Shown in pieces: positions 1 through 64,000 of a DNA stretch of 64,000 nt. Numbering within the stretch: position 1 is the stretch's first letter; each line of letters opens with the position of its first letter. Made by a program: the position numbers and the translations under genes. Source of the stretch: a bacterium (GTDB taxonomy: Bacteria > Elusimicrobiota > Elusimicrobia > Elusimicrobiales > UBA9959); NCBI GenBank assembly GCA_021786295.1, contig JAJYNO010000030.1:62001-126000 (forward strand). Direction: 5' to 3'. The notes under the pieces are model-generated. The model was not told the origin of the DNA and did not search any database. It saw nothing but the letters and a program-made list of their open reading frames with translations.

Positions 1-771
1 GGCGGCCAGCACAGGAAGGAGGGATATCACCTCTGCGACAGCGAGCACTGCCAGGCCTACCACGGCAAGTACGGAGAGGCGAACACTACCACGCGCGCCG
101 TGATAGATACCGAGGGCGATATCCTGACCTACCACGGCCGCCCCGCTTACGCCTTCTACCACTCCAACTCGGGCGGATGGATACAGGCCTCCAAGGAAGT
201 CACCGGGTGGGGCGCCGTCCCCTACCTGGTCACCAAGCCGGACATCGCCCCCGGCACGACCGAGGCCCCGCTGGACCCGTGGCACTGGCACCTGTGGATA
301 ACCGGGGACCCGCCGGCCAACTGCAACTATCCCGGCTACGAACACGCCTCCAACTTCCGCTGGCTGAAGATCATCCGCGAGAAGGACATGACCTACCGCA
401 TCAACAGGGACTACAAGGTCGGAAAGGTGCTCAACCTGATCCCGCTGCGCCGAGCGCCGTCCGGCAACGTCAACTCGCTGCGCGTAGTGGGCAGTAAGCG
501 CACCATCGATATCGACAAGGAAAACCTAATACGCAACCTACTGGGCTTCAGCTCACTGAAGAGCACGCTGTTCGACCTTGAGGTGGACCGCTTCAAGGAC
601 GGCCGGATACGCAACTTCTGGATCTACGGCGGCGGCTGGGGCCACGGCGTAGGCCTTTGCCAGAGCGGCGCCGCCGGACTCGCCGGCAAGTACGGCCTGA
701 ACTACCGCCAGATACTCCGTTTCTATTTCCCCGGCACCCGCATCAGCCGCATCAAATACGTAAGGAAGTAG
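1..771 (+). CDS. SpoIID/LytB-domain protein, 3' part (5' end outside window)
   Basis: The reading frame is open from base 1, so the N-terminus lies upstream; the ORF-track start at 100 is an internal GTG. Visible residues have the SpoIID/LytB signatures: a CQAYHG block near the start, then an AFYHSNSGG block and a C-terminal GGGWGHGVGLCQSGA block followed by YRQILRFYFPGT. In spore formers SpoIID is a lytic transglycosylase acting on peptidoglycan stripped of stem peptides; in non-sporulating diderms the domain occurs in presumed cell-wall enzymes, so a peptidoglycan role is inferred. The TAG stop (769-771) lies inside the left inverted repeat of the RAYT element, so insertion may have replaced the original C-terminus. 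Confidence 0.85.
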   Translation, partial: GGQHRKEGYHLCDSEHCQAYHGKYGEANTTTRAVIDTEGDILTYHGRPAYAFYHSNSGGWIQASKEVTGWGAVPYLVTKPDIAPGTTEAPLDPWHWHLWITGDPPANCNYPGYEHASNFRWLKIIREKDMTYRINRDYKVGKVLNLIPLRRAPSGNVNSLRVVGSKRTIDIDKENLIRNLLGFSSLKSTLFDLEVDRFKDGRIRNFWIYGGGWGHGVGLCQSGAAGLAGKYGLNYRQILRFYFPGTRISRIKYVRK

Positions 772-798
772 GGACGCTGCTTCCTAACTTCCAAACTT
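765..798 (+). repeat. Left REP-like inverted repeat of the RAYT element
   Basis: This 34-base arm is a perfect reverse complement of 1854-1887. It holds GTAG at 768-771 and the stop codon of the SpoIID-domain gene at 769-771. Confidence 0.85.
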
Positions 799-1752
799 TT
801 TCAGCAGCGCCTTTCCTTTCGCCACCAGCTTGGATACGGCGCCGGAAGTCATTCCCAGTTCGCGCATCAGCTCGCTACCCCCAACGCCAGCGTCCCTGAC
901 GCTGAGATAGCAGTACGCAGCGCGCGCCTGCGCCGGGGCTTTTCCATGGCTATGGCTAAGGATCTCCATTCTGGACACCCCCGTAGACCTTTCCACCTCC
1001 GCCAGCACTTCCGCGCGGCTCTTAAATGCCGGAGCATCTTCCCCTGCGGCTTTCAGGACCGATTCCACGAAGTCACGTCCGCCAAGTATCCGCCGGTCCA
1101 AGGACTTTCGCCCGCCGTCCCCGGAGCCCTTTTGCCGTGAGGTTGAGCCATGCCCGGACGATGACACTGCGCCGCTGAGCTCCATGCTGCCGCTGTCCCC
1201 GGCCCTTTCAAGGACAGCCCGCAGGTAGGCATCCGCCGCCCCCTCCTCTTCCCCGCCGAAGCGGGAAAGGAGCTCATCCCTGTCCAGAATACCGTCACAC
1301 GCACCCGTGAGCGCCGCAGCGTGACCGCACCACCGGTAACCCTTGAGTTCTTCCGGGGTCGCCACCAACCCGCCGCGCAGTGGATTAAGATGTATGTAGG
1401 GGACAGCCTCTTGCAGATATCTTTCCTCACCGCAGATCACGGCCTTGTACCTGTTCTGGAACAGATGCCCGGCTCGCTTGTACTTCAGATTGAAGTGCAC
1501 AGCGTAGCCGGTCATGACGTGGCGCATGATTTCAGACAGCGGCCGCTCCCCGCGCAGCACCAACAGGTGGAAATGGTTCGGCATAAAACACCAGGCAAGG
1601 CATCTGGCGCCGGAATTTTTCAACCATACCGAGACCCTAGTCCGCAAATCTTCACAATCGGCCTCTTCCGAGAAGATGGCTCGACGCTCGATGCCGCGCG
1701 CCATTACGTGATATATCTGGCCGGGCATATCTATCCTGGCTTGTCTTGGCAT
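784..1752 (-). CDS. REP-associated tyrosine transposase (Y1_Tnp/HUH family) with C-terminal HTH
   Basis: The 322-aa product starts MPRQARIDMPGQIYHVMARG, a usual RAYT opening. It has the HUH pair in FMPNHFHLL, a candidate nucleophile Tyr in MTGYAVHFNLKYK, and the Y1-family stretch GHLFQNRYKA. The C-terminal third is an added DNA-binding region with a helix-turn-helix-like segment (SELMRELGMTSGAVSKLV). I chose 1752 over the ORF-track 1788 because GGGGGG sits just upstream and homologues begin there. RAYTs are single-strand DNA endonucleases linked to proliferation of REP palindromes. The frame is intact, so the enzyme may still act. Confidence 0.85.
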   Translation of the reverse strand: MPRQARIDMPGQIYHVMARGIERRAIFSEEADCEDLRTRVSVWLKNSGARCLAWCFMPNHFHLLVLRGERPLSEIMRHVMTGYAVHFNLKYKRAGHLFQNRYKAVICGEERYLQEAVPYIHLNPLRGGLVATPEELKGYRWCGHAAALTGACDGILDRDELLSRFGGEEEGAADAYLRAVLERAGDSGSMELSGAVSSSGHGSTSRQKGSGDGGRKSLDRRILGGRDFVESVLKAAGEDAPAFKSRAEVLAEVERSTGVSRMEILSHSHGKAPAQARAAYCYLSVRDAGVGGSELMRELGMTSGAVSKLVAKGKALLKKFGS

Positions 1753-1784
1753 ATACCCCCCTTTCCCGGGGATATCATAGCAGA

Positions 1785-1812
1785 GCACCCCGACAACTGC
1801 CTGTCGGGGTGC
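1785..1812. repeat. Perfect 11-bp stem hairpin upstream of the transposase gene
   Basis: GCACCCCGACA (1785-1795) and TGTCGGGGTGC (1802-1812) pair perfectly around a 6-nt loop. It lies inside the element, about 33 bases upstream of the transposase start. It could be a folded substrate for the HUH enzyme or a transcript structure. Confidence 0.6.
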
Positions 1813-1853
1813 CGCGCTCTCTCAAGACCGGCCGTGGACAACGCCACAGCTTC

Positions 1854-1887
1854 AAGTTTGGAAGTTAGGAAGCAGCGTCCCTACTTC
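1854..1887 (-). repeat. Right REP-like inverted repeat of the RAYT element
   Basis: This is the perfect reverse complement of 765-798. It contains the TAG stop of korB at 1881-1883 (minus strand). Confidence 0.85.
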
Positions 1888-2879
1888 ATTTCCCAGGCGT
1901 CGGGGCCGGCGAGGAGGGTTTCGAGCTCGTGCTCCTTCGTGTCTCCGACGGCCTTCACGTGGTCGTAGTAGAGCTCCTCGTAGGAGGGCCTGCGCACGGC
2001 GCGCAGCACGCCCATCGGCACCGGGAATTCCGGCTGGGTCAGGCTGCTTACCAGGTAGGCCAGCCCGGGGTTGGTCTCGTCGTAAACAGCGACCTCAGGC
2101 GGCGCCTTGCCGGAGAAGGAGACGATCTCCGGCTTCATGTCCTTTATCACGATGCCCCTGTTCCTGTCCTTGCCGAACACCAGCGGCTTGCCGTGCTCCA
2201 CGCGCAGCAGCATATCATCGCGCAGGGCCTGGTCCTTCAGCGGCTCGAACTCCTTGTCCGAGAACGGCACGCACTTCTGCAGGATCTCAACGAAGGCCGT
2301 GCCTTCGTGCCTCGCCGCCCTCTCCAGTATAGCGGTGGTGCCGGCTATGTCGTTGTCCAGTCCGCGCGCGACGAACGTGCAGCCCAGGCCGACGGCGAAA
2401 CTGGCCGGGTTGAAGGGGTAGTCTATCGAGCCCAGCGGCGTGGTCTTGGTCTTGGTCCCCGGCTGGGTGGTCGGGGAGGCCTGGCCCTTCGTCAGCGCGT
2501 AGATGCGGTTGTTGAACAGCACGATCTTCAGCCCTATGTTGCGGCGTATCGCGTGCAGCATGTGGTTGCCGCCTATCGAGAGGCCGTCGCCGTCGCCGGT
2601 CACCACCCAGACCGCGAGCTCCGGATTGGCCAGCTTGACGCCGGTGGCCACGGCGGCCGCGCGGCCGTGGATCGAATGGAAGCCGTACGTGCTGACGTAG
2701 TACGGGAAGCGGCTGGAGCAGCCGATGCCGGAGATCACCGCGTACTTCTCGTGGGGCAGGCCCATGCCGGCCATCACCTTCTGCATCATGTTAAGGATGG
2801 CGAAATTGCCGCAGCCCGGGCACCACTTGACCGGGAGATTGGAGGAGAAATCCTTGGCCGTAAGCTTAGCGTTTTCCAT
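1881..2879 (-). CDS. korB: 2-oxoacid (2-oxoglutarate):ferredoxin oxidoreductase, beta subunit
   Basis: This 332-aa subunit binds thiamine pyrophosphate and completes the KorAB enzyme, which interconverts 2-oxoglutarate plus CoA and succinyl-CoA plus CO2 with ferredoxin. The N-terminal WCPGCGNF block and GIGCSSRFPYY are family signatures. The TPP/Mg motif is VVTGDGDGLSIGGNH followed by NNRIYALTKGQASPTT. It follows korA with a 1-base gap, so the two are co-transcribed. The 2-oxoglutarate preference is inferred from sequence type and the adjacent sucCD. Its stop codon lies within the right arm of the RAYT element, so the extreme C-terminus may be element-derived. Confidence 0.88.
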   Translation of the reverse strand: MENAKLTAKDFSSNLPVKWCPGCGNFAILNMMQKVMAGMGLPHEKYAVISGIGCSSRFPYYVSTYGFHSIHGRAAAVATGVKLANPELAVWVVTGDGDGLSIGGNHMLHAIRRNIGLKIVLFNNRIYALTKGQASPTTQPGTKTKTTPLGSIDYPFNPASFAVGLGCTFVARGLDNDIAGTTAILERAARHEGTAFVEILQKCVPFSDKEFEPLKDQALRDDMLLRVEHGKPLVFGKDRNRGIVIKDMKPEIVSFSGKAPPEVAVYDETNPGLAYLVSSLTQPEFPVPMGVLRAVRRPSYEELYYDHVKAVGDTKEHELETLLAGPDAWEMK

Positions 2880-2880
2880 G

Positions 2881-4734
2881 TCAGTTCCCTCTCAGGACCT
2901 CCTTTATCTTCTCGAGCACTTCGTCGGAGTTCAGCGGCTGGCCCTGCACCTTGTTCAGGCCAAGCGGTTCTACCATGTACTCCGAGCGCAAGAGCATGCG
3001 CAGCTGCCCGGTATTCTCCTCCGGCACCAGCACCTTCCGGAAACGGCGCATCGCGGCGCCAAGGTCCGGCGGCAGCGGGAAGATGTTGCGGATATGGACC
3101 GAGGACACGCTGATGCCCTCGCGCCTGGCCTTGGAGACGGCGGAGGTTATAGCCCCGTACGTCGAACCCCAGCCCACGACGAGCAGCTCGCCCTCCGGCT
3201 GCCCGTATATCCTGGTCTGAGGTATCTCCTTGACCACGCGGCGAACCTTCTCGGCGCGCAGCTGGGTCATCCTCTCGTGATTCTCGGCGTCGTAGCTGAT
3301 GGCTCCGGTAACGTCCTGCTTCTCCAAACCGCCTATGCGGTGCTCGTAGCCCTTGAGCCCCGGCCACACCCAGGGCCTGGCCAGCGTCTCCGGGTCGCGC
3401 ATGAACGGCTTATAGTCCCCCGGCCCGGGGCGCGGCGGCAGTTCGAACTTCGGCAGCTCCGAGAGCTTAGGGATGCGGAACGGCTCCGAGCCGTTGGAAA
3501 GGTAGGAGTTGGTCAGCACTACGACCGGCGTCATGTACTTGACGGCTATGCGCGCGGCCTCGAGCGTCGTATGGAAGCAGTCGGCCGGGCTGGAGGCGGC
3601 CAGCACGACCAGCGGGCTCTCGCCGTGGCGGCCGTAAACGGCCTGCAGCAGGTCCGACTGCTCGGTCTTCGTGGGCAGGCCGGTGGAGGGTCCGCCGCGC
3701 TGCACGTCCACTATCACCATCGGCAGCTCGGCTATCACGCCCAGCCCCAGGGCCTCCGCCTTAAGCGACAGGCCCGGACCGCTGGTGCCGGTGGCGGCCA
3801 GCTCGCCGGCGAAAGCGGCGCCTATCGTGGAGCAGACCGCGGCTATCTCGTCCTCGGCCTGGAAGATCACCACGTCGTTGGAGCGGTGCTTGGCCAGAGT
3901 GTGCAGGATCTCCGAGGCCGGCGTTATCGGGTAGGAGCCGTAATAGAGTTTCTTCTTGAGCAGCTTGGCCGCGGTGATCAGCGCGTAGGCCGCGGCCTCG
4001 TTGCCGGTGAGGTTGCGGTACTTGCCCGGGGTCACCGCGCTCTTTTTCGCCTGGAAGCGGGCGTCGAAGATCTCCGTGGTCTCGGCGTAATCGTAGCCGG
4101 CCTCCAGCACCTTGGCGTTGGCCGCCGCGATCTCCGGGGCCTTCTTGAACTTGTTCTCTATCCACTCCTTGGTGGACTCCAGCGGCAGGCCGTACATCCA
4201 GTACAGGATGCCGAGCATGTAGAAGTTCTTGCACTTGAGGACCTGCGGCTTGGGCAGGCCGGAGTCCTTCAGCGTGTTCTCCGTCATCGTATTGGCCGGG
4301 ACGGCTATCACGCGGTAATTGTCCAGCGTCCCGTCCTCGAGCGGGTTGGCGGCGTAGCCCGCCTTCTCCAGCGCGGCAGGCACGAAAGCGTCGGAATTGG
4401 CCACGATGATGGACCCCTTCTCGAGGCTCTTGAGATTGACGGCCAAGGCCGCCGGGTTCATGACCACCAGCACGTCCGGCCTGTTGCCCGGGGTAAGCAC
4501 GGACTCGTCGCCGAAGCTGATCTGGAAACCGCTGACGCCGGCCAGCGACCCGGCGGGGGCTCGTATCTCGGCCGGGTAGTCCGGCAGGGTGCTGAGCTCG
4601 TTGCCGGCCACGGCCGTGGCGTTGGCGAAGCGGCTGCCCACCAGCTGTATGCCGTCTCCCGAGTCTCCGGCAAAGCGCACTGTGACCGAGCTCAACTCGC
4701 TGACGTTCACGTTTCTGCTCTTTGGTTTGGTCAT
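2881..4734 (-). CDS. korA: 2-oxoacid (2-oxoglutarate):ferredoxin oxidoreductase, fused gamma-alpha subunit
   Basis: The 617-aa protein joins an N-terminal gamma domain (about residues 10-190, with FAGDSGDGIQLVGS and a PAEIRAPAG stretch) to the alpha/pyrimidine-binding domain (about 220-580, with YPITPASEILH and GTSGPGLSLKAEALGLG) and a transketolase-C-like end (VPEENTGQLRMLLRSEYM). This fused form is common in bacterial and archaeal KorA. Together with KorB it would run oxidatively or, with low-potential ferredoxin, reductively. The start has GAGAGG 10 bases upstream. It heads the korAB operon, divergent from sucCD. Confidence 0.88.
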   Translation of the reverse strand: MTKPKSRNVNVSELSSVTVRFAGDSGDGIQLVGSRFANATAVAGNELSTLPDYPAEIRAPAGSLAGVSGFQISFGDESVLTPGNRPDVLVVMNPAALAVNLKSLEKGSIIVANSDAFVPAALEKAGYAANPLEDGTLDNYRVIAVPANTMTENTLKDSGLPKPQVLKCKNFYMLGILYWMYGLPLESTKEWIENKFKKAPEIAAANAKVLEAGYDYAETTEIFDARFQAKKSAVTPGKYRNLTGNEAAAYALITAAKLLKKKLYYGSYPITPASEILHTLAKHRSNDVVIFQAEDEIAAVCSTIGAAFAGELAATGTSGPGLSLKAEALGLGVIAELPMVIVDVQRGGPSTGLPTKTEQSDLLQAVYGRHGESPLVVLAASSPADCFHTTLEAARIAVKYMTPVVVLTNSYLSNGSEPFRIPKLSELPKFELPPRPGPGDYKPFMRDPETLARPWVWPGLKGYEHRIGGLEKQDVTGAISYDAENHERMTQLRAEKVRRVVKEIPQTRIYGQPEGELLVVGWGSTYGAITSAVSKARREGISVSSVHIRNIFPLPPDLGAAMRRFRKVLVPEENTGQLRMLLRSEYMVEPLGLNKVQGQPLNSDEVLEKIKEVLRGN

Positions 4735-4804
4735 TTCTAGGGAACCTCTCTGGCCTTAAAAGCGGGAAAATCCGGGCCCTTCGGGGCTGGACTTTACGTC
4801 CTGA

Positions 4805-4810
4805 ATTATA
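4805..4810 (-). promoter_or_regulatory. Candidate -10 for korAB in the korA-sucC divergent region
   Basis: The minus strand reads TATAAT at 4810-4805, in an AT-rich island within an otherwise GC-rich 162-base spacer. A TTGAAC lies upstream, but at 20-nt spacing, so the -35 is uncertain. No clear plus-strand promoter for sucC was found. Confidence 0.4.
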
Positions 4811-4896
4811 CTACAAATTATCTTAACGGGGTTCAAACCCGCGCCCGGCGCCGGACAAAGGGCGGGCTTTGGCGCCGCGGCAGACCTGGAGGACCG

Positions 4897-6057
<1,161 letters not shown>

Positions 6058-6061
6058 CGAC

Positions 6062-6970
6062 ATGTCCATACTTTTGAACAAGAAGACCAAACTGATAGTG
6101 CACGGTTTCACCGGCGCGCAGGGCTCCTTCCACGCCCAGCAATGCCTCGAGTACGGTTCCGACATCGTCGGCGGCGTCACGCCGGGCAAAGGCGGCGCCG
6201 AACACCTCGGCAAGCCGGTCTTCAACACCGCCCGCGACGCCGTCAAGGCCACCGGCGCCGACGCGTCCCTGATCTTCGTCCCTCCGCCTTACGCCGCGGA
6301 CTCGATACTGGAGGCCGCCGACGCCGGCCTCTCCGTCATCATCTGCATCACCGAGGGCATACCCGTGATGGACATGGTCCGCGTCAAGAAGCGCCTCACC
6401 GCCCTACGCAACGCAGGCCGCGACGTGACCCTTGTCGGCCCCAACTGCCCCGGCGTCATCACCCCCGGCGAGTGCAAGGCCGGCATCATGCCGGGCTACA
6501 TCCACAAGAAGGGCTCCGTGGGCATAGTCTCGCGCTCCGGCACCCTGACCTACGAGGCCGTCTGGCAGGTGACCAGCCAGGGCCTGGGGCAGAGCACCGT
6601 AGTCGGCATAGGCGGCGATCCCGTGCAGGGGATGAACTTCCTGGACGCGCTCAAGCTCTTCCAGGCCGACCCGCAGACAGAGGCCGTCATCATGATAGGC
6701 GAGATCGGCGGCTCCGCCGAGGAGGACGCGGCCAGGTACATCAAGAAGGAAATGACCAAGCCCGTCTTCGGCTTCGTCGCCGGCAAGACCGCGCCCCCCG
6801 GCCGCCGCATGGGCCACGCCGGCGCCATCGTGGAAGGCGGCTCCGGCACCCACGCCTCCAAAGTGGAGGCCCTGAAGAAAGCCGGCGTCACCGTGGTGGA
6901 CAACCTCTCCGAGATAGGCGGGGCGGTGGCCGCGAAGCTCAAGCCGAAGGCCAAGGCGGCTGGCAGGTAG
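6062..6970 (+). CDS. sucD: Succinyl-CoA synthetase, alpha subunit
   Basis: The 302-aa protein has the N-terminal CoA-binding Rossmann fold ([24 protein letters not shown]), the TEGIPVMDM and [20 protein letters not shown] blocks, and the phospho-histidine loop [12 protein letters not shown] near residue 255. The phosphohistidine carries phosphate between succinyl-phosphate and nucleotide on SucC. It is spaced 4 bases from sucC and is followed by a hairpin with a T-run. Confidence 0.95.
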
Positions 6971-6986
6971 ACGGGGAAAGGGAGGA

Positions 6987-7020
6987 GCCCGCGGGAGCAT
7001 CCGCGCCGGCGGGCCCTTTT
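6987..7020 (+). terminator. GC hairpin with TTTT between sucD and the corA-like gene
   Basis: GCCCGC (6987-6992) pairs with GCGGGC (7009-7014), followed by CCTTTT. A competing inner stem is CGCGG/CCGCG. The T-run ends one base before the ATG at 7022, so it may act as an intrinsic terminator for sucCD or as an attenuator in front of the next gene. Confidence 0.45.
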
Positions 7021-7021
7021 G

Positions 7022-7945
7022 ATGATCACGAAATACCGCATCCGGGACCGCCGGCTCACGCCGGCGGAGGATGGCGCCCAGGTCTGGGTGGTGACAGCCC
7101 CGACCGAAGACGAGAAGAAGAGGCTGCTCGCCGACTTCAGCATCGACGAGCACACCTTCAGCTCCGCGTTCGACCCCGAGGAGCCGGCGCGTCTGGAGAC
7201 CGAGCCAGACCATCTCGCGCTGATCTTCAAGCGCCCCAAGAACTACTCCTCCAAGGACCATTTCCTGTTCAAGGTAACGTCGATGGGCCTGTTCCTGTTC
7301 GGGGACAGGCTGGTGCTGGCGCTGCCCGAGGACGTCAGCATGTTCTCGGGCAAGTACTTCAAGCAGGTCTCGGGCATACGCGAGGTGTTCCTGAAGCTGA
7401 TTTATAATTCCATCTTCCATTTCATGGAACACCTGAAGGTCATCAGCATGATCTCCGACGAGCTCGAGGCCAAGATCACCTACTCGATGGAGAACAAGCA
7501 CCTGATCAACATGTTCACGCTGGAGAAGAGCCTGGTCTACTACGTCAACGCGATCACCGCCAACACGGGCGTGATAGAGCGCCTCAAGCACGCGGCCGGA
7601 AAGGCAGGTTTCAGCCAGCGCAGCGTCGAGTTCATGGACGACATCATGATAGAGAACCAGCAGTGCTACAGGCAGGCCTCCATCTACTCCAACATCTTCG
7701 CGTCGCTCGTCGGCGCGCGCGCCTCCATCGTCAGCAACAACCTGAACATCCTGATGAAGAACCTCAACGCCGTCGTCATAGCCGTGGCCGTCCCGAGCTT
7801 CTTCGCCGGAGTGGGCGGCATGTCCGAGCTGTACGCGATAACCGGCATCCGCGACCCGAAGGTGGCCTATCCGGTCTTCCTGTTCGCGATGCTGCTGCTG
7901 GGGTGGATCACGTTCGTACTCATAAAACGCCTGGAGAAGCATTGA
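7022..7945 (+). CDS. CorA-like divalent-cation transporter with GMS instead of GMN
   Basis: The 307-aa protein has the CorA plan: a soluble alpha/beta N-terminal domain, a long helical stalk (about 130-240) and two C-terminal membrane segments (about 245-265 and 285-303). CorA proteins carry a GMN tripeptide at the pore entrance; here the position reads GGMSELY (GMS at about 266-268), and the loop before TM2 is TGIRDPKVAYP. Variants of GMN occur in divergent branches such as ZntB, so ion and direction are uncertain. The ORF-track TTG at 7019 is replaced by ATG 7022. No Shine-Dalgarno is visible; the start abuts a hairpin. Confidence 0.8.
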   Translation: MITKYRIRDRRLTPAEDGAQVWVVTAPTEDEKKRLLADFSIDEHTFSSAFDPEEPARLETEPDHLALIFKRPKNYSSKDHFLFKVTSMGLFLFGDRLVLALPEDVSMFSGKYFKQVSGIREVFLKLIYNSIFHFMEHLKVISMISDELEAKITYSMENKHLINMFTLEKSLVYYVNAITANTGVIERLKHAAGKAGFSQRSVEFMDDIMIENQQCYRQASIYSNIFASLVGARASIVSNNLNILMKNLNAVVIAVAVPSFFAGVGGMSELYAITGIRDPKVAYPVFLFAMLLLGWITFVLIKRLEKH

Positions 7946-7949
7946 CGCC

Positions 7950-9275
7950 ATGCCTAAACTGTTCATCGTCTCGCTGGGCTGCCCGAAGAACCTTTCCGAT
8001 TCCGAGGTAATGGCCGGGGAGCTGGCCGCGGCCGGTTGGGAGCTGGTCCCCTCCGAGGAGGGCGCCGACGCCGCGCTGCTCAACACCTGCGCCTTTCTGG
8101 GCTCCGCGGTCGGGGAATCGGAGGGCGAGATACGCCGCCTGCTGCGCCTGAAGGCCCGCGGCAGGCTCTCCAAGGTCCTGGTGGCGGGCTGCCTGGTGGA
8201 GCGGGAGAAGGAGGCCCTGCTCGAGAAATTCCCCGGCATAGACGCGCTGGTGGGGGTCAACGCGCTTTCCATGGCCGCCGAGGCGATAGAGGCCGGCAGG
8301 AGCTGTATCCCGGCCTCCGCTACCCGCATAGACTCCCCGCGCGTGAAAGCCCGGCTGACCGCCCCCCACAGCGCCTACCTGAAGATAGCCGACGGCTGCG
8401 GGAACCGCTGCGCCTATTGCCTGATCCCGTCCCTGCGAGGCCCTTTCCGCTCCAAGCCGTTCGAGTCGGTCCTGCAAGAGGCCGCCCGGCTGGCCGAGAG
8501 CGGCGCCGTGGAGATCTCGCTGATAGCGCAGGACACCACCTCCTACGGCCAGGACCTCTACGGGAGGCCGCGCCTCGCAGGGCTGCTGAAAGAACTGGTA
8601 AAGATACAAGGCGTACGCTGGTGGCGGCTGATGTACGTCTACCCCGAGCGGGTGAGCAAAGAACTGATCGGGGTGATGAAGGCCAACAGGAGCGTCGTCC
8701 GCTACCTGGACATGCCGCTGCAGCATATATCCGACCCTGTTCTCAGGCGCATGAACCGCTCCTCCACCTCCGCCTCCATAAAAGCGAAGATCGAGGAGCT
8801 GCGCCGGGCCATGCCGGACATCGCGCTGCGCACCAATTTCATAGTGGGCTTCCCCGGCGAGACCGCGGAGGATTTCGAGGAGCTGGCGGCCTTCGTCAAG
8901 GAGGCGCGCTTCTCCGGGGTGGGCGTATTCAAGTACTCGCGAGAGAAAGGCACGCCCGCCGCGGACATGCCGGACCAGGTCCCCGAGAGGATCAAGACCG
9001 AACGGGCCGAGGCTCTGGTGCGCGTTCAGAGCGAGGTGGTGGACGGCATCAACGCCGCCCTGAAAGGGAAGACCGTGGAAGTGCTTATGGATTCCCCGAA
9101 GTTCGGCCGCACCTACCGCGATGCGCCCGACATCGACGGCCACGTCGAGGTGGAGGTCCCGGAAGGTTCACGTCCCCCGAAGGCCGGCGACATAGTGAAG
9201 GCCAGGATCACCGGCGCCGCCGGCTACCTGCGCGCAGGGACGCTGCTTCCTAACTTCCCAACTCGTCAAAGTTAG
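7950..9275 (+). CDS. rimO: Ribosomal protein S12 methylthiotransferase
   Basis: This 441-aa radical SAM enzyme adds a methylthio group to the conserved aspartate of S12. The N-terminal UPF0004 domain carries three cluster cysteines (C11 in SLGCPKN, C47, C81). The radical SAM cluster is C150-x3-C154-x2-C157 in DGCGNRCAYC. The C-terminal TRAM domain covers about 375-435. SLGCPKNLSDSE favours RimO over MiaB. The ATG lies 4 bases after the corA-like stop. The last residues (GTLLPNFPTRQS) are encoded by a REP-like hairpin copy, so the natural C-terminus appears to have been replaced by repeat sequence. Confidence 0.92.
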   Translation: MPKLFIVSLGCPKNLSDSEVMAGELAAAGWELVPSEEGADAALLNTCAFLGSAVGESEGEIRRLLRLKARGRLSKVLVAGCLVEREKEALLEKFPGIDALVGVNALSMAAEAIEAGRSCIPASATRIDSPRVKARLTAPHSAYLKIADGCGNRCAYCLIPSLRGPFRSKPFESVLQEAARLAESGAVEISLIAQDTTSYGQDLYGRPRLAGLLKELVKIQGVRWWRLMYVYPERVSKELIGVMKANRSVVRYLDMPLQHISDPVLRRMNRSSTSASIKAKIEELRRAMPDIALRTNFIVGFPGETAEDFEELAAFVKEARFSGVGVFKYSREKGTPAADMPDQVPERIKTERAEALVRVQSEVVDGINAALKGKTVEVLMDSPKFGRTYRDAPDIDGHVEVEVPEGSRPPKAGDIVKARITGAAGYLRAGTLLPNFPTRQS

Positions 9276-9291
9276 GAAGCGGAGCCCCTAA
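9236..9291. repeat. Solo REP/MITE-like hairpin related to the RAYT termini
   Basis: The left arm GGGACGCTGCTTCCTAACTT is identical to the RAYT terminal repeat. The right arm (AAGTTAGGAAGCGGAGCCCC) is its imperfect complement, with a spacer of about 15 nt. The copy looks like an element whose gene was deleted, or a REP pair. It encodes the C-terminus of RimO and ends next to the stop of the convergent peptidase gene. Confidence 0.75.
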
Positions 9292-9644
9292 TAAAGCCCT
9301 TTCTTTCGCAGTTCGTCGTCGTCCATGCCGAAATGGTGGGCGATCTCGTGCAGCAATGTGTGCCTTATGCGCCCCTCCACGGCGGCCTCCGAGGCGGCGC
9401 CGGCAGCAAGGTTATCCATGAAAAGCGTTATCTTGTCGGGCATGGCCCCGCTGTAGAACGGCCCGCGCTCTGTCAGAGGCACGCCCTCGTAGAGGCCGAG
9501 CAGGCCGGCGCCGAAGCGGCGCTCCTGCTCCGCAGTCGGGGCCCGCCTGACCGCGACCACGACGTTCTCCAGCCTGGCGCGGAACTCCTCCGGCAGGCCG
9601 CCCACGGCCTTCTCCGCCAGCCTTTCGAACTCTTCGTCGGTCAT
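9288..9644 (-). CDS. Small zincin-type metallopeptidase (PF06262-like)
   Basis: The 118-aa protein has the HExxH zinc motif in LLHEIAHHFGMDDDEL, where the trailing Asp is a usual third ligand in the one-domain zincin family PF06262. That family is widespread and of unknown substrate. It contains no signal peptide, so it is likely cytoplasmic. It is the last gene of the serS-TPR-EamA run, 18 bases after the EamA stop. Its own stop abuts the REP-like hairpin at the end of rimO. Confidence 0.8.
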   Translation of the reverse strand: MTDEEFERLAEKAVGGLPEEFRARLENVVVAVRRAPTAEQERRFGAGLLGLYEGVPLTERGPFYSGAMPDKITLFMDNLAAGAASEAAVEGRIRHTLLHEIAHHFGMDDDELRKKGLY

Positions 9645-9662
9645 AGCGCCGCCCCGCGCCGC

Positions 9663-10091
9663 CTACTTGGAGATGAAGTATATGCCGGCCGCGAGCAGCA
9701 GCGCGCCGGTCAGTTTGTTCAGCGTGAAACTTTCGTCCAGGAAGACCAGCGCCAGAGCGAACGTCACCAGCGGGTAGATGGAACTGAGCGGTACTATGCG
9801 GCTCGCCTCGCCCCCGGAAAGGGCCTTAAGATAGAAGTAAACGCCGGCCATCGACACGATCACGCTGGACACCACGAACACCGGCCCGAGCTTGTTCTCG
9901 GTCATTACCGCGTTCCTGGTCTCAGGATATTTCCAGATCAGCAGCGGCGCGAACAGCACCATGTTGGCCAGCGTGCGCAGATAGAAGGCGCCGGACGGGT
10001 CCATGTAGTTCAGCGAGACCTTGTCGAACAGCGCGCCGACACCCCAGCCCAGTATGGCCAGCGCCAGGAAGACCATGGTGGCGGCGGACAT
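9663..10091 (-). CDS. Single-domain EamA/DMT-family transporter
   Basis: The 142-aa membrane protein holds one EamA unit with about five hydrophobic segments, half the size of ordinary ten-helix DMT permeases. The second half has the family stretch GEASRIVPLSSIYPLVTFALALVFLDE. Half-size members are thought to work as dimers. The substrate is unknown. It starts 3 bases after the TPR-protein stop, so it belongs to the serS-led transcript. Confidence 0.8.
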   Translation of the reverse strand: MSAATMVFLALAILGWGVGALFDKVSLNYMDPSGAFYLRTLANMVLFAPLLIWKYPETRNAVMTENKLGPVFVVSSVIVSMAGVYFYLKALSGGEASRIVPLSSIYPLVTFALALVFLDESFTLNKLTGALLLAAGIYFISK

Positions 10092-10094
10092 GGG

Positions 10095-11294
10095 TCAGGG
10101 AGGAGGCATCTGCCCCGGCAACATGGCCGAGGTGAAGGGTTTCTTCAGGTAAGGGCCTATCGTCTCGGAGAAGCCCCACTCGTCCTTGTAGGACATGGCC
10201 TCCCGGTAATATTTTACGGCGGTGGCCCTGTCCCCGCGCAGGTCGGCCACGTTGCCCAGCCTGACTATGGCCCAAACCCCCCAGCGCGCGGGGTTGGCCG
10301 GGTCAGTCTTCAGCGCATCGACCGCCTTCTGGAAATATTCCACGGCCTTATCGTAGTCTTTCTGCACCAGGTATGTGGTGCCGATGGCCGTCAGGATGCG
10401 CGGCAGGTAGCGCCTGCGGTAGTTCGGCTTGCCGTCCTCCACGTCCTTGAGGTACTCCAGGCAGTCCTTGCGGCATTCGTCGTACTCCTTGTCCTCGAAC
10501 AGCGAGACTATCTCGACGAAATGCATCTGCGGATGGTCGGGGTATGCCTGGCGCAGCTCCCTGGACCATTTGACCGCCAGGGCGGTGTTCTCGTAAGGGC
10601 TGCCGGTGGTGGTATAGATCTCTATCAGCAGCAGCTTGGCCGCCAGAGCGTTGAAATAGCCCTTTTCCCTGCAGATGTTCAGCATCTCCAGGCCCTTCTT
10701 CGCGTCGCCGCGCATCAGGAAGTGGGCCAGTATCTTGACCACGCCTGACAGCGTGCCGGCGTAATACTCGTACATGCCGAGGCCGAGATAGGCGTCGTAC
10801 ATCTCCGGGTCCAGCTTGAGGGACTTGCGGGTGGCCGCCAGCGCCTTCCTGCCGGTGAAGTAGGCCGTTATCCAGCGGTGCTGCAGCACGGCCAGGCGCG
10901 CCCTCAGGCCGTACATGCCGCCCAGCACCAGATAGGCCGTGGCGTCGCCGGGGTGCTTCTTTATCCAGGCGTTCCCGACATCTATGGCCTCGTCCGTCAG
11001 CTTCCCGTACTGCTGCTCCAGTTTAGGGTCCGACTCGTCCTCCAGATATTCCAGCTGCGCCCACTTGGCCATGGCTATGCCGAAATGCGGGATCGGGTGG
11101 TCAGGGTACTTTTGCAGGGCCTCGTTGAAGTACTTCTCGGCCGCCGGGATATCCACAGCGTAAATGGAGTCCATGCCCTCCTTGGAGAGGGTCCTGAGGT
11201 CTTCGGGAAGAGGCTCGTAGGCGGGCAGGGCCCTGACGGGAACGGAGGAGGACAGGACCGGGAGCAGAAGCGCCGCTATCGCCAGTTTTTTCAT
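10095..11294 (-). CDS. Secreted TPR-repeat protein
   Basis: The 399-aa product starts MKKLAIAALLLPVLSSSVPVRA, a signal peptide with likely cleavage near residue 23. The ORF-track start at 12050 lies inside serS and is rejected. The mature part is helical, with TPR-like repeats (for example AAEKYFNEALQKYPDHPIPHFG and DYDKAVEYFQKAVDALKTDP). The ATG overlaps the serS stop as ATGA, so translation is probably coupled. The function is unknown; periplasmic TPR proteins usually act as scaffolds. Confidence 0.82.
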   Translation of the reverse strand: MKKLAIAALLLPVLSSSVPVRALPAYEPLPEDLRTLSKEGMDSIYAVDIPAAEKYFNEALQKYPDHPIPHFGIAMAKWAQLEYLEDESDPKLEQQYGKLTDEAIDVGNAWIKKHPGDATAYLVLGGMYGLRARLAVLQHRWITAYFTGRKALAATRKSLKLDPEMYDAYLGLGMYEYYAGTLSGVVKILAHFLMRGDAKKGLEMLNICREKGYFNALAAKLLLIEIYTTTGSPYENTALAVKWSRELRQAYPDHPQMHFVEIVSLFEDKEYDECRKDCLEYLKDVEDGKPNYRRRYLPRILTAIGTTYLVQKDYDKAVEYFQKAVDALKTDPANPARWGVWAIVRLGNVADLRGDRATAVKYYREAMSYKDEWGFSETIGPYLKKPFTSAMLPGQMPPP

Positions 11295-12559
11295 ATCGAG
11301 AGCCTGTCGGTGCCGGTATATTTGCGCAGGACCTCCGGCACCAGCACGGAGCCGTCCGCCTGCTGCAGCTGTTCCAGTATCGCCGGGAAAAGCCTGCTGG
11401 TGGCGAGGCAGGAGCCGTTGAGAGTGTGCACGAACTCGTTCTTGCCGGTGGCCGCGCGCTTGAAGCGCATGCTCCCGCGGCGGGCCTGGTAGTCGTGGGC
11501 GTTGGAGACCGAACTGACCTCCTTGTAGGCGTTCATGCTCGGGATCCAGACCTCTATGTCGCAGGTGCGGGCCATCGAAGCGCTGCAGTCCCTGGCGGCC
11601 AGTTTGACCAGCCGGTAATGCAGGCCCAGCTTCCGCATGACGCCCTCCACGGCCTCCACCATCGAATCGAAGGCCGCAGGCGAATCCTCCGGCCTGGTGA
11701 ACTGGATCAGTTCCACCTTGTTGAACTGGTGGCCGCGGATCATGCCGCGCTCGTTGGCGCCGTAGCCCCCGGCCTCCCTGCGGTAGCAGGGGGTATAGGC
11801 GAAGTACTTCTTCGGCAGCTCGTCCTCTTTCAGCACCTCGTCCCGGTGCAGGCTGATCAGCGCGGTCTCCGCCGTGGGCAGCAGGAACTGCACCTTCTCG
11901 CCGGCGCCGGCTATATGGAAGACGTCGTCCTTGAACTTGGGGAACTGGCCCGCGGTATAGCCGCACTCGTAGTTCAGGATGTGCGGCGGCAGCGTGAACG
12001 AATAGCCCGCCGCCAGGTGCGTCTCGACGAAGAGATTGATCAGCGCCCATTCGAGGCGCGCGCCGAGGTCGCGATAGACCCAGAAGCCGGCGCCGCCCAG
12101 CTTGGCGCCGCGCTCATAATCGACGAGCCCCAGGTCCCTGGAGAGCTCGAGGTGGCCCTTCGCGGCGAAACCGAACTCCGGCTTCCCGCCCCATTCGCGC
12201 AGGACCGCGTTGTTCTCCTTGCCGCCGGCCGCCACGTCGTCCGCCGGCATGTTCGGGAGCTCGGCCATCAGCGAGTTCAGCCTTTCCTCCACCGAGGCCA
12301 GCTCGGCGTCCAGGCCCTTTATCCTAGCCGCTATCTCCTTCATCTCGGCGAAGACCGCCTGCTGCTCCTCTTTGGGCAGCCTCTTCACCCCGGCCGAGGC
12401 GGCGTTCTTCTTCATCTTCAGCGCGTCGCCCTCGGTCAGCAGTTCGCGCCGCCTGCGGTCCAGCTCCAGGATGGGCCCGAGGTCCACGGAATCGAGTTTC
12501 TTTAGCAGGGCCGCCCTGACCTTCTCCGGCTCGGTCCTGATGAGGTTGATATCAAGCAT
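11291..12559 (-). CDS. serS: Seryl-tRNA synthetase
   Basis: The 422-aa class II synthetase charges tRNA-Ser. The N-terminal coiled-coil arm spans about 30-110 (RRRELLTEGDALKMKKN onward). Class II motif 2 is in YTPCYRREAGGYGANERGMIRGHQF, and motif 3 ends with NGSCLATSRLFPAILE. GGAG lies upstream of the ATG. The downstream TPR gene overlaps by 4 bases. Confidence 0.96.
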   Translation of the reverse strand: MLDINLIRTEPEKVRAALLKKLDSVDLGPILELDRRRRELLTEGDALKMKKNAASAGVKRLPKEEQQAVFAEMKEIAARIKGLDAELASVEERLNSLMAELPNMPADDVAAGGKENNAVLREWGGKPEFGFAAKGHLELSRDLGLVDYERGAKLGGAGFWVYRDLGARLEWALINLFVETHLAAGYSFTLPPHILNYECGYTAGQFPKFKDDVFHIAGAGEKVQFLLPTAETALISLHRDEVLKEDELPKKYFAYTPCYRREAGGYGANERGMIRGHQFNKVELIQFTRPEDSPAAFDSMVEAVEGVMRKLGLHYRLVKLAARDCSASMARTCDIEVWIPSMNAYKEVSSVSNAHDYQARRGSMRFKRAATGKNEFVHTLNGSCLATSRLFPAILEQLQQADGSVLVPEVLRKYTGTDRLSI

Positions 12560-12594
12560 GTTGTGCTCCGTGCGTCATGCCGCGCAAGGCGGCC

Positions 12595-13122
12595 TTATGG
12601 TCTGACCATGTCCAGAACGGACTCGCTCATGATGGAGGAGGGCTCGTCGCCCCTGCGGGGGCTCAGCATGATCTGCAGCTTGATGGCCACCGGGCTGAAG
12701 CCGCTGCCCCGCAGCCTGGCCAGCTGGTTCTGAAGCTCGAAACGTATCACCCTGGCCTGCAGCTCGGCGGCCGGGGCTATCCGGGAGACGCGCACCTCCT
12801 CGACGAAGAACGGCACGCCCCAGAAGGCCTTGTCCGCCGGTTCCCCGTCCTTCAGCAGGCGCAGCGTCAGCGCGTAACGCAGGATAAGGCCCTCGGCCGG
12901 GCTCTGCGAGAAATTGTGCAGCGTGACCAGCGCGCGCAGCCTGTCGGCGAACTTCCCGTCAGCCGAGAGCTTCAGGCTCTCCACCTTCTCGAAAGGCAGG
13001 CGCTGCTTGCCGGCATGCCGCGAGACCTGCCAGTCTATGCCGTTCACTCCGACCTGCGGGAACGCCCGTACGGAGAGGGCCGTCATCAGGGCGAGGACTA
13101 CGGGGATGGTTCTTCTGATCAT
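12595..13122 (-). CDS. Secreted protein of unknown function
   Basis: The 175-aa product has an N-terminal signal (MIRRTIPVVLALMTALSVRA) and a predicted beta-rich mature part without a motif I recognise. A GAGAGGAG ribosome-binding site precedes the ATG. It sits between serS and the CheC-like gene and could be co-transcribed with serS, 35 bases away. The low Cys content and alternating hydrophobic pattern suggest an envelope protein; this is a guess. Confidence 0.65.
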   Translation of the reverse strand: MIRRTIPVVLALMTALSVRAFPQVGVNGIDWQVSRHAGKQRLPFEKVESLKLSADGKFADRLRALVTLHNFSQSPAEGLILRYALTLRLLKDGEPADKAFWGVPFFVEEVRVSRIAPAAELQARVIRFELQNQLARLRGSGFSPVAIKLQIMLSPRRGDEPSSIMSESVLDMVRP

Positions 13123-13163
13123 ATCTCCTCTCTCAGCTCTCAGCTCGCTTGCCAGCGCGCTCC

Positions 13164-13769
13164 TCAGGGCTCCAGAGCGGCCAGTTCCGCCTCCATGGCG
13201 GGAGGGATAAGGGCCAGGACTTCCACGCCTGTAACGGCATCGCCGCAGCGCAGGTCCAGTTTAACCGTGACCAGGCCGCGCTTGTCCGTAGGCTCCATCG
13301 AGGACCAGAGGGCCTCCAGCAGAAAAGGGATCTCCCCCTTCACGCACTTGGGGGCCGAGGGAATGAAGGGGCGTCCGACGGCCCCGGAAAGCGCGTTCAG
13401 CAGCGAGTTCAGGATGATGTTGCCCAGTTCAGAGAACAGCAGCTCCTGCGCCTGGCTCAGGTCCGGCAGCTTGAGGATCGGCCCGCCGAGGAAGCCCCTG
13501 GCCAGTACGCCTATATCCTCCGGCCTGAAGACGACCATCGAAGTGAACGGATGCTCCCCCGTGACAGTGAAATACACTGCCGCGCCCGAAGCGCTGCCTG
13601 AAGCGGGATAGTCCCCGATCAGCTCCCGCATCGTGCGCAGGGAAACCCGGAAAGCGGAGACCGTCCATTGCCCGCCGGAAACGCGCGAGAGCCTGGAGGC
13701 GCATTTTCCCAGGCTCTCCGAGGCTATTCTTTCCAGCGTTTTTCCGGCTTTCGGGTCCATATCAGGCAA
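13164..13769 (-). CDS. CheC/CheX-like chemotaxis phosphatase-family protein
   Basis: The 201-aa protein resembles CheC/CheX/FliY phosphatases that dephosphorylate CheY-P. The core segment ELLFSELGNIILNSLLNALS keeps the E-x2-N pair of the CheC active site, but the usual Asp/Ser four residues before the Glu is Leu. A second E-x2-N copy is not evident. It overlaps the preceding receiver-domain gene by 8 bases, which supports a functional pair. Whether it drives motility or another phospho-relay is unknown, as no flagellar genes are in the window. Confidence 0.65.
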   Translation of the reverse strand: MPDMDPKAGKTLERIASESLGKCASRLSRVSGGQWTVSAFRVSLRTMRELIGDYPASGSASGAAVYFTVTGEHPFTSMVVFRPEDIGVLARGFLGGPILKLPDLSQAQELLFSELGNIILNSLLNALSGAVGRPFIPSAPKCVKGEIPFLLEALWSSMEPTDKRGLVTVKLDLRCGDAVTGVEVLALIPPAMEAELAALEP

Positions 13770-14115
13770 GGCTCTTCATCAGCGTCTTGAAATCCTCGAA
13801 CGAGAAGGGTTTGCGCAGTATCGCGTTCACGCCCTTGTCGGAAAGGCGCCTGTCTATCTCGTCCTGCTCCACCGCCGTGACCACCACCACGCGCGCGGCC
13901 GGGTCGAGCGCGCGCAGGTCGCCGAGGATCTCCACTCCGGAACGTCCCGGAAGTATCAGGTCCAGGAAGACCACGTCCGGCCTGTGCTCGCGGTAGCATT
14001 TAACCGCCGCCTGGCCGTCCTCGGCCTCTGCCACCACCTCGTGACCGAGCTTCTCCAGCAGGGTCTTTATCGTGTAGCGCGTCAGCGCGTTGTCTTCAAC
14101 CAGCAGTACTTTCAT
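13762..14115 (-). CDS. CheY-like response regulator (single receiver domain)
   Basis: The 117-aa receiver domain has the acidic pair (VEDN), the phospho-acceptor Asp in VVFLDLILPG, the switch Thr in VVTA and the Lys in LRKPFSFEDF. It has no output domain. A GGGGGGAG site precedes the ATG. The overlap with the CheC-like gene suggests that protein is its phosphatase or partner. Confidence 0.88.
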   Translation of the reverse strand: MKVLLVEDNALTRYTIKTLLEKLGHEVVAEAEDGQAAVKCYREHRPDVVFLDLILPGRSGVEILGDLRALDPAARVVVVTAVEQDEIDRRLSDKGVNAILRKPFSFEDFKTLMKSLA

Positions 14116-14179
14116 ATTCTCCCCCCTCGGATACGGCGCGCCGGGAGCGGACCCCCTCCGTTTCCCGGCGCGGCCAGGG

Positions 14180-15376
14180 TCAGCAGCAGCAGGAGCACTC
14201 CACCTTGGGAGCGCCGGCGGCCTTCTTCGCCAGCGCCGCCGCCGAATCGGTCTTCTCCCACGAGAAGCCTGGGCGGCCGAAATGGCCGTAGGCGGCGGTC
14301 TTGCGGAACACCGGCGCGCGCAGCTTAAGCGCGTGGATGATGCCGCGAGGCGTCAGGTCGAAGCTGGACCTGACGATCTGCGCCAGCTTCTCGTCGGCGA
14401 TCTTCCCGGTGCCGTGCGTGTCGACGTACAGGCCGACCGGCTCGGCCACGCCGATCGCGTAGGCCAGCTGCACGGTGCACTCGCGGGCGAGCTTCGCCGC
14501 GACGATGTTCTTGGCTATATAACGGGCCATGTAGGCCGCCGAGCGGTCCACCTTCGTGGAGTCCTTGCCGCTGAACGCGCCGCCGCCGTGCGGGGCCACG
14601 CCGCCGTAGGTGTCCACGATGATCTTGCGGCCCGTCACGCCGGTGTCGGACTGCGGGCCGCCGACGACGAACTTGCCGGTGGGGTTGATGTAGATCTTCG
14701 TGTTCTTGTCGATCATCCGCTTGTCGATGACCGGGTCGATGACGGCCGCGATGATCTCCCGGCGGCTCTTCTCCGTGATCTGGTGGCCGCTCTTGTCGAG
14801 GATCTCCTCGGTGTGCTGCGAGGACACGACGATGGTCTCGATGCGGACAGGCTCGCCGTCGTCGTACTCCACGGTGACCTGCGTCTTGCCGTCGGGGCCG
14901 AGGTAGGGCAGGATGCCCTTCTTGCGGACCTCGGTCAGGCGCATCGACAGGCGCTGGGCCAGCTGCAGCGGCAGCGGCATCAGCTCCGGCGTCTCGTCGG
15001 AAGCGTAGCCCACCATCAGGCCCTGGTCGCCGGCGCCGCCGACGTCCACGCCCTGGGCGATGTCCGGGCTCTGGCGGCCGATCACGTTGATGACAGCGCA
15101 GGTCTCGTAGTTGAAGCCGTACTTGCTGTGCGTGTAGCCTATGTCCCTGATGACCTGGCGCGCCAGCGTGTCCACGTCGACGTAGGTCTTCGTGGTGATC
15201 TCGCCGCCCACCACCACCATGCCGCGGGTGATGAAGGTCTCGCAGGCCACGCGGCCCGCCGGGTCTTTCTTCATGATCTCGTCGAGTACCGCGTCCGAAA
15301 TCTGGTCGCACACCTTGTCGGGATGCCCCTCGGTCACCGACTCGGAACTGACGAACCTTTTTCCTTTGAAGTTCAT
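14180..15376 (-). CDS. metK: S-adenosylmethionine synthetase with Cys-rich C-terminal tail
   Basis: The 398-aa enzyme makes SAM from methionine and ATP. Signatures are [20 protein letters not shown] near the N-terminus, [12 protein letters not shown], and the P-loop-like [16 protein letters not shown]. It ends in PKVECSCCC: four cysteines in the last five residues, not a usual MetK feature. AGGAGG lies 9 bases upstream of the ATG, with TATAAT about 28 bases upstream. The upstream region is only about 50 bases long, too short for a SAM riboswitch. Confidence 0.95.
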
Positions 15377-15404
15377 AACGCTTGCCCTCCTGAATTATCT
15401 TTAA

Positions 15405-15410
15405 ATTATA
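15405..15410 (-). promoter_or_regulatory. Candidate -10 (TATAAT) of metK
   Basis: The minus strand reads GCTATAATTTAAAG in an AT-rich 50-base gap between the phosphohexomutase stop and metK. No good -35 is seen, as that position falls in the end of the upstream gene. Confidence 0.45.
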
Positions 15411-15426
15411 GCAATTTTATCCGTTT

Positions 15427-16836
15427 TTACTTCTCGATCAGCTTGCCCGCGAGGTCCAGGAACCTCCTCGTGTTCTCCGGGGTATCGGTCTCCGCGTACG
15501 TGCGCAGCAGCGGCTCGGTGCCGGACGGGCGCATCAGCACCCACCAGTCGTTGTCGAGCACTATCTTCAGACCGTCTATCGTATTGGTCTCGGTTATCTT
15601 GCGGCCGAGCAGCAGCTTGGGCAGCTTCTTCTTTATCTTGACCGCGAACGAGTGCTTGTTGGGAATGGGCTTGTCCAGCTCGAAATCCCGGCGGATGAAG
15701 GCGGACTTGCCGTACTTCTTCTCTATCTCGGCGTAAAGGGCGGACACGGGCTTGCCGGTCTTCACCGCCATACCCATAACGAAGAGCGCCGTCAGAGCCC
15801 CGTCGCGCTCCGGCAGGTTGCCTTTCCAGGCATAGCCGCCGGACTCCTCCGCCCCGAACGCCACGTCCTCGGAGAGCATCTTCTCCGCTATGTACTTGAA
15901 GCCGACCAGCGTCTCCTCGAACGGCAGCCCGGCCGCCCGCGCGATGCGCTTGGTCAGGTAGCCCATCGACACGGCCTGCGCCACCTTGCCCCTGTACTTG
16001 CCGCCCGCCAGCAGGTAGTCCAGCAGCAGCGGCGCGGTCTGGCAGGGCGTGAAGTACTGGCCCTTGTCCGAGACCAGCGCGAAGCGGTCCGCGTCGCCGT
16101 CGAGCGCCACTCCGAAGAGAGCCTTGTTCTTCCTGACCGCCTCCACCAGCGGCTGCAGATTGGACTCCACCGGCTCCGGGGCGACGCCGCCGAACAGCGG
16201 GTCGTGCTCTTCCCGGATCCTTATGACGTTCTTCGAATCGAAGAGCCCGGCCATCTCGGCGCCGGCGCCGTGCATGAAGTCCACCACGACCTTGCCGGGG
16301 AGCTTGGCCAGCAGCTTCGAGGTGCCGCCCGCCCTGGAATCGAGGTAGTCCCCGTAGATTTTCCTGAAGTCCTTCACCTCCACGCTCGCCCCGGCGGCCT
16401 TGACCGGCACGGCCTTGCCGATGTAGTTCTCTATGTCGGCCGTCACCGCCGGAGGGGCGGAGCGTCCGTTCAGTTTGACCTTGATGCCGTTGTAAAAATG
16501 CTTGTTATGGCTGGCGGTTATCACCACGCCTATGCCGTAACCCTTCGTCGTCAGCAGGCTTACGGCCGGGGTGGGCAGGGGGGTTGCGGAAAGGGTGACG
16601 GCCAGGCCGTTGGCGGCCAGGACCTCGGCCAGCGCGCGCGCGAAGCGGTCCGACATGAAGCGCCGGTCGTAGCCCACGGCGATGGAGGGCTTTTCCGTCC
16701 GCATGTACTTGTAGGCGATATAGTCGGCCATGCCCTGGGCGGCTTTTCTGACCACGTCGTACGTGAAGTCCCGCGCTATGACGCCGCGAAAGCCGTCGGT
16801 GCCGAACGAAATATGGTTTGCCTGGTGGGAGCTCAT
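15427..16836 (-). CDS. Phosphoglucomutase/phosphomannomutase family protein
   Basis: The 469-aa alpha-D-phosphohexomutase has all four family loops: FGTDGFRG at the N-terminus, the phosphoserine in TASHNKHFYNGIKVK (about residue 105), the Mg loop DGDADR (about 245) and the phosphate loop RPSGTEPLLR (about 445). It interconverts the 1- and 6-phosphates of glucose or mannose; substrate cannot be settled from sequence alone. GAGAGG precedes the ATG. It would feed glycogen, exopolysaccharide or sugar-nucleotide synthesis. Confidence 0.88.
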   Translation of the reverse strand: MSSHQANHISFGTDGFRGVIARDFTYDVVRKAAQGMADYIAYKYMRTEKPSIAVGYDRRFMSDRFARALAEVLAANGLAVTLSATPLPTPAVSLLTTKGYGIGVVITASHNKHFYNGIKVKLNGRSAPPAVTADIENYIGKAVPVKAAGASVEVKDFRKIYGDYLDSRAGGTSKLLAKLPGKVVVDFMHGAGAEMAGLFDSKNVIRIREEHDPLFGGVAPEPVESNLQPLVEAVRKNKALFGVALDGDADRFALVSDKGQYFTPCQTAPLLLDYLLAGGKYRGKVAQAVSMGYLTKRIARAAGLPFEETLVGFKYIAEKMLSEDVAFGAEESGGYAWKGNLPERDGALTALFVMGMAVKTGKPVSALYAEIEKKYGKSAFIRRDFELDKPIPNKHSFAVKIKKKLPKLLLGRKITETNTIDGLKIVLDNDWWVLMRPSGTEPLLRTYAETDTPENTRRFLDLAGKLIEK

Positions 16837-16912
16837 TTTAAACCTCTCGATCTCGTATCCGCGGACGCGGGAAAGCCGCGTTCCGCAGGGTATACATAAT
16901 AATAAAATCGGC

Positions 16913-18037
16913 CTATGAACTCAAATCCCGGCGGCGGCGGACGCCCAGCAGGGGGGACAGCCCCCCGGCGACCGCCGCCTCCAGCGCCGCGGGCGGCGAG
17001 GGAAGCCGACCGGCCTCGATCACCAGAGAAACCCCGCGCCGCCGCAGCGAGGCCGCCGAAAGCCCGGAGACGCCGCACGCCACCGCGACGGGCTTTCCGG
17101 CCCGCCTGGCGGCGGCGATGGCCGCCCCCGGGGCCTTGCCGTAGAAGGTCTGCGCGTCGAAGCTCCCCTCGCCGGTGATGAGCAGGTCGGCCGCGGCGAG
17201 TTTCCTGTAGAACCCGGTCCGCTCCAGCACGAAGGCCGCCCCGTCGTCCAGCTCCGCCCCGAAGAAAGCCGCCAGACCCGCGCCGAGCCCGCCGGCGGCG
17301 GCGCCCCCGCGCAGGCTGGCTATCTCCACGCCCGCGCATTCCCGCACCACGCGGGCGTAGTTCAGCAGCGCCCTGCCGATGAAGTCCACCTCACGCGGTC
17401 CGGCTCCCTTCTGCGGTCCGAAGACCCGCGCGGAGCCCATAGGGCCGCAGAGCGGGTTGCGCACGTCGGCCAGCCCGGTCACGCGCACCCCCTTTAGCAG
17501 CCGGCGCGCGGCGCCGGGGAACACGGCCGCGAGCGAGGCCAGCCCCCTGGCGCCCGGCTGCACCGGACGGCCGCGGCTGTCCACGAGCGAGAAGCCGAAG
17601 GCCTGGGCGCAGCCAGCGCCCCCGTCGTTGGAGGCGCTGCCCCCCAGGCCCACCACTATCTCCCTGGCCCCGCGCAGCGCGGCCTCCGCCATCAGCTGCC
17701 CTACGCCCCGGGTAGAGGCGTCGAGAGGGCGCAGCCTAGCGCCTTTCAGGCGCCGCAGGCCCGCCGCCTCGGCCATCTCTATCACCGCGGTGCGGCCGGC
17801 CAGCAGCCAGCGCGCCTCCAGGGGCCGGCCGAGCGGCCCCTCCACCCGGCTCCTGACCAGCTTGCCGCCGAGCGCCGGCAGCAGCGCCTCCAGCAGCCCG
17901 TCCCCGCCGTCGGCGATCGGCAGCACGTCGACGCGCGCCGAGGGCGCTATTTTTTTCACGCCCCTGGCGGCGGCCTCGGCGGCTTCGGAGGCCGTAAGGG
18001 TCCCTTTGAAGGAATTGGGCGCTATCAAAATTCTCAT
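16913..18037 (-). CDS. Glycerate 2-kinase (GarK/GlxK family)
   Basis: The 374-aa protein starts MRILIAPNSFKGTLTASEAA, the standard opening of the GarK family, which fixes the start at 18037 instead of the ORF-track 18502. Other family blocks are PIADGGDGLLEALL, GLGGSASNDGGAGCAQAFG and the C-terminal GEGSFDAQTFYGKAPG. It phosphorylates glycerate to 2-phosphoglycerate. A TATCAT hexamer lies exactly 6 bases before the ATG and no separate Shine-Dalgarno is present, suggesting a leaderless mRNA. Confidence 0.9.
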   Translation of the reverse strand: MRILIAPNSFKGTLTASEAAEAAARGVKKIAPSARVDVLPIADGGDGLLEALLPALGGKLVRSRVEGPLGRPLEARWLLAGRTAVIEMAEAAGLRRLKGARLRPLDASTRGVGQLMAEAALRGAREIVVGLGGSASNDGGAGCAQAFGFSLVDSRGRPVQPGARGLASLAAVFPGAARRLLKGVRVTGLADVRNPLCGPMGSARVFGPQKGAGPREVDFIGRALLNYARVVRECAGVEIASLRGGAAAGGLGAGLAAFFGAELDDGAAFVLERTGFYRKLAAADLLITGEGSFDAQTFYGKAPGAAIAAARRAGKPVAVACGVSGLSAASLRRRGVSLVIEAGRLPSPPAALEAAVAGGLSPLLGVRRRRDLSS

Positions 18038-18043
18038 CCCTAA

Positions 18044-18049
18044 ATGATA
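18044..18049 (-). promoter_or_regulatory. -10-like TATCAT 6 nt before the glycerate kinase ATG
   Basis: TATCAT (minus strand 18049-18044) is separated from the ATG at 18037 by 6 bases, so transcription would begin at or next to the start codon. The -35 is weak. Confidence 0.4.
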
Positions 18050-18091
18050 GAATAATAAGAAGCGCGGCTGAAGACCGCACGGGGATTTTTT

Positions 18092-18748
18092 ATGCAAGCA
18101 CACAAACCCAAGATAGTCTACCGCTACGGGGAGGGCCTTTACGTCAACCTCACCAACAGCTGTCCCACGTCCTGCGTCTTCTGCATCAAGAACACGTGGA
18201 AGATGGACTACCGCGGCAACGACCTGAACCTGGCCGGCCTCGAGCCGGCCCCGTCGGAAGTAGTAGCCGCCGCGAAGGCGGAATGGGCGGCCGCCCCGTT
18301 CAGGGAGCTGGTCTTCTGCGGCTACGGCGAACCCACGATGCGGCTGGAGGCGCTGCTGACCTGCGCGCGCCTGGTGAAGTCGGGCCGCGCCGCCCCCATC
18401 CCCCCCTCGCTGCGCGTGCGGCTCAACACCAACGGTCTTGCCAACGCCGTCTGGGGGCGGAACGTGGTGCCGGAAATGAAGGGGCTGATAGACGCCGTGC
18501 ACGTCAGCCTCAACACGGCTGACCCGGTCCAGTGGCTGGAGCGCATGCGCCCGATGGAGCCGTGGAAAGACACCGGTTTCGAGAAGGTCAAGGAATTCAT
18601 CAGGGAAGCGGCGCTGCTGCTGCCGGAGGCCGTGGCCACCGCGGTCGAGGACGATACCGTGGACATGGCGAAGTTCCGGAAGCTGGTCTCGGACCTCGGG
18701 GCCGAGGTGCGCCTGCGCCCGCGCCTGGAAACGGAGGAGCGCGCCTGA
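18092..18748 (+). CDS. Radical SAM protein, TatD-associated type
   Basis: The 218-aa protein has the cluster motif C-x3-C-x2-C in NSCPTSCVFCIK (about residues 29-36) close to the N-terminus, then GYGEPTMR, as in small radical SAM proteins often encoded beside tatD nucleases (TIGR04038-like). No tatD gene is adjacent here. The substrate is unknown. CGGGGA precedes the ATG. The stop overlaps the next start (TGATG), so it heads a plus-strand gene run. Confidence 0.78.
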   Translation: MQAHKPKIVYRYGEGLYVNLTNSCPTSCVFCIKNTWKMDYRGNDLNLAGLEPAPSEVVAAAKAEWAAAPFRELVFCGYGEPTMRLEALLTCARLVKSGRAAPIPPSLRVRLNTNGLANAVWGRNVVPEMKGLIDAVHVSLNTADPVQWLERMRPMEPWKDTGFEKVKEFIREAALLLPEAVATAVEDDTVDMAKFRKLVSDLGAEVRLRPRLETEERA

Positions 18749-19209
18749 TGGAACGCAGATCGGTGCTGCTGCTGCTCGCCGCGGCGGGCCTGGTCCTGGT
18801 GAGCGTCCCCAGCGTGATCTTCAACAACGCGATACACAAGTACTTCAATTTCCTCGGGCACTGGGACGTGGCCGGCATAAAGCCTTCCGGCACCGGGGTG
18901 ATCCCGCAGTTCCGCCCCCGGCCGGACCGCATCCCCGAGCCGCCGCAGCCGGTGCTGCGCTTCGTCAAGTTCACCGTCACGATAAAAGGCGCCAAGAGCG
19001 TGAAGATAGCCGGAGACTTCAACAAGTGGGACGCGGATTCGCTGGAGCTGGTCAAGACCGGCAGGAAGACCTGGGAGGCGATAGTCCCGCTGCCGCCGGG
19101 CCGCTACAAGTACGTCTGCGTGATAGACGGGCAGGAGACGCTGGACCCGCTGAACCCGGATACGGACACGGAGGCCGGCCGCAAGGTGTCGGTACGGACC
19201 GTAAAATGA
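18748..19209 (+). CDS. Membrane-anchored CBM48/AMPK-type glycogen-binding protein
   Basis: The 153-aa protein has an N-terminal membrane segment (about 5-25), a Pro-rich linker (residues about 55-70) and a C-terminal CBM48-like domain: VKIAGDFNKWDADSLELVKTG, then WEAIVPLPPGRYKYVCVIDG and LDPLNPDTD. CBM48 modules bind alpha-glucans such as glycogen. The start is set by the TGATG overlap with the radical SAM gene. The next gene overlaps by ATGA and encodes a GH57-like protein, so both may act on the same alpha-glucan at the envelope. Confidence 0.8.
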   Translation: MERRSVLLLLAAAGLVLVSVPSVIFNNAIHKYFNFLGHWDVAGIKPSGTGVIPQFRPRPDRIPEPPQPVLRFVKFTVTIKGAKSVKIAGDFNKWDADSLELVKTGRKTWEAIVPLPPGRYKYVCVIDGQETLDPLNPDTDTEAGRKVSVRTVK

Positions 19210-20927
19210 AGTTAAAAAGAACGCTGCTCTCCGCGCTGGCCGCCGTCCTGCTGGCGGAAGGAGCCGCCTCGGCCGCGGGCCGGGCCATACTCTGGGTGCC
19301 GGTGCGCGACGCCGGGATAGGGGAGATACTGGATATCCTGGAAAAAGGCAAGGACCTGCGCCTGACGGCCGCCTTCCCCGAACCTCCGAAAGGCTTCGAA
19401 GCCCGCGTGAAGAAACTGGCGAAAGAAGGCCGCCTGGAGCTGGCCGCCCGGCCTGAAGGCGATCCGCCGCTCCCGCTTATCTATTCGCCGGACAGGCCGG
19501 AGGTTAAGTGGAACGGCAAGCCGGCTTCCGTTCCGGAACCCCAGAACGCGGCCTACTTCCTGCCGCTGAGGCTCTCGATGGCCAGGGACGCTGCCGTCAG
19601 GGAGGACGGCGCCCCGCCGGCCGGCCTGGTCTCCCCCCCGGGGGGGCTCTCTCCTGATTATTTCCCCCTGGCCAGGTCCCTGGGCATGAAATGGATAGCC
19701 TGCGGCCCGCTGATATCCACGGCAGCGGCGATGGAGGCGGACGGCGTCTACGCCGTGCCCTTCGTGAAGTTCTCCACCTCGGTCCCCGACTACGAAGCCC
19801 CCTCGTTCATGCTGTTCGACGAGACCTCCGCCGGCGACCCCGCGGCCCTGCGCGCCCAGCTCGCCGCCGAGCTCAGGGCGCCGTCCGCCTACAGGCTGAG
19901 CACCGTTTCAGGGGCGCTGGAGGGCGTCGTCGCCGAGTCCACCGCCGCGGCGGCCGTCTCCGCCGCGGCCTCGCCCTGGAGCGGGGACTACACGCCATGG
20001 GCCGCCGCCCGCCTGCAGGCGGGGGCGCTCGCCGCTCTGGCCCAGACCCGCGGCGACCTGATGCTCTATCTTAACTCACTGCAGGGGGATTACCGCAGGG
20101 CCGAGCCGGCCTTCCGCCAGTACTTCGCGGCCGAGGAAGGCGACAACCTCGCCGTCCTGGCTTCCAGCGCCTCCGCCTCCGACGCGGACCTGGAACTCCG
20201 CAACACGCTGGCCAACGCCTACCGACTGATGGGCAAGCCGCCCCCGCCCTGGGCGTTCACCACGCTGGCCGACGCCGCTTCCGGCGGAGACCAGGAGGAC
20301 AGGGTCTCGGTGTCCACCGTTCCCGGAGGCTTCGAGCTGACCAACTCGGGCCGCAGCCCGCAGCTGCCGGACTCCACCCCCGGCCTTCCGGCTGGCGCCG
20401 ACCCTTCGCGCATCTGGAAGCTGCAGGCGATCCAGGTCTCCACGTCGGATGCCGGCATACTGTTCCGGTTCGAGCCCGGGGCCATAGACAACACCCCCGG
20501 CGGCCCCTACGGCTTCAGCCACATAACGCTGGACCTCTATATAGACATAAACCACCGCGTCAACGCCGGCATCACGCGGCCCCTGGACGGCAGGCCGCTG
20601 CGCATCTTCCCGAACGACGCCTGGGAGTACGCTCTGGAAGTTTCCACGGGGGGCGCCTCCTTCTACCAGATAACGCCCGACGGCCCGAAGAGGACGGCCG
20701 TGCTTGCGCCCTCGGTACAGGACGGCTGGATAAGCGTGCTGGTACCCGCCTCCTACATCCGCGGCACACCGGAGCTCTGGAGCTACGCGGCGCTGCTGCT
20801 GTATCCGAAGGACGGCGGCTACGCGATAGCCGACTACATCGCCGACCAGATCGCCGACGGCTACATCTACGCCTTCCGCCCGGAGCCGAAGTCGGAGGCC
20901 CCGCTGCTGCAGGACGGCATATTCTGA
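19206..20927 (+). CDS. Secreted GH57-like protein lacking catalytic residues, with glucodextranase-C/DOMON-like end
   Basis: The 573-aa protein has a signal peptide (to about residue 23). Residues about 25-400 follow the layout of GH57 alpha-glucanases. The nucleophile segment (family form GLWPSEGSVS) reads GLVSPPGGLS at 140-149, with Pro in place of the Glu. The acid/base segment (family DGENAWE) reads FDETSAGD at about 204-211. The later family AEGSDWFWWYG region reads AAEEGDNLAVLASS, followed by LANAYRLMGKPPPPW. The last 150 residues, with SHITLDLYIDINHR, match glucodextranase C-terminal/DOMON-like modules. I infer a glucan-binding pseudoenzyme; the start is fixed by the ATGA overlap. Confidence 0.68.
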   Translation: MKLKRTLLSALAAVLLAEGAASAAGRAILWVPVRDAGIGEILDILEKGKDLRLTAAFPEPPKGFEARVKKLAKEGRLELAARPEGDPPLPLIYSPDRPEVKWNGKPASVPEPQNAAYFLPLRLSMARDAAVREDGAPPAGLVSPPGGLSPDYFPLARSLGMKWIACGPLISTAAAMEADGVYAVPFVKFSTSVPDYEAPSFMLFDETSAGDPAALRAQLAAELRAPSAYRLSTVSGALEGVVAESTAAAAVSAAASPWSGDYTPWAAARLQAGALAALAQTRGDLMLYLNSLQGDYRRAEPAFRQYFAAEEGDNLAVLASSASASDADLELRNTLANAYRLMGKPPPPWAFTTLADAASGGDQEDRVSVSTVPGGFELTNSGRSPQLPDSTPGLPAGADPSRIWKLQAIQVSTSDAGILFRFEPGAIDNTPGGPYGFSHITLDLYIDINHRVNAGITRPLDGRPLRIFPNDAWEYALEVSTGGASFYQITPDGPKRTAVLAPSVQDGWISVLVPASYIRGTPELWSYAALLLYPKDGGYAIADYIADQIADGYIYAFRPEPKSEAPLLQDGIF

Positions 20928-20967
20928 AGCGCGCCGGCCGGGCTCCGGCGGGCGCGGGGGAGGTTGG

Positions 20968-21723
20968 ATGGCGGACAGGGACAAGATCGTTTCATTCGTG
21001 GACTCCTACCTGGGCTCGGCGGACGTGAAGGACGCCTCGCAGAACGGGCTGCAGGCCGAGGGCCGGCCAGAGGTGGAGAAGATAGCCTTCGGGGTCTCGG
21101 CGTCCCTGGAGTGCATTAAGCGGGCGGCGGACTGCGGGGCGGACATGCTGATAGTTCACCACGGCCTGCTGTGGGGCCGCTCGCAGCCGTTCACCGGCCC
21201 GCTGAAGCGCAAGCTGGAGACCCTCTTCAGGGGCGGCCTGTCGCTGGCCGCCTGGCACCTGCCGCTGGACAGGCACCCCGTAGTCGGGAACAACGCCCGC
21301 CTGCTGGCGCTGCTGGGAGCGAAAGGCCTGAAGCCGTTCGGCTCCCACGACGGCCAGACGATAGGCTTCAGAGGGACGCTGCCCAGACCGCTGGCGATAG
21401 GCGACATAGCCGCCAGGCTGGCCCTAAAGCTGGACGCCGAGCCGCTCTGTTTCCGCTTCGGGACGGAGCGGATCCGTTCCGTCGGCGCGGTCAGCGGCGG
21501 CGCCGCCCGCATGTTCGAACAGGCCCCGGCCGCCGGCCTCGATCTCTACGTCACCGGCGAGACCGGAGAGTTCGTGCAGGAGTACGCCCGCGAGACGCGC
21601 TCCAATTTCATAGCGGCCGGCCACTACAACACCGAGAAGCCCGGCGTGCAGGCGCTGGCCGGGCTGCTGGAGAGGAAGTTCCGCGTAAAGACGGAGTTCC
21701 TGGACATCCCCAACCCCTCCTGA
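20968..21723 (+). CDS. Nif3-like dinuclear metal-centre protein
   Basis: The 251-aa protein has the NIF3/YbgI family metal motifs: MLIVHHGLLWG (His pair) and AAWHLPLD near residues 60-95, and AGHYNTEKPGVQAL near the C-terminus (His and Glu ligands). The family forms hexameric rings with a two-metal site. It is linked to GTP cyclohydrolase I type 2 by annotation transfer only. GGAGG precedes the ATG. It follows the GH57-like gene by 40 bases. Confidence 0.88.
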   Translation: MADRDKIVSFVDSYLGSADVKDASQNGLQAEGRPEVEKIAFGVSASLECIKRAADCGADMLIVHHGLLWGRSQPFTGPLKRKLETLFRGGLSLAAWHLPLDRHPVVGNNARLLALLGAKGLKPFGSHDGQTIGFRGTLPRPLAIGDIAARLALKLDAEPLCFRFGTERIRSVGAVSGGAARMFEQAPAAGLDLYVTGETGEFVQEYARETRSNFIAAGHYNTEKPGVQALAGLLERKFRVKTEFLDIPNPS

Positions 21724-21742
21724 CGGGAGAGAGGAGAACGAG

Positions 21743-22720
21743 ATGGAAACGCGGAACCTGGCGATAATGCTGACCGACATAAAGGGCTTCACGTCCAAGA
21801 CGGCCGGCTTCTCCCGCGCGCAGACCCAGGAGCTCCTCTCGCGGCACCGCGAGCTGGTGCTGCCTGTCATAGAGAAGTTCCGCGGCCGCCTGGTCAAGAC
21901 GATCGGCGACGCGTTCCTGGTGGCCTTCGACAGCCCGACCGACGCCGTCATCTGCGGCGTGGAGATACAGAACGTCCTAAAGGCGCACAACGCGGAGCGG
22001 GCCCAGCAGGACCGCATAGAGATACGCATAGCCATAAACTCCGGAGAGGTGGCCGTGCACGACGACGGGGACGTCTACGGCGACCCCGTCAACATCACGT
22101 CGCGGCTGGAAAGCATAGCCGAGGCCGGAGAGGTGTTCTTCACGGAGGCCGTCTACCTGGCGATGAACAAGCGCGAAGTGCCCTCCAGCGAGATAGGCTA
22201 CCGCCAGTTCAAGGGCGTGCCGGAAAAAATAAAGGTCTTTCGCGTGCTGCGGGAGGTGCCGGTGGGCTCTCAGCCCCCGGGGGAGGAGGCGGCGGCCGAA
22301 CCGCGGACGTCTCTCGCCGCCGCGGCAGCCCCGGGAGCCCCCGCCGGCATCCGGCCGAGGGCGCTCTCGCTGCTGCTGGACCTGCTCATCGCCGCGGTTG
22401 CGGCCGCCCTGCTGCACGGGAACTTCTTGGCGGCCCCGCTGATGCCGCTGTACATCGTCTCCCCTGGGCATCTCCTTCTCTGGGTGCTCTACATTTCCAT
22501 CTTCCTGAAGCGCAAGGGCGCGACCCCGGGCATGATGATAATGAAGCTGAAGCTGGTGGACGCCTCCACCGGCCTTCAGCCCAAGAGGACCTTCTGGCGC
22601 TCCGTCATGGGCGTGGTCTCGGCGGCGCCGCTGGGGCTGGGCTATCTCTGGGCTTTCTGGGAGAAGGACGCCCTCACCTGGCACGACCTGGTCGCGGGTA
22701 CCCGGATAGTGCGGGCCTGA
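21743..22720 (+). CDS. Class III nucleotide cyclase domain fused to an RDD membrane domain
   Basis: The 325-aa protein has an N-terminal class III adenylate/guanylate cyclase domain (about 5-165). Metal aspartates are in MLTDIKGFT and KTIGDAFL, followed by VYGDPVNITSRLESIAEAGE. A Pro/Ala-rich linker (about 175-205) leads to an RDD domain (IRPRALSLLLDLL, KRKGATPGMMIMKLKLVD, TWHDLVAGTRIV) with three membrane segments. The catalytic domain would be cytoplasmic and anchored at its C-terminus. Nucleotide preference is not clear. GAGAGGAG precedes the ATG. This domain order is unusual. Confidence 0.85.
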   Translation: METRNLAIMLTDIKGFTSKTAGFSRAQTQELLSRHRELVLPVIEKFRGRLVKTIGDAFLVAFDSPTDAVICGVEIQNVLKAHNAERAQQDRIEIRIAINSGEVAVHDDGDVYGDPVNITSRLESIAEAGEVFFTEAVYLAMNKREVPSSEIGYRQFKGVPEKIKVFRVLREVPVGSQPPGEEAAAEPRTSLAAAAAPGAPAGIRPRALSLLLDLLIAAVAAALLHGNFLAAPLMPLYIVSPGHLLLWVLYISIFLKRKGATPGMMIMKLKLVDASTGLQPKRTFWRSVMGVVSAAPLGLGYLWAFWEKDALTWHDLVAGTRIVRA

Positions 22721-22738
22721 CCGGGGCGGCGGGCGCTA

Positions 22739-22767
22739 AGGACGGCGGCCGTCCTCCTGCCTTTTTT
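22739..22767 (+). terminator. Hairpin with T-run after the cyclase-RDD gene
   Basis: AGGACGG/CCGTCCT pair around CGG, followed 6 bases later by TTTTTT (22762-22767). The gap between stem and T-run weakens the call. It lies at the convergent end of the MFS gene. Confidence 0.45.
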
Positions 22768-24002
22768 CACGCCCCGGCCGCGTATTCCACCCTGGGGATG
22801 ACCAGCGCCAGGAAGGAGAGGGCCAGCACGGCAGAGGAGTCCAGCGCTATGCAGAAGCCCACCGAGAAGCGCTCCGCCAGGAGCCCCGTGACCATGAAGG
22901 CCAGCGGCAGCACGGCGTAGGCCAGCGTGGTCAGCACGGAAAAGAAGCGCCCCTTCACGGCGTCCGGCACCACAGTCTGGAACAGCGTCAGCAGCACCGC
23001 GTTGCCGGCCCCCAGCGCCCCGCCGGCCGCGAAGAGCAGGGCGCAGACCGCGTACCTGTCCGAGGCGAAATAAAGCCCGCCGAAAGCCGCCCCCACCGCC
23101 AGCAGCGAGGCGAAGAACCAGCCGTAGACGTTCCCGTACGACCGCTTGAAGCTCAGCGCCGCCGCCAGCGCCGCCGAGCCGGCCGCGAAGAAGGTCTCGA
23201 AAACGGCCAGCCAGGTTACGGACGCCTTAAGAGTGAACTTCACTATCATAGGGATCAGCAGCATGATAGGTCCGACGAAGAAGTTGAAGAGCGTGAACGT
23301 GAGGATCAGCACCAGCAGCGGCCTGTTGCCCAATATGTAGGCCAGCCCCTCCCGGAACTCCGCGACGAAGGAGCTCCCGGTCCTGGCCTCCGGGGCCAGC
23401 GGCGTGCGGATGCCGAGGATGGCCAGGAACGAGGCCGCGTAGCCGGCGGCGTTGAACAGGAAGGCCCCCGCCACTCCGGCCGCGGCCATCAGCACGCTGC
23501 CCAGCGCCGAGCCTATCACGTTGGAGAGCTGCAGGATCGAGGAGTCGGCGGCCACCGCCTGCGGCATTTTCGCCTCGGACGTGAGCCGCAGAATGGAGGC
23601 GGCCTCGGCCGACTCGAACAGCGGGCCGAAGCCGGCTATGCAGAAGCAGAGCGCGTAGAGCAGCGGCAGCGTCAGCCTGCCCTCCAGCAGCAGACAGGCC
23701 AGGGCCAGCACCAGGGCCGCGCGGGCGGCGTCCGCCGCCAGCATGACCCTGCGCTTGTCGGAACGGTCGGCCAGCGTGCCCAGCAGCGGGCCGAACACCA
23801 CCACCGGCAGCACGTTCATCCCCATGATCAGGCCCAGGTGGAATTTGGACCTGCCGCCGCCGGACGAGAGGACCCACCAGGCTATGGCTATCGAGAAGAA
23901 CTTGTCCCCGACCGCGGAGACCGTGCGCCCGGCGAACATGCGCCTGAAATCCGGGAACAGCGCCAGCGGATGCTCCCGCGCACCCTTAACTATTCCGCGC
24001 AT
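22767..24002 (-). CDS. MFS transporter (MFS_3/enterobactin-exporter-like)
   Basis: The 411-aa protein has about 12 membrane segments and the MFS loop 2-3 motif in GTLADRSDKRRVMLAAD. The start-proximal RRMFAGRTVSAVGDKFFSIAIAWWVL resembles MFS_3 exporters. The substrate is unknown. The start overlaps the end of the upstream membrane-protein gene by 13 bases and has AAGGGGG upstream, so the two are probably co-transcribed. Confidence 0.85.
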   Translation of the reverse strand: MRGIVKGAREHPLALFPDFRRMFAGRTVSAVGDKFFSIAIAWWVLSSGGGRSKFHLGLIMGMNVLPVVVFGPLLGTLADRSDKRRVMLAADAARAALVLALACLLLEGRLTLPLLYALCFCIAGFGPLFESAEAASILRLTSEAKMPQAVAADSSILQLSNVIGSALGSVLMAAAGVAGAFLFNAAGYAASFLAILGIRTPLAPEARTGSSFVAEFREGLAYILGNRPLLVLILTFTLFNFFVGPIMLLIPMIVKFTLKASVTWLAVFETFFAAGSAALAAALSFKRSYGNVYGWFFASLLAVGAAFGGLYFASDRYAVCALLFAAGGALGAGNAVLLTLFQTVVPDAVKGRFFSVLTTLAYAVLPLAFMVTGLLAERFSVGFCIALDSSAVLALSFLALVIPRVEYAAGA

Positions 24003-25738
24003 TTCGCCCCCTTCCTCGAGCAGAGTTTCTCAAGCCCGCCCACGAAACCGGCCAGTTCCGAGTTCAGGGCCGCGTCGCCTGGGTGGCTCCTTTCGAAGAC
24101 GCCCAGCTCCCTGCGCAGCCCGGAAAGCGGCAAGGCCCCGGCCAGCGCCGGCGCCTCCAGGCTGGGCAGATCTCCGGGACGCAGGTAGCGCAGTTCGTGC
24201 GCCTTCAGCCAGTCCGGCCGGACCGCCGAGCGCCGCACCAGCGCCGCCGAGCCGCGGTCCCAGTACACGACGGCCCAGTCCGCCGCCGGCAGGTAGAACA
24301 GATAGGCCGGGCGCCGGAAGACCCTCTCGCTGCCGTCCGGCAGCCGCTGCCGCACCGGCACTTCGGGCCAGCCCGCCTTCAGCAGCATAAGTCCGAAGCC
24401 GTACCTCTCCGTCAGCCGGCGCCAGTTGGCGGCGCTTACGTCCAGCCCCGCCATCTCCTCTATCCTGCCGTGGAACAGATAGCGGCCGTCCATGAAAGTC
24501 CTGTAGTCCGGCCAGAGCTTCCACTCCAGCCAGCCTCCCCAGCCCCAGGGATTGTAGAGCCTGAGCCCGGAGAGCTCCTTTTTTTCCGAGCGCAGGAAAG
24601 AAGCCAGGCCAGGCGAGCCCCATTTGTCCAGGCGCGGCGCGGACGAATACTGGGGCAGGGCGAAGACCGCCCAGAACCACAGCAGCAGGGCGGCGGCCGG
24701 GACCGCGGCCCAGGCCAGAGCGCGGCGGGCGCGCGGCCCCGGGGAGGCCCATGGCAGAGCCAGCGCGCAGACCGGGGCCGTTATCATGAAGAACGGGATG
24801 TTGCGGCCGTAGGAGAGGGAGAGCCAGCCGAAGAGCAGCAGCGTCCCGGCGTGGTGCCAGACGACGCGCCGGCGGCGCAGCGCGAAAAAAAGGACTGCCC
24901 CGAGAGCGCCGGCCAGCGCCAGCGCGTACGGCCACTGATACGGATCGCCGGGAGAGAAAGGCGCCCATTCGCGGATATGGGCGCTCAACGCGGCGCTGTA
25001 GCGCGCGTGGTTCAGGACCACGGAATATACCCGCCAGCCGTAGGGGGTGGCGAAGCTGGCCGCCAGGCCTGCGGCGAAGACCTTGAGATAGTCCGCCGCG
25101 GCCGGCGGCCGGCGGAAGGGGGCGCGGCCGCGCAGATACGGGAGAAGGGCTTCCGCGAACTCCCCGGCGGCGTAAATGCCGGCCAGGGCCAGGCCGTACA
25201 GGAAGCCGGCGTGCAGGTTGGCCCAAAGAGCGAAGAAGGCGAAGGCCGCAGCGGCGCCCGGCCCTTTCAGGTCCTCCCCTGCGAGCCTGCGCTTCTCCAG
25301 GAAATAGAACGTGGCGGCGAAGAACAGCAGCGTGAAGTTCTCCGGCCTCAGGTCGCAGTTGGAGAGTATCCCGAGCGCGAAGAACGGCAGCAGCAGCGGC
25401 AGCGCGGCCCGGCGGCCGTGCAGCAGCACCGTACGCCTGAAGACCAGCAGCGTCAGCGCCAGCAGCAGGGCCTTGAACAGCTGCAGGGCCCGCCAGCCTC
25501 CCGCCAGCCAGAGCAGGTAGTAGACCGCCTGCGACAGCCATTCGAAGTCGGTCCAGCGCCTGCCGGCCATGGTCCAGGAAAACACATCGCGCCTGGGCGG
25601 GGCCAGATGGGCGAGGGCGTACTTCCCCGCCGCGAGGTGCCAGTAGATGTCGGGGTTGACTATCGGCAGCAGGAATGCCGAACAGGCAAGGGCGAAGGAG
25701 ACCCAGCCGAGCGCGTTGAGGAGCCTGCCGCGTTGCAT
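23990..25738 (-). CDS. Polytopic membrane protein, GT-C-like
   Basis: The 582-aa protein has about 10-11 membrane segments in residues 1-400 and a soluble C-terminal part. The first extracytoplasmic loop contains NPDIYWHLAAGKYAL and DVFSWTMAGRRWTDFEWLSQ, a conserved pattern in a family of GT-C-like proteins of unknown function. The C-terminal part includes WGWGGWLEWKLWPDYRTFMDGR. A lipid-linked glycosyltransferase role is plausible but unproven. TAGAAT lies 10 bases before the ATG with no Shine-Dalgarno. Confidence 0.72.
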   Translation of the reverse strand: MQRGRLLNALGWVSFALACSAFLLPIVNPDIYWHLAAGKYALAHLAPPRRDVFSWTMAGRRWTDFEWLSQAVYYLLWLAGGWRALQLFKALLLALTLLVFRRTVLLHGRRAALPLLLPFFALGILSNCDLRPENFTLLFFAATFYFLEKRRLAGEDLKGPGAAAAFAFFALWANLHAGFLYGLALAGIYAAGEFAEALLPYLRGRAPFRRPPAAADYLKVFAAGLAASFATPYGWRVYSVVLNHARYSAALSAHIREWAPFSPGDPYQWPYALALAGALGAVLFFALRRRRVVWHHAGTLLLFGWLSLSYGRNIPFFMITAPVCALALPWASPGPRARRALAWAAVPAAALLLWFWAVFALPQYSSAPRLDKWGSPGLASFLRSEKKELSGLRLYNPWGWGGWLEWKLWPDYRTFMDGRYLFHGRIEEMAGLDVSAANWRRLTERYGFGLMLLKAGWPEVPVRQRLPDGSERVFRRPAYLFYLPAADWAVVYWDRGSAALVRRSAVRPDWLKAHELRYLRPGDLPSLEAPALAGALPLSGLRRELGVFERSHPGDAALNSELAGFVGGLEKLCSRKGAKCAE

Positions 25739-25786
25739 CAGGGTATTAATTCTATAAAATCAGGACCGCCCTGGCCCGGGCCGGCC

Positions 25787-27685
25787 TCAGCGCGAGGGGG
25801 CGGAAAAGGGCGTAAGAGAACGGGCCGCGGAAGCCCTGGCTCGCACGGAGGCCGCCTCGTTGCGCCGGCCCAGGTGGTCCAGCAGCTCGGCCAGCGCGCG
25901 CGAGGCCTCGGGATAGTCCGGTTCCAGCTCCAGCGCCCGGCGCAGCAGTTTCTCGGCCGCGCCCGGAGGTTCCCCGCGCACCAGTTCCACGGTGGCCAGC
26001 GCCAGCAGAGCGGAGGGGAAATCCGGCACCGCCGCCAGGGCCGAGCGCAGGTCCTTCTCGGCGCCCGCCATGTCCCAGACCTTTATTTTGACCAGGGCCC
26101 CGGCGTAAAGGACGAAGGCCCCGTCCCAGCCCGCGGGCAGCTCCACCTTGTACACGGCGGTCCGCTCCCCGTCCTCGACATGGAGCAGCCGGAAGAGACG
26201 GGGATGCCCGGCTATCCAGCCGCGTTCCAGACTTTTCTGGAGCCCCTGGTCGTTCTCGAACGAGCCCTTTGGGGAAAGGATCTTCCGGTCGGTCACCAGC
26301 GCGTAGTCTATGCGCGACCGCGAGAGGCGCTCCAGGAACATGTCCAGGTCGCGCGCGCCGAAAAGCCCGTCCCCCCCGCGCCCGGTGTAGAGCGCCACCA
26401 GCGGGGACTCCCCTACGAAGCGGCTGGCTGGAGGGGTGTTGAGCCGTATCCATTCCATCGTGCGCGCGGGCAGCATGTTCTCCCGGCGCGGCGACCTGTG
26501 CAGCGCGGCCGCTATCTGGGCGCTGTGCACGGCGAAACCCGCAGCCAGCAGCGCCAGCAGCGCGCGGCCGGCCGCGGGTCTGGCCCGCCAGGAGGCGCGG
26601 ACGCCGGCCGCGAAGAAGAGCAGGGCCAGCGGGAGCATCGGCAGCGCGTAGCGGTCGGAATAGACCGTCCAGACTGACATTACCAGCCCCTGCGCGAACA
26701 GCAGCGCCGCCGCCGCCAAGGCGGCGGAACGCCCCGGGCCCTCGCCGGCGAGGAGCCGCCCCATGCCCTTGAAAAGGAAGTAAAGCACCCCGGCTATGAC
26801 GGCGGAGCCGGAGAGGTCCCAGAGGCCGCCTCGCGGCCAGCCCACGCCCAGCCCGCAGTACAGCACGAAATCGTGGAACAGCCCGTAGGCCCGCGGCCAC
26901 AGCGGCTGCCCCCCCAGCGCGGCCAGCCCGTGCAGCAGATAGCCTACATAGTCGGTAGGAGAGCTTCGCTTCAGCAGGAAATATACCGCCGCCGCGGCGC
27001 AAGGCAGCCAGAACCACAGCAGCAGCCGGCGCAGCGGCCGGCGGCCGGCCGGCCCCGCGGCCGCCAGACCCGCCGTGAGCGCGGCCGGGAGGAGCGCCCC
27101 TATCGGCTTGCTGGCCGGCGCCCAGAACGAAGTCCCGATCAACAGGACCCAGGCCAGGGCGCCTCCCCGCTCCAGGACGAGGCGCAGCCCCAGCAGCCCG
27201 TAGACGAACAGGAAGGTCAGGAAAGGGTCCGCCATCACTATCCCCGAGTCCACCAGGAACAGCGGGTGCACGGCGTAGAGCAGCACGGCCCAGCGTCTGT
27301 CCTCGTCGGGAAGCCAGCCGTCCAGCAGCAGCCACAGGCCCAGGACGGTCAGCAGCGAAAGCCCGGAACTGGTCCAGCTCAGCCAGGCCCAGTGCGGCGC
27401 GAAGGCCGCGGCGAAAGGCAGCAGGAAAAGCGGGTAGCCCGGCAGGAAATGGGAGAAAGCCCCGCCGAAGCCGAGGCCGGAAAGCTCGCGGAGATGCTCC
27501 CAGAGCGAGCGGGCCAGCAGCACGAAGGAGGCGTCGTCGTTGAAGTACCCGACGTAGTACATCCGGTTCAGCGCGGCCGCGCCGGCGGCCGAAGCCGCCA
27601 GGACCAGCCGGATGAAAAGCCGCGCCGGCACCCGGGCTAAAAAGGACCCGCGCTCCGCCGCCCCGGTTTCAGGTCTTCCTTCCAT
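25787..27685 (-). CDS. GT39/ArnT-like membrane glycosyltransferase with C-terminal TPRs
   Basis: The 632-aa protein has about 11 membrane segments after a short N-terminus. The first periplasmic loop, YFNDDASFVLLARSL then HFLPGYPLFLLPF, is typical of PMT/ArnT-type GT-C enzymes using polyprenyl-phosphate sugars. Residues about 525-625 form two or three TPRs (AEKDLRSALAAVPDFPSALLAL, AAEKLLRRALELEPDYPEA). I chose the ATG at 27685, as the ORF-track start at 27793 would overlap the divergent gene. The acceptor is unknown. It precedes the other GT-C-like gene by 48 bases. Confidence 0.75.
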   Translation of the reverse strand: MEGRPETGAAERGSFLARVPARLFIRLVLAASAAGAAALNRMYYVGYFNDDASFVLLARSLWEHLRELSGLGFGGAFSHFLPGYPLFLLPFAAAFAPHWAWLSWTSSGLSLLTVLGLWLLLDGWLPDEDRRWAVLLYAVHPLFLVDSGIVMADPFLTFLFVYGLLGLRLVLERGGALAWVLLIGTSFWAPASKPIGALLPAALTAGLAAAGPAGRRPLRRLLLWFWLPCAAAAVYFLLKRSSPTDYVGYLLHGLAALGGQPLWPRAYGLFHDFVLYCGLGVGWPRGGLWDLSGSAVIAGVLYFLFKGMGRLLAGEGPGRSAALAAAALLFAQGLVMSVWTVYSDRYALPMLPLALLFFAAGVRASWRARPAAGRALLALLAAGFAVHSAQIAAALHRSPRRENMLPARTMEWIRLNTPPASRFVGESPLVALYTGRGGDGLFGARDLDMFLERLSRSRIDYALVTDRKILSPKGSFENDQGLQKSLERGWIAGHPRLFRLLHVEDGERTAVYKVELPAGWDGAFVLYAGALVKIKVWDMAGAEKDLRSALAAVPDFPSALLALATVELVRGEPPGAAEKLLRRALELEPDYPEASRALAELLDHLGRRNEAASVRARASAARSLTPFSAPSR

Positions 27686-27748
27686 AGACGCAACGACAAT
27701 GATACAAAATCCGCGGCGCGGCGCTTTCTTTGCCGCCGCCCGTTTTAA

Positions 27749-27754
27749 TATAAT
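27749..27754 (+). promoter_or_regulatory. Candidate -10 (TATAAT) for DUF2157-GDYXXLXY-pyrB
   Basis: TTTTAATATAATTTCC sits in the 106-base divergent gap, about 37 bases before the ATG at 27792, which has its own AGGA site. The -35 is weak. Confidence 0.45.
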
Positions 27755-27791
27755 TTCCACCGGGAGTTGCGGACCGGGGATTACAGGATAC

Positions 27792-29123
27792 ATGTCCTAC
27801 TACAACAAGCTCAGGAAAGACCTGGACGGGGCAGCGGCGGACGGCCTCATCACGCAGGAGCAGGCCGGGAAGGTCTGGGAGCGGGCCTACGCCGCCCGCC
27901 TCACAGCCGGGTGGAAGGCGTCCTACATCATCGCCGCCTTCGCCGGGCTCTTCATGGCCATAGGCGTGGGCCTGATAGTGGCCCACAACTGGGACAAGCT
28001 CGGGGTCATGGCGAAGATCGGCGCTTTCCTGCTGCTCTTCGCGGCCGCCGGCCTGGCGGCGCTGCAGTTCGAGGAGAGGACGGCGGTGGCCGTGCCGGCC
28101 GAAGTCCTCTGGTTCTTCATGCCGGCCATAGGCATAGGACTTTACGCGCAGATCTTCCAGCTCAGCGGCGACCCGGTGAAGCCCTACCTGGTCTGGGGCG
28201 CCCTGGTGCTGCCGCAGGCCCTGCTGTCGAGGCGCAAGCTTACGGCCACGCTGACCGTGATCCTGCTCTTCGCCTGCCTTTTCATGGGCACCTTCCAGGC
28301 TGGCAATCTGCTCTCGCTGAGCGCGGGCAGCAGTTACAACAACCCCAACCCCGTCCCGCCGCCGTGGTGGCACTGGGCGCTGGCCCTGGCCGTGCTGGGC
28401 GCCGCCGCCGGCGCGGCCTTCTACCGGCGCTGCCACAGCCCGATGCGCGTGCTGGGCGCGGTCCTGGCCTGGGTGGTGCTGCTGCTGTTCGCGCGCACCC
28501 CGCTGCAGCTCTCCAGCACCGCCCCGCTGACGCTGGCCGTTTCGGCGGCGGCCGCGTTGTGGATCATCTGGACCCCGGCCGGGGAAAGGCTGGAGAGCCG
28601 CCTGCCGCACCTGGCCTGGCTGCTGGCCGTTTATTCAATGACCTTCTTCTGGCATACGCTGCCCAAGTCCTCGATGGACAGCCCCGGCGGGCTTGCGCTG
28701 GCCTGGGTGCTGGCCGCAGCGGCCGTCCTCTCGGCCGTTTTCGGACCGGCAGCCGGCCTGACCGACGGCCGCTGGAAGACGGCTTTCAGGGCCGCGCTTA
28801 TCGCGCCGGTGGCGGCCTCGCTGCTGCTGTTCAACCCCACCGAAACGGGCGCCAGATCAGTGGCCCTCGCGGCCAATTTCATAATCATAGCGGCCGGGCT
28901 CGGGCTGATCTGGAACGGCGCGCGGGAGAACCTTGAGAAGCGCATCAACACCGGCGTGTTCTTCATAGCGCTGATAGTGCTCACCCGCTTCTTCGACCTT
29001 TTCGGCGGCATGCTGTCCAGCGGCCTCGGCTTCATAGGCACGGGGCTGGCCTTCGCCGGGCTGGCCTGGGGCATCAACAGGGGCCGCAAGGCCATAATAC
29101 AGGCCGCGGGGGAGCCGAAATGA
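27792..29123 (+). CDS. DUF2157 membrane protein
   Basis: The 443-aa protein has a soluble N-terminal helix region (about 1-45, SYYNKLRKDLDGAAADGLITQEQ shortened here) and about 12 membrane segments. The DUF2157 core is ITQEQAGKVWERA then AFAGLFMAIGVGLIVAHNWDKL. ATG 27792 has AGGA upstream; the ORF-track start at 27612 lies within the divergent gene. It overlaps the following GDYXXLXY gene by ATGA. The two families are usually neighbours, and their joint role in the membrane is unknown. Confidence 0.85.
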   Translation: MSYYNKLRKDLDGAAADGLITQEQAGKVWERAYAARLTAGWKASYIIAAFAGLFMAIGVGLIVAHNWDKLGVMAKIGAFLLLFAAAGLAALQFEERTAVAVPAEVLWFFMPAIGIGLYAQIFQLSGDPVKPYLVWGALVLPQALLSRRKLTATLTVILLFACLFMGTFQAGNLLSLSAGSSYNNPNPVPPPWWHWALALAVLGAAAGAAFYRRCHSPMRVLGAVLAWVVLLLFARTPLQLSSTAPLTLAVSAAAALWIIWTPAGERLESRLPHLAWLLAVYSMTFFWHTLPKSSMDSPGGLALAWVLAAAAVLSAVFGPAAGLTDGRWKTAFRAALIAPVAASLLLFNPTETGARSVALAANFIIIAAGLGLIWNGARENLEKRINTGVFFIALIVLTRFFDLFGGMLSSGLGFIGTGLAFAGLAWGINRGRKAIIQAAGEPK

Positions 29124-29638
29124 GCCGCCTGAAATACGTGCTCGCCGCGCAGCTGCTGATCTTCGCCGGCTGGGCGGGCTGGCTGCTGAACGCCAGGAAC
29201 TCCCCGGCGCAGGAATTTTACCTGGACACCGCGCCGGTGGACCCGCGCGACGTGCTGGCCGGGACCTTCGTGGCCCTCAACTACGGGATCAGCAGCCCCG
29301 GCACCTGCGCCGACCTGCTGAAGAACGACGCCTACTCCGGTCCGCTCTTCGTGAAGCTGGAGTACAAGGGGCGCAAGGCGGCGGCCGGAGGGGCCGAGGC
29401 GCAGATCTACGAGCCGGCGGCCTGCGCCGGACAGCCCGGCAAGGACGGCCTGTGGGCCCGCGGCGTCCTCGTCCGCGGCCACTACGCTTTCGCCGACAGG
29501 ATAGAGTACGGCATAGAGCGCTTCTACCTGAACGAGCACGACGCCCGCAAGGACGCCCGCAGCGGCTCCGTGCTGGCCAAGGTCAGGCTTGGACGCGACC
29601 ACCGGCTCTCCCTGGTGGACCTGGTAAAAAAAGACTGA
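29120..29638 (+). CDS. GDYXXLXY-domain protein
   Basis: The 172-aa protein has one N-terminal membrane segment and the family core VDPRDVLAGTFVALNYGIS, where the named GDYxxLxY motif appears as GTFVALNY. The later block RIEYGIERFYLNEHDARK is also typical. It overlaps the DUF2157 gene by 4 bases, the standard arrangement. The function is unknown; an extracytoplasmic domain held near the DUF2157 protein is likely. Confidence 0.85.
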   Translation: MSRLKYVLAAQLLIFAGWAGWLLNARNSPAQEFYLDTAPVDPRDVLAGTFVALNYGISSPGTCADLLKNDAYSGPLFVKLEYKGRKAAAGGAEAQIYEPAACAGQPGKDGLWARGVLVRGHYAFADRIEYGIERFYLNEHDARKDARSGSVLAKVRLGRDHRLSLVDLVKKD

Positions 29639-29681
29639 ACCGCCGGCCGGCGCTCGCGCGCCCAGCGAACCGCCCGCCGGC

Positions 29682-29703
29682 GCGGACCGCCGGGGCGGTC
29701 CGC
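29682..29703 (+). other. Perfect 10-bp hairpin in the pyrB leader
   Basis: GCGGACCGCC (29682-29691) and GGCGGTCCGC (29694-29703) pair perfectly, 24 bases before the pyrB ATG. No T-run follows, so it is not an intrinsic terminator. It could be an mRNA structure near the ribosome-binding site. Confidence 0.55.
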
Positions 29704-29727
29704 CTCATGCGGACCCAAGGAGACCTC

Positions 29728-30789
29728 ATGCAGAGAACGCAGGAGATGACCAGCGTGCAGCCGGACTGGGAGAACTTCCTTCCCCGCCCCGTTTCCGAAA
29801 AAGTGCCCTACTTCAACAAGGACGGCCGCATCTACGACTGCCTGTTCGCGCAGCAGTTCAACCGCGACCTGCTGACGCTGCTCTTCCGCACGGCCGACCG
29901 CCTGCGCGAGGTGACGCAGCACAAGGACGGCGCCGACTACGTCTCCGGCCTGCTCTCCGACAAGCGCGCGATGCTCTACTTCGCGCAGCCCTCCACCCGC
30001 ACGTTCATGTCGTTCCTGAACGCGTGCCACATCATGGGCCTGAAGACCAGCGAGATCCGCGACACCTCCACCTCCTCCGAGGTGAAGGGCGAGACGCCGG
30101 AGGACACCGTGCGCACGTTCTCGAGCTACGTGGACATGATCATCATGCGCCATCCCGCGCCGGGTTTCGTGGAGAAGACCGCCTGGCTGATGAACCGCAC
30201 CGGCCGCCCGGTGCCGATCATCAACGGCGGCTCCGGCAAGGACCAGCACCCGACGCAGGCCCTGCTGGACGTCTACACCCTCTACCGCAGTTTCAACGGC
30301 GACCTGGACGACAAGCACATCGTGATGGTGGGCGACCTCAAGCGCGGCCGCACGGTGCGCTCGCTGTCCTATCTGATGAAGAACTACAGCAATATGCGGC
30401 TGACCTTCGTCTCCCCGGAGCAGTTCAAGATGGAGCCCGACATCCTGGACTTCCTCAAGAAGCACAACATCCCTTACGAGGAAACGGAGAACTTCAGGAG
30501 CGTGATGAAGACCGCCGACGCCATCTACATGACGCGCATCCAGGACGAGCACGACAAGGCCGGCGAGAGCAAGGCCGTGGACTACTCTCCGTTCTACTTC
30601 AGGAAGGAGCACCTGAAGGACATCAAGAAGACCTGCGTGATCCTGCACCCGCTGCCGCGCCGGCACGAGATAGAGGTGGCGGTGGACGACGACCCGCGCG
30701 CCGTGTTCTGGAGGCAGGAGCGCAACGGCATGTGGGCGCGCGCGGCTCTGATAGCCTACGTCTTCGGAGTGGACGGCCAGATAAGATAG
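29728..30789 (+). CDS. pyrB: Aspartate carbamoyltransferase, catalytic subunit
   Basis: The 353-aa protein has the carbamoyl-phosphate motif STRTFMSF, the HPTQALLDVYTL block, MVGDLKRGRTVRSL and HPLPRRHEIEVAVDDDPRAVF; the last two point to aspartate (not ornithine) as acceptor. It makes carbamoyl-aspartate in pyrimidine synthesis. The start at 29728 has AAGGAG 5 bases upstream, whereas the ORF-track start at 29452 overlaps the previous gene. The protein is somewhat longer than E. coli PyrB (about 310) because of N-terminal and loop extensions. Confidence 0.9.
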   Translation: MQRTQEMTSVQPDWENFLPRPVSEKVPYFNKDGRIYDCLFAQQFNRDLLTLLFRTADRLREVTQHKDGADYVSGLLSDKRAMLYFAQPSTRTFMSFLNACHIMGLKTSEIRDTSTSSEVKGETPEDTVRTFSSYVDMIIMRHPAPGFVEKTAWLMNRTGRPVPIINGGSGKDQHPTQALLDVYTLYRSFNGDLDDKHIVMVGDLKRGRTVRSLSYLMKNYSNMRLTFVSPEQFKMEPDILDFLKKHNIPYEETENFRSVMKTADAIYMTRIQDEHDKAGESKAVDYSPFYFRKEHLKDIKKTCVILHPLPRRHEIEVAVDDDPRAVFWRQERNGMWARAALIAYVFGVDGQIR

Positions 30790-30805
30790 GCCGGCAAAAA
30801 GGCGC

Positions 30806-30840
30806 AAAAAAGCCCGCCGGAGTTCCCGGAGGGCTTTTTT
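30806..30840. terminator. Bidirectional intrinsic terminator between pyrB and the 759-aa secreted protein gene
   Basis: AAAAAAGCCC and GGGCTTTTTT flank an inner CCGG/CCGG stem. A T-run follows on both strands, which suits the two convergent genes. Confidence 0.88.
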
Positions 30841-30856
30841 GTTGCCGGACCCCGGC

Positions 30857-33136
30857 TCAGTCGGTCAGTTCCGCGGGGTCGGCGAACCGGTTCTGCATGT
30901 CGGTCACGTCCGAGATGGTCTTATCGAAGCTGTTGTCGCGGCCGTTGAAGAAGTTATAGGTCTGCGTCACGTCGGCTTCGCCTTTCACGCGCTTGTCGGT
31001 GTGCACGTACACCGCGGCCGAGACTTCCTTCGGGTCCACCAGCTGCACCACTACCTTCAGGAAGTCCTCGTATGAGAGGCGGCTCTTGGACTTGCCGGCC
31101 GCAACGTCGGAGAGCCGGTCGGACTGGGCCTTCCAGCCGCCGGCGTTCCGCACCGACATGATGTCCCTTATCACCTGGGTGGCCGAATAGGCCAGGTTCC
31201 TCACTATGTCCAGCGGGTTGGTGCCGCCGTCCTGGATGCCGGCGGAGTCATAGCCGAGGCGTTTCGCGGCGGCGCTGTAATCGTAGTCCACCTCTCCCTT
31301 CTTGTTTATCGTGAAGAGGTCCATCACCTTGTCCACGATGTCGGCGTTGACCTCGCGGGCCACGTTCATGAAGGCTTTCATGATAGCGTCGGCCGGGGCG
31401 AAGATGATCTCCTGCACGCCGCGCTGGCTGACCATCAGCTTGAAGCTCATCAGGGCGGCCTTGTAGGTCTTGGAGGGCTGCGCATAGGAATCGCCGTCGG
31501 GGCCGTTCTGCTCCTGGGGAGGCAGCGGCGGGAAGATCTCGGTCGCGGGGAGCGTGTTGCCGTCGTCGGTGCCGTTGCCGTGCGTGCCGACGTACTTCAG
31601 GACGCCGTTGGCCTTGTCTATCATGTAGCGGGCGGTGCCGTCGCCCTCCTTCACGAAACCCTCGTACTGCTGGTAAAGCAGGGCCGGCTGCGTGACGCTG
31701 CCGTCGGTGTTCTCCTTGTTGATCACGTAGACGTTCTTCTGCGAGTCGTACTTGACCACGGTCCCGACGAACGGGATATTGAGCGAGTTGCCGTTGGAGA
31801 CGCGCTGGCGCTGCTGCACGTGTATCGTCTCGCCGTCCTTGTCCAGCGACTGATAGCGGTTGTAGGAAGAGGTCCAGGTCGTGTCGTGGGAGTGCAGCAC
31901 CGGGACCACGATGTGGAAGCTGTTGGAATGGCCGTGGTAGATGTCGCTGCCGGCGAAGCTGGGGTTGGAGTCGAGCGCGTTGCCGGTCTGCTCGGCCACG
32001 CCGGAGATCTCGCCCGCGCCGCTGGAGGCCTGGTCTTCCTCCGAGAAGTGGTTGAAGTGGAGGCCCATCTCTATGAAGCGCTTCAGGATGCCGAAGTCGC
32101 CGTTCATGAACCTGACCAGGTTCTGCATCTGCTCGGGGTTGTTCGGGTCCAGCAGGAACTCCACCAGCAGCTTCCTGCCGAAGGTCTGGGTGTGCCCGAA
32201 AGAGAGCTGGAAGGAGATGGCCTTGTTGATCTGGTCGAAGATGGCGCCGTTGAGCTGCCTGTTGGCGGCCTGGGCTATCATGTTCGTGCCGCTGATCAGG
32301 CCCAGGTCCGTCATGGGGATCTGGACGGTGGAGGCCGAGGCGCCGACGCTGCGGGCCACGACGCGGTCCAGGCGCAGGCGCAGCCGCAGCGTGTTGGCGT
32401 CCATCCTGTAGAGGGTCACGGAGGGCTTGGCTTCGCGGGTCTCACCGGCGGAGACGGAGACGTTTACGATATTGTCTATCGTGGCGCCCGCGCCAAGGCC
32501 GAAGCCCATGTGGAGGATAAAAGGCATCTTCCAGATCTCGCCGACGGTCATGTTCCGCAGGCGGCTAACGGTGACCGGCAGAACGGTCTTGACCTGGTAG
32601 AGCTTCGCCAGGGTCCCCAGCTCCCGGCAGTATTTGTCGCTCTCGAGCGGGCGCACGACCCAGGAATCGCCCTCCATGCTGCCGGAAAGGCTGACGTTCA
32701 GGGACCCGGCGCCGGGGATGGCCACCACGGAATGGCCGATGTTGCCGCCCACGTTAACCCCCACCACGTCTATCAGGGCCACCCGGTTGTCGGGATACTT
32801 CCTCATATAGCGCTGGAATTTGCCGCCGACGGCTATGGCGTCCCCGGCCAGTTTGCCGTCCTTATTGAGCTTTATCTGGGCGTTCTTGCAGAGGCCGTCC
32901 ATCGTACCGTCCTTAAGGTTCTCCCAGAAGTGCTCCAGCTGGCTGGTCTCCGCGTTCTGGGTGGAAACCGTCGGGGTCCTCATCTCCGAGGAGCGCGTCT
33001 GGATGGACGCCACCATGTCGGACAGGGAGCCGGAGCCGGCGGCGCCGTCGAAGTCGAGCGCCGCCGCGCCGGAAGCCATTACCGCCAGGGAAAGGATGAC
33101 CGCGGGGACGGAAACGATTTTTTTGGTGGATCTCAT
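30857..33136 (-). CDS. Large secreted protein of unknown function
   Basis: The 759-aa product starts MRSTKKIVSVPAVILSLAVM, with likely cleavage near ASGAAA. The mature N-terminus is LDFDG, echoed in the secreted protein at 38176-38877 (VNFDG). The remainder mixes beta-rich stretches with Gly/Ser-rich loops (residues about 380-410 and 500-560) and a helical end. No catalytic motif is evident. I chose ATG 33136 over the ORF-track 33187: TATACT lies exactly 6 bases upstream and a conserved TTGGCCTCTTA box 20 bases before that. An envelope or surface role is inferred. Confidence 0.72.
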   Translation of the reverse strand: MRSTKKIVSVPAVILSLAVMASGAAALDFDGAAGSGSLSDMVASIQTRSSEMRTPTVSTQNAETSQLEHFWENLKDGTMDGLCKNAQIKLNKDGKLAGDAIAVGGKFQRYMRKYPDNRVALIDVVGVNVGGNIGHSVVAIPGAGSLNVSLSGSMEGDSWVVRPLESDKYCRELGTLAKLYQVKTVLPVTVSRLRNMTVGEIWKMPFILHMGFGLGAGATIDNIVNVSVSAGETREAKPSVTLYRMDANTLRLRLRLDRVVARSVGASASTVQIPMTDLGLISGTNMIAQAANRQLNGAIFDQINKAISFQLSFGHTQTFGRKLLVEFLLDPNNPEQMQNLVRFMNGDFGILKRFIEMGLHFNHFSEEDQASSGAGEISGVAEQTGNALDSNPSFAGSDIYHGHSNSFHIVVPVLHSHDTTWTSSYNRYQSLDKDGETIHVQQRQRVSNGNSLNIPFVGTVVKYDSQKNVYVINKENTDGSVTQPALLYQQYEGFVKEGDGTARYMIDKANGVLKYVGTHGNGTDDGNTLPATEIFPPLPPQEQNGPDGDSYAQPSKTYKAALMSFKLMVSQRGVQEIIFAPADAIMKAFMNVAREVNADIVDKVMDLFTINKKGEVDYDYSAAAKRLGYDSAGIQDGGTNPLDIVRNLAYSATQVIRDIMSVRNAGGWKAQSDRLSDVAAGKSKSRLSYEDFLKVVVQLVDPKEVSAAVYVHTDKRVKGEADVTQTYNFFNGRDNSFDKTISDVTDMQNRFADPAELTD

Positions 33137-33142
33137 ACCTAA

Positions 33143-33179
33143 AGTATACGGGAAAGCGCCGGCGCTCATAAGAGGCCAA
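33143..33179 (-). promoter_or_regulatory. Shared-box promoter: TTGGCCTCTTA-N20-TATACT-N6-ATG
   Basis: On the minus strand TTGGCCTCTTA (33179-33169), a 20-base spacer and TATACT (33148-33143) precede the ATG at 33136 by 6 bases. The same 11-mer, spacing and hexamer precede the PLD-like gene at 63100. The TTA of the box lies at -35. Confidence 0.65.
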
Positions 33180-33307
33180 GTGCCCATCCCGCCGCGGTTT
33201 TATTGCCTACGCCGGCCCGGGGCCGGGCGGGTCCGCGGAACTGGGTCCTTGGGTCCCTGGGCCTGGGCCCCCCGCCCCCGGTCCCAGGACATGTATAAAA
33301 GATAACA

Positions 33308-33335
33308 TTGAAATATCCGCCCGGTCTGCTATAGT
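33308..33335 (+). promoter_or_regulatory. Promoter TTGAAA-N16-TATAGT for the receiver-domain gene
   Basis: TTGAAA at 33308-33313 and TATAGT at 33330-33335 are spaced 16 bases. This predicts a leader of about 75 bases before the ATG at 33416, which has AAGGGGGG upstream. Confidence 0.6.
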
Positions 33336-33415
33336 ATATTCTGGCGGGACAGGCCCGTTCCGGCAGGCGGCGGACTTATCCGGTTTGCGGCGGCCGGCGG
33401 CAGTAAGGGGGGCTT

Positions 33416-33859
33416 ATGGACTCGGTTTTTTCCCGTCTAAAACTGCTTATCGTCGACGACAGCGAGGACGACGTCCTTATGGTGCGCTCGGTGCTCTCCG
33501 CGCTGGACGCCCGGCACGCTCTGGACGCGGCCTCCAGCGCGCCGGAGGCCCTGGACTATCTGCGCGGCACCGGCAAATACGCGGGCAAGCGGCCGGCTCC
33601 GCCAGACCTGCTGCTGCTGGACGTGAACATGCCCGGGATGGACGGCTTCTCCCTGCTGAAGGAGCTGAAGTCCGACCCGGAGCTGAGGAAGATCCCGGTC
33701 ATCATGCTCTCCGCGTCCGACTCCCCTCAGGACATCCACAGGTGCTACGACTGCGGCGCCGCCTCATACCTGGCCAAACCGGGCTCGGCAGAAGGCTTCA
33801 GGGAGATCCTTGGGGGGCTTCTCTCCTACTGGCGCACCGTCTCCGCGCTCCCGGAATAG
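33416..33859 (+). CDS. Response regulator, Rcp1-type single receiver domain
   Basis: The 147-aa protein has the acidic residues in IVDDSEDD, the phospho-acceptor in DLLLLDVNMPGMDGF, the Ser switch in VIMLSASDS and the Lys in YLAKPGS. The insertion TGKYAGKRPAPP before the acceptor strand is typical of Rcp1-like regulators, which work with phytochrome-type or hybrid kinases. No kinase gene is nearby. It has no output domain, so it acts by protein contact or phosphotransfer. Confidence 0.88.
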   Translation: MDSVFSRLKLLIVDDSEDDVLMVRSVLSALDARHALDAASSAPEALDYLRGTGKYAGKRPAPPDLLLLDVNMPGMDGFSLLKELKSDPELRKIPVIMLSASDSPQDIHRCYDCGAASYLAKPGSAEGFREILGGLLSYWRTVSALPE

Positions 33860-33920
33860 CCGCTCCTTCCGTTCCAGGCCGCGACGCCGCCGCGCCCCCC
33901 GGTCCCGGCGCGGCCCGCTT

Positions 33921-33949
33921 TTGACTTCCAGGCCAGATATTGTCAGAAT
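33921..33949 (+). promoter_or_regulatory. Candidate promoter TTGACT-N17-CAGAAT
   Basis: TTGACT (33921-33926) and CAGAAT (33944-33949) precede the DDAH-like gene. Transcription would start near 33956, upstream of both possible ATGs. Confidence 0.45.
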
Positions 33950-34020
33950 ATACAGGCCGTACCGACCGATCGACCATGAGGAACATCGCCGCGCAGCGCC
34001 TGCTTCCAGGGACCGCAACC

Positions 34021-34959
34021 ATGAACGCGCATAAACATAACCGTGAAATAGTCGTTTTGGGCCTGCCCCCCGTCACGCCCGAGGTAAAGGGCATGTGGCA
34101 CAAGGGCTACCCCGTCCACAAGGGCGAGACCGAGACCAGCGTCAATTTCGCCACGCTCTACGCCAAGGAGCACGGCATAGTCCCCGACCAGGACCTGCTG
34201 CGCCGCGAGTGGCTCAACTTCGTGGACACGCTGCTGCTGGCGGGCTTTCACCTGCACATCTTCCCGTTCCCCGAGCAGCTCAACCGCCCGGACAGCCTCT
34301 ACCACGACGCGGTCTTCATCCGCGACGGCGGCATGATCTTCCGCAGCATCTGGATCAAGGGCCGCTTCAGCGTGAAGGACCGCATCACCGAGGGCGAGTT
34401 CCACACGCAGCTGATCTCCTCCAAGCTCAAGAAGACCGTCATCGACACGCCGAAGGACGCCTTCCTCGAGGGCGGCGACATCAACTTCCTGAAGACCGCG
34501 GACGGCAGCTACTATTTCGGAGGGCTCTCGCGCTCGTCGAAGAAAGGCCACGACTTCGTGCGCGACATCGTGCGCCCCGACCACTACGTCCTGGTGGAGT
34601 CGGAAGGCTACCACCTCGACACGGTCTTCACGCCGGTGGTCTCGGCGGACAACAAGCTGGCCGCGCTGATCATAGCCTCGGGCAGCATCAAGCCCGGGAG
34701 CATGGCCAGGATCCGCGCGCTCAAGGTGCCCGTCATCGAGGTCACCGCGCGGGACTCCTCCGGCACCGGCGGCGAGCTGGGCGACTACGCCGTCAACGCG
34801 CTGATAGCCCCCGGCGTCATGGTCAACTGCAGCCGCTTTTCCACGCCCGGCGTGGAGGAGAAGCTGAGGAAACTGGGCATCGAGCGCTACGTCGCCCCGC
34901 TGACCAGCTTCCGCTACGCCGGCGGCTCCGTCCACTGCCTCACCAACGAGGTCTTCTGA
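34021..34959 (+). CDS. DDAH/amidinotransferase-superfamily hydrolase
   Basis: The 312-aa protein has the guanidino-modifying enzyme layout: Asp in DAVFIRDGGMIF, the EGGDINFL block, the catalytic His in YHLDTVFTPV and the catalytic Cys in GGSVHCLTNEVF at the very C-terminus. This order matches dimethylarginine dimethylaminohydrolase and related arginine-processing enzymes. The exact substrate is unknown. Starts at 33940 (TTG) and 33976 (ATG) are possible; 34021 fits the family N-terminus (REIVVLGLPP) best, though its Shine-Dalgarno is weak. Confidence 0.78.
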   Translation: MNAHKHNREIVVLGLPPVTPEVKGMWHKGYPVHKGETETSVNFATLYAKEHGIVPDQDLLRREWLNFVDTLLLAGFHLHIFPFPEQLNRPDSLYHDAVFIRDGGMIFRSIWIKGRFSVKDRITEGEFHTQLISSKLKKTVIDTPKDAFLEGGDINFLKTADGSYYFGGLSRSSKKGHDFVRDIVRPDHYVLVESEGYHLDTVFTPVVSADNKLAALIIASGSIKPGSMARIRALKVPVIEVTARDSSGTGGELGDYAVNALIAPGVMVNCSRFSTPGVEEKLRKLGIERYVAPLTSFRYAGGSVHCLTNEVF

Positions 34960-34967
34960 CCGGACAT

Positions 34968-35001
34968 AAAAAAAGACCGGCCCGCCCGGGCCGGTCTTTT
35001 T
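34968..35001. terminator. Bidirectional intrinsic terminator between DDAH-like and aldo/keto reductase genes
   Basis: AAAAAGACCGGCCC and GGGCCGGTCTTTTT form a long perfect stem with T-runs on both strands, serving the two convergent genes. Confidence 0.9.
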
Positions 35002-35014
35002 CGCGCCGCCGTCC

Positions 35015-36019
<1,005 letters not shown>

Positions 36020-36346
36020 CTATTTCGCCAGCCTTGCCTTGTCGGCCAGGAAGGTGGAGTTGAACGAGTAAGACTTCACCTTGCCCGCCGCGTCGAAGCG
36101 CAGGTAAAGGTCCTTCTCCTCCTGGTACTTGCGGAACACGCCCACCTTGGAATAGAGGTAGGTCCAGGTGACGTCGCCGTCGTCAACCCCCACGCGGTCA
36201 GGCTCGCCCAGCATGGAGCGCAGGTCCGCCTGCGTGGTGACGCCGTCCTGTATCCGGGCAGTTATGCCGGAGTCGAAATTCCTTCCCAGAGTGGCGCAAC
36301 CCGCCGCCAGCAGAGCCACTCCCGCCGCGAACACTATCTTCTTCAT
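36020..36346 (-). CDS. SmpA/BamE-like lipoprotein
   Basis: The 108-aa protein has a lipobox (LLAAGC, Cys at about 17). The SmpA/OmlA-type fold follows: ARIQDGVTTQADLRSMLGEPDRV, then a strand pair with TWTYLYSK and DLYLRFDAAGKVKSYSF. Such proteins are outer-membrane lipoproteins; BamE itself helps beta-barrel assembly, but many paralogues have other roles. AGGAGG precedes the ATG, and TAGAAT lies about 35 bases upstream. Confidence 0.8.
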   Translation of the reverse strand: MKKIVFAAGVALLAAGCATLGRNFDSGITARIQDGVTTQADLRSMLGEPDRVGVDDGDVTWTYLYSKVGVFRKYQEEKDLYLRFDAAGKVKSYSFNSTFLADKARLAK

Positions 36347-36449
36347 ACTCGCCTCCTGTCGGGGTCCCGCCCCTCGGACAGATTCTATACCATGCCTCTC
36401 CCCGCGGTCAACACCTTCCGGCGTCTTTCCGGGGCGGGGCCGGGAAAGT

Positions 36450-36719
36450 TCATTTCCGCACGGCCTTTTCCGCCATCTCCTCCGCCAGCTCGGCCTTCAT
36501 CTGCGCGTCCGAGTAGTCTTTCCGCATATCGCTTTTTATCGCCTCGTCCAGCAGGGCATCGGCCATGGCCATCTCCTTCCGGGCGTACGTTCCGGCGCCG
36601 GCCTTGTCGGCCGACGCGATCGCGGCCCTGGCCAGCTGTATGGACCTGGCAGCTGTCTTATCCAGGCACGCGAAAAAGGTGACGGAAACCGCGAGCAGCG
36701 AGAGCCTGAAGATCTTCAT
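36450..36719 (-). CDS. Small exported helical protein (DUF4398-like)
   Basis: The 89-aa product starts MKIFRLSLLAVSVTFFAC, a signal with Cys-18 that may be a lipobox. The mature part is a helical hairpin rich in Ala, Lys and Glu (RSIQLARAAIASADKAGA, YARKEMAMADALLDEAI), as in DUF4398 proteins. The ORF-track start at 36725 is a TTG; the ATG at 36719 is preferred. The function is unknown. Confidence 0.65.
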   Translation of the reverse strand: MKIFRLSLLAVSVTFFACLDKTAARSIQLARAAIASADKAGAGTYARKEMAMADALLDEAIKSDMRKDYSDAQMKAELAEEMAEKAVRK

Positions 36720-36784
36720 GTTCAATACCGCCGCGGGAAAAGCACGCGAAACGTCCCCGGATCCACGCTATCAGCGATAAGAAG

Positions 36785-36810
36785 CTCCCCGGGGTTCCGC
36801 CCGGGGAACA
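36785..36810 (-). terminator. Possible hairpin terminator after the Pro-rich lipoprotein
   Basis: CCCCGGG/CCCGGGG pair just after the stop, with GCTTCTT on the minus strand in place of a clean T-run. Confidence 0.35.
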
Positions 36811-37323
36811 TCAGGTGGTAGCCTTGGCTTTCCCGGCCGCCGCCGAACGCTTCCCGGTTTTTTTAAAAACGGAGATATGTATCTTGTACGCTTCGTTCCC
36901 GGAGACCATCAGTCTGACATGCTCCCCGGGCTTCAGGCGGCTCAAGGTCACGGCCTTGTAGTTTCCGCCCATGGTGAGCACCGGGGCGGGAGCTATAGTG
37001 AAGGTATGCGTTTTCCCATGCAGGTCTTTCACCAGCAGTTCTGAGCCGCGCTGCTCCAGCGCCCCGACTATTCCATAGAACCTGACAAGCTTCGGGGGCT
37101 CGGTCTGCGCAGACGCCTGGGCGGCGGCGGCCTCCCGATAAGCAGGGGGGGCGGGCGGCAAAGGGGCCGGAGGCCGCTGCGCCTCCGGCGCCTTTTTTTG
37201 CGCCTGCAGCCGCGGCACTTCCACCGCCGCCGTTTTTACATCGTGCCGGCCGCCGCAGGCCGACAGGCCGCCCAAGACGAGCGGGATGACGGCGGCAAGG
37301 ACCGCGTGTTTGGTAGTGATCAT
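36811..37323 (-). CDS. Lipoprotein with Pro/Ala linker and small beta domain
   Basis: The 170-aa protein has a lipobox (LGGLSAC, Cys at 23). A low-complexity Pro/Ala/Gln linker (about 40-75) follows, then a beta-rich domain of about 75 residues (VRFYGIVGALEQRGSELLVKD, LKPGEHVRLMVSGNEAYKI) reminiscent of DUF5666-type OB folds. The tail is Lys/Ala-rich. The ATG has GGAGAAG about 10 bases upstream. The function is unknown. Confidence 0.65.
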   Translation of the reverse strand: MITTKHAVLAAVIPLVLGGLSACGGRHDVKTAAVEVPRLQAQKKAPEAQRPPAPLPPAPPAYREAAAAQASAQTEPPKLVRFYGIVGALEQRGSELLVKDLHGKTHTFTIAPAPVLTMGGNYKAVTLSRLKPGEHVRLMVSGNEAYKIHISVFKKTGKRSAAAGKAKATT

Positions 37324-37422
37324 ATTATTCGTTCTTCTCCGTTACTGTCCTTCGCCATCCGTCACAGGCCGCCAGGATAACGGCAGTCGCTTTGACCCGG
37401 CCGCTCGCTCTTTTCCATGACG

Positions 37423-38064
37423 CTATGCCTCGAACAAATGCCGGAAACGCCGCTCGTAATACATTACCGCGAGGCTGAGGATGGCGAAATCGTCGAGATA
37501 CCCGATACCCGGAATGGCGTCCGGAATAAGGTCGAAAGGCATGATCAGATAGAACAGGGCGCCGTAGGCGACAAGTTTATCCACCAGGGTCAGTTTTCTG
37601 GAGCGTATGACCTTCATGGTCCCGGAAATGCACCGTTTCCAGCTTTCCCCCCAGGACTGGAACGACAGGATCTTGACTATGGACCCATGAACTTTCCGGC
37701 GGTTTTCCGGTTTCGCGCCTATCTGAGAAAGCCCCGCGACCAGGATATCGGAATTGTTCGCCGCCTTGCTCAGGAAATCCGGCGGAAGCCCCAGCGTCCT
37801 GTCCACCGAATGTCCGAAGACCGCGGGCTGCCCGTGCGCCAGGACCGCCAGCGCCGTTTCCGAATCGGCGGCTATTCTGCCTTCTGCTATCAGCCGGTGC
37901 GCCATACGGACGGCGGCGTCGCAATAGAATCCCGGCAATTCCGCGCCGGATGGCCTGGCCCGCCACCGGCGAAGCGTCATTCCGGAGATCCCCATATATT
38001 CGGCGGCCTTCTCGGGGGAAATGCCCGCCTCCCTGACCAGTCTTAACAAATGTGAATACTTCAT
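37423..38064 (-). CDS. HTH domain fused to DUF1232 (YkvA-like) domain
   Basis: The 213-aa protein begins with a helix-turn-helix region (LVREAGISPEKAAEYMGISGMTLRRW, quoted in part as EKAAEYMGISGMTLRRW). It ends with a DUF1232/YkvA domain (KLVAYGALFYLIMPFDLIPDAIPGIGYLDD). DUF1232 is a short, partly hydrophobic family of unknown role, usually alone, so the HTH fusion is unusual. The promoter is a perfect TTGACA-N17-TATAAT with the ATG only 6 bases after the -10 hexamer. Confidence 0.78.
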   Translation of the reverse strand: MKYSHLLRLVREAGISPEKAAEYMGISGMTLRRWRARPSGAELPGFYCDAAVRMAHRLIAEGRIAADSETALAVLAHGQPAVFGHSVDRTLGLPPDFLSKAANNSDILVAGLSQIGAKPENRRKVHGSIVKILSFQSWGESWKRCISGTMKVIRSRKLTLVDKLVAYGALFYLIMPFDLIPDAIPGIGYLDDFAILSLAVMYYERRFRHLFEA

Positions 38065-38070
38065 GAACTT

Positions 38071-38099
38071 ATTATAGGCATACGCGCCGGCCTTGTCAA
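38071..38099 (-). promoter_or_regulatory. Perfect consensus promoter TTGACA-N17-TATAAT, leaderless
   Basis: On the minus strand TTGACA (38099-38094), 17 bases, then TATAAT (38076-38071). Six bases separate the hexamer from the ATG at 38064, so the transcript should start at the start codon. No Shine-Dalgarno is possible. Confidence 0.8.
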
Positions 38100-38118
38100 C
38101 AGGCCGGGGACGCGCCCG

Positions 38119-38153
38119 GAAAAAAGAAAGGGCCGGCTTCGCCAGCCGGCCCC
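38119..38153 (-). terminator. Intrinsic terminator after the 233-aa secreted protein
   Basis: GGGCCGGC/GCCGGCCC pair around TGGCGAA, followed on the minus strand by TTTCTTTTTT. Confidence 0.82.
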
Positions 38154-38175
38154 TCTCCGGGACTTATCGCCCGGA

Positions 38176-38877
38176 CTATTTCTGCCCCGTTATCAGGGGA
38201 CTGCCCGCGGCCGTGGGACTGCACGGCGTGGAGATCGGGCCCACCCACGGGTTCGGCGACGGTATCGTCGGGAACGGATTGGGGTTGGTGATGTAGCTGC
38301 CGTCCTTGCAGCGGTAGGTGCAGAAATGGCCGTCGTCCATGGCCAGATAGCAGACGTTCTGCGCCGTGGCCGACTTGGCGGCGGCCGGCTGGACAGGCCC
38401 CTGAGGGGTTATCCTGAACACGTCCAGCACGCGGTTCACCGTGTACTTGTACACCGTGGAGACCGGCTTCATGCTGAGGAAAGAGCCCCACAGACAGACC
38501 TCGAAGGTCTCGGCCTGGCCCGGCTTCAGCTCGCGCGGCTGGGTCACCACTATCTGCGCGTCGGCGCTGTAGTCGCGGAAGGACGGGGTGCAGATCTGGC
38601 CGACCGGAGCGCCCATGTTCTGGCAGTCCTGGTCCTCTTCCCGGCTGCGCAGCGGCACCACGGCCGAGGTCAGCGGGTCGGAAGCTCCGAAGGTTATCTT
38701 TTTGCAGTCGCGGGTTATGTCCACCGGCGTGGCGAACCGGGCGGCAGGGGCCTTAACTCCGGAGGCTTTGGCCTCGCTGATCGCGGCTTTCACGTCCACT
38801 CCCCCGTCGAAATTAACCCCGGCGGACGCGAACTGACCCATGGCGGCCAAAATAGCTATTGCGGCGATATTCCTCAT
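38176..38877 (-). CDS. Secreted Cys-containing protein of unknown function
   Basis: The 233-aa product has a signal peptide (MRNIAAIAILAAMGQFASA). The mature part has eight cysteines, suggesting disulfides, for example RDCKKI, DQDCQNM, QICTP, FEVCLWG and HFCTYRCKDGS, and a Pro/Asn-rich end. No family is recognised. The mature start VNFDG resembles LDFDG in the 759-aa secreted protein. AGGAGGGAA precedes the ATG. The promoter shares CTCTTA-N20-TACAAT with two other secreted-protein genes. Confidence 0.7.
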   Translation of the reverse strand: MRNIAAIAILAAMGQFASAGVNFDGGVDVKAAISEAKASGVKAPAARFATPVDITRDCKKITFGASDPLTSAVVPLRSREEDQDCQNMGAPVGQICTPSFRDYSADAQIVVTQPRELKPGQAETFEVCLWGSFLSMKPVSTVYKYTVNRVLDVFRITPQGPVQPAAAKSATAQNVCYLAMDDGHFCTYRCKDGSYITNPNPFPTIPSPNPWVGPISTPCSPTAAGSPLITGQK

Positions 38878-38912
38878 CGTTCCCTCCTGGAGAACACGGT
38901 ATTTCTATACAT

Positions 38913-38946
38913 ATTGTACGAAACTCCGGCAGGGTAGATAAGAGTC
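38913..38946 (-). promoter_or_regulatory. Shared-box promoter GACTCTTA-N20-TACAAT
   Basis: On the minus strand GACTCTTA (38946-38939), 20 bases, TACAAT (38918-38913). CTCTTA and the 20-base spacing match the promoters at 33143-33179 and 63057-63093. Unlike those, a leader of about 30 bases with a Shine-Dalgarno follows. Confidence 0.5.
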
Positions 38947-39119
38947 TTTGGGCCTAAGCCATGGCAGGCAAAAGTCCCGGAAAGCCCGGAAAAGCTATAA
39001 CCTTCGGAGAAGCCCGAGGGGCTGGAAAACAGGGCCGTATTTATGTATAACACCCTTACAGGGCGGCCCCTCAACGGGGGACGCCGCATCAAGTCAAGAA
39101 CACCAGAAGAGAGGCTTCT

Positions 39120-39719
39120 ATGAAGAAATTCCTTTTCCCAGTCGCGACCGCCATAGTTCTGGCCTGCGGCGTTTCGCTCGCCGCGGCGGCGCCAGCGCAG
39201 ATAATCCTGATCCGCCACGGCGAGAAGCCGGCCCACGGCAACCAGCTCGACGAGCAGGGCTTCGCCAGGGCCAGGGCCCTGGTCGGATACTTCAAGACCA
39301 ACCCCGCCGTGACCGCCTACGGGACCCCGGTCGCCATCTACGCCATGAAGCCCAAAGGCCCCAACGGCTCCGTGCGCCCGATACAGACCGTAACCCCGCT
39401 GGCAGAGGCTCTGAATCTGCCGGTTATATCGGACTTCCTGAAGGACGATGCCACCGGGCTGGTGACCGCAATACTCGGGAACAAGGCCTATGACGGGAAA
39501 ATGGTCCTGATTTGTTGGGAGCACAACGCCATCCCCGACATCGTCTCCGCCCTGGCCTCCGCGGCAGGCACCGCCGACGGGGTCCAGGACGCGCTGCCCG
39601 GCAGCTGGGACGGCGACGCCTTCGACCGCACTTGGATACTGGACTTCTCCCCCGACGGGAAGATCGTCTCCTTCAGGGACCTCCCCCAGCGCCTTCTCCC
39701 CGGCGATTCCGCCGAATAG
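39120..39719 (+). CDS. Exported histidine-phosphatase-superfamily protein
   Basis: The 199-aa protein has a signal peptide (to about residue 24). It has the phosphoglycerate-mutase-like catalytic motif LIRHGEKP and a second His in VLICWEHNAIPDIV. It lacks the long insert of acid phosphatases and resembles small exported members that act on phosphate esters of unknown kind. A GAGAGG site precedes the ATG. Confidence 0.82.
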   Translation: MKKFLFPVATAIVLACGVSLAAAAPAQIILIRHGEKPAHGNQLDEQGFARARALVGYFKTNPAVTAYGTPVAIYAMKPKGPNGSVRPIQTVTPLAEALNLPVISDFLKDDATGLVTAILGNKAYDGKMVLICWEHNAIPDIVSALASAAGTADGVQDALPGSWDGDAFDRTWILDFSPDGKIVSFRDLPQRLLPGDSAE

Positions 39720-39733
39720 CGCCGGCATAACGG

Positions 39734-39760
39734 AAAAAAGGCCATCCGCCAGGATGGCCT
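39734..39760 (-). terminator. Intrinsic terminator after tRNA-Gly
   Basis: AGGCCATCC/GGATGGCCT form a 9-bp perfect stem with a 4-base loop, followed on the minus strand by TTTTTT. It lies 15 bases after the tRNA 3' end. Confidence 0.88.
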
Positions 39761-39775
39761 AATAACTCAGATCTT

Positions 39776-39849
39776 TGGAGCGGGCGAAGGGAATCGAACC
39801 CTCGTCTCAACCTTGGCAAGGTCGCGTTCTACCATTGAACCACGCCCGC
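39776..39849 (-). tRNA. tRNA-Gly (GCC)
   Basis: The minus strand folds as a cloverleaf: acceptor GCGGGCG/CGCCCGC, D arm with GGTTCAATGGTAGA, anticodon loop TTGCCAA (anticodon GCC), T loop GTTCGATTC, discriminator T and an encoded CCA at 39778-39776. Length is 74 bases with CCA. Confidence 0.96.
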
Positions 39850-39914
39850 GTTGCCTGTACTGCGCGCCTGAACTAAAGGCGCGTTATTATTTTATCAAAA
39901 AATCGGCCTTTTGA

Positions 39915-39942
39915 CAAAACGGCCGGGCCCCAGAGCCCGGCC
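39915..39942 (-). terminator. Terminator after the NCS2-like permease
   Basis: GGCCGGGC/GCCCGGCC hairpin followed on the minus strand by GTTTTG. The T-run is short. Confidence 0.55.
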
Positions 39943-39955
39943 GCGGCCGCCGGCC

Positions 39956-41563
39956 TCAGTAATGCGCGGGCGCGTGCCCTTCGCGCACTTCCCTGGTGAA
40001 CGAGAGGACGAACAGCAGCGCGGCCAGCGCCACATAGCCCAGCGTGAACTGGTACGGGACCTGGTTGGCCGGGGCCTGGAGCGTCCACGGGAAATACATG
40101 TCCCCGTTAGGCATGGCGGAGTGGATGATGCCGAAGAAGGTCAGCGCGGCGCAGGCCAGCAGGTAGCCGGCGGCTGAGCGCACCTGCCTGTCTATCAGCT
40201 TGGCGAGGAAGGCCCCCCACAGCATGCCGGTGAGGATGAAGCCGTTGCCCAGAGCCACCGTCACCAGCAGGTCCGGCAGGGCCTTGCCGGTCTCGACCAG
40301 CTTGCGGGCGAAGACGGCGGCCGGCACGAGGCTCGGGTCCGAGAGCTTTATCTGGATGAGCCTGGCCACGGTCGGGAAAAAGGCCAGAGCCACGGCTGGC
40401 GCGTGCTTCCGGGGGCAGGCGTGGAAGGCCTGGCAGGTTATGTCCAGACCCACGAACACGAGGATGGGCGCTATGACCGCCTGCGGGATAAGCTGCACTA
40501 TGAACCCGACGTAGCCGAGAAAGCCGCCCAGGCCGATGAAGATGCCGGTCAGCAGCGTGTAGCCGGCGCGGGCGTCCATGGCCTTGTAGGCCGGCTGGCC
40601 GATGTAGGGCGTGCTCTGCGCCACGCCGCCGCAGAAGCCGGCTATCAGCGTGGCCACGGCCTCGGTCAGCAGGATGTCGCGCGTGCGGAAGTCGTCGCCG
40701 GCCACGCGGGCGCTTTCGGTGACGTTGATGCCGCCCACCACGGTGAGGATCGCGAACGGGATGGAGATGGGCAGGTAGCGCAGCGCCTCGTGCATGCCCT
40801 TCAGGAAGTCCAGCGTGGGCACCGGAAGGCCGAACTGCAGCTGCGCGGTAAGACCCTGGTAGGTGCCGCCCGCCAGGCCGTGCGGCGCCAGCAGGTAGTA
40901 GAGGACCGTGCCTATGACCACGGCGCCCAGCACGCCCGGGACCCGGCGCGGCAGCTTTATGCCGGCAACCAGCGTGTAGATGATCAGGCCGAAGGCTATG
41001 AGGCCCACTATCGGCATGCCGAAGATCTCGGCTATCGGACCGAAGGCTATCAGCGCCAGGCCTATGCCGGCCAGCGAGCCCAGGAGCCCCGCCTGCGGCA
41101 CCAGCTTCTGCAGCCAGCCGCCGACGAACGAGAACGCGAACTTGAAGACTCCGGTCAGCACCATCGTGGCCATGCCGAGGTACCAGGTCATCATGGCCGC
41201 GTCGTGCTCCGGCATGCCGGCGGCCTTGAAGCTCAGGAACGCCGGCCCCAGTACGGCCAGCGCAAGGCCTATGGTGGAGGGCGCGTCCAGGCCCAGCGGC
41301 ATGGCCGTAACCCTGGGATTGCCGGTCTTCCTGGCCAGCCTGAAGGCCATCCAGGTATAGACCAGGTCGCCGAACAGCACGCCGAAGGCGGTGCCGGGGA
41401 ACATCTTTTTATAGACGATGTCGGCGGGGAAGCCGAAACCGAAGATGAGTATGCCGGCCAGGAAAGAGATGACCGTCATGTTGTCGAACATCAGGCCGAA
41501 GAAGCCGTTGATGTCGCCCATCGTGAACCATTCGTATTTGAAAGGTTTATTGGTCTCCGCCAT
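39956..41563 (-). CDS. NCS2-type (xanthine/uracil) permease family protein
   Basis: The 535-aa protein has about 12-14 membrane segments. Family-like stretches are NPRVTAMPLGLDAPSTIG near the N-terminus, VGGINVTESARVAGDDFRTRD at about 295, and GGVAQSTPYIGQPAYKAMDARAG. This layout places it in the xanthine/uracil/azaguanine-like permease group, although the substrate could be another small anion or base. AGGAG precedes the ATG. It stands alone between tRNA-Gly and the PAP2 gene. Confidence 0.8.
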   Translation of the reverse strand: MAETNKPFKYEWFTMGDINGFFGLMFDNMTVISFLAGILIFGFGFPADIVYKKMFPGTAFGVLFGDLVYTWMAFRLARKTGNPRVTAMPLGLDAPSTIGLALAVLGPAFLSFKAAGMPEHDAAMMTWYLGMATMVLTGVFKFAFSFVGGWLQKLVPQAGLLGSLAGIGLALIAFGPIAEIFGMPIVGLIAFGLIIYTLVAGIKLPRRVPGVLGAVVIGTVLYYLLAPHGLAGGTYQGLTAQLQFGLPVPTLDFLKGMHEALRYLPISIPFAILTVVGGINVTESARVAGDDFRTRDILLTEAVATLIAGFCGGVAQSTPYIGQPAYKAMDARAGYTLLTGIFIGLGGFLGYVGFIVQLIPQAVIAPILVFVGLDITCQAFHACPRKHAPAVALAFFPTVARLIQIKLSDPSLVPAAVFARKLVETGKALPDLLVTVALGNGFILTGMLWGAFLAKLIDRQVRSAAGYLLACAALTFFGIIHSAMPNGDMYFPWTLQAPANQVPYQFTLGYVALAALLFVLSFTREVREGHAPAHY

Positions 41564-41596
41564 TTTTTCTCCTAATCCCGGGCAAGTTAACGTCCG

Positions 41597-42580
41597 TCAG
41601 AACCTGTAGGCCAGCTGCGCGCCTACGCCGCCGTAAGGCGACAGGTAGGGCGCGAAACTGAGCGCCTGTTTTTCCCGCGCCCCGGGCACGCGGCGGGCGG
41701 CGGTGCGGCCGTGCGAAGATATCGCCTTGCCGATGCCGTAGCCCACGGCGAAGCCCAGCGGGTAGTCGCCCGCCCAGTGCACGCCGTTGTTCATCATCTG
41801 GAAGCAGAGCCCGGCCATCAGCGTATAGCCTATGGGCTTTATGTACCTGTTGTCCGGGTAGTTGTCGGCCAGTATGGTCATGGTCATCGTGTAGCTGGCC
41901 AGGTGCCCGGACGGGAAGGCGTCATAGCTGGGGCGGTGCTTGATGTACTCGCCCAGGCCGGGGAACATGCGCCAGACGCCGCCCTTGCCGGTCTCGCGCT
42001 CGGGGGTTTCCCGGCCGGCTATGTTCTTCATCAGCTCCGTGACGAAGCCGGTGGCGATGAGGCCCTCGCCCAGCTGGTTGGCGGTCTGGGAGGCGCGCCA
42101 GTCGTGCTCGAAGAGGTTGTAGATCTTCAGGTAGCCGAACGTGCCTATCGTCACCCAGCCGTCGCCTATGAAGTACAGGGCCGAGCCCAGGTCGCTGGGT
42201 CCGCGGAACAGGGCCACGCCCCCCACGGTGACGTAGGTCCGGGTCTTGTCCTTGCTGGAGATGCTCAGTTTCCGGCCCGTCTTCCGCGCGCCGTCGTAGA
42301 TGGCCTGGTCGTAGTGTATCAGGATGAGCGTGGACGCGGTTATAGCGCCCAGCCACGGCAGGCTGTCCTTCGTGAAGCTGTCCTTGACGAAGGTGCCCAT
42401 GTCCGAAGGCATGGAGCCCATCGTGCGCCAGAAGCCCGGCTCCTGGTAGACCAGCTGAGAGCCGTCCCTGAGAGCGTAGGTCCTGGTGGAGGCCTCCTGC
42501 GCGCGCAGCGGCGCTGAGCAGAGGCCGGTGAGGAGAAGCAGCGAAGCGAACAGAGATGTCAGCCGCGGATGAGTTTCCAT
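41597..42580 (-). CDS. PAP2-superfamily phosphatase
   Basis: The 327-aa protein has a signal-like N-terminus and the PAP2 motifs KNIAGRETPER (about 185-195), PSGH (223-226) and HWAGD (His-268, Asp-272). The motif-3 Arg (usual SRxxxxxHxxxD) is replaced: the residues read QMMNNGVH. It may dephosphorylate undecaprenyl pyrophosphate or lipid phosphates, but the missing Arg makes activity uncertain. Its start overlaps the cysS end by 22 bases. It is the last gene of the long ribosomal-protein-led run. Confidence 0.82.
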   Translation of the reverse strand: METHPRLTSLFASLLLLTGLCSAPLRAQEASTRTYALRDGSQLVYQEPGFWRTMGSMPSDMGTFVKDSFTKDSLPWLGAITASTLILIHYDQAIYDGARKTGRKLSISSKDKTRTYVTVGGVALFRGPSDLGSALYFIGDGWVTIGTFGYLKIYNLFEHDWRASQTANQLGEGLIATGFVTELMKNIAGRETPERETGKGGVWRMFPGLGEYIKHRPSYDAFPSGHLASYTMTMTILADNYPDNRYIKPIGYTLMAGLCFQMMNNGVHWAGDYPLGFAVGYGIGKAISSHGRTAARRVPGAREKQALSFAPYLSPYGGVGAQLAYRF

Positions 42581-43971
42581 TTAGTACCTTGTGGTGTATC
42601 CTCTATGAGCACGCCTTTTTCCGCGAGCGTCTTGCGCAGCTCGTCGGACATCTTCCAATCCTTCGCCCTGCGGGCGGCCTCGCGCTCCTTTATCAGCGCC
42701 TCCAGCTCCGGAGGCAGGGCGGCGGCTTCCGGGGCCCTGAACAGGTCCAGAGCGGTCACTTCCTCGGCCGCCCTGGCGAAGGCAAGCCGGCGCGCGGCCG
42801 GGATGGAGCCGTCCCGGAGCGTCTCCCAAAGCACGGCGAGGGCGGCGGGCAGGTTGAGGTCGTCGGCCAGCGCCCCGGAGAAGTCCTTGAAATACTTCTC
42901 CTCGCGCTCGACCGGCGGCACGGGACCGGCCGCCTCCTCCCGTACCTTGAGAGCGAGGGCCCGCAGGCCGTCCAGGCCGCGGGCGGCGGCCTCCACGCCC
43001 TCCCAGCTGAACTCCAGCTGCTTGCGGTAATGCGTCAGCAGGCAGTAGTAGCGGTAGGCCAGCGGGTCGTAGCCGCGCTTGGTCACGGAGGCCAGCGTCA
43101 GGAACTCGCCGGAACTCTTGGACATCTTGCCGGCGTCGCCGGTGACCAGGAAACGCACGTGCACCCAGTAGTTGGAGAAGGTTTTGCCGGTGGCACCCTC
43201 GGACTGGGCTATCTCGTTGGTGTGGTGCACGGCCACGTGGTCCTCGCCGCCGCAGTGCACGTCTATGGTCTCGCCGAGGTGCTTCATGGCCATCGCCGAG
43301 CACTCCATGTGCCAGCCCGGGAAGCCGCGGCCCCACGGCGAATCCCACTCCATCTGGCGCCTCTCCCCCGGCGCGGCGAACTTCCAGACGGCGAAATCGG
43401 CGGGATGGCGCTTTCCCGCCACCGTCTCAACGCGCGCGCCCTCCTTTATGCCCTCTATGTGGGCTTTACCCGCCAGCTTGCCGTAGTCCGGCAGCTTCGA
43501 CGTGTCGAAATAGACGCCGTCGCCCTCTATCGGGTACGTGAAGCCTTTCTTCTCCAGCGCGGAGCCAAGGTCTATCATCTCCTTGATATAGCCGGTGGCG
43601 GGGCAGACCACGTCCGGCTTGGCGCAGCCGAGGGCGTAGTAGTCGCTGAAGAAGGCCTCGGTGTAGAACTTCGCTATATCCCACGCGCTCTTGCCCTCCC
43701 GGCGGGCCCCCTGCTCCATCTTGTCCTCTCCGGTGTCGGCGTCGGAGACCAGGTGGCCGACGTCGGTGATGTTCATGACGCGCTTGACCTTGAAGCCAAG
43801 GAAGCGCAGCGCGCGCACGAGGCCGTCCTCTGCTATGTAGCTGCGCATGTTGCCGATGTGCGCGTAGTGATAGACCGTCGGGCCGCAGGTGTAGATGCCG
43901 GCCTCCCCTTCCCTCAGGGGCTTGAAGAGCTCCTTCTGCCTGGTCATCGTATTGTAAAGTCTGAAGTTCAT
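42559..43971 (-). CDS. cysS: Cysteinyl-tRNA synthetase
   Basis: The 470-aa class I synthetase has the zinc Cys in YTCGPTVYHYAHIGNMRSY, where HIGN stands for HIGH, the zinc-site segment WHMECSAMA and HCGGEDHVAVHHTNE, and the KMSKSSG loop. Length is normal. It starts 10 bases after the small lipoprotein stop and belongs to the same minus-strand run. Confidence 0.96.
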   Translation of the reverse strand: MNFRLYNTMTRQKELFKPLREGEAGIYTCGPTVYHYAHIGNMRSYIAEDGLVRALRFLGFKVKRVMNITDVGHLVSDADTGEDKMEQGARREGKSAWDIAKFYTEAFFSDYYALGCAKPDVVCPATGYIKEMIDLGSALEKKGFTYPIEGDGVYFDTSKLPDYGKLAGKAHIEGIKEGARVETVAGKRHPADFAVWKFAAPGERRQMEWDSPWGRGFPGWHMECSAMAMKHLGETIDVHCGGEDHVAVHHTNEIAQSEGATGKTFSNYWVHVRFLVTGDAGKMSKSSGEFLTLASVTKRGYDPLAYRYYCLLTHYRKQLEFSWEGVEAAARGLDGLRALALKVREEAAGPVPPVEREEKYFKDFSGALADDLNLPAALAVLWETLRDGSIPAARRLAFARAAEEVTALDLFRAPEAAALPPELEALIKEREAARRAKDWKMSDELRKTLAEKGVLIEDTPQGTKWKLIRG

Positions 43972-43981
43972 GGCGTCCTCG

Positions 43982-44419
43982 TCACCGCTTGCCGGCCAGC
44001 GCCTTCCCGAGCCGCGCGTCCAGGGCGCCGAAGAAGACCGCGCAGAGCTCCGGCCCGCGCCGGTCCGCGTACCTGCGCTGCACTATGCACGAGACCTCCA
44101 CCTCGGAGAACGGGTAGATCGCGCCGCGCGGGGACAGGGAATACGTGAAGCCGATGTCCCTGGCGCCGGCGGGGAGCGCGGCCATCGCGTCGTCATGGCT
44201 GGCCGAGAGTATCCCCTCCAGCGCCATCTCCAGGTCCGGGTCCGGAGTCTTTGAAAGCTGGAATACCCGCTTCTCCACCACGTCGGCCGAAGCCGGTCCG
44301 CTGGGGGCGGCGGCCGGAACGGCGGAAGGCCTGCCGGAGGGGACGGCGCACGCGGCGAAGAGCGGCAGCAGCGCCAGCAGCAGCGCCGGAGGCCTCGCCG
44401 CGGTTCCCCCGCCGGTCAT
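43982..44419 (-). CDS. Small lipoprotein of unknown function
   Basis: The 145-aa product starts MTGGGTAARPPALLLALLPLFAAC, with a lipobox Cys at about 24. The mature part has an Ala/Pro/Ser linker, then an alpha/beta domain without recognised motif (FTYSLSPRGAIYPFSEVEVSC). I chose ATG 44419 because it overlaps the ispDF stop as ATGA; the ORF-track start at 44446 lies inside ispDF. Its place between ispDF and cysS gives no clear functional hint. Confidence 0.65.
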   Translation of the reverse strand: MTGGGTAARPPALLLALLPLFAACAVPSGRPSAVPAAAPSGPASADVVEKRVFQLSKTPDPDLEMALEGILSASHDDAMAALPAGARDIGFTYSLSPRGAIYPFSEVEVSCIVQRRYADRRGPELCAVFFGALDARLGKALAGKR

Positions 44420-45594
44420 TTCAGGACGCTCGCGGCGGCGAAGCACATGATGGCCTCGCCGTGGCCGACCTCGCCCAGGCCTTCGCGGCTCTTGGCCTTG
44501 ACGCTGACCTCGTCCTTCTCCAGCCTCAGGATGCGCGCCACCGAGTCGCGGATGGCCTCGTAATGGGGCTTGAGCTTTGGCTCCTCGGCGACGATCGTGG
44601 CGTCCACGTTGATGATGCGCGCCTTGCGGGAGGCCAGCACCTCCAGCGTCTTTTCTGCGATCGCGGAACTGGAGATGCCCATGATGGTCAGGTCGGTCGG
44701 CGGGAAATAAACGCCTATCTCGCCGGCGGAGATCGCGCCGAGCAGCGCGTCACAGATGGCGTGCAGCACCACGTCCCCGTCGGAATGCCCGAGCAGGCCT
44801 TTCGGATGGTCTATCTTCACGCCGCCCAGCACCAGCGGGCGGCCCTCCACCAGGCGGTGTATGTCGTAGCCGAAGCCGGCGCGCGCCAGCGGCGCGCGGG
44901 AGCGGGAAGTCACGGCCTTTGTCTCTTTCATGAACGCCTCCGCTATCAGGATATCCTCGGGCGTGGTCACCTTGATGTTGCGGTAGTCCGAGGGCACCAC
45001 CGCCGCCTTGATCCCCAGCTGTTCCAGCACCTGCGACTCGTCGCTGTAATCCTTCTCCGCCGCCGCGGCCAGCAGGTCCGCCAGCACCCGGCGCCTGTAA
45101 CACTGCGGCGTCTGCACCGCCATCAGCGAGGCCCGCGGCGGCGTGCTCTCGAAGAACTTGCCGTCGGCCGAGACGGCCTTGACGGTGTCCTTCAGCGGCA
45201 CCGCCGGCACCGCGGCGCCCGCGCTGGCCGCGGCCAGCAGGCAGGCCTCGATCAGGGCGGGGGCGACCAGCGGCCTCGCCCCGTCGTGCACGGCGACCAG
45301 GCCGGCCCCAGGGCTCACCAGCCGGAAGGCGCTGCGCAGGGACTCCATGCGCGTGGCGCCCGCCGGGGCCGTCCGGACCCCGGCCTTCTCCCAGGCGGGG
45401 CCGTGCTTTTTAAGGTTCTCCGGGGCCAGCGCCAGTATCACGCCGGAGAACAGCCCGCTGGAGACAAAGGCCTCCACGGTCCGCTCTATCATCGGCCGGC
45501 CGGCAAGCGGCAGATACTGCTTCTCCCGCCCCATGCGGACTCCGGAGCCGCCGGCCAGTATTATGGCCTCGTTGTTAAAGTTTTCCAGGGGCAT
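44416..45594 (-). CDS. ispDF: Bifunctional IspD/IspF of the MEP isoprenoid pathway
   Basis: The 392-aa protein fuses IspD (about 1-225: AIILAGGSGVRMGREKQYLPLAGRPM, VHDGARPLV) with IspF (about 230-392: GFGYDIHRLVEGRPLVLGGV, HSDGDVVLHAICDALLGA, and C-terminal KSREGLGEVGHGEAIMC). It makes CDP-methylerythritol from MEP and then the 2,4-cyclodiphosphate. The fusion occurs in several phyla. In IspF the loop usually FPPTDPxxKGADS reads FPPTDLTIMGISS. IspE is not nearby. Confidence 0.93.
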   Translation of the reverse strand: MPLENFNNEAIILAGGSGVRMGREKQYLPLAGRPMIERTVEAFVSSGLFSGVILALAPENLKKHGPAWEKAGVRTAPAGATRMESLRSAFRLVSPGAGLVAVHDGARPLVAPALIEACLLAAASAGAAVPAVPLKDTVKAVSADGKFFESTPPRASLMAVQTPQCYRRRVLADLLAAAAEKDYSDESQVLEQLGIKAAVVPSDYRNIKVTTPEDILIAEAFMKETKAVTSRSRAPLARAGFGYDIHRLVEGRPLVLGGVKIDHPKGLLGHSDGDVVLHAICDALLGAISAGEIGVYFPPTDLTIMGISSSAIAEKTLEVLASRKARIINVDATIVAEEPKLKPHYEAIRDSVARILRLEKDEVSVKAKSREGLGEVGHGEAIMCFAAASVLK

Positions 45595-45625
45595 AGGCGG
45601 AGGAGGTTTTGTCTCCCGCGGCCCT

Positions 45626-46633
45626 TTACGGCTGCTTTGGCCCCTGCTGGACCGCCTTGCCCTTGACCTTCGTGAAGATGATTCGGCCCTGGGAGGTCTG
45701 CAGGATGGACTGCACTACGGCGTCCACCTTCTTGCCGATGTACTCGCGGCCTTCCTCGATGACGATCATCGTGCCGTCGTCGAGATAGCCGACTCCCTGC
45801 TCCTTCTCCTTGCCCTCCTTCATGACGAAGACGCTCATGTCCTCGCCGGGCAGGACCACCGGCTTCAGCGCGATGGTCAGGTCATTGATGTTGAGCACGG
45901 TAATGTTCTCGAGCGCCGCAAGCTTGTTGATGTTGAAGTCCGTAGTGATGATGGAGGCGCCGAGCTCCTTGGCTATAGTGACCAGCTTCATCTGGTCGTC
46001 GGCCGCGTCGCGGAGGTCGCGGTCTATCACGCGGAACGGTATGTCGCGGGATTCCTGCAGGCGCGCGAGGATGTCCAGGCCGCGGCGGCCCTTGGCGCGG
46101 TCGATATGGTCCTTGCTCTCGGCCAGCGTGTGCAGCTCCTGCACTACGAAACGGGGCGTGATGATGCCGCCGGTGATGAAATGCGTGTCGCAGATGTCCA
46201 GCACGCGCCCGTCCACGATGGCCGAGAGGTCCAGCACCTTCATGTTCTTCCCGCCCTTGCGCCCGGCGGACAGGATGTTCTTGTCCAGGTCGTCGAGCTC
46301 CGGGATCTTCTTGATGCTTATCACCATGCCCAGCAGCGCCAGCGCGTAGCGCACGATGATGTTGTAGCGCAGCCAGATGTCGCTGAACTGGTCGTTGCCG
46401 ATCTGGAACACGGTGTAGTCCAGCAGCTTGGCGATGATGATGCCGACCACGGCGCCGATGATGCCGATGATCAGAGAGAACAGGCTGACCGTCTCGAAGA
46501 CGTACTCTATGCCGATTATGACCAGGCCGATCAGCACGCCGAACGCCAGGCCCTTGAGGTCCTTGGAGACCGTGAGCCAGGTGAGAACCGGGGTGCCCAG
46601 CAAGGCCACCGCCCTGAAGATCCATAATATCAT
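45626..46633 (-). CDS. PIN/TRAM-domain membrane protein (YacL-like)
   Basis: The 335-aa protein has four N-terminal membrane segments (about 1-105). A PIN nuclease domain follows (about 130-260: LDLSAIVDGRVLDI, VQELHTLAES, IITTDFNINKLA), then a C-terminal TRAM domain (about 265-325). Acidic PIN residues are present. YacL-type proteins are conserved membrane-bound putative RNases, often near ispD and radA as here. GGAG precedes the ATG. Confidence 0.9.
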   Translation of the reverse strand: MILWIFRAVALLGTPVLTWLTVSKDLKGLAFGVLIGLVIIGIEYVFETVSLFSLIIGIIGAVVGIIIAKLLDYTVFQIGNDQFSDIWLRYNIIVRYALALLGMVISIKKIPELDDLDKNILSAGRKGGKNMKVLDLSAIVDGRVLDICDTHFITGGIITPRFVVQELHTLAESKDHIDRAKGRRGLDILARLQESRDIPFRVIDRDLRDAADDQMKLVTIAKELGASIITTDFNINKLAALENITVLNINDLTIALKPVVLPGEDMSVFVMKEGKEKEQGVGYLDDGTMIVIEEGREYIGKKVDAVVQSILQTSQGRIIFTKVKGKAVQQGPKQP

Positions 46634-46636
46634 GCT

Positions 46637-48055
46637 TTAGCTCCTTAGTTCCGCTTTTTCCGCCTTCGCGGGGATGAATTTTGAAAGCGCGGCGTACAGC
46701 GCGCCCATGTCCCGCACCACCTCTAGGCGGAGGCCCTTGAAGCGCCCCTCGTCCTTCTTCGGCGGCCTCGGGACGAAAGCCGTTTTGAAGCCGAGCCTTT
46801 CGGCCTCGGCCAGGCGCCGGTCCAGGAAGCCCGGGCTCGACGCCTGCGCCAGGATGCCCACCTCTCCCATGAACACGCAGTCGGGCGGCAGCGGGATGTC
46901 CTTGGCGGAACTGATCAGCGCGGCGCAGAAGGCCAGGTCCAGCGCCGGGTCCTTCAGCCTGATGCCTCCCGCGAGCGAGGCGAAAACGTCCATCTCGTCG
47001 AAGCGCAGCCCGACGTTCTTCTCGAGCGCGGCTATCAGCATCTGCGCCCGGTTGAGGTCCAGGCCGGTCACGGTGCGCCGCGGGTAAGGCAGGTAGGACT
47101 TGCTGGCCAGCGCCTGGATCTCGGCCAGCATGGGCCGGGCGCCCTCGAAGGCCACGGCGAAGGCGCGGCCCGCCAGCGCGCGGTCGCGGTCGCTCTCGGC
47201 CAGCAGCAGCCCGGCGTCGTCCACCGAGCGCAGCCCCTTGGAGGTCATCTCGAAGATGCCGGTCTCGTCCACCGGGCCGAAGCGGTTCTTGTGCGGGCGC
47301 AGCACGCGGAAGGCGTTGTTCTTCTCCGCGTCGAAATAGAGGACGGTGTCGACGATGTGCTCGAGCACCTTGGGACCGGCGAGCGACCCTTCCTTGGTGA
47401 CGTGCCCCAGCAGGAACAGCGGGGCGCCCGCGGCCTTGGAGACCTTGAGCAGCTCGGAGGCGCACTCGCGGATCTGGCCGACGGAGCCGGGCGAGCCGAC
47501 GAACTCGGGGTGGTAGACGGTCTGGATGGAGTCTATTACGAGGAAGGCCGGCTTTATCTTGCGGAACTCCTCGACGATGCGGGCGAGGTTGGTCTCGGCC
47601 ATCAGGTAGACGTTGTCGGGCCGGGCGCCGAGGCGCTCCGCGCGGGAGCCCACCTGCGAGAGCGACTCCTCGCCGGAAACGTAGAGCACCTTGCCGGCCC
47701 GGTAGGCGCCGGCAGCGAGCGCGGCGCAGCTCTCCAGCGTCAGCGTGCTCTTGCCTATGCCGGGCGGGCCGGCGAGCAGCACCACCTGCCCTTTCACCAG
47801 GCCGCCGCCGAGCGCGCGGTCCAGCTCGGCTATGCCGGTGGCGGCGTGCTCGGCCTTCATGGCCCTGGCCTCGGACAGCTTTACGGGCGGCTCGGAAAAA
47901 TCGGTGAGGCCGCGGCTCCTGGCGGCGGCCTTGGTCATGACCTCCTCGGCCTCCTCCGCCAGCGTGTTCCAGCCGCCGCAGGACGCGCACTTGCCGGCCC
48001 ACTTGGGGTAGGCCTGGCCGCACTGCTGACAGCGGTAGACGGTCCTGAGCTTCAT
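46637..48055 (-). CDS. radA: DNA repair protein RadA/Sms
   Basis: The 472-aa protein has an N-terminal zinc finger (YRCQQCGQAYPKWAGKCASCG), a RecA-like ATPase with Walker A in AGPPGIGKSTLTLE (about 98), the RadA-specific KNRFG motif (about 260) and a Lon-protease-like C-terminal domain (about 290-455). It promotes branch migration in recombination. It starts 1 base after the mlaD stop. Confidence 0.94.
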   Translation of the reverse strand: MKLRTVYRCQQCGQAYPKWAGKCASCGGWNTLAEEAEEVMTKAAARSRGLTDFSEPPVKLSEARAMKAEHAATGIAELDRALGGGLVKGQVVLLAGPPGIGKSTLTLESCAALAAGAYRAGKVLYVSGEESLSQVGSRAERLGARPDNVYLMAETNLARIVEEFRKIKPAFLVIDSIQTVYHPEFVGSPGSVGQIRECASELLKVSKAAGAPLFLLGHVTKEGSLAGPKVLEHIVDTVLYFDAEKNNAFRVLRPHKNRFGPVDETGIFEMTSKGLRSVDDAGLLLAESDRDRALAGRAFAVAFEGARPMLAEIQALASKSYLPYPRRTVTGLDLNRAQMLIAALEKNVGLRFDEMDVFASLAGGIRLKDPALDLAFCAALISSAKDIPLPPDCVFMGEVGILAQASSPGFLDRRLAEAERLGFKTAFVPRPPKKDEGRFKGLRLEVVRDMGALYAALSKFIPAKAEKAELRS

Positions 48056-48056
48056 G

Positions 48057-49349
48057 CTAGTTGGAGGAACTCCTCCCCTTGACGCCGGCCGAGCCGAAAC
48101 TGATCAGGCCGAACAGGTAGGAGATGTCCTTGTCCTCGAAGGCCACGCGTGCGGTATAGTCGACCATCTTGGTCTCGGTGATGTCGTTGAGACGCATCCC
48201 GACCGAGGCGTACTTGTTGAACCAGTAATAGGCGCCGGCGTCGAAGCGCGGGCTGTTGAAACGGCGGCCCTTTATATAGCGGTTCCGGTTCAAATCGGAG
48301 CCCTCCGCCAGCAGTTCGATGCGGTCCCAGGAAGAATTGTAGAACGGGCGCCAGCGCAGGCCGCCGCCGCCGCTGCCCCGCAGGATGCCGGCGTAGAGGT
48401 CGAAAGCCCCGACGTCCCAGCCGAGCAGCGCGTCCACGCTGTTATTGACCTCGTAGTCCGTGCCGCCTATCTTATTGTTGGTGTTTATGATATTGTCGGC
48501 CCCGAGATAGTAGTAGCGGTTCTCGCGAGGATAGATGCGCAGGCCGAAATTGTTCTTGGACGCGCCGGAAAGCGGCTCGTAGTTGTAATCCCAGTTCCAG
48601 TACGTGCGGAAGCCGTTGATCCGGCCGAGCACGTCCTTGACCGAGGCGCTGGCGTCCTTGAGGTTGGAGACGGCCGCGTGCACGTCGTCCTTCATCTTGG
48701 AGTCGGTCAGCAGCGCGCCGGCCACTCCCTGGCCGCTGTCGAGCTTGGAGGCTATATCGTCCATCTTGGTGCTGATGGAGTCCAGTTTGGCCATCAGGTT
48801 CTCGGCGTGAGGCTGGCCGTTCGATATGATCTCGTTGAGGTTGGCCGTTATGCCGCGCAGGTTATCCAGGATCTGCTGCAGGCTGTCGGCGGTCCTGCCG
48901 TTGGCGCGCATGTCGCTGGCCAGGCCCTGGATGCTGTCGAGGGCCTTGGCCACGGCCTTCTCCAGGGAGACCGGCTCCTCGCCATGCACGGTATCCCCGG
49001 CCTTTATAAGGCCGAGGGCGGGATCCCCCTGGTCTATCTCCAGGAACTTGGAGCCTATCACGCTGGTGGAGCCGACGGAGAATTTGGCGCCGCGGTAGAT
49101 CCTGACGCCGGTCAGGATGTCCAGCTGGACTATCACCTTGTCGCGCTTGAGATATATCCGGTGTATCTTGCCGACCTCGACCCCGGAGAGCTTGACGGCC
49201 GCCTTGTCCGGCAGCCCCGACACGTCGGAGAACTCCGCTTTGACCGGGTAGTAGCTCTTGAACGAATAGTCGCCAAGCATGAAGAGCGCCACGCCGATGA
49301 GTATGGCGCCGGTCAGCACGAACACCCCGACCTTCATTTCACTGCTCAT
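48057..49349 (-). CDS. MlaD-like MCE protein with a C-terminal beta-barrel-like region
   Basis: The 430-aa protein has one N-terminal membrane segment (about 7-27). The MCE domain spans about 38-115 (YPVKAEFSDVSGLPDKAAVKLSGVEVG), followed by a helical stretch of heptad character (about 130-235). The last 190 residues are rich in aromatic/alternating strands (NNFGLRIYPRENRYYYLGAD, RFDAGAYYWFNKYASVGM), like an outer-membrane barrel. E. coli MlaD lacks that part (183 aa). It likely carries lipids between membranes with MlaE/MlaF encoded upstream. The barrel is inferred from pattern only. Confidence 0.85.
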   Translation of the reverse strand: MSSEMKVGVFVLTGAILIGVALFMLGDYSFKSYYPVKAEFSDVSGLPDKAAVKLSGVEVGKIHRIYLKRDKVIVQLDILTGVRIYRGAKFSVGSTSVIGSKFLEIDQGDPALGLIKAGDTVHGEEPVSLEKAVAKALDSIQGLASDMRANGRTADSLQQILDNLRGITANLNEIISNGQPHAENLMAKLDSISTKMDDIASKLDSGQGVAGALLTDSKMKDDVHAAVSNLKDASASVKDVLGRINGFRTYWNWDYNYEPLSGASKNNFGLRIYPRENRYYYLGADNIINTNNKIGGTDYEVNNSVDALLGWDVGAFDLYAGILRGSGGGGLRWRPFYNSSWDRIELLAEGSDLNRNRYIKGRRFNSPRFDAGAYYWFNKYASVGMRLNDITETKMVDYTARVAFEDKDISYLFGLISFGSAGVKGRSSSN

Positions 49350-49375
49350 GAAATCCTTTTTCGCGGCCGCACCTG

Positions 49376-49403
49376 TTGATATCTATATTCGATATCAATT
49401 ATA
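49376..49403 (-). promoter_or_regulatory. AT-rich internal promoter region with operator-like dyad before mlaD
   Basis: TTGATATC (49376-49383) and GATATCAA (49391-49398) form a perfect 8-7-8 inverted repeat. It abuts TATAAT on the minus strand (49403-49398). This is the only AT-rich patch in the run and sits 27 bases upstream of the mlaD start. Confidence 0.5.
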
Positions 49404-49450
49404 TAAAAGTTAAAGGCCGGTTTGGCGCAAAAGGCGCCCGGAAGGGCGGC

Positions 49451-50206
49451 TCAGATATGCCGGCGTCCGTCGCGCGAGAGGTGGGAGATCTCCATGAACT
49501 CCCGCACGGCCTTGTTCTCGGAATTGCGGAACGCGGCCGGCTCCGAGACCTCGACGAACTCGCCGCCGTAGAGCATGGCCACGCGGCTGGAGATGTCCAG
49601 CGCGAGCTTCATGTCGTGCGTGACCACTACCGATGTCACGCCCAGCTTGGCGCGCATGTCGGTTATCAGGTCCTTGACCATGCCGGTGGTCACGGGGTCG
49701 AGGCCCGTGGTCGGCTCGTCGTAGAGGATGTACTTCGGCTCGGCCGCTATCGAGCGCGCGAGCGACACGCGCTTCTTCATGCCGACGGAGAGTTCGGCGG
49801 GCTTCAGGCGCTCCACGTCCCTGAGCCCGACGAGGGCCAGCTTCTCCCTCACGATGCGCGGGTACTCGCTCTTCGGAATGTCGGTAAGGTACCTGAGGCC
49901 GAAGGAGACGTTCTCGAAGACCGAGAGGGAGTCGAACAGCGCGCCCTCCTGGAACAGGTAGCCGAAGCTGCGGCGCACGCGGGCCAGCGTGAACTCGCTC
50001 TTAGTGGAGGCGATGTCCTGGCCGTCCACGACGATGCTGCCGCTGTCCGGGGTCAGGAGGCGGATGACGCACTTGATGAACGTGCTCTTGCCTATGCCGG
50101 ACGGGCCTATGACGCTGAAGAGCTCGCCCTCCTTTATGTCCACGGAGATGTCCTTGAGGACCGCCTTCTCCCCGAACGCCTTATTAAGCTTCCTTATCTC
50201 AATCAT
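49451..50206 (-). CDS. mlaF: Mla-type ABC transporter ATP-binding protein
   Basis: The 251-aa ATPase has Walker A GPSGIGKST, the Q-loop in YLFQEGALFDSL, signature AELSVGMKKRVSLARS, Walker B YILYDEPTTGLDP and the His switch VVVTHDMK. The MlaF-type GALFDSLTV-like stretch and neighbouring mlaE and mlaD define it. The start is at ATG 50206 with GGGGGAAGC upstream; the ORF-track 50269 adds a non-conserved extension from the intergenic element. It powers phospholipid transport across the envelope. Confidence 0.9.
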   Translation of the reverse strand: MIEIRKLNKAFGEKAVLKDISVDIKEGELFSVIGPSGIGKSTFIKCVIRLLTPDSGSIVVDGQDIASTKSEFTLARVRRSFGYLFQEGALFDSLSVFENVSFGLRYLTDIPKSEYPRIVREKLALVGLRDVERLKPAELSVGMKKRVSLARSIAAEPKYILYDEPTTGLDPVTTGMVKDLITDMRAKLGVTSVVVTHDMKLALDISSRVAMLYGGEFVEVSEPAAFRNSENKAVREFMEISHLSRDGRRHI

Positions 50207-50356
50207 GCTTCCCCCAGGAGCGGGAGCGGGTTGGGTCCGGAGGGTCGTCACGGAAGCCGAGGCTTGCATCGCGACGAGGCCGAGTGACGAGGGGCGACCA
50301 CGGGGTGGTCGACCCCGTGCCCGACGGAGCCAAGCCGATAACGCTCCGTTCCGCCC
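50207..50356. other. Structured 150-base gap between mlaE and mlaF
   Basis: The gap contains a hairpin at 50291-50316: GGGGCGACCAC against GTGGTCGACCCC, with a 3-base loop and one bulged A. A second, weaker pairing lies around 50247-50290 (GTCGTCAC with GTGACGAG). Elsewhere in the run genes are nearly touching, so the gap is unusual and could be an RNA element or a degenerate repeat. Confidence 0.5.
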
Positions 50357-51145
50357 TCATATCCCCACCGCCACGAGCGCGGCGCTGATGAAGTAGTCCA
50401 GGACCATCACCAGCACCATGCTGGTCACCACGGCCTCGGTGGTGGACTTGCCCACGCCCTCGGCCCCTCCCTTGGTGGCCATGCCCTTATAGCAGGAGAC
50501 GGTGGCGATCATGAAGGCGAAGAAATAGGTTTTCAGGAAGCCGTGCATGAAATCCGAGATCGTGAGGTAGGTGAGGATGTCCGACTTGTACACCGTCACG
50601 GGCACGCCCAGTTTCACCACCGCCACCAGACAGCCGCCCAGCACGCCGATGAAGTCGGCGAAGACCGTGAGCAGCGGCAGCATGACGATGAAGGCGAGGT
50701 AACGCGGCACCAGCAGGTAGCGCGTGGGGTTGGTGCCCAGCGTGTAGAGGGCGTCTATCTGCTCCGTCACCCTCATCGTGCCGATCTCGGCGGTGACCAC
50801 CGCGCCGGCGCGGCCCGCCACCACTATGGACGTCAGCACCGGCCCCAGTTCCTTCAGCATCGAGAACGCGACCATGGTCCCGACGTACATCGGCTCGTTG
50901 AAGAGGTTCTTCATCGAGTGGCCCATCTGCAGGGCCAGCACCATGCCGGTGAAGAAGCTGGTCAGCGCGGTGACCGTAACGGAGTCCACGCCTATCTTGA
51001 CCGCCTGCTTGACGACCTCCCCGGTCTCCAGCTTCGACCGGAACAGCCAGAAAACCACGGACTTCAGCATCAGCGCGGCCGACCCCAGCATTTCAGCCAG
51101 GTCCATGACCTTGCGCCCGAGCGTTTCCAGACCGAGGCTTCTCAT
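50357..51145 (-). CDS. mlaE: MlaE-family lipid ABC transporter permease
   Basis: The 262-aa permease has about five to six membrane segments. Family blocks are SFFTGMVLALQMGHSMKNLF, LKELGPVLTSIVVAGRAGAVVTAEIGTMRVTEQIDAL (quoted in part as GPVLTSIVVAGRAGA) and a C-terminal TKGGAEGVGKSTTEAVV. It would form the membrane part of the Mla-type complex with MlaF and the MCE protein. Its start overlaps the alr stop by 4 bases. Confidence 0.92.
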   Translation of the reverse strand: MRSLGLETLGRKVMDLAEMLGSAALMLKSVVFWLFRSKLETGEVVKQAVKIGVDSVTVTALTSFFTGMVLALQMGHSMKNLFNEPMYVGTMVAFSMLKELGPVLTSIVVAGRAGAVVTAEIGTMRVTEQIDALYTLGTNPTRYLLVPRYLAFIVMLPLLTVFADFIGVLGGCLVAVVKLGVPVTVYKSDILTYLTISDFMHGFLKTYFFAFMIATVSCYKGMATKGGAEGVGKSTTEAVVTSMVLVMVLDYFISAALVAVGI

Positions 51146-52239
51146 GGCGTGTAGACGCGCGGCACGCGCGCCGTTATCAGCGTCACTATCTCGTAGGTTA
51201 TCGTGCCGGCGATATCGGCCAGCTCGGCCGCGGTTATTTCCTCTCCGCCCTGGCGCCCCAGCAGCACGGCCTCGGAGCCGACCGAGACGTCCCTAACCGC
51301 GGTCACGTCGGCCATAGTCATGTCCATCGTCACGTTGCCGAGCACGCGGCAGCGCCGGCCGCCTATCAGCACGTCGGCCCTGTTCGAGAAGCGCCTTAGA
51401 TAGCCGTCCCCGTAGCCGGCCGGCAGCGTGGCCACCGTCATCGGCCGGTCCGCCCTGAAGGTCTTGTTGTAGCTGATGAAGGCGCCCTCGCGGACGTTCT
51501 TGACGAAGACGACGCGCGTCTTGAGCTCCATCGCCGGCTCGAAGCCCTCGGCCAGGCCGTAGGCGGCTATGCCGCAGCGCACCAGGTCCAGGCGGGCCTC
51601 CGGGTAGCCCATCGCCGCGCAGGAATTGGCGGCGTGCAGCAGCAGGCGGGCGCCGCGCTGCTCCAGCTCGGCCGCGGTCTCGCGGAAGATGGCCAGCTGG
51701 CGCCGCGTATACTCTGGATCGGTGTCGGCGCTGGAGAAGTGGGTATAGAGCCCGGCCGCAGAGACCGCGCCCGAGGCGGAAAGTTCGTCGTAGATCTTCA
51801 GCACGGCCGGCTTGCGCGCGCCTATCCGCCCCATGCCGGTCTCGAGCTTGATATGGCACTCCGCCTTCTTCCCCGCGCGGCGGGAGGCCTCTATCACCTG
51901 GCGCGCGGCGTCCAGACTGGCTATCGTCACGATCATGCCCGCGTTAATGGCCTCGACGAAGCTCTCGAACGGGTAGAGGCTGCCGAGCACCAGCACCGGG
52001 CTCTTTATGCCGGCCTCCCGCAGCGCCAGCCCCTCTTCCACGCAGGACACGCCGAAGCCCCAGGCCAGTCCCCCGCTCTCGGCCAGGCGCGCCAGTTCCA
52101 CCGCGCCATGGCCGTAGGCGTTGGCCTTCACGACGAAAAGCAGCCGCGCGGGCGCGGCCGCGGCCCTGAGCTTGTTAAGGTTGTTCCTTACGGCGGAGAG
52201 CCGTATCTCGGCGCAGGTCGGGCGGAAGGTCCGGGCCAT
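51142..52239 (-). CDS. alr: Alanine racemase
   Basis: The 365-aa PLP enzyme makes D-alanine for peptidoglycan. The PLP lysine is in FVVKANAYGHGAVELA (about residue 37). The second catalytic base lies in the conserved region around VSYNKTF-like FISYNKTFRAD, and the C-terminal domain has GNVTMDMTMADV. Length is normal. It is 7 bases from dnaB and overlaps mlaE, so a wall gene is tied into the replication/ribosome run. Confidence 0.95.
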   Translation of the reverse strand: MARTFRPTCAEIRLSAVRNNLNKLRAAAAPARLLFVVKANAYGHGAVELARLAESGGLAWGFGVSCVEEGLALREAGIKSPVLVLGSLYPFESFVEAINAGMIVTIASLDAARQVIEASRRAGKKAECHIKLETGMGRIGARKPAVLKIYDELSASGAVSAAGLYTHFSSADTDPEYTRRQLAIFRETAAELEQRGARLLLHAANSCAAMGYPEARLDLVRCGIAAYGLAEGFEPAMELKTRVVFVKNVREGAFISYNKTFRADRPMTVATLPAGYGDGYLRRFSNRADVLIGGRRCRVLGNVTMDMTMADVTAVRDVSVGSEAVLLGRQGGEEITAAELADIAGTITYEIVTLITARVPRVYTP

Positions 52240-52246
52240 GCCGCCC

Positions 52247-53626
52247 CTAGAAGACCGCTTCTTCCGCCATCGGTTCTACCGGGGTCACGGCGGGATTGTC
52301 GAAGCGGGTATACTCGTGGAAGAATGCCAGCGGCACGTCGCCTACCGGGCCGTTGCGGTGCTTGGCGACTATCAGCGTGGCCTGGTTCTTTACCGTAGGG
52401 TCCTCGCGCTTGTAGTACTCCTCGCGGTGTATCATCGCGACGAAATCGGCGTCCTGCTCTATCGAGCCGGAGTCGCGCAGGTCGGAAAGCTGCGGCCTGT
52501 TGTCGGCGCGCCCCTTGTCCTCGCTGCGGCGGTTGAGCTGCGACAGCGCGACCAGGGGCAGCTGCAGGCTGCGGGCCAGGTCCTTCAGCAGACGGGAGAT
52601 CTCGGCCACCTCCTGCTGGCGGCTCTCGGTCCTGCCCGCTCCGCGGATCAGCTGCAGGTAGTCTATCACGACCAGTCCGAGCTCCTTGTTCTCGTTCTTG
52701 AGCTGCATCATCAGCTTGCGGGTGCGGTTGCGGATATCCAGTATGTTGAGGCCGGGCGTATCGTCTATGTAGAGCGGCGCCTCGGAGACTACGCCGGTGT
52801 AGCGGGTCAGCTGCGGCCAGACCTCGCGCGAAAGCTTGCCGTTGCGCACGCCGCTGAGGTTGGCGCGGGCGGCGGAGCAGATCAGGCGCTGCATGATGGA
52901 GGTGGCGTCCATCTCCATCGAGAAGATCGCGGTCGGGATCTTCTTTTCGACGCAGGCGTTGTAGGCGATGTTCAGCGCCAGCGCGGTCTTGCCCATCGAA
53001 GGGCGGGCCGCGATGATGATCAGGTCGGATTTCTGGAAGCCGCCGGTCATGTCGTCCAGCCTGGTGAAGCCCGTCGGGACTCCGGTGACCGGAGAATGCT
53101 GCGAGAAGACCTTCTCCATGCGGCCGAGCGTCTGGGCCGCCAGCGTGGAGGCCGAAGCGAAGCCGTGGTCGGTGTTCTTCTGGGCCACGGAGAGGATCTG
53201 CTCCTCGGCGAAGTCCATGATCTTGTCCACGCTCTCGGCGCCCTCCTGCGTCTTCTCGACGATGGAGGTGGAGACGCGGATCAGCTCGCGCATCAGGGCG
53301 CGCTCCCGGACGATGTTGGCGTAGGCCTGCGTGTGGGCGGCGGTGGAGACCTTCTCCATCAGGTCCGCCAGGTACTTCTGCCCCCCCAGTTCGTCCAGGC
53401 GGCCGGTCTTCCGCAGTTCCTCGGAAAGTGTCACCACGTCCACCGGCATGCCGCGCTGGCGCATGTCCAGGACGGCCTCGTAGATCCTGCGGTGGATATC
53501 GCTGTAGAAATGCTTGGGCTGCAGGACCTCGGTTATGCCGTCTATGACCTCTTTGTCTATCAGCATGGCCCCGAGCACGGCCATTTCCGCCTCGTTGGAA
53601 TGCGGAGGAACCTTGTTATAGGTCAT
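52247..53626 (-). CDS. dnaB: Replicative DNA helicase
   Basis: The 459-aa hexameric helicase has the N-terminal primase-interacting domain (SNEAEMAVLGAMLIDKE), Walker A in AARPSMGKTALALN (about 205), Walker B-like LGLVVIDYLQLI and the arginine-finger region. No intein is present. The rpsF-ssb-rpsR-rplI-dnaB order is a common bacterial arrangement. Confidence 0.96.
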   Translation of the reverse strand: MTYNKVPPHSNEAEMAVLGAMLIDKEVIDGITEVLQPKHFYSDIHRRIYEAVLDMRQRGMPVDVVTLSEELRKTGRLDELGGQKYLADLMEKVSTAAHTQAYANIVRERALMRELIRVSTSIVEKTQEGAESVDKIMDFAEEQILSVAQKNTDHGFASASTLAAQTLGRMEKVFSQHSPVTGVPTGFTRLDDMTGGFQKSDLIIIAARPSMGKTALALNIAYNACVEKKIPTAIFSMEMDATSIMQRLICSAARANLSGVRNGKLSREVWPQLTRYTGVVSEAPLYIDDTPGLNILDIRNRTRKLMMQLKNENKELGLVVIDYLQLIRGAGRTESRQQEVAEISRLLKDLARSLQLPLVALSQLNRRSEDKGRADNRPQLSDLRDSGSIEQDADFVAMIHREEYYKREDPTVKNQATLIVAKHRNGPVGDVPLAFFHEYTRFDNPAVTPVEPMAEEAVF

Positions 53627-53737
53627 AACCCTAACCCTGCCTTGAGATTAAGATGGGGGCGCGGCGCCGCCTGCGCCGGAAAACGGCCCGCCGGACCCGC
53701 GCGGATGAGGAAGCGCTGCGGCCCGGCGGGCGGTCGG

Positions 53738-54187
53738 TTACTTGCTCTGGGCCGAAATGGCCACTTTCACCTTGGCGGCGATGTGCGGCTTGAGAGCTAT
53801 CTCGACCTCGAACGTCCCGACGGCCTTCAGCGAGGCCGGGAGCCGTATCATGTCCTTGTGTATCTCTATGTCGGCGGCGGCCAGGTTCTTGATTATGTCG
53901 CTCTTGGCCACGGAGCCGTACATCACGCCCTCCTCCGAGACCGGGCGGGAGAACGAAAGCGTGATGGCGTCCAGACGCTTGGCCAGTTCGACCAGCGCGG
54001 CGTCCTCGGAAGCCACGCGCTTGGCGCGCTTCTCCGCGGAGTTCTTCCAGGCGCGAAGCGCGCCGTCCGTGGCCTGCTCGGCCAGGCCGCGCGGCATCAG
54101 GAAGTTGCGGGCGTAGCCGTCCTTGACGGTCTTGACCTCGCCGGAGCGGCCCAGTTTGTAGATGTCTTTCTTGAGTATTACTTTCAT
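53738..54187 (-). CDS. rplI: 50S ribosomal protein L9
   Basis: The 149-aa protein has the N-terminal L9 signature KVILKKDIYKLGRSGEVKTVKDGYARNFLMPRGLA, the connecting helix (about 45-75) and the C-terminal domain. A gap of 111 bases separates it from dnaB. Confidence 0.96.
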   Translation of the reverse strand: MKVILKKDIYKLGRSGEVKTVKDGYARNFLMPRGLAEQATDGALRAWKNSAEKRAKRVASEDAALVELAKRLDAITLSFSRPVSEEGVMYGSVAKSDIIKNLAAADIEIHKDMIRLPASLKAVGTFEVEIALKPHIAAKVKVAISAQSK

Positions 54188-54199
54188 GGTATCGCTCCG

Positions 54200-54493
54200 T
54201 CAGCCGTTATAGGGCAGCACAGAAAGGTTGCGGTTGATCTTCACCGCGCGCATGATCTGGCGCTGGTGCCTGGCGCACGCGCCGGTGATGCGGCGGGAAA
54301 GGATCTTGCCGGTGTCGGTGCAGAAGCTCTTGACTATCTGTACCTGCTTGTAGTCCACGTGGTCGATCTTTTCGGCGCAGAGCCTGCAGACCTTCCGGCG
54401 CGGCGCGAACCTGCGCGGCCGGCGGGGCGCCATCTGCGGGCGCTGGGGCTGCGCGGCTTCCGCCGGCTTGGGGGTGTTCTCTTTGTTCTCCAT
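54200..54493 (-). CDS. rpsR: 30S ribosomal protein S18
   Basis: The 97-aa protein has a Pro/Ala/Gln-rich N-terminal extension (about 1-30) before the S18 core: RKVCRLCAEKIDHVDYKQV then LSRRITGACARHQRQIMRAVKINR. The Cys pair in CRLC hints at a metal-binding form of S18. Confidence 0.96.
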   Translation of the reverse strand: MENKENTPKPAEAAQPQRPQMAPRRPRRFAPRRKVCRLCAEKIDHVDYKQVQIVKSFCTDTGKILSRRITGACARHQRQIMRAVKINRNLSVLPYNG

Positions 54494-54523
54494 AAGTATT
54501 CGCTCCTGCTAGACGTTAAACTC

Positions 54524-54958
54524 TCAGAAAGGCACTTCCTCTATTCCCGAGGAATCGCCCTTCGGCTCGGCCTCAGCCTCTTCCCTGGCCGGGCGGGCCG
54601 CGCCTTCCGCGCTGTCGAAGGACATCAGCTGCACGCGGTTGGCGGTGACCTTCATCTCCTTGCGCTTCTGGCCGGCCTTGTCGGTGTACTCGGACATCGT
54701 CAGGCGGCCCTCCACCAGCACCGGCGAGCCCTTGCGCATCTTTTCCTTGCAGCGCTCTGCCGCCTGGCCCCACACGGTGACGGACACGAAAATGGTGTCG
54801 TCCTTCCATTCCCCGGAGGATTTGTCCTGCACGCGGCGGTTGACAGCCAGGCCCAGCGTGGCGACCGCCATCTGGGACTGGGTGTAGCGCACCTCGGGAT
54901 CGCGGGTCAGGCGACCCGCCAGCATCACCGAGTTTATCTCCGGGATCCTTAATTCCAT
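54524..54958 (-). CDS. ssb: Single-stranded DNA-binding protein
   Basis: The 144-aa protein has one OB fold (INSVMLAGRLTRDPEVRYTQ, FVSVTVWGQAAERCKEKMRKG) and a Gly-poor tail ending EEVPF, the acidic tip that recruits partner proteins. It starts 8 bases after rpsF. Confidence 0.94.
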   Translation of the reverse strand: MELRIPEINSVMLAGRLTRDPEVRYTQSQMAVATLGLAVNRRVQDKSSGEWKDDTIFVSVTVWGQAAERCKEKMRKGSPVLVEGRLTMSEYTDKAGQKRKEMKVTANRVQLMSFDSAEGAARPAREEAEAEPKGDSSGIEEVPF

Positions 54959-54966
54959 GGGTCCGT

Positions 54967-55272
54967 TCAGGCCTTCTTGACCGGTTCGGCCGCGGCCTTC
55001 ATCAGCATGGCGCGCAGCACGGTCTCCTGCAGTTTCAGGTTGTGCAGCAGGGGCCTCACGCTCTCCGGCAGGGCCTTGACCTTCATGTAGACGTAATAGC
55101 CGTCGCGGTTCTTGCCGACTGAGTGGGAGAACTTCTTCCTGCCGATCCTGTCCTCGGCCAGCACCTCGCCCTTCTCGTCGGTGAGGGTCTTCTTGGCCTT
55201 CTCCACGGCCTCGCCGATCTCCGTGTCGGTGAGCTGCGGATTGATTATCAGCATTAACTCATAGGTATTCAT
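54967..55272 (-). CDS. rpsF: 30S ribosomal protein S6
   Basis: The 101-aa protein has the S6 fold with YELMLIINPQLTD and a KKFSHSVGKNRDGYYVYMKVKA block. It heads the long minus-strand run. There is no Shine-Dalgarno: TACTATTAACCTACT precedes the ATG directly, so the leader is probably only a few bases. Confidence 0.94.
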   Translation of the reverse strand: MNTYELMLIINPQLTDTEIGEAVEKAKKTLTDEKGEVLAEDRIGRKKFSHSVGKNRDGYYVYMKVKALPESVRPLLHNLKLQETVLRAMLMKAAAEPVKKA

Positions 55273-55281
55273 AGTAGGTTA

Positions 55282-55310
55282 ATAGTAGCAAATACGGGGC
55301 GGGTTTACAA
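55282..55310 (-). promoter_or_regulatory. Candidate rpsF-run promoter TTGTAA-N17-TACTAT
   Basis: On the minus strand TTGTAA (55310-55305) includes the TAA stop of the methyltransferase gene. TACTAT (55287-55282) lies 9 bases before the rpsF ATG. Both hexamers match the consensus at 4 of 6 positions. Confidence 0.45.
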
Positions 55311-56069
55311 CGGCGAACAGACAAGGACCTGCCTGGGGGAGTCCGGCCCGAAGGGGCGGCGGCGGAAGTCGCCGTAGCGCCGCAGCGTTCCGAACCCGTT
55401 GCAGCGCACCAGCGCCAGCAGCTCCTCGGGGAAAAAGCACCGCAGATTCAAGGCTTTTTTCAGGGTCCTGCCGTCCTTTTCGCGCCTGTAATACCAGGTT
55501 ATCCTGGACACCTGGGCCCGCTTGTCGTAGCTGTAGCTCTCGTTGACCAGCATCTTCCCTCCGCCAGCCGGGTCGTCGTAATAAGCCACGGGCAGCAGTT
55601 CCTCCGGATCGCGGCTCAGGTAGCGCGGGTCCGGATTGAAGACGTCGAAAACGAAGCGCCCGCCCGGGGCCAGCGCCCCCCTGACGGAGCGGAAAAGCCC
55701 CTCCAGGTCCTCCCTGCGCCCCAGGTGCTGCAGCGAATTGAAGGCCATGAAGACCAGCTTGAACCTGCGCCGGAACGAGAACCTCCTGGCGTCGCCCCTG
55801 ACCAGCGGCAGCTCCACCCCGGCCTCCCGCGCCTTTTCCCCGGCCCGGGCCAGCATAGGGCCGGAGAAGTCCAGCCCCGTCACGTCCACGCCGGCCTTTT
55901 TCAGCGGGATGGAGAGCCGGCCGGTGCCGCAGGCCAGCTCCAGCACCGGCCCCCGGGCCCGGCGGCATTCTGAAAGGTAGAATCCGTAGTCGTCCTCGTA
56001 AGGCGCGTTGAAAGCGTCGTACTGCGCCCCGTCCCAGTAGACTTCGGAACCGTCGGAAAGCCTGGACAT
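55305..56069 (-). CDS. Class I SAM-dependent methyltransferase
   Basis: The 254-aa protein has the SAM-binding motif VLELACGTGRLSIPL (about residues 43-57) and the following acidic VTGLDFSGPML and DVFNPDP blocks. The substrate is unknown. Two in-frame ATGs exist (56075 and 56069). The second is exactly 6 bases after TAGAAT, so I prefer MSRLSDGS as the start with a leaderless mRNA. It lies just upstream of rpsF but has its own promoter. Confidence 0.82.
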   Translation of the reverse strand: MSRLSDGSEVYWDGAQYDAFNAPYEDDYGFYLSECRRARGPVLELACGTGRLSIPLKKAGVDVTGLDFSGPMLARAGEKAREAGVELPLVRGDARRFSFRRRFKLVFMAFNSLQHLGRREDLEGLFRSVRGALAPGGRFVFDVFNPDPRYLSRDPEELLPVAYYDDPAGGGKMLVNESYSYDKRAQVSRITWYYRREKDGRTLKKALNLRCFFPEELLALVRCNGFGTLRRYGDFRRRPFGPDSPRQVLVCSPL

Positions 56070-56075
56070 TCCCAT

Positions 56076-56081
56076 ATTCTA
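56076..56081 (-). promoter_or_regulatory. -10-like TAGAAT 6 nt before the methyltransferase ATG
   Basis: TAGAAT is followed by ATGGGA and then the preferred ATG at 56069. No -35 is evident. Confidence 0.4.
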
Positions 56082-56122
56082 TCTTTTTGAGGCCGCCGCG
56101 GGGGGAGCGGGCATGGACTTGG

Positions 56123-56128
56123 TATAAT
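56123..56128 (+). promoter_or_regulatory. Extended -10 (TGGTATAAT) 6 nt before a GTG start
   Basis: TGGTATAAT fits the TGnTATAAT extended -10 form. Six bases later comes GTG at 56135, so the transcript would start at the start codon. Confidence 0.55.
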
Positions 56129-56134
56129 CTCTGC

Positions 56135-57898
56135 GTGACCGGGACGACGGATTGGAGGAGGCTGGCGGCGCCGGCGGGAATACTGCTGGCGGCCTTCCTG
56201 GCCTTCGGCCAGACGCTGCGGGTGGGCTTCATGTGGGACGATCACCGCATGATAGAGCAGAACCCGCATATAGCGCTGAGCGCCGCCGATCTGGAGCGGG
56301 CGTTCAAAGGCGATCCTTTCGACGAGGGCCTGAACTACTACCGCCCCCTGCAAACGGTCAGCGACATGGCCGATTTCGCAGTCTGGGGCCTGCGCCCCGC
56401 CGGCTACCACCTAACCAACCTCCTCTTTCACGCCGCCGCGGCCCTCCTGTTCTTCTACCTCGCGCTGGAGCTCGGCTTCCCGCGGCCCGCCGCTTTCTGG
56501 GCCGCCGTTCTGCTGGCGGCGCACCCGGCCGCCGTGGAGCAGCTGCTGGTGGTGGCAGGGCGGGCGGAGCTGGCCTCGTCGGCCTGCCTGCTGGCCTCGC
56601 TGCTGCTGTTCCTGCGCGGGGGCGACGCGCTCTCTTTCGTCCTCTTCCTGGCCGCGATGGGCTTCAAGGAGAACGGCGTGGTCACGCCGGCGCTGGCGGC
56701 GCTCTCCCTCTGGTACCTGAAGCGCCCGAAGGCGGAATACCGCAGGCTGATCCCGTTCTTCGCCGCTATCCCGCTCTATCTGCTGGCCAGGCACGCCGCG
56801 CTCGGCATGGGCATTTTCTCCAGGGGTTTCCAGCCGGTGCTATCCGGCCTTTTCCTTAAAGTGCCGCAGACGGTGCTGGTCTATCTGAAGGAGGCAGTGC
56901 TGCCTTTCGATATGCACTCCCACCGCATGGAGCCGCAGTCCGCCCTGCTTAACTGGACGGCCCTGCCTGCCCTGGCCGCGGCGGCCTGGCTGCTGTTCAG
57001 GCGCGGCTCCAGGACGGGGCTTTTCTGCGCGGGCTGGTATCTGCTTAACCTCTCGCCGAAGATGCCGCTGCTGGCCGCCAACGACCTGATGCTGGACCAC
57101 TGGGTGTACCTGGGCAACGCCGGGCTCTTCGTCTGGGCCGCGGCGGCCCTGTATCCCCGCCCGCGCCTGCGGCCCCTGCTGCCGGCGGCGGCCGCCGCTC
57201 TGGTCCTGGCCTCGGCCTTCAACATACCGAAGCGGAACGGCGACCTGAAGAACTACGAATACTCCGCCCTTTACTCCTCCTCGAAGCCGATGCTCTACAA
57301 CCTGGCGCGGGAATACTACTCGCGCGGGGCCTTCCTCAAGAGCGAGGTGCTGCTCGAACGGATCTGCGCCCAGGCGCCCGACGATCCGCTCTATCTCAAC
57401 GGCCTGGCCCTCGCGCGCTGGAAGACAGGCGACGTGCCCGGCGCGCTGAAGGCGCTGGACGCCGCGCTGGCCCTGCGGCCCGGCGACCCCGACACCCTCT
57501 TCAACCGCTACTCGGTGCTGCGCGGCGCCGGCAGGGACTCCGAGGCCGCGGAGACCGTGGCCGGGATACTGCGGCTTAAGCCGGACTATATCCCCGCCCA
57601 GCTGGCGCTGGCGCGCTCGGCCGCCGCGGACGGCGGGGACGGCAAGGCGGAGGGCATCTACGAAAAGGTCCTGGCGGAGGACCCGGTTAACCTGGAGGCG
57701 CTCAACGATTACGGGATACTGCTGGCCAGGCGCGGGGACCTGGCCGGGGCAGAGAAGCTTTTCAGGAAAGCGCTGGGGATCGCGCCGGGGCTGCACAGCG
57801 CGGCGGAGAACCTGCGCCGGCTGCAGGAGATCAGGGCCGGGGGCGTTCCCGCGGCGGAGCGGAAGGTCAGCGGCGCAGTCCGGCCTGGAACTCCCTGA
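56135..57898 (+). CDS. TMTC-like membrane protein with C-terminal TPRs
   Basis: The 587-aa protein has about 10 membrane segments (about 10-370). The first loop, FMWDDHRMIEQNPHI then LNYYRPLQTVSDMADFAVWGL, is typical of the TMTC/GT-C family with TPRs. Residues about 390-570 form four to five TPRs (LLERICAQAPDDPLYLNGLAL, AEKLFRKALGIAPGLHSA). The GTG start at 56135 is chosen from the extended -10 located 6 bases upstream. O-glycosylation or assembly of surface glycans is possible. Its 3' end overlaps the convergent gene by 32 bases. Confidence 0.75.
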   Translation: MTGTTDWRRLAAPAGILLAAFLAFGQTLRVGFMWDDHRMIEQNPHIALSAADLERAFKGDPFDEGLNYYRPLQTVSDMADFAVWGLRPAGYHLTNLLFHAAAALLFFYLALELGFPRPAAFWAAVLLAAHPAAVEQLLVVAGRAELASSACLLASLLLFLRGGDALSFVLFLAAMGFKENGVVTPALAALSLWYLKRPKAEYRRLIPFFAAIPLYLLARHAALGMGIFSRGFQPVLSGLFLKVPQTVLVYLKEAVLPFDMHSHRMEPQSALLNWTALPALAAAAWLLFRRGSRTGLFCAGWYLLNLSPKMPLLAANDLMLDHWVYLGNAGLFVWAAAALYPRPRLRPLLPAAAAALVLASAFNIPKRNGDLKNYEYSALYSSSKPMLYNLAREYYSRGAFLKSEVLLERICAQAPDDPLYLNGLALARWKTGDVPGALKALDAALALRPGDPDTLFNRYSVLRGAGRDSEAAETVAGILRLKPDYIPAQLALARSAAADGGDGKAEGIYEKVLAEDPVNLEALNDYGILLARRGDLAGAEKLFRKALGIAPGLHSAAENLRRLQEIRAGGVPAAERKVSGAVRPGTP

Positions 57899-58268
57899 CG
57901 GCGGCCAGTATCTCGAGTTCCCGCTCGGCCATGGCCTTCAACGATTCCTTGTATTCCGGCTTGTTCAGGCTGCGGGCCAGCGCAGCGTAGACCGAGGCAG
58001 CCTCCCCGGCGCGGGCAGCGCGGGAGCGCAGCGCTGCCTCGACGGAACGTGAAGGGGCGCTCTTCCGCTGGCGGAAACCGGTACCCTCCCTGAAGATCCT
58101 GCCCAGTTCCTTGAGACGCTCCCGCTTCTCTTCCGCCAGCCTGCCGAAGAACTCCCCCATCCCCGGGGCGCCGGGAACGGAGGCGAACAGCCCCGCGTCG
58201 TCCCCGCAGGCGGAGATGTCCTCCATCTCGCCCGTGAGAGCGGAGCGCACCAGTTCTTTGAAGGTCAT
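57867..58268 (-). CDS. Helical protein, ferritin-like fold with ligands lost
   Basis: The 133-aa protein is all helix. The second half (RAARAGEAASVYAALARSL, then YKESLKAMAERELEILAAV) resembles the last two helices of rubrerythrin-like ferritins, but the ExxH metal motif is absent. The family call is tentative. Its ATG overlaps the stop of the YhcH-family gene (ATGA), so it is the last gene of the amino-sugar cassette. Confidence 0.55.
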   Translation of the reverse strand: MTFKELVRSALTGEMEDISACGDDAGLFASVPGAPGMGEFFGRLAEEKRERLKELGRIFREGTGFRQRKSAPSRSVEAALRSRAARAGEAASVYAALARSLNKPEYKESLKAMAERELEILAAVREFQAGLRR

Positions 58269-58717
58269 ACGGCCACCTTTATCACTATCTTCAGCACCCG
58301 GCCCGGCGCTCCGGCCGCCAGGCGCGGCGCGTGCGCGTCCTCCGGGAACAGCACGGCCAGCTCGCCCGCCCGCAGCAGGACCGGGGTCCAGTCCGACGCG
58401 CGGCCAAAAGCTATGTCCTTCTTTTCATCGTAAGCTTCCAGCTCGCGGAAACGTCCCGCCGGCGCCCAGCCTATGACCTCGGCCCCGGCGGCCACGAACT
58501 GCACGTCGGCGTATCTCCTGTGCACCTCGAAGCGGGGCTCCGCCGCCGGCGACGTGCCGTAGCGCTGGACTATAGCGTAGACGCGCCGGCCCTCGAGCTC
58601 GTACTCGCCGTCCGCGAGCCCGGCCAGGCCCGGCCTGCGCAGGAACTCCAGCGCCCCGGCCAGGCCCGGCAGGCCCGGCAGGCGGGCCGCGGCGTCCGAG
58701 AGGGAGGCCGCTATCAC
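58265..58717 (-). CDS. YhcH/YjgK/YiaL-family cupin (sugar anomerase-like)
   Basis: The 150-aa protein has the family pattern FEVHRRYADVQFVAAGAEVIGW, EAYDEKKDIAF and LFPEDAHAPRLAAGAP ending KIVIKVAV, with His/Glu/Asp residues for one metal. The E. coli relative NanQ (YhcH) speeds anomer interconversion of sialic acid; others are untested. The start is GTG with GGAGGAGGGG upstream, overlapping the murU-like stop (GTGA). In this operon it could supply the anomer used by the AmgK-type kinase. Confidence 0.82.
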   Translation of the reverse strand: MIAASLSDAAARLPGLPGLAGALEFLRRPGLAGLADGEYELEGRRVYAIVQRYGTSPAAEPRFEVHRRYADVQFVAAGAEVIGWAPAGRFRELEAYDEKKDIAFGRASDWTPVLLRAGELAVLFPEDAHAPRLAAGAPGRVLKIVIKVAV

Positions 58718-59418
58718 CGCCCCTCCTCCGCCGCCGCGCGCAGCCTGACCGACTCCAGGCGCTCCAGGTCCCCTATGTCGCTCCAGAACGGGGACTCGTC
58801 GACAAAGCCGTTTATCTTCCGGCCCGCGGCGGCCAGCCGCAGGTAGACGTCGGTGACCGAGAAGACCCCCTCTTCCGTCATTTCGGGGAAGATCTCCGGA
58901 GAGACCACCTGCACGCCGCCGAAGGCCAGCGCCCTCAGCCCGGCGGCTGGGCCCCCCTCGCGCCCCCTGAGCCGCAGTTCCTCGTCGAAAAGCAGCCTGC
59001 GGCGCGACGGGCGGTCGCGCACGGCCAGCGTGGCCAGCGCCCCCGAGGACAGATGGGCGGAATAGAGCGCTTTCAGGTCCGTCTCGGACCAGACGTCGGC
59101 GTTGTACGCGAAGAACGGCTCCCCTCCGGAGAGGAAGGGGGCGGCCTTCTTGAGCCCGCCGCCGGTCTCGAGCGGACGCTCCTCCTCCAGCGACAGGCGC
59201 GTCCCCAGGCCGAAGCCCCCGGCGGAGAGGTAATCGGCTATCTTCCCGCTGAAATGGTGCGCGTTGACCACGGCCTCGGTGACTCCGGCCTCCGCCAGGC
59301 GGCGCAGCACTCGGCCGAGCATCGGCACGCCGCCGACCTCGACCAGGGCCTTGGGCGCGCGGTCGGTGAGCGGGCGCAGACGCGTGCCCAGCCCCGCGGC
59401 AAAGACCATAGCCTTCAT
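58714..59418 (-). CDS. MurU-like sugar-1-phosphate nucleotidyltransferase
   Basis: The 234-aa protein has the nucleotidyltransferase motif FAAGLGTRLRPLTDRAPKALVEV, the LETGGGLKKAAPFL block close to MurU, and the metal Asp in FAYNADVW (MurU: NGDVW). Near the C-terminus is SPFWSDIG. MurU makes UDP-MurNAc from MurNAc-1-phosphate; mannose-1-phosphate or another sugar is possible. The start at 59418 overlaps the upstream kinase stop (ATGA). The ORF-track 60381 start is rejected as lying in the kinase gene. Confidence 0.82.
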   Translation of the reverse strand: MKAMVFAAGLGTRLRPLTDRAPKALVEVGGVPMLGRVLRRLAEAGVTEAVVNAHHFSGKIADYLSAGGFGLGTRLSLEEERPLETGGGLKKAAPFLSGGEPFFAYNADVWSETDLKALYSAHLSSGALATLAVRDRPSRRRLLFDEELRLRGREGGPAAGLRALAFGGVQVVSPEIFPEMTEEGVFSVTDVYLRLAAAGRKINGFVDESPFWSDIGDLERLESVRLRAAAEEGR

Positions 59419-60875
59419 TTCCCCGGCCCCGGCAGCTCCCGGTGGGAGAGCTCCACGCGCACGCCGTACTTCTTCCTGAGCCTGGCCGCCAGGGACTCGG
59501 CGCAGTAGACCGAGCGGTGCAGCCCGCCGGTGCAGCCGAAATTGACCATCAGCGAGGTGAAGTTGCGCGACAGGTAGTTCTCCACGCTCATCTCGACCAC
59601 CGCGAAGACGTTCCCGAGGAACTTCTCGACCTCCGGCTCCTTTTTCAGGAAGTCGGCGACCTGCCTGTCCCTGCCTGAGAGGCGCGCGTACTCCGGGTGG
59701 CGGCCCGGGTTGGGCAGCGCGCGGCAGTCGAAGACGAAGCCGCCGCCGTGCCCTTTGTCGTCGAGCGGCAGGCCGTTCTTGAAAGAGAAACTGGTTATGC
59801 GCACGGTCAGCCCCAGCCTGGTCTTGCCGAACTGGCGCAGATAGGAGGAGGCGGCTATGCGCTTGAAGCAGGCGGTCAGCTCCGGCACCTTCACCTCCAG
59901 TTCCGCCCTGCGCAGCAGCCACTCTATATTGCGCACGGCGTAGGGCACGCTGTTCAGGAAATGGGTCTTGCCTTCGTAGAAGCCGCGCAGGCCGTAGGCG
60001 CCCATAGCCTGCATGATGCGGATGTAGACGAACGCGGGATAATAGCGCAGGAAGGAGGCGCGGTCCTGGCCTGAGACCGAGAGATAATAGTCCCGCAGCC
60101 CGGTCCTCTCCTCCGGCTGCAGATCGGCCTTGGCGTCGTAGAGCAGCGAGGCCAGGTCGTACTGCGCCGCGCCGCGCCGGCCGCCCTGGTAGTCTATGAA
60201 CCACGGCTCGCCGCCGCGCAGCATGACGTTGCGGCTCTGGAAGTCGCGGTAAAGAAAATAGCCGGAAGGGGCTTCCGTCAGGAAATCCGCGAAGCGGGAG
60301 AAGTCCTCCTCCAGCTTGGCCTCGTTGAACGGTATCTTGGCCAGCTTGAGGAAGTAGTACTTGAAGTAGTTCAGGTCCCACGTTATGGACTGCCGGTCGA
60401 AGGCCGCGCGCGGATAGCAGTACTTCAGGTCCATCCCCTCGCGCACCCGCGCCTGGAAGCGCGGCAGCCAGTCCAGCGTCCTTTTATAGGCGGCAAGGAC
60501 CTGCGGGGGCAGCTCCGGCCCTTTGCGCTCGGAGACGAGGTACTCGAAGAGCGTTACCTGGCCCAGGTCCTCCTCCAGGTATATCCCCTGAGGCTGGTCC
60601 TCCGCGTAGATCTCCGGCACGGGCAGGCCCGCGGCGCGGAACTGCCGCGAGAAAGACAGGAAAGCGCGGTTCTCCTCCCTGTCGGGACCGAAGGCGCCTA
60701 TGACGGAGCGGTCCCCGCCGCGCAGGCGGAAAAGCCGGCGGGCGGAGCCGTCGGCCTTGAGCGGCTCGAAGGCCTCCGGCCCGCGGCCGAAGGTCCTGCG
60801 GTAAAGGTCCCTGAGGGCGGGCTCGTGGCCGGAGCGGAGCTCCCCGGCTTCCTTCTCCCTGTTCTTTAAGGGCAT
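59415..60875 (-). CDS. AmgK-type anomeric sugar kinase fused to a RapZ C-terminal domain
   Basis: The 486-aa protein has an aminoglycoside-phosphotransferase/AmgK-like kinase (about 15-340): GSARRLFRL, YLEEDLGQVTLFEYL, catalytic loop YRDFQSRNVM (usual His is Tyr) and the metal loop FIDYQGGRRG. Residues about 365-486 match the RapZ C-terminal domain (FVFDCRALPNPG, LSGRDRQVADFL, NFGCTGGLHRSVYCAESLA). AmgK phosphorylates MurNAc/GlcNAc at C1; the RapZ C-domain senses glucosamine-6-phosphate in enterobacteria. The MurU-like gene overlaps directly. ATG 60875 lies 7 bases after TATAAT. Confidence 0.82.
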   Translation of the reverse strand: MPLKNREKEAGELRSGHEPALRDLYRRTFGRGPEAFEPLKADGSARRLFRLRGGDRSVIGAFGPDREENRAFLSFSRQFRAAGLPVPEIYAEDQPQGIYLEEDLGQVTLFEYLVSERKGPELPPQVLAAYKRTLDWLPRFQARVREGMDLKYCYPRAAFDRQSITWDLNYFKYYFLKLAKIPFNEAKLEEDFSRFADFLTEAPSGYFLYRDFQSRNVMLRGGEPWFIDYQGGRRGAAQYDLASLLYDAKADLQPEERTGLRDYYLSVSGQDRASFLRYYPAFVYIRIMQAMGAYGLRGFYEGKTHFLNSVPYAVRNIEWLLRRAELEVKVPELTACFKRIAASSYLRQFGKTRLGLTVRITSFSFKNGLPLDDKGHGGGFVFDCRALPNPGRHPEYARLSGRDRQVADFLKKEPEVEKFLGNVFAVVEMSVENYLSRNFTSLMVNFGCTGGLHRSVYCAESLAARLRKKYGVRVELSHRELPGPGK

Positions 60876-60882
60876 AAAATGG

Positions 60883-60888
60883 ATTATA
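60883..60888 (-). promoter_or_regulatory. TATAAT 7 nt before the AmgK-RapZ ATG
   Basis: The minus strand reads TATAATCCATTTTATG, with no Shine-Dalgarno. This gives the four-gene cassette its own leaderless promoter. The -35 is weak. Confidence 0.5.
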
Positions 60889-60916
60889 CAAAACACCGGC
60901 GCGCAAGCCGGGACGA

Positions 60917-62152
60917 TCAGTCGGCGGAGAGCGCTTCGAGGGCCGAGCGGAGCGGTCCGAGAAAGGAGGAGGCCCGCAAGTCGTGCTCCTCGTCGTTCCA
61001 GACCGCGGCGAGGCAGAACTGCCCGGACCCGGCGTTGCTGAGCAGCCAGACCGCCGAGTAGAGCCCGGGGAAGCCGCCCCCTCCGCCGCCGGCGTAAAGA
61101 TAGCCCCCCGGCACCTGGACGGGCGGACGGCCCAGCTCCAGCAGGCCCAGCGCCGGCTCGTCGCCACGGCCGGCGAAGAAGGCCATCAGCCTGCAGAGAT
61201 CGGCCGGGGAGGCGGCCCAGCCTATTTTATCGAGTCCCAGCGCGCCGCGCCCAAAAGCCTTCGCCGTCAGAGGTTCGCGGGCCAGGCCGTCCAGGAAGCC
61301 GTAGCGCTCGTCCCGCGGCAGGTTGATGTATTTCAGCGCCTCCCCGGTGGAAGCCTGAAGCCTGAGCGCCTCCGAGGTCTTTAAAAAAGGCTCAAGGAGA
61401 CCCGGGGCGGAATGACCGAGGGCGGTCAGATCGTGTTCCACCGAGCGCCTGCCCAGCGCGCGCAGCAGCGCGTCAGAGGCGGTATCGTCCCCCTCCGCCA
61501 GCGTCAGCGCGGCCAGGGTATGCACGGTCAGCGGCGAGCCTGCCGGCCAGCGGTTCAGAGGGCCTGGGGGCGCGGACCTGTCCGAGTCGCGCAGCTTCAC
61601 GATCCTCTCCCAGGGCGCTCCCTGCCTCAGGACCTCGCCCAGCAGGTAAAGCCTGTAGGCGGGCCCGGCGGCGAGCTCCTCGTCGGGATTCAGGGCCTCC
61701 AGCGGTTCGGCGTCCTTGCCGAGCCGCATGATCAGCAAAGCCTTGCGCCCCGGCAGAGCGGAGATCCGCTCCTTCACCTCCGCCAGGGCCGGGTCCAGCC
61801 GGTAGGCAGGGCTGAAGAAGATGCCGTCTATCAGGCCGCTGTCCCGGTCCAGGGACAGGGCCACCGGGATGCGCCAGCCGGAGGCGGTGTCGAAGAAAAA
61901 ATGCCCGGTGAAGGGGCCGGAACTCATCAGCACCGTTTCCGACACGGCGCCGTGCGCCGCGTAGAGGCCGCTGAAGACGGCGTTCAGCTGCCTGAGCGAG
62001 ATCTGCCTGAAGAAGGACGCGGAGAAGAGCCGCTCCGTCCCGGCCGGCTCCGCCGCCACGAGCGCGGCCGCTTTGCCTGCCGCCTGCTCCACCCCCGCCG
62101 AGGACGCGGCGGAGAGCAGCGCCAGCAGGGCCGTGACCAGCAGCGATCTCAT
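60917..62152 (-). CDS. Exported serine beta-lactamase-like protein without catalytic residues
   Basis: The 411-aa protein has a signal peptide (to about 20), an N-terminal small alpha/beta domain (about 40-130) and a class A beta-lactamase-like domain (about 135-405). The overall pattern is clear (LYLLGEVLRQGAPWERIVKL, PLTVHTLAALTL). But the SxxK motif (family GSAFKLYVL) reads GPAYRLYLL at 163-171, SDN reads GDD at 221-223, and the KTG-equivalent KGGSEPG region reads AGGGGGGFPG. It is therefore probably non-hydrolytic. The start at 62152 lies 6 bases after TATAAT. Confidence 0.75.
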   Translation of the reverse strand: MRSLLVTALLALLSAASSAGVEQAAGKAAALVAAEPAGTERLFSASFFRQISLRQLNAVFSGLYAAHGAVSETVLMSSGPFTGHFFFDTASGWRIPVALSLDRDSGLIDGIFFSPAYRLDPALAEVKERISALPGRKALLIMRLGKDAEPLEALNPDEELAAGPAYRLYLLGEVLRQGAPWERIVKLRDSDRSAPPGPLNRWPAGSPLTVHTLAALTLAEGDDTASDALLRALGRRSVEHDLTALGHSAPGLLEPFLKTSEALRLQASTGEALKYINLPRDERYGFLDGLAREPLTAKAFGRGALGLDKIGWAASPADLCRLMAFFAGRGDEPALGLLELGRPPVQVPGGYLYAGGGGGGFPGLYSAVWLLSNAGSGQFCLAAVWNDEEHDLRASSFLGPLRSALEALSAD

Positions 62153-62158
62153 GATAAA

Positions 62159-62164
62159 ATTATA
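62159..62164 (-). promoter_or_regulatory. TATAAT 6 nt before the beta-lactamase-like ATG
   Basis: The minus strand reads TATAATTTTATCATG. Transcription would begin at the start codon. It overlaps the likely promoter of the divergent scpB-like gene (TACAAT at 62163-62168, plus strand). Confidence 0.55.
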
Positions 62165-62207
62165 CAATTAAGGACCGCGGCCCAACGCTCGCACGGAGGC
62201 AGGGACT

Positions 62208-62990
62208 ATGGAACAGCTGGTACTGAAAGATATCAGGGAAGGGATAGGGGTGCTGACCCTCAACAATCCCGCCCGCCGCAACGCGCTGAGCATGGAACTC
62301 TGCAGGCAGCTCTCCGCCGCGCTGGAGGACTTCGGCAGGCAGAAGCTCCCGGTGGCCGTGCTGCGCGCCGAGGCCGGCGCCAAGGTCTGGTCCGCCGGCC
62401 ACGACATCACGCAGCTGCCGAAGGTTCACAACGAACCTCTTTCCTACGACAGCCCGATGGAGGCGGCCTTCCGCTCGATCCAGGACTATCCCGGTCCGGT
62501 CATAGCGATGATACAGGGCAGCGTCTGGGGCGGCGCCACGGACCTGGCCGTCACCTGCGACATCGCGGTGGGCGACGAGACCTCCTCCTTCGCGATCACC
62601 CCGGTTAAGATGGGGCTGCCCTACAACGCCTCCGGCATCATGCACTTCATCAACAGGGTCGGCATCAACGTCGCGCGCGAGATGTTCTACACCGCTGAGC
62701 CGGTTAAGGCCGAACGCGCCTATCACGTCGGCATCCTGAACCACCTGATAAGCTCCCGGGAGATCGAGGACTTCACGATGGAGCTGGCCAGGACGATAGC
62801 CTCCAACTCCCCGCTGGCGGTTTCCGTGGTGAAGGAGCAGTTCCGGATACTCTCCGAATCCTACCAGATAACCCCCGAGTCCTTCGAGCGCATACAGGCG
62901 CTGCGCCGCAAGGTCTACAACAGCTCCGATTACGCCGAGGGCATAAAAGCCTTCCTGGAGAAGCGCAGGCCCGAGTTCAAAGGCCATTGA
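62208..62990 (+). CDS. scpB: Methylmalonyl-CoA decarboxylase (crotonase family)
   Basis: The 260-aa protein follows E. coli ScpB closely along its length: VWSAGHDITQLP (catalytic-site His), IQGSVWGGATDLAVTCD, ITPVKMGLPYNASGI (catalytic Tyr), HVGILNHLI and the C-terminal FLEKRRPEFKGH. It converts methylmalonyl-CoA to propionyl-CoA. GGAGGCAGGGA precedes the ATG. No mutase or CoA-transferase is in the window; sucCD and korAB elsewhere connect to the same succinyl-CoA pool. Confidence 0.9.
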   Translation: MEQLVLKDIREGIGVLTLNNPARRNALSMELCRQLSAALEDFGRQKLPVAVLRAEAGAKVWSAGHDITQLPKVHNEPLSYDSPMEAAFRSIQDYPGPVIAMIQGSVWGGATDLAVTCDIAVGDETSSFAITPVKMGLPYNASGIMHFINRVGINVAREMFYTAEPVKAERAYHVGILNHLISSREIEDFTMELARTIASNSPLAVSVVKEQFRILSESYQITPESFERIQALRRKVYNSSDYAEGIKAFLEKRRPEFKGH

Positions 62991-63056
62991 GACTCCGGGC
63001 GCGGGGCCATTGGTCCCAGGCGCCGAAGGGTCATAATTTCACTTTTTTTTAGGCCT

Positions 63057-63093
63057 TTGGCCTCTTAAGGGCGGCCTTTCAGGTTCATATACT
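63057..63093 (+). promoter_or_regulatory. Shared-box promoter TTGGCCTCTTA-N20-TATACT-N6-ATG
   Basis: The 11-mer (63057-63067), the 20-base spacer and TATACT (63088-63093) are the same as upstream of the 759-aa secreted protein gene. The ATG at 63100 follows 6 bases later, without a Shine-Dalgarno. Confidence 0.65.
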
Positions 63094-63099
63094 CTTACT

Positions 63100-64000
63100 A
63101 TGGACCAAAAGATATTCGGCCGGAGACTCTACCCGGCGGCTTTCCTTATAATATCGGCTTCACTCCCGGCTGCGGCTCAGCCGTCGGCCTACGGGGACCT
63201 GGCGGCAAGGGCCGGGGCCCTATCCATCCCCGTCACGGCCGTGGCGGTCCCCGTCCCCGGCCTTCCTTCCAGGATCCCGGCCCCGAAGGTCGACACCGGG
63301 GACCCTCGCGCCATAGCCTCCCTTGACGAAGGACAGCTTGCGGCCGCTACCCCCGAGCAGAGGCTGGCGATGCTGCGGACCCTGATAAAATGGTCCCATC
63401 CCGACCAGAACAACCAGGACAGCTACGGTTCCGACCAGAAGAGCTACGAGGACGCCATCCTGAACATACTGCGCTCCTCTCCGGACGCGGCCTCCTTCGA
63501 CAGGCTTTACTACAACGTGGACGAATCCGCGCTGCTCAATTCCGTTCCCTGGGCCGGCGACATAACGGACCTGCGCAAGAAGTTCCTGGCCGCGACGACG
63601 CCCGGGGACTGGAAAGGGCTGGACAGCTACATCGACGTCGTAGACGGGACCACCAGCGCAGGCAGGAACCATATAGAATTCATGGTGGACGGGGCCAACG
63701 TGATGCCCAAGGCGGTCGCCGCGATCAAGGGCGCGAAGAGCTCCATCGACGTGGAGGTCTACCAGCTCGAGGGCGACGACATAGGCTGGGCCTTTACGAA
63801 GCTTCTGGCGCAGAAGGCGAAGGAGGGCGTGCAGGTACGCCTGGTAATAGACAAGTACGGCTCGGACCTGAAGAACGTGCAGGAGGTCGGCAAGATGCTC
63901 GCCTACCTCAACCAGAACGGGGGCGAGGCCATCCCGAACAAGGCCAGCCTGACCGGCCGCCGCGACCACCGCAAGGTGATGGTGATAGACGGCAGGATAG
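63100..64000 (+). CDS. Secreted phospholipase-D-family protein, 5' part (3' end outside window)
   Basis: The frame is open from ATG 63100 to the window end (300 codons) and is missing from the ORF track because no stop is present. The product has a signal peptide (MDQKIFGRRLYPAAFLIISA, cleavage after about AAAQ). A linker region follows, then the start of a PLD domain: IKGAKSSIDVEVYQLEGDD and the first HKD motif DHRKVMVIDG. A second HKD motif is expected beyond the window. Substrates could be phospholipids or nucleic acid. Confidence 0.8.
   Translation, partial: MDQKIFGRRLYPAAFLIISASLPAAAQPSAYGDLAARAGALSIPVTAVAVPVPGLPSRIPAPKVDTGDPRAIASLDEGQLAAATPEQRLAMLRTLIKWSHPDQNNQDSYGSDQKSYEDAILNILRSSPDAASFDRLYYNVDESALLNSVPWAGDITDLRKKFLAATTPGDWKGLDSYIDVVDGTTSAGRNHIEFMVDGANVMPKAVAAIKGAKSSIDVEVYQLEGDDIGWAFTKLLAQKAKEGVQVRLVIDKYGSDLKNVQEVGKMLAYLNQNGGEAIPNKASLTGRRDHRKVMVIDGRI

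What the first reader, a model, noticed from the sequence alone, without database searches (positions are those of the whole stretch)
38062..38099. Repeated -10-N6-start arrangement predicts leaderless mRNAs
The HTH-DUF1232 gene has a perfect TTGACA-N17-TATAAT with the ATG 6 bases after the -10. The same placing recurs at 18037 (TATCAT), 33136 (TATACT), 56069 (TAGAAT), 56135 (TGGTATAAT, GTG start), 62152 (TATAAT) and 63100 (TATACT), and with 7 bases at 60875 (TATAAT). None has a Shine-Dalgarno, while many other genes in the window do. In several cases the rule picks a start that also suits the protein. Leaderless transcription seems common in this lineage.
Basis: partly seen in the sequence, partly recalled or inferred. 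Interest (0 to 1): 0.65.

Follow-up and report, generated by a model that had tools for sequence, protein, structure and literature searches.

The report
Leaderless genes common in Elusimicrobia bacteria
In these uncultured Elusimicrobia bacteria, part of the genes (about one in twelve of those that start a transcript) have their promoter set so close to the start codon that the messenger RNA must begin at the start codon itself; this way of starting genes is known from other phyla, but I found no report of it for this one, and some of these promoters are shared by two genes that point away from each other.

Summary
All eight sites exist with the stated spacing. In 982 kb of the same genome (835 genes, start codons chosen without looking upstream), TATAAT-like hexamers peak sharply 6 bases before the start: 29 genes at N6 and 15 at N7, against 3.7 per offset. 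E. coli shows no peak; Deinococcus peaks at N6. Only 1 of 44 such genes has a Shine-Dalgarno motif, against 470 of 791 others. The sites sit at heads of transcription units. The organism is an Elusimicrobiota (class Elusimicrobia) with an intact anti-Shine-Dalgarno, so leaderless and SD-led genes coexist. The excess is about 4% of all genes and 8% of genes that head a unit. The peak recurs in the sister family and another family of the class, and is absent from two small samples.

Orthologs keep the arrangement. The 16-mer before glycerate kinase occurs exactly once in each of 32 genomes of the genus. Several sites are divergent promoters, some with both arms leaderless. Three genomes lost one leaderless gene but kept its promoter, now ahead of an SD-led gene. 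This is a known mechanism in a phylum for which I found no report. No mapped 5' ends exist. The HTH-DUF1232 gene itself is an untestable orphan with an atypically perfect -35.

The parts
38062..38099 (-). TTGACA (38094-38099) - N17 - TATAAT (38071-38076) - N6 - ATG (38062-38064): predicted leaderless promoter of the HTH-DUF1232 gene
   Evidence: Read directly; one of 44 N6/N7 sites in the genome sample. No full-length ortholog in the genus.
37423..38064 (-). HTH_23 + DUF1232 protein, 213 aa
   Evidence: Pfam PF13384 2.3e-6, PF06803 2.3e-13
18035..18055 (-). Conserved block TTATTCTATCATTTAG (18040-18055) holding TATCAT (18044-18049), N6, ATG (18035-18037); the other strand reads TGATAGAAT, an overlapping divergent -10
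   Evidence: Block in 23/23 Elusimicrobia orthologs compared; exactly once per genome in 32/32 genomes of the genus
16913..18037 (-). Glycerate kinase; the N-terminus MRILIAPNSFKG fixes the start codon
   Evidence: Pfam PF02595 4e-112; homologs of many phyla begin in the same way
18092..18748 (+). Radical SAM gene, divergent partner of glycerate kinase
   Evidence: Pfam PF04055; divergent in 23/23 relatives
33134..33179 (-). TTGGCCTCTTA (33169-33179) - N20 - TATACT (33143-33148) - N6 - ATG (33134-33136)
   Evidence: N6 or N7 kept in 19 of about 27 full-length homologs
30857..33136 (-). Predicted secreted protein, 759 aa, no Pfam or NCBIfam family
56067..56081 (-). TAGAAT (56076-56081) - N6 - ATG: leaderless promoter of the methyltransferase gene; one arm of a head-to-head pair
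   Evidence: TANNNT 5-6 bases from the start in 16/17 relatives that hold this gene next door
56123..56137 (+). TATAAT (56123-56128) - N6 - GTG: leaderless promoter of the TPR gene; other arm of the pair, 66 bp between starts
   Evidence: N6/N7 in 17 of 22 orthologs
55305..56069 (-). SAM-dependent methyltransferase gene
   Evidence: Pfam PF13649 6.1e-20
56135..57898 (+). TPR-repeat protein gene
   Evidence: Pfam TPR models
60873..60888 (-). TATAAT (60883-60888) - N7 - ATG
   Evidence: orthologs alternate between leaderless/short-leader (N6-N9, 11/24) and SD-led starts
59415..60875 (-). APH-type kinase fused to a RapZ C-terminal domain
   Evidence: Pfam PF01636, PF22740
62150..62168 (-). ATTGTATAATTTTA block with TATAAT (62159-62164) - N6 - ATG; the other strand reads TACAAT, an overlapping divergent -10
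   Evidence: N6 or N7 in 18/20 orthologs at 44-54% protein identity for most
60917..62152 (-). Beta-lactamase-fold (PF13354) gene with a signal-peptide-like N-terminus
62208..62990 (+). Enoyl-CoA hydratase gene, divergent and SD-led
   Evidence: Pfam PF00378; next to the gene in 20/20 relatives
63057..63102 (+). TTGGCCTCTTA (63057-63067) - N20 - TATACT (63088-63093) - N6 - ATG (63100)
   Evidence: same arrangement in the nearest relative G009

Best explanation
These are promoters of the housekeeping sigma factor whose -10 hexamer (TAKAAT-like, with an AT-rich stretch at -19 to -15 and usually little -35) stands 6, sometimes 7, bases before the start codon. RNA polymerase then starts on, or within about one base of, the A or G of the start codon, so the mRNA has no leader and no Shine-Dalgarno and is translated from its 5'-terminal AUG/GUG. 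This runs beside normal SD-led initiation in the same cell. Shown here: the geometry, its excess over chance, the lack of SD, the position at unit heads and the conservation. Inferred: the transcription start itself and the translation of the leaderless message. In several cases the same AT-rich core or a very short intergenic stretch also carries a -10 for a divergent gene; that these act as bidirectional promoters is inferred.
For: Sharp N6 peak with motif-blind starts, 29 vs 3.7, and the de novo positional scan finds two kinds of signal: SD-like words at 4-8 bases and TANNAT/TANANT at exactly 6. SD motif in 1/44 N6/N7 genes vs 470/791 others (Fisher 1.9e-15), although the 16S anti-SD is intact. 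N6/N7 starts are almost confined to unit heads: 40 of 44 in divergent or gap >40 genes. E. coli negative, Deinococcus positive by the same method. Conservation: glycerate kinase block in 23/23 Elusimicrobia orthologs and in 32/32 genus genomes, 62152 gene 18/20, 33136 family 19/27, 56135 gene 17/22. Glycerate kinase's canonical N-terminus fixes the start, so a leader longer than about 3 nt is not possible from this -10. In three genomes that lack the 62152 gene, ATTGTATAATTTTA remains between the hydratase gene and the next gene, which now has a leader and a GGGG-type SD: the block behaves as a promoter, not as a translation signal.
Against: No transcription start site has been mapped in this lineage. 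Some N6 hits are expected by chance (about 4 of 29). The -35 is weak, so some sites may depend on an activator. A tail at N8-N10 (25 observed, about 11 expected) suggests some 1-4 nt leaders rather than strictly leaderless messages. Gene starts come from my own coding-potential caller.
Confidence: 0.9

Rival explanations
1. The hexamers are not promoters but an A/T-rich translation signal (as in Bacteroidetes-type non-SD initiation); transcription starts further upstream.
For: Low structure and A/U-rich bases before a start codon can help ribosome binding; these genes lack SD.
Against: The signal is sequence-specific (TA...T), fixed at 6, and almost absent from genes inside operons, where a translation signal would be just as useful. 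Where the gene behind it is absent, the block is still there and the next gene has an SD. Blocks are near-symmetric and sit between divergent genes.
Confidence: 0.05
2. They are true promoters with short leaders; the real start codon lies downstream.
For: For genes with variable N-termini an internal ATG cannot be excluded; the 60875 gene shows N6-N9 variation among orthologs.
Against: The glycerate kinase N-terminus is fixed by homology across phyla. Orthologs of the 62152 and 56135 genes keep N6 before ATG/GTG while the codons behind it change. In-frame starts show the peak, out-of-frame ATGs do not.
Confidence: 0.08
3. Chance: AT-rich islands in a GC-rich genome produce TATAAT before ATG by composition.
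For: A background of 3.7 per offset exists.
Against: Neighbouring offsets N3-N5 hold 1, 0, 1 and N6 holds 29; conservation in orthologs.
Confidence: 0.02

Closest known systems
Leaderless genes with a TANNNT -10 motif in Deinococcus-Thermus (PMC12340547; PMC3160421)
   Same: -10 motif about 6-7 bp before the ORF, no SD, coexisting with SD-led genes, spacing conserved between orthologs
   Different: Here fewer genes (excess about 4% of all, 8% of unit heads) against one-third or more; commonest hexamers are TAGAAT, TATAAT and TATCAT rather than TACACT; the phylum is not mentioned in the main text of PMC3160421
Leaderless mRNAs of mycobacteria and other Actinobacteria (PMC4633059; PMC3160421)
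   Same: ATG/GTG at the predicted 5' end; no TTG starts among the 44 sites
   Different: The mycobacterial case is backed by TSS mapping, ribosome profiling and reporters; none exist here
Bacterial bidirectional promoters with overlapping -10 elements (PMC10268837 and the work it cites)
   Same: Near-symmetric -10 core able to serve both strands
   Different: Preferred E. coli/Salmonella distance between the two starts is 18 bp; the glycerate kinase and 62152 blocks share the TA step and imply about 23 bp, with one or both arms leaderless and both arms protein-coding

Membership tests
Leaderless gene (TA-led, sigma-70 type) | -10 hexamer about 6-7 bases before the start codon | tested here: met
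Leaderless gene (TA-led, sigma-70 type) | No Shine-Dalgarno | tested here: met
   1/44 vs 470/791
Leaderless gene (TA-led, sigma-70 type) | Start codon ATG or GTG | tested here: met
   38 ATG, 6 GTG, 0 TTG among 44; TTG is rare anyway, so this is weak
Leaderless gene (TA-led, sigma-70 type) | Gene heads a transcription unit | tested here: met
   40 of 44 hexamers lie before genes with a divergent neighbour or a gap >40
Leaderless gene (TA-led, sigma-70 type) | Transcript 5' end at the start codon | not testable with these tools
   Needs 5'-end RNA sequencing
Leaderless gene (TA-led, sigma-70 type) | Translation from the 5'-terminal codon | not testable with these tools
   Needs ribosome profiling, N-terminal proteomics or reporters
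Bidirectional promoter | Overlapping -10 elements on both strands between divergent genes | tested here: met
   18037 and 62152 blocks, with divergent partners kept in 23/23 and 20/20 relatives
Bidirectional promoter | Overlap specifically enriched at divergent leaderless sites (my own added test, not part of the published definition) | tested here: not met
   5/20 divergent vs 8/24 other N6/N7 sites have an overlapping reverse -10; so the claim is made for single loci only
Bidirectional promoter | Divergent transcription from the shared core | not testable with these tools
   Needs TSS mapping

The most novel reading that the evidence does not exclude
Elusimicrobia keep, over genus-wide distances, minimal head-to-head promoters in which one AT-rich core, or two cores within about 40-66 bp, start two protein-coding messages in opposite directions with one or both messages leaderless (glycerate kinase/radical SAM, 62152/hydratase, 56069/56135), so that nearly every base between the two start codons is promoter.
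Probability: 0.5. Interest if true: 0.55.

Novelty: new member of a known kind. Interest (0 to 1): 0.42.

Why it matters
Leaderless initiation has been proposed as an ancestral mode of translation, and its spread over bacterial phyla is used to argue about that. A clear, conserved case in Elusimicrobiota, together with sampled genomes in which it seems absent and a gene (60875) that switches between leaderless and SD-led starts within one genus, makes gain and loss traceable. It also has a practical side: start codons in these uncultured genomes can be corrected with the rule -10, N6, ATG/GTG.

Tried and rejected
A hairpin plus T-run (terminator-like) fused to the -10 was suspected from a few sites; the position profile shows only an AT-rich stretch at -19 to -15, and hairpins were not tested further. 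A consistent -35 was looked for and not found. The idea that the 16-mer before glycerate kinase marks a regulon was rejected: it occurs once per genome (sample scan). Overlapping reverse -10s as a general mark of divergent leaderless genes was not supported. Lomsadze 2018, Warman 2021 and de Groot 2014 are not held.

Full report
What was checked. The headline site reads TTGACA-AGGCCGGCGCGTATGCC-TATAAT-AAGTTC-ATG on the minus strand.

Organism. The closest glycerate kinase genes lie mostly on contigs named Elusimicrobia/Elusimicrobiales; the nearest, at 93%, is an unnamed bin, JAJYJH010000012.1. The genome is 2.3 Mb, 37 contigs, about 79% complete. The 16S rRNA ends GGATCACCTCCTTT, so the anti-Shine-Dalgarno is intact.

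Position test. I read 982 kb of the genome in stretches, called genes with a dicodon model, and chose starts nearest to the coding boundary without looking upstream. Hexamers TA[two of three of TAA]T then lie at offsets N0-N10: 0, 4, 1, 1, 0, 1, 29, 15, 8, 9, 8, with a background of 3.7. A de novo scan for position-specific words gave SD-like words and TANNAT/TANANT at 6. In-frame ATG and, weakly, GTG show the peak; TTG and out-of-frame ATG do not. SD-like motifs stand before 1 of 44 N6/N7 genes and 470 of 791 others. N6/N7 genes have a divergent upstream neighbour in 22 of 44 cases, against 75 of 466 SD genes, and few close co-directional neighbours. The excess is 8.1% of genes that head a unit and 0.8% of others.

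Controls and spread. By the same method 250 kb of E. coli K-12 gave no N6 hit, and 100 kb of Deinococcus plasmids gave TANNNT 5 vs 0.4 at N6. In the sister family of the same order N6 is 22 vs 5.4, in another family of the class (G184) 6 vs 0.12, in the same family G150 4 vs 0.4; G034 and G160 show no peak, on about 90-100 genes each. Samples other than the window's own genome are small.

Conservation. Before glycerate kinase the block TTATTCTATCATTTAG stands in 23 of 23 Elusimicrobia orthologs that could be read, N6 in 21 and N7 in 2, while the sequence further upstream has diverged; five more distant Elusimicrobiota genes (L080-L084) lack it. The 16-mer occurs exactly once in each of 32 genomes of the genus and in 3 of 27 others of the family; the reversed control occurs nowhere. 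The 62152 gene keeps ATTGTATAATT, N6/N7 in 18 of 20; the 33136 family keeps N6/N7 in 19 of about 27, the rest mostly being SD-led; the 60875 gene has N6-N9 in 11 of 24 and SD in many others. The 56135 gene keeps N6/N7 in 17 of 22, and its divergent neighbour 56069 keeps N5/N6 in 16 of 17, so this head-to-head leaderless pair is conserved. In some searches the start shown for an ortholog was, where several in-frame starts were possible, the one with a TANNNT at N6/N7, so those counts lean towards leaderless; the glycerate kinase counts do not, because its N-terminus is fixed. The HTH-DUF1232 gene has no full-length relative in the genus.

A natural deletion. Three genomes lack the 62152 gene. 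There the hydratase gene and the 60875 ortholog flank the retained ATTGTATAATTTTA block directly, and the 60875 ortholog has a leader of about 34 nt (counted from the -10) with GGGG before its ATG. A promoter present without its leaderless gene is what a transcription signal should do. That the gene was lost, rather than gained by the others, is inferred.

Divergent promoters. Glycerate kinase is divergent from a radical SAM gene in 23 of 23 relatives and the 62152 gene from a hydratase gene in 20 of 20. In both blocks -10 hexamers of opposite strands overlap and share the TA step. In L076 the two starts are 23 bp apart and both arms would be leaderless. This near-symmetric design resembles published bidirectional promoters (PMC10268837), with a different distance between the starts. 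Across all N6/N7 sites, however, overlap is not more frequent at divergent ones, so the claim is for these loci only.

Known or new. TANNNT about 12 bp (from the first T) before the start is the accepted mark of leaderless genes (PMC3160421), and Deinococcus shows the same 6-7 bp placing with experimental support (PMC12340547). GeneMarkS-2, as reported in PMC9581028, predicts leaderless transcription in 21.6% of bacterial species, so Elusimicrobia may sit in such tables. Searches for leaderless together with Elusimicrobia or Elusimicrobiota in 5.4 million open papers gave no paper on the subject; subscription journals are mostly not covered. I class it as a new member of a known kind.

Noticed in passing
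33167-33179 (-), 63057-63069 (+); loci L290-L305: TTGGCCTCTTA stands exactly 20 bases before the -10 (TANNNT) at two unrelated leaderless genes here and before the 33136 family in relatives, though gaps of 18-24 were allowed; it overlaps the -35 region and may be an activator site or an alternative -35 of a small regulon.
   Followed up: partly
18040-18055 (-): A 16-base non-coding block is unchanged and single-copy in 32/32 genomes of the genus while the protein next to it is about 70% identical.
   Followed up: yes
genome sample: TAGAAT makes up 16 of 44 leaderless -10 hexamers but 6 of about 86 at offsets 20-39 (Fisher P 9e-5); reason unknown.
   Followed up: no
58714-60875 (-): APH/AmgK-like kinase fused to a RapZ C-terminal domain, followed by a nucleotidyltransferase gene: possibly a cell-wall sugar recycling pair.
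   Followed up: no
L003 (G000:C13): Part of the 16S rRNA gene reads N in the held genome.
   Followed up: no
G160 and G034 samples: No N6 peak in about 90-100 genes each, so leaderless promoters may be lost or rare in some lineages of the class.
   Followed up: partly
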